Shown here: positions 1-6,770 of the stretch, piece by piece
Layout of the letters: each line of letters starts with the position of its first letter
Position numbering within the stretch: position 1 is the stretch's first letter
Source: JBHIBR01 sp046759145 [NCBI: Nitrospinota bacterium]
GTDB taxonomy: Bacteria > UBA8248
Reading direction: 5' to 3'
Assembly: GCA_046759145.1 (NCBI GenBank)
Contig: JBHIBR010000101.1
Location: forward strand, 1 to 6,770
DNA: 6,770 nucleotides
The notes under the pieces: generated by a model
What the model saw: the letters and a program-made list of their open reading frames with translations, nothing else
What the model was told of the DNA's origin: nothing
Database searches by the model: none
Made by a program: the position numbers and the translations under genes

Positions 1-105
1 GGACCGTGGCGGAATTATAGCGTCTTCAGGCAGGTTTTGGGATAACTTCTAGGAACTTTTTATGTTTTGTCAAACCCATCTCCGCCCCACCGTAGAAGGG
101 GCGTC

Positions 106-121
106 TTTGACCTACGTCAAA
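106..121. promoter_or_regulatory. CRP/FNR-like palindromic operator candidate
   Basis: The sequence TTTGAC-CTAC-GTCAAA is a perfect 6+6 inverted repeat with a 4-nt spacer. It contains TTGAC-N4-GTCAA, close to the TTGAT-N4-ATCAA layout bound by FNR/DNR-type members of the CRP/FNR family. It lies roughly 480 nt before the methyltransferase start, far for a direct operator of that gene, so it may serve an unseen transcript or a gene to the left. It could also be a small RNA hairpin. The motif match is seen; the regulator is inferred. Confidence 0.3.
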
Positions 122-212
122 AAAGAAACCTTCCGGGCTTAAGAGGGTTTCGGGGCTTCAGGCCAGGCCCTCCTCGACCCGGGCGAGGCATCCCGGCGAG
201 CGGGGCAGATAG

Positions 213-240
213 ATATGCCGGCGGCTACCGCCGGCGGTAT
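213..240 (+). other. GC-rich hairpin in the leader
   Basis: CCGGCGG (218-224) pairs perfectly with CCGCCGG (228-234) around a CTA loop. The helix extends outward through 217/235 and 216/236 and, past a bulged G237, through ATA (213-215) with TAT (238-240). There is no T-run on either side, so it is not an intrinsic terminator. It may be part of a structured transcript or simply a GC-rich palindrome. Confidence 0.35.
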
Positions 241-520
241 CGGTGGAGCCTCTGCTGAAGGAGAGGGAGACAAAGCTTCCCCTTGGTCACCGGGAGGGCC
301 AAAGGGCGGCGACGAACCCCAGACCGTGCGGCTCAAATTTGCAAAAAAATTCGGCCTGAAGCTCACCTTTCGGCCTTCACGCTACCCAGCCCGGACTTTA
401 ACCCAAAAAAATCAAGAAATCACTCCTTGGAAAGGGGTCCAAGCAGGCGGAATCAATGCCCTGCCGGCCGGCCGCTTCCCATAGCCAAGGTAGACATCTG
501 GCCCTTTTTCTGATAGATTT

Positions 521-549
521 TTGTTAAGCTTTTCAGTGCTGCATAGACA
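521..549 (+). promoter_or_regulatory. Weak sigma70-like promoter candidate
   Basis: TTGTTA at 521-526 and TAGACA at 544-549 are separated by 17 nt, in a locally AT-rich patch about 50 nt before the methyltransferase start. The spacing is ideal but both hexamers are poor matches (4/6 and 3/6). It is offered only as the best candidate in this stretch. Confidence 0.2.
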
Positions 550-599
550 ATCGCCAAAGAGGGCTCCCCCGCTATCCCCGTTCTTGGAAGGGCAATGCC

Positions 600-1385
600 A
601 TGGCCGAAAAGGTTCCGATTCCAGATCTGGACGTTGCGGGCCTCCGGGAGGCGATCCGCGAAGAGTACGCAGAGGTGGCGAAGCATCCCGACAAAGGCTT
701 CCACTTCCACACGGGAAGGCCGCTGGCGAAACTGCTCGGCTATCCCGACTCCTGGCTTCAAACCCTTCCCGAGAGCGCCGTCGAATCGTTGGCGGGAACC
801 GGCAACCCGTTTGCCTTGGGCGAGATCCGACCCGGCGAGCGCGTCGTGGACGTCGGCTGCGGCGCTGGCTTCGACAGCTTCCTCGCGGCGGGCTTCGTCG
901 GACCTTCCGGCCACGTCATCGGGGTGGAGATGACGCCGGAGATGCTCCGTAAGGCGCGCGACGCGGCCTCCGAGAGGGGTCTTGCGCACCTGGAGTTCAA
1001 AGAGGGCTTCGCCGAGGAACTGCCCATTCCGGACGGATGGGCCGATGTCGTCATCTCCAACGGCGTGGCCAATCTTTGCCCGGACAAGCCCCGCGTGTTC
1101 TCGGAAATGCACCGAGTGCTCAAGCCGGGGGGACGGATCCAGATCGCCGACATCCTGGTGCAAAAACCGGTTCCCGAGGCAGCCAAGCAGCAGGTCGACC
1201 TCTGGACGGGGTGAATCGCCGGGGCTCTGCTGGAGGCAGAGCTTGAGGCGGTCGTCACCGGGGCCGGCTTCGAGGGTTTCGAGATCACTTGGCGGAAGGA
1301 CGTGTTCAGCGGAGCGCCGCAAGCCTCAAGCTCCGCCGCATTCGGCACCTTGGGCATCAACTTCTGTGCCCGCAAGCCAGCTTGA
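600..1385 (+). CDS. ArsM-like SAM methyltransferase, probable selenoprotein (UGA 1212-1214 read as Sec205)
   Basis: Class I SAM-dependent methyltransferase related to arsenite methyltransferase ArsM, presumably cytoplasmic. ATG 600 follows GGAAGG (586-591) by 8 nt. The SAM-binding glycine motif VDVGCGAGF lies at residues 83-91, the acidic post-I residue is E110 (GVEMTPEML), the motif-IV-like segment is VISNGVANLCPDK (151-163), and HRVLKPGGRI is at 171-180. A conventional reading stops at 1214 after DLWTG (204 aa), short for the family. Across that TGA the same frame continues as IAGALLEAELEAVV and ends near GTLGINFCARKPA, which matches the expected ArsM-type C-terminus. The result is 261 residues, a normal length. 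The TGA falls on the conserved Cys of the (C)IAGAL motif, so Sec is inferred. T67 stands where ArsM usually has another Cys, so arsenite as substrate is uncertain; another thiophilic or metalloid substrate is possible. The cyclase gene follows after 47 nt. Confidence 0.85.
1212..1242 (+). promoter_or_regulatory. Sec UGA codon plus bacterial SECIS-like hairpin
   Basis: The in-frame TGA occupies 1212-1214. Nine nucleotides later GCTCTGC (1224-1230) pairs perfectly with GCAGAGC (1236-1242) around the pentaloop TGGAG (1231-1235); two G-U pairs (1223/1243, 1222/1244) can lengthen it. The apical loop begins 16 nt after the UGA and has G at its second position. This fits the commonly used bacterial SECIS criteria: a short stem within the coding sequence, a G in the first two loop bases, and a UGA-to-loop spacing of about 16-37 nt. 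Hairpin and spacing are seen directly; SelB binding is inferred. Confidence 0.7.
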
Positions 1386-1432
1386 ACCTAGAACGCGACA
1401 GGTTTGGCTGCTAACTGCCGGGGAGGCGCACG

Positions 1433-2614
1433 ATGCGATGCCCAGCCTGTCAACACGAAAACCGAGAGGGAGCCCTCTTCTGCGAGCAGTGCGGCGCCCG
1501 GCTCGAGAGAGCCTGCCCGCACTGCGGCGACGCCGTGCGGCCGGGCGCCCGCTTCTGCGACCGCTGCGGAGGACCGCTCGAGTCTCCCGGCCCCGGGCCC
1601 CTCGAACCCTCACCGCTGGGGGCGCGGGCAGAGGCCCTGGCCAGCCGGATCCCCAGCTACACCCCGAAATACCTCGTCGAAAAGGTGCTGACCACCCGCA
1701 GCGCCATCGAGGGGGAGCGCAAACAGGTGACCGTCCTGTTCGCGGATGTGTGCGGCTTCACGGGGATCTCGGAGGCCCTGGACCCCGAAGAGGTCCATCG
1801 CCTCATGGACTGCTGTTTCGAGATTCTTATGCGCGAGATCCACCGCTTCGAGGGGACCATCAACCAGTTCACCGGCGACGGGGTCATGGCGCTCTTCGGC
1901 GCGCCCATCGCCCACGAGGACGCCCCTCAGCGCGCGATCCGGGCGGCCCTGGCGATTCAGGAGGCGCTGCGCGCCCACGGCGAGGAGGTCCGAAGCGAGC
2001 AGGGCGTGAGCCTCCAGATGCGCATCGGCATCAACACGGGGACCGTGGTGGTGGGCAAGATCGGCGACGACCTGCGGATGGACTACACGGCGGCGGGGGA
2101 CACCACGAACCTGGCCGCCCGCCTGCAGGCCATGGCCGAGCCGGGCACGGTGCTGGTGAGCGAACACACGCATCGGCTGACGAAGGACTTCTTCGAATTC
2201 TCCCACCTGGGCCCCGTCCACGTGAAGGGGAAGAGCTATCCGGAGGCCGTCTACCGGGCGCTCCGGCCCAAGGCCGTCCACTCGCGCATGGACGTGGCCG
2301 CGAGGCGCGGGCTCACGCCCCTGGTCGCCCGGCACGCGGAGCTCGACCACTTGATGGCCTCCTTCGCCAAGGCCAAGGACGGCCACGGCCAGGTCGTCTC
2401 GCTGGTGGGCGAGGCGGGCGTGGGCAAATCCCGGCTGGCGTATGAGTTCAAAGGGCGCCTCCGCGGCGAGGACATCACCCTCTGGGAGGCTTACTGCCCC
2501 TCCTACGGCCAAGCCATCCCCTATCTGCCCATCGCCCAGATCGTCAAGAAATACTGCGGCATCGAGGAAGGGGACGACGAATCCAAGATCCGGCAGAAGG
2601 TGGGCGCGACTTGA
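1433..2614 (+). CDS. Zinc-ribbon / class III nucleotide cyclase / AAA-ATPase signalling protein, N-terminal part up to in-frame TGA
   Basis: Probable cytoplasmic adenylate cyclase that would make cAMP from ATP and couple this to an STAND/AAA-type ATPase. ATG 1433 follows GGGAGG (1421-1426) by 6 nt. Residues 1-50 carry four CxxC knuckles (C3/C6, C17/C20, C28/C31, C42/C45), a double zinc ribbon. The cyclase domain spans about 95-280: metal-binding D105 (LFADVCGFT) and D149 (FTGDG), likely adenine-selecting K97 and D217 (DYTAAGD), and transition-state residues N226 and R230 (NLAAR). All key positions are present. A Walker A motif GEAGVGKS lies at 326-333. The frame is cut by TGA 2612-2614 at codon 394, inside the ATPase domain. 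The remainder continues in the same frame to 3757, so this is one gene with a lesion. It probably shares a transcript with the upstream methyltransferase. Confidence 0.88.
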   Translation: MRCPACQHENREGALFCEQCGARLERACPHCGDAVRPGARFCDRCGGPLESPGPGPLEPSPLGARAEALASRIPSYTPKYLVEKVLTTRSAIEGERKQVTVLFADVCGFTGISEALDPEEVHRLMDCCFEILMREIHRFEGTINQFTGDGVMALFGAPIAHEDAPQRAIRAALAIQEALRAHGEEVRSEQGVSLQMRIGINTGTVVVGKIGDDLRMDYTAAGDTTNLAARLQAMAEPGTVLVSEHTHRLTKDFFEFSHLGPVHVKGKSYPEAVYRALRPKAVHSRMDVAARRGLTPLVARHAELDHLMASFAKAKDGHGQVVSLVGEAGVGKSRLAYEFKGRLRGEDITLWEAYCPSYGQAIPYLPIAQIVKKYCGIEEGDDESKIRQKVGAT

Positions 2615-2651
2615 AGCCCCTGGCTTTCGCGGGGTCTCCGCGAAGGGGCGG
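2609..2651 (+). other. Disruption in the cyclase gene: likely two compensating indels, with a hairpin between
   Basis: Frame 1433 meets TGA at 2612. If one base is skipped near 2609, the next frame reads LEAPGFRGVSAKG (2610-2648), and stepping back one base in the GGGG run at 2645-2648 restores ADLTASLE in the original frame. The repaired text KVGA-x-LEAPGF resembles the KV-x3-LRALG helix that relatives have at this point, with the right spacing if two bases are missing before CTT and one G is missing from the G-run (net three). A hairpin, 2624-2632 pairing with 2638-2646 around GGTCT, sits inside the stretch and may have promoted slippage or a sequencing error. Confidence 0.55.
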
Positions 2652-2671
2652 ACCTGACAGCCAGCCTCGAG

Positions 2672-3757
2672 ATGGTCATCGAATACCTCAGCAGCATCCT
2701 CTCCATCCGGGTGAAGGACGAGCTGTTGCGGGGCATCAGTCTGGAGGAGCGCCGGCGGCAGATCTTCGAGTCGCTGAAGGCCATGTTCGTGGGCGAGAGC
2801 CAGCGGAAACCCGTGGTGGCCATCCTGGAGGACATCCACTGGATCGACCGAACCACGGAAGAGTTCCTGCTCTACCTGAGCCCGAGCGTGCCCAAGAACC
2901 CGATCATGATCCTGGCCCTGCACCGCCCAGAGTACAGGTGCCCGTGGGCGACCAGCTCGTCCTACCTCCGGGTGCCCGTCGAGCCCCTCTCCCGCCCAGA
3001 GAGCGAGGAGATGCTCCATCACATGCTGCGGGTCCAGGCAGTGGCCCAGGAGGTGAAGGAGCTAGTCCAGAGCAAGGCCGAGGGGAATCCGTTCTTTCTG
3101 GAGGAACTCGTCCTGGAGTTGCTGGAGGCCGGCTGGGTCCGCGCAGAAGGGGACGTGTGCCGGCTGGTGGGCGAGGGGGCCGAGGCTCACGTGCCCGCCA
3201 CGGTCCAGGACGTCATCATGGCTCGCATCGACCGGCTGGAGGAGTCTCCGAAGCGCACCCTCCAGTTGGCCGCCGTCATCGGCCACGAATTCGCCTTCGC
3301 CATCCTGGAGAAGATCGCCAAGCCGTCTCACACGCTGGGCCCGGCGCTCCAGGCCCTCCAGCAATCGGAGCTGATCGCCGAGAAGAGCCTCTTCCCGGAG
3401 CTGGAATACATGTTCAAGCACGCCCTCACCCAGAACGTGGCCTACAACAGCCTCCTGCTCAGGCGGCGCCGCGAGCTCCACGCCCGCATCGCCGCAGCCA
3501 TCGAAGAGCTCAAGCGCCACACTCTGGAAGAGCACCTCGAGATGCTGGCCTATCACTACAAAAACGGCGACCGGCCCGAGAAGGCCTTCGAATTCCTGGC
3601 CCGGGCGGGAGAGAAGGCGATGGAGCTGTCCTCCGCGGAAGTGGCGAAGACCTACTTCGCCGAGGCCCTGGCGGTCGCTTCCGACCTGGCCCCCTCGGAA
3701 GCCGCCCGAGCCCGGGAGCAGGAACTGAGGGTGCGGCTGCAGGAGATCGGCGCCTAG
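2672..3757 (+). CDS. C-terminal part of the interrupted cyclase/AAA-ATPase protein
   Basis: This is the same reading frame as the zinc-ribbon/cyclase segment; the whole in-frame length from 1433 is 774 codons. The first ATG after the lesion is 2672, but no Shine-Dalgarno precedes it, so independent translation is doubtful. It holds the Walker B strand of the ATPase, VVAILEDIHWID (D467 of the joined protein), then a sensor/lid-like helical region with the EGNPFFLEELV motif typical of these AAA modules, a winged-helix-like stretch around RTLQLAAVIGHEF, and one or two helical repeats (LARAGEKAMELS, AKTYFAEALAVA) that look like the start of TPRs. It ends at TAG 3755-3757. Relatives usually carry a longer TPR array, so the C-terminus is short. 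Without the N-terminal part there is no Walker A, so this fragment alone should not be an active ATPase. Confidence 0.8.
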   Translation: MVIEYLSSILSIRVKDELLRGISLEERRRQIFESLKAMFVGESQRKPVVAILEDIHWIDRTTEEFLLYLSPSVPKNPIMILALHRPEYRCPWATSSSYLRVPVEPLSRPESEEMLHHMLRVQAVAQEVKELVQSKAEGNPFFLEELVLELLEAGWVRAEGDVCRLVGEGAEAHVPATVQDVIMARIDRLEESPKRTLQLAAVIGHEFAFAILEKIAKPSHTLGPALQALQQSELIAEKSLFPELEYMFKHALTQNVAYNSLLLRRRRELHARIAAAIEELKRHTLEEHLEMLAYHYKNGDRPEKAFEFLARAGEKAMELSSAEVAKTYFAEALAVASDLAPSEAARAREQELRVRLQEIGA

Positions 3758-4106
3758 TCCGGCAGGCCCCATCTCCAGCCTGGCACGGGGCCGACTCGAC
3801 GCCGAAAAGGCCGCCGCCACCGAAGATCTGACCGATAGAGGGGACTCGATGCCCGCCGAGTCTTCGGAACCTTTCTCACCCTAATTGCCCCTCACAAGGA
3901 CACCAGTTAGCTGGCAGGAGCGGGCCTCCCTTTGCACCGGGATGAGGCTCATCGCCTGGACCTTTCACACGGACGACGCCTTCGCCCGAGAGAGGGAAGG
4001 CCCAGAACGTGGTGACCTAGGGGCCCGGCCGGGGGCCTCATGCTGCTTTTGCCAAGCCTGTTTCAAGCCAGGGCCAGGCGCTGCCGGGGCGAAAGAGCCT
4101 CCCCCC
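3758..4106. other. Convergent intergenic region
   Basis: About 350 nt separate the plus-strand cyclase stop from the minus-strand BsuPI stop. A plus-strand open frame crossing 3885-4514 is composition noise antisense to the BsuPI gene. Apart from the hairpin at 3843-3862, I see no gene, RNA or repeat here. Confidence 0.5.
3843..3862 (+). terminator. Weak hairpin downstream of the cyclase gene
   Basis: GACTCG (3843-3848) pairs with CGAGTC (3857-3862) around an 8-nt loop, 85 nt after the cyclase stop and in the convergent gap where a terminator would be expected. CCGAAGA just upstream can also pair with TCTTCGG across the hairpin. The following TTCGGAACCTTTC is only weakly T-rich, so intrinsic termination is uncertain. 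Confidence 0.25.
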
Positions 4107-4571
4107 CTAGCGCACCCGGATGGTGGTCGAGGCGCTCACGGGCCAGTTGGTAGAGGCGAGCCGCCCCCGGAGGATGTAGCGACCCCCCTTGGGCGGGGCG
4201 GGGACGGTGGCGTTGTAGCGGAGCGCGCCGGGATCTGGTTTCAGGACCTGCTCCCCAATCACCTGGAGGAAGAAGCGCCCCTGGGACCAGCGCCATACCT
4301 CCTGCCCGGCTGCATCCTCGAGGGTGAGGTCGAAGCGCTGGCTCGTCGGAAAGGTGAGCCGCACCGCCTCGCGGGTCCGGTTGGTGACCTCCAGGGTGAC
4401 CTGGATCGGCTCACCGGGGGCGTAGGCCTCCCTGCTGACCCGGAGGGCCAGGACCACCTCCGGGCTGGCCGCAGCGGCAGATTGCGCGCCTTTTCCCGCA
4501 AAAGCCATTGCTGAGAAGACACCGACACCGATGAAAGCGGCGACAATCGGAGTAACGCTCCGGTTTCTCAT
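4107..4571 (-). CDS. Exported BsuPI-domain protein (putative protease-inhibitor-like)
   Basis: Predicted 154-residue secreted or periplasmic protein. An upstream in-frame ATG at 4616 exists, but ATG 4571 is preferred: AGGAG (complement of 4580-4584) lies 8 nt before it, and the protein then opens with MRNRS followed by a hydrophobic segment (residues 8-25), a signal peptide with possible cleavage after AFA (23-25). The mature part is an Ig-like beta domain, residues about 37-154, with the BsuPI signature VTNRT..VRLTFPTSQRFD (62-81) and EVWRWSQGRFF (91-101). The founding family member is the intracellular proteinase inhibitor of Bacillus subtilis, which acts on a subtilisin-type protease; many family members are uncharacterised exported proteins. 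The gene lies on the same strand 207 nt after the S8 protease stop, but a terminator stands between them, so it probably has its own promoter. The inhibitor role is inferred. Confidence 0.82.
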   Translation of the reverse strand: MRNRSVTPIVAAFIGVGVFSAMAFAGKGAQSAAAASPEVVLALRVSREAYAPGEPIQVTLEVTNRTREAVRLTFPTSQRFDLTLEDAAGQEVWRWSQGRFFLQVIGEQVLKPDPGALRYNATVPAPPKGGRYILRGRLASTNWPVSASTTIRVR

Positions 4572-4695
4572 GAGCCCTGCTCCTGATGCGAAAGATCGCG
4601 TGCGCTGCACCGCCAAATCCGCTCCCTCAGTTTACCCCATCACCCCAGAGGGGGTCGAATTGCCACCGCTGTCCATGCCCTTTTCCCATCGGGAT

Positions 4696-4790
4696 GGCCC
4701 GAGAAATGGAAAAAGGCGACGGGAGGATAACCACCCGCCGCCCTTCTTTACTTCTTCGCCGTCACCGAGGCTTCGAAATTACAAGCCCCT
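4696..4790 (-). repeat. Direct repeat copy A (protease 3' end and terminator)
   Basis: Roughly 85-95 nt closely resemble the segment at about 6619-6711 in the same orientation, with about 80% identity by eye over the core and mostly transition differences. The copy includes the last codons and TAA stop of the S8 protease gene, a purine-rich spacer and the terminator hairpin. The stop codons align between copies and the spacing from stop to hairpin is 36 nt in both. Confidence 0.7.
4710..4742 (-). terminator. Rho-independent terminator of the S8 protease gene
   Basis: Read on the minus strand, GGCGGCGGG (complement of 4734-4742) pairs with CCCGTCGCC (complement of 4715-4723) with one G-U pair. 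Two further inner pairs across a T-T mismatch leave a TTAT loop. Five T residues (complement of A 4710-4714) follow directly. It lies 36 nt after the protease stop codon, a classic intrinsic terminator. Confidence 0.8.
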
Positions 4791-6347
4791 CACATTAAGA
4801 AGTGGCTCCGGGTAGCCGGTGAGGGGGATACCAAAGATGCTAAGGTCGTCGTCCGGCCATGGCGGGTCACAGATAATCGGTAAGCTAATGTCCGTTCCTT
4901 TGTCCGGATTTCCCGTTCCATCCCAGCACGCCCCACCCGTCGTCAGCGCGACGCGGACCTGCTCGGGAGTATCCCCCGGATTGGCCTGAAGGTACAGAGC
5001 CGCCGCCCCGGCCGTATGGGGTGCGGCCATGCTGGTCCCGGTCAGGGTATCGTAATTCTTACTTTTTCCGTAGTCGGTGGTTAATGTGACGTCGTAGGTC
5101 GGCATCGTGGACAGGGTCACCACGCCGGAGGCCATCATGTTCACCACGAGGGAGTCGGAGTCTGGGGGATATGCGGTTTCGCATAGACCATCCCCATCGA
5201 AGTCCCAGCAGTAGGCGCTGTAGTTGCTGAAGGTCCAAGCCCAGGTGTCATCGTCCTCGTCGACAACACCGTCCCCATTCCAGTCCAACCCTGGGCCTCC
5301 ACCCCCGGGAGATCCGTTCGAATCCGCGAAGGCCGAGACGGTGAGGCTATGCGCGCAGTTTGCCGGGGTGGAGTAGATCGCGTCCATACCGGAGTTTCCG
5401 GCTGCGGCGACGACCGTCACCCCGGCAGCCACGGCATTGGCCACTGCATTGCACATGGGGCCAGAGCCGAGGGAAAAATCGAATGCCCCCAGGCTCAGAT
5501 TGGCGACCTGCATCCCGTTCTTCCATGCCCAGTCAAGGCCCTTGATGACGGTGGAGAGAGAGCCAGATCCATCCTTGTCGAGCACTTTCACGGCATAGAG
5601 ATGGGCATCCCGTGCGACGCCGACCACGCCGAAGGGGTTATTTACAGCCGCGATGGTGCCGGCCACATGGGTGCCGTGGCCATGGCCATCCTTGGGAGGC
5701 TTATTCCCTTTGTCCACGAAATTCTTCCCGCCTTTGTAATTGGCCACCAAGTCGGGATGGCAGGGGTCAATGCCCGTGTCGATGACGGCCACCTTGACTC
5801 CCGCTCCTGTTGCCGTGGCGGAATCAGCACCAATTCGGCGGACGCCTGGTGGGGCTTCTTCTGGGTTGGAAGCTGGGTTAAAATCAGGGTCGCCCGAGAG
5901 GTCCGGACACCCGCCCCCACCTTCTTCTGGAGGAGGATCGGTGCTCCCGTTCTTGCACGAGGGCCAAGGCTCGCAGTACTTCCCGCCGGCCGCCTTCGGG
6001 AAGGCATGGACGACGAGGTCCGGGCTGACGGACCGGACCCGGGCATCGGCCGCCAGGCGGTTTGCCGCTCGCTGGGACATGCGGGCGGCAAAGCCGTTGA
6101 TGAGGGTGAAACGGCGGAACGCGGCCAGGCGATGCGCGTTGATGAAGGCATCCCGCCCCACACCCCGCTTCAGCTCCACGATGTACTGGCCGGGGATCAC
6201 CTCCGGCTCGCCCGGCGGTTCTGGCAAGGGCGCAGGGCCTACGAGCTCCTGGGCGCCGGCCGGGCTCGCCCCCAGGGCGAGGAGCAGGACCGCGAAGGCC
6301 AGCCCAACTAAGATCGTCTGAACAAACAGTCGAATCCTCTTGCGCAT
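4779..6347 (-). CDS. Secreted S8 (subtilisin-like) serine protease with calcium-loop-like insert
   Basis: 522-residue pre-pro-protease. ATG 6347 is chosen over in-frame ATG 6464 because GGAG (complement of 6355-6358) sits 7 nt upstream and the protein then starts MRKRIRLFVQ plus a hydrophobic core and ASPAGAQ (signal peptide, residues 1-32). Residues about 48-117 form an I9-type inhibitor propeptide (IPGQYIVELK to VVHAFP). A Gly/Pro-rich linker with C125, C131 and C147 follows. Catalytic triad: D190 (AVIDTGID), H224 (GHGHGTHVAG), S439 (GTSMAAPH); oxyanion N318 (AAGNSG). Between N318 and S439 lie D355-D366 (DWNGDGVVDEDD) and D382-E390 (DFDGDGLCE), which look like EF-hand/dockerin-type calcium loops. 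Ten cysteines lie after the propeptide, consistent with disulfides outside the cytoplasm. All catalytic residues are intact. The protein ends at NVRGL with no obvious sorting or anchoring domain. Confidence 0.93.
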   Translation of the reverse strand: MRKRIRLFVQTILVGLAFAVLLLALGASPAGAQELVGPAPLPEPPGEPEVIPGQYIVELKRGVGRDAFINAHRLAAFRRFTLINGFAARMSQRAANRLAADARVRSVSPDLVVHAFPKAAGGKYCEPWPSCKNGSTDPPPEEGGGGCPDLSGDPDFNPASNPEEAPPGVRRIGADSATATGAGVKVAVIDTGIDPCHPDLVANYKGGKNFVDKGNKPPKDGHGHGTHVAGTIAAVNNPFGVVGVARDAHLYAVKVLDKDGSGSLSTVIKGLDWAWKNGMQVANLSLGAFDFSLGSGPMCNAVANAVAAGVTVVAAAGNSGMDAIYSTPANCAHSLTVSAFADSNGSPGGGGPGLDWNGDGVVDEDDDTWAWTFSNYSAYCWDFDGDGLCETAYPPDSDSLVVNMMASGVVTLSTMPTYDVTLTTDYGKSKNYDTLTGTSMAAPHTAGAAALYLQANPGDTPEQVRVALTTGGACWDGTGNPDKGTDISLPIICDPPWPDDDLSIFGIPLTGYPEPLLNVRGL

Positions 6348-6698
6348 CGCCTCACTCCACTTCGCTGGCTCCGGCCGCCTCCGCCTGGCCCCCCTCCCCA
6401 AACCCCAAAAGAGCTCGGGGAACCTAGTATTCACTCTCCAGGAGCCTCCCGGACCATGGAGCACAAGACGCTAGCTTTTCGGGAGCATGATGCGTGCCAA
6501 TAGGCGATTTTTTCGCGAAGAGACAATATCTCCTCCGCCCATCGGTGCGAATTTCTTCGCCCCCTCGCCAGCCTTATCCTATGGCCTCGTCATAAAGTAT
6601 TTTCGCCCGTTTTTCGTGTGACCCAAGTGGGAAAAGGCGACGGGAGGATACTACCCGCCGCCCTTCTCTGCTTCTTCACCTTCTCCAAGGCCTCGAAA
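6348..6698 (-). other. 5' region of the protease gene
   Basis: The gap between the protease start and the repeat/terminator to its right holds no gene. On the minus strand it is AT-richer around 6480-6620, where a promoter would be expected, but I cannot point to a clean -35/-10 pair. An imperfect structure is possible: GCGAAGA (6515-6521) can pair with TCTTCGC (6554-6560), with an inner GAGA/TCTC pairing (6520-6532). Its function is unknown. Confidence 0.35.
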
Positions 6699-6711
6699 CT
6701 ATGAGCCCCCC
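6619..6711 (-). repeat. Direct repeat copy B
   Basis: This is the second copy of the terminator-containing repeat, lying to the right (transcriptionally upstream) of the protease gene, about 1.92 kb from copy A. The hairpin arms are identical between copies; the flanks differ mainly by transitions, with one single-base gap in the loop. The element probably ends a neighbouring minus-strand gene in the same way that copy A ends the protease gene. Confidence 0.7.
6632..6662 (-). terminator. Rho-independent terminator, copy B
   Basis: On the minus strand GGCGGCGGG (complement of 6654-6662) pairs with CCCGTCGCC (complement of 6636-6644) and is followed by TTTT (complement of 6632-6635). It should terminate a minus-strand transcript entering from beyond the right edge, insulating the protease gene from it. 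Confidence 0.7.
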
Positions 6712-6770
6712 GCGGCAACTACTTGCAGAATTTGTTCGCTGGAGTTATCTTGTCCCAGATTAGCCCGTCC
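6699..6770 (-). CDS. Possible 3' tail of a minus-strand gene running off the right edge
   Basis: Only the last codons could be inside the window. Two frames are open from the edge. One gives 23 residues ending VVAAGGS at TAG 6699-6701, a stop that aligns with the protease stop in repeat copy A and lies the same 36 nt from its hairpin. The other gives 16 residues ending TPANKFCK at TAG 6719-6721. The terminator at 6632-6662 argues that a gene does end here, but which frame is real, and what it encodes, cannot be decided from so little sequence. Confidence 0.3.
   Translation of the reverse strand, partial: GRANLGQDNSSEQILQVVAAGGS

What the first reader, a model, noticed from the sequence alone, without database searches (positions are those of the whole stretch)
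1212..1385. ArsM-like methyltransferase with in-frame UGA at the conserved cysteine: probable new selenoprotein
Seen: the methyltransferase frame from 600 meets TGA at 1212, then stays open for 56 more codons that read as a typical ArsM-type C-terminus (IAGALLEAEL, then GTLGINFCARKPA), ending at TGA 1383. Seen: a perfect 7-bp hairpin with a TGGAG loop begins 9 nt after the TGA, with the loop 16 nt from it and G at its second position. Known: ArsM-type enzymes have a conserved functional Cys immediately before the (I/V)AGAL segment, and Cys/Sec exchange at catalytic positions is the hallmark of selenoproteins. Inference: the UGA encodes Sec205. A random nonsense mutation would be unlikely to hit precisely this codon and also leave the downstream sequence intact. 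Conventional gene callers would truncate the protein to 204 aa and lose the reactive residue. Whether Sec members of this family are already catalogued I cannot check.
Basis: partly seen in the sequence, partly recalled or inferred. Interest (0 to 1): 0.92.

Follow-up and report, generated by a model that had tools for sequence, protein, structure and literature searches.

The report
Selenocysteine methyltransferase related to ArsM
An apparent stop codon in a bacterial methyltransferase gene almost certainly encodes selenocysteine, and the gene belongs to a branch of the arsenic-methylating enzymes that has kept this one reactive residue while losing the partners normally needed to hold arsenite.

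Summary
TGA 1212-1214 interrupts an ArsM-like frame (600-1385). Of 69 aligned members of the same subfamily, 60 have TGA at this column and 9 have Cys. A 7-bp hairpin nine bases after the UGA is kept in Sec rows (mean 6.78 of 7 pairs, 51 of 60 perfect; synonymous-codon null 4.70, at most 6 perfect) with compensatory changes, and is absent from the 9 Cys rows. Of 60 genomes with a Sec member, 58 have SelA or tRNA-Sec over cut-off; the window's own genome is not held. 'New selenoprotein' is too strong: Sec-containing arsenite methyltransferases are already catalogued. What I did not find catalogued is the branch: it scores under every NCBIfam cut-off shown and lacks both other arsenic-binding cysteines (C72, C174 of CmArsM) in every row that covers them, so Sec205 is the only one of the three ligands left. 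Neighbouring genes in part of the branch (OsmC, DsrE, ArsR-rhodanese, one TusA fusion) hint at sulfur or selenium chemistry rather than arsenite. The next gene in the window carries a second in-frame UGA with a hairpin, both shared with one relative.

The parts
600..1385 (+). ArsM-like SAM methyltransferase selenoprotein, 261 aa, Sec205
   Evidence: Read-through translation; Pfam Methyltransf_31 7.1e-32; best solved-fold match CmArsM 4fr0, Z 26.8 over 216 residues
1212..1214 (+). In-frame UGA codon, Sec205
   Evidence: TGA in 60 of 69 aligned subfamily rows, Cys codon in the other 9
1224..1242 (+). bSECIS-like hairpin: arms 1224-1230 and 1236-1242, loop 1231-1235
   Evidence: Fold; conserved with compensatory changes in Sec rows, absent in Cys rows; fits the published bSECIS rules
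1215..1382 (+). Coding C-terminus after the UGA (206-261): last helices and strands of the methyltransferase fold
   Evidence: pN/pS lower than upstream in 8 of 8 pairs; predicted helix 212-221 and strands 225-233, 251-258
1433..3757 (+). Next gene, same strand, 47 bases on: zinc ribbon, cyclase and AAA ATPase domains, interrupted by a second in-frame TGA at 2612
   Evidence: Pfam DZR, Guanylate_cyc, AAA_16 on the read-through frame; same TGA in a 69% identical relative. Context only: not shown to act with the methyltransferase

Best explanation
The gene encodes a 261-residue SAM-dependent methyltransferase of the ArsM fold in which UGA 1212 is decoded as selenocysteine, directed by the hairpin at 1224-1242 (probability about 0.97). 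Sec205 stands where CmArsM has Cys224, so it should lie in the substrate site (inferred from alignment and fold). Since the equivalents of C72 and C174 are gone, the most likely mechanism is that the Sec205 selenolate alone holds a soft substrate for methylation: a sulfur- or selenium-linked group, or an arsenical that needs one protein ligand. It would not hold free arsenite, which binds three (inferred, about 0.5). Truncation at the UGA would remove the last strands of the fold.
For: Same-column TGA in 60 of 69 rows, Cys in 9. Stem pairing 6.78 of 7 in 60 Sec rows against null 4.70 (sd 0.12, maximum 5.10 of 1000); 51 perfect against a null maximum of 6; 9 Cys rows at their null (3.67 against 3.71), none with 6 or more pairs; loop position 2 is G in 57 of 60. 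The Sec label needs at least 6 changes on the tree. SelA over cut-off in 55 of 60 Sec genomes; of the other five, tRNA-Sec in G009, G027, G749. Purifying selection after the UGA. Model pLDDT 93.6 including the part after the UGA. Column 67 (C72) is non-Cys in 67 of 67 rows that cover it and column 155 (C174) is Gly in 69 of 69; in 20 of 20 canonical rows both are Cys. CmArsM C174A and C224A are each inactive on MMA and iAs (PMC3877260, passages).
Against: The window's genome is not held, so its Sec machinery is untested. SelA is common anyway: 321 of 400 genomes in one phylum, 102 of 149 in another. Cys-only genomes of the branch often have the machinery too: SelA in 4 of 8, tRNA-Sec in 5 of 8, one of them weak. 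G024 and G889 have a Sec member but neither SelA nor tRNA-Sec over cut-off; G005 has SelA and SelB but no tRNA-Sec over cut-off. Row by row, only 16 of 60 Sec rows fold better than synonymous shuffles at p 0.05 (0 of 9 Cys rows). One Sec row, L034, also has a TAG in its body. Substrate and role of Sec205 are inferred only.
Confidence: 0.85

Rival explanations
1. It is an ordinary arsenite methyltransferase in which Cys became Sec, used for arsenic detoxification.
For: Best relatives by sequence and fold are ArsM proteins; published Sec arsenite methyltransferases share the UxxG motif; some neighbours carry an ArsR-type regulator domain, a fold also used by arsenic regulators (recalled).
Against: C72 and C174 equivalents absent in every subfamily row that covers them; 9 of 9 subfamily proteins scanned fall under the PRK11873 cut-off of 263 bits (208-234) while 2 of 2 canonical ones pass (342, 357). 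The 4 Sec genomes in the phylum of G001 also carry a canonical Cys ArsM.
Confidence: 0.2
2. It methylates only arsenicals that need a single ligand, such as dimethylarsenite to trimethylarsine, or a thiol-bound arsenical.
For: DMA(III) binds one cysteine (PMC3877260); one of the three ligands is left.
Against: No arsenic gene set stood out in the neighbour clusters and proteins that I looked at, but the neighbourhoods were not searched for ars genes.
Confidence: 0.25
3. The TGA is a nonsense mutation or sequencing error, or the true end of a 204-residue protein.
For: ORF listing stops there; no genome is held for the window; L010 shows that decayed copies exist.
Against: Same TGA in 60 of 69 rows across many assemblies, continued selection downstream, and conserved hairpin.
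Confidence: 0.02
4. The UGA is read through by a near-cognate or suppressor tRNA without selenium.
For: None specific.
Against: SelA or tRNA-Sec over cut-off in 58 of 60 Sec genomes; Cys is the only alternative residue among 69 rows; the stem is kept only where UGA is present.
Confidence: 0.01

Closest known systems
Sec-containing arsenite methyltransferase (catalogues of 2022 and 2026; surveys of 2008 and 2016)
   Same: ArsM-related selenoprotein; Sec in a UxxG motif in the 2026 catalogue
PRK11873 / NF008823 arsenite methyltransferase
   Same: Fold, SAM domain, soft residue at the C224 position
   Different: Window 230.9 bits against a cut-off of 263; two arsenic ligands replaced by Thr67 and Gly155; HFxxGR motif in the N-terminal part
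NF041537 arsenite methyltransferase/AhpD domain selenoprotein
   Same: Best NCBIfam match of the window, 240.9 bits over 8-230
   Different: Window protein ends at 261 without an AhpD match; 240.9 against a cut-off of 510; catalogued with three Sec, window has one
NF041536 (DUF2284 fusion) and NF047649 (UXPK-star) methyltransferase selenoproteins
   Same: Related Sec methyltransferase domains
   Different: Catalogued with two Sec each; window 210.3 and 212.0 bits against cut-offs 575 and 460
CmArsM (4fr0, 6cx6) and human AS3MT (8xt7)
   Same: Fold, Z 26.8, 26.6 and 19.9
   Different: C72 and C174 replaced, C224 is Sec, shorter protein

Membership tests
Bacterial selenoprotein | In-frame UGA conserved in relatives, paired with Cys in others | tested here: met
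   60 TGA, 9 Cys of 69 rows
Bacterial selenoprotein | bSECIS: loop 3-9 nt, stem 4-16 bp, G in the first two loop positions, 16-37 nt from UGA, MFE at most -7.5 | tested here: met
   Rules from PMC13188914; loop TGGAG, stem 7, 16 nt between UGA and loop; fold -24.6 kcal/mol for 1206-1256; conserved
Bacterial selenoprotein | Sec machinery in the source genome | not testable with these tools
   No genome held for the window; 58 of 60 Sec-bearing relatives have SelA or tRNA-Sec over cut-off
Bacterial selenoprotein | Selenium shown in the protein | not testable with these tools
   Needs 75Se or mass spectrometry
Arsenite methyltransferase ArsM (NF008823) | Curated score cut-off 263 bits | tested here: not met
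   230.9 bits; 8 further subfamily proteins 208-234
Arsenite methyltransferase ArsM (NF008823) | At least three of the cysteines C44, C72, C174, C224 | tested here: not met
   Criterion from PMC5552862; T67 and G155 replace C72 and C174, Sec205 stands at C224; so at most two could be present even if Sec is counted
Arsenite methyltransferase ArsM (NF008823) | ArsM fold | tested here: met
   Top three Z scores are ArsM entries
Arsenite methyltransferase ArsM (NF008823) | Methylates As(III) | not testable with these tools
   No assay
NF041537 ArsM/AhpD double selenoprotein | Fused AhpD domain and cut-off 510 | tested here: not met
   Protein ends at 261 with no AhpD match in Pfam at 0.001; 240.9 bits

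The most novel reading that the evidence does not exclude
The branch is a selenium-dependent methyltransferase outside arsenic metabolism: Sec205 receives a sulfane sulfur or selenium atom (or a bound thiol) from carrier proteins of the TusA, DsrE and rhodanese type, and the enzyme methylates it, as part of a sulfur/selenium detoxification or signalling set in little-studied phyla.
Probability: 0.3. Interest if true: 0.8.

Novelty: new variant of a known kind. Interest (0 to 1): 0.6.

Why it matters
Most prokaryotic selenoproteins are thought to act in redox reactions (PMC9312934 abstract). Here Sec is the only one of the three arsenic-site ligands kept by a methyltransferase branch, so the branch is a clean test of what selenium adds to methyl transfer. 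A TGA-bearing member was found in 57 of 1012 genomes sampled from four phyla (a lower bound, since few candidates per genome were scored); a plain ORF listing truncates the window gene to 204 residues. Such genes should not be counted as arsM in environmental surveys without checking the cysteines.

Tried and rejected
Rfam at E up to 5 on 1000-1500 gave only two matches far below their gathering scores. No tRNA in the window. The first table of the family missed minus-strand loci and was replaced. Whole-fold synonymous-codon scores were weak for single rows, though Sec rows as a group were lower than Cys rows (Mann-Whitney p 0.004); the position-specific stem was tested next. Apparent long fusions (open frames up to 586 aa) were mostly stop-free flanks, except a TusA tail in L078/L138. 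The first neighbourhood clustering was spoilt by antisense frames and replaced by profile searches with controls; its seeds came from the case loci, so enrichment is partly circular. SelA co-occurrence was downgraded after base rates of 321 of 400 and 102 of 149. Rows left out: loci L011-L031, L061, L062, L076, L106 (other genes or duplicates); four matches without loci (G003:C26, G768:C51 and G005:C162 with TGA, G1000:C39 without); L010 (internally deleted remnant with TGA) from the 69-row and stem counts; from the tree, seven partial or gappy rows and the 11 SNAS rows. L006 and L009 lack their N-terminal part, L105 part of it. Haft and Tolstoy 2025, cited for the double-selenoprotein families, is not held, and Fomenko 2007 was not looked up; both were seen only as references. 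Searches for prior print: and for a cyclase selenoprotein 85 and 92; nothing in the listings and passages I saw describes this branch, but most subscription papers are outside the library and most listed papers were not opened.

Full report
OBSERVATION. The window holds a methyltransferase frame from ATG 600 to TGA 1383, interrupted by TGA at 1212-1214; read through, it gives 261 residues with position 205 at the TGA. Nine bases further lies the stem 1224-1230 / 1236-1242 with loop TGGAG.

RELATIVES. One scan of genome contigs gave 10 relatives: 8 have TGA at this codon (one of them, L010, a remnant) and 2, less similar, have TGC. A six-row profile then found TGA-bearing members in 4 of 18, 14 of 396, 26 of 400 and 13 of 198 genomes sampled from four phyla, 57 of 1012 in all, at thresholds E 1e-20, 1e-70, 1e-70 and 1e-60. 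In the three large scans at most 6 or 13 candidates per genome were scored, so these are lower bounds. After alignment of 101 loci, the subfamily with SNGV (Gly at the C174 column) has 69 usable rows: 60 TGA and 9 Cys codons. The 20 rows with Cys at that column carry Cys at 205, and 11 rows with SNAS carry Ser.

HAIRPIN. In 60 Sec rows the seven pairs starting nine bases after the UGA are formed at 6.78 of 7 on average, 51 rows perfect. Shuffling synonymous codons gives 4.70 (sd 0.12, maximum 5.10 of 1000) and at most 6 perfect rows. The nine Cys rows sit at their null, 3.67 against 3.71, none with 6 or more pairs. Sliding one arm by 1-3 bases drops Sec rows to 1.7-3.4. There are 16 stem versions, including GCTCTGC/GCAGAGC, GCGCTGC/GCAGCGC, GGCCTGC/GCAGGCT, GCTCTAC/GTAGAGC and GCTCTGT/ACAGAGC, that is, compensatory changes. 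Loop position 2 is G in 57 of 60. The rows are related, so the counts are not independent; but on a tree of 83 rows the Sec label needs at least 6 changes. By whole-fold energy the signal per row is weaker: 16 of 60 Sec rows and 0 of 9 Cys rows at p 0.05. The hairpin meets the published bSECIS rules (PMC13188914, section read).

SELECTION AND FOLD. pN/pS after the UGA is lower than before it in 8 of 8 pairs (for example window and L001: 0.14 against 0.24). The AlphaFold2 model has mean pLDDT 93.6 and places helix 212-221 and strands 225-233 and 251-258 in the fold. The best solved matches are CmArsM 4fr0 (Z 26.8, rmsd 2.2, 216 aligned) and 6cx6 (Z 26.6).

MACHINERY. Of 60 genomes with a Sec member, SelA is over its cut-off in 55: 7 of 8 and 48 of 52. 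Of the remaining five, three have tRNA-Sec over cut-off (G009; G027 and G749) and two have neither (G024, G889). SelB was tested only in the first 8 and is over cut-off in 7. The two canonical Cys genomes of the first scan, G007 and G008, have none of the three over cut-off. Of 8 genomes with only a Cys member of the subfamily, 4 have SelA and 5 have tRNA-Sec (one weak, G874 at 49.7 bits against 47). Base rates of SelA are high, 321 of 400 and 102 of 149, so this is supporting evidence only: 14 of 14 against 68% gives p 0.005, 25 of 26 against 80% gives p 0.02, Sec 55 of 60 against Cys 4 of 8 gives p 0.008. The window's own genome is not held.

A SEPARATE BRANCH. In the tree of 83 rows the 66 subfamily rows are separated from the 17 canonical rows with 100/99 support (midpoint root). 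Alignment to solved ArsM maps T67, G155 and U205 to C72, C174 and C224 of CmArsM. Column 67 is never Cys (67 of 67 rows with a residue: V, T, M or I) and column 155 is Gly in 69 of 69; canonical rows have Cys at both in 20 of 20. No other Cys column is universal; the most frequent, 160, is Cys in 37 of 69. A motif HFxxGR appears in the N-terminal part (H35 in 65 of 66, F36 and G39 in 66 of 66, R40 in 58 of 66). In CmArsM, C174A and C224A are each inactive on iAs and MMA; iAs binds three cysteines, MMA two, DMA one (PMC3877260, passages). Nine of nine subfamily proteins scanned fall below the PRK11873 cut-off, while two of two canonical ones pass; in the window's scan the 25 NCBIfam families shown of 54 are all under their cut-offs. 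The four Sec genomes of the phylum of G001 also carry a canonical Cys ArsM (G001 L048, G024 L051, G025 L049, G027 L050), which argues for a different role; other phyla were not checked for this.

NEIGHBOURS. In 45 loci (38 around Sec members, 7 around Cys members; part of the set), profile searches found OsmC in 10, DsrE in 9, ArsR-rhodanese in 10 (8 strong), a metallo-beta-lactamase-fold gene in 8, and a TusA domain fused in frame in 1. Any of these stands in 25 of 45 (18 of the 38 Sec loci, all 7 Cys loci) against 0 of 20 control stretches of the same genomes (Fisher p 5e-6 for 25 of 45). I read the lactamase-fold gene as persulfide-dioxygenase-like from memory; Pfam says only Lactamase_B. 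Seeds were taken from the case loci and loci are related, so the p value overstates. Within 2 kb: DsrE 8 of 9, strong ArsR-rhodanese 7 of 8, OsmC 5 of 10, lactamase 2 of 8. The window itself shows none of these.

KNOWN OR NEW. Arsenite methyltransferase with Sec is in print: a table row with UxxG in PMC13188914 (passages), a row under 'Experimentally verified' in PMC9312934 citing Fomenko 2007 (passages and part of the reference list), 8 sequences in PMC2398784 (passages), 41 in 39 organisms in PMC5029168 (passage). NCBIfam holds three Sec methyltransferase families with further domains or Sec. I could not see those sequences, so part of this branch may already be among them. Not met in the searches named under Tried and rejected: the branch without C72 and C174, its Sec/Cys exchanges with hairpin loss, and its neighbours.

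MECHANISM. Shown: conserved UGA, hairpin, selection, loss of two ligands; predicted: fold. Inferred: Sec is inserted; its selenolate lies in the substrate site near SAM; it holds a soft substrate alone. I rate Sec insertion about 0.97, single-ligand chemistry about 0.5, and a sulfur or selenium substrate about 0.3.

SECOND UGA NEXT DOOR. The downstream gene (1433-3757) is one frame with TGA at 2612-2614; read through, it has zinc ribbon, cyclase and AAA_16 domains, the last (296-492) running across residue 394, the TGA. A relative in G027, 69% identical and colinear over 775 codons without a gap, has TGA at the same codon. The hairpin TTCGCGG-GGTCT-CCGCGAA follows; in G027 two pairs change on both sides. 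Over 755 codons this is the only shared perfect stem of 6-8 pairs with a loop G in the allowed spacing, reachable from 8 codons, one being the UGA. Against: none of the other homologues aligned shows Cys there and most have a gap of about 11 residues or so; the G026 copy has TAA in a frameshifted gene; the window hairpin alone is ordinary (z -0.51, 58 of 200 shuffles as good); two separate ORFs with restart at ATG 2672 remain possible. Only two TGA copies are known to me. G027 also has a Sec methyltransferase, but on another contig.

Noticed in passing
window 2612-2644 (gene 1433-3757 +): Second in-frame TGA in the adjacent cyclase/AAA ATPase gene, shared with G027 (L186) and followed by a bSECIS-like hairpin with two double compensatory changes; possible second selenoprotein or a naturally split gene. 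G026 has TAA there in a frameshifted copy.
   Followed up: partly
L138 7701-8123 - (same gene as L078): A TusA domain fused in frame to the C-terminus of a Sec methyltransferase, with a DsrE gene next to it.
   Followed up: partly
L010 near 3998-4168: Remnant of the gene with the methyltransferase body missing and a further in-frame TGA where the window has Cys256.
   Followed up: no
G005:C24:10358-11668: The SelA match of this genome is reported with an in-frame TGA.
   Followed up: no
G032:C123 9360-12030 (L068, L075): A Sec copy and a Cys paralogue of the subfamily lie about 1.1 kb apart on opposite strands.
   Followed up: no
L046, L047, L052-L060: An ArsM-like group with Ser at the Sec column and SNAS in place of SNCV, in the phylum of G001.
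   Followed up: no
window about 4708-4790 and 6630-6705: Two similar stretches (gaaaaaggcgacgggaggata and what follows) in the window, seen by eye.
   Followed up: no
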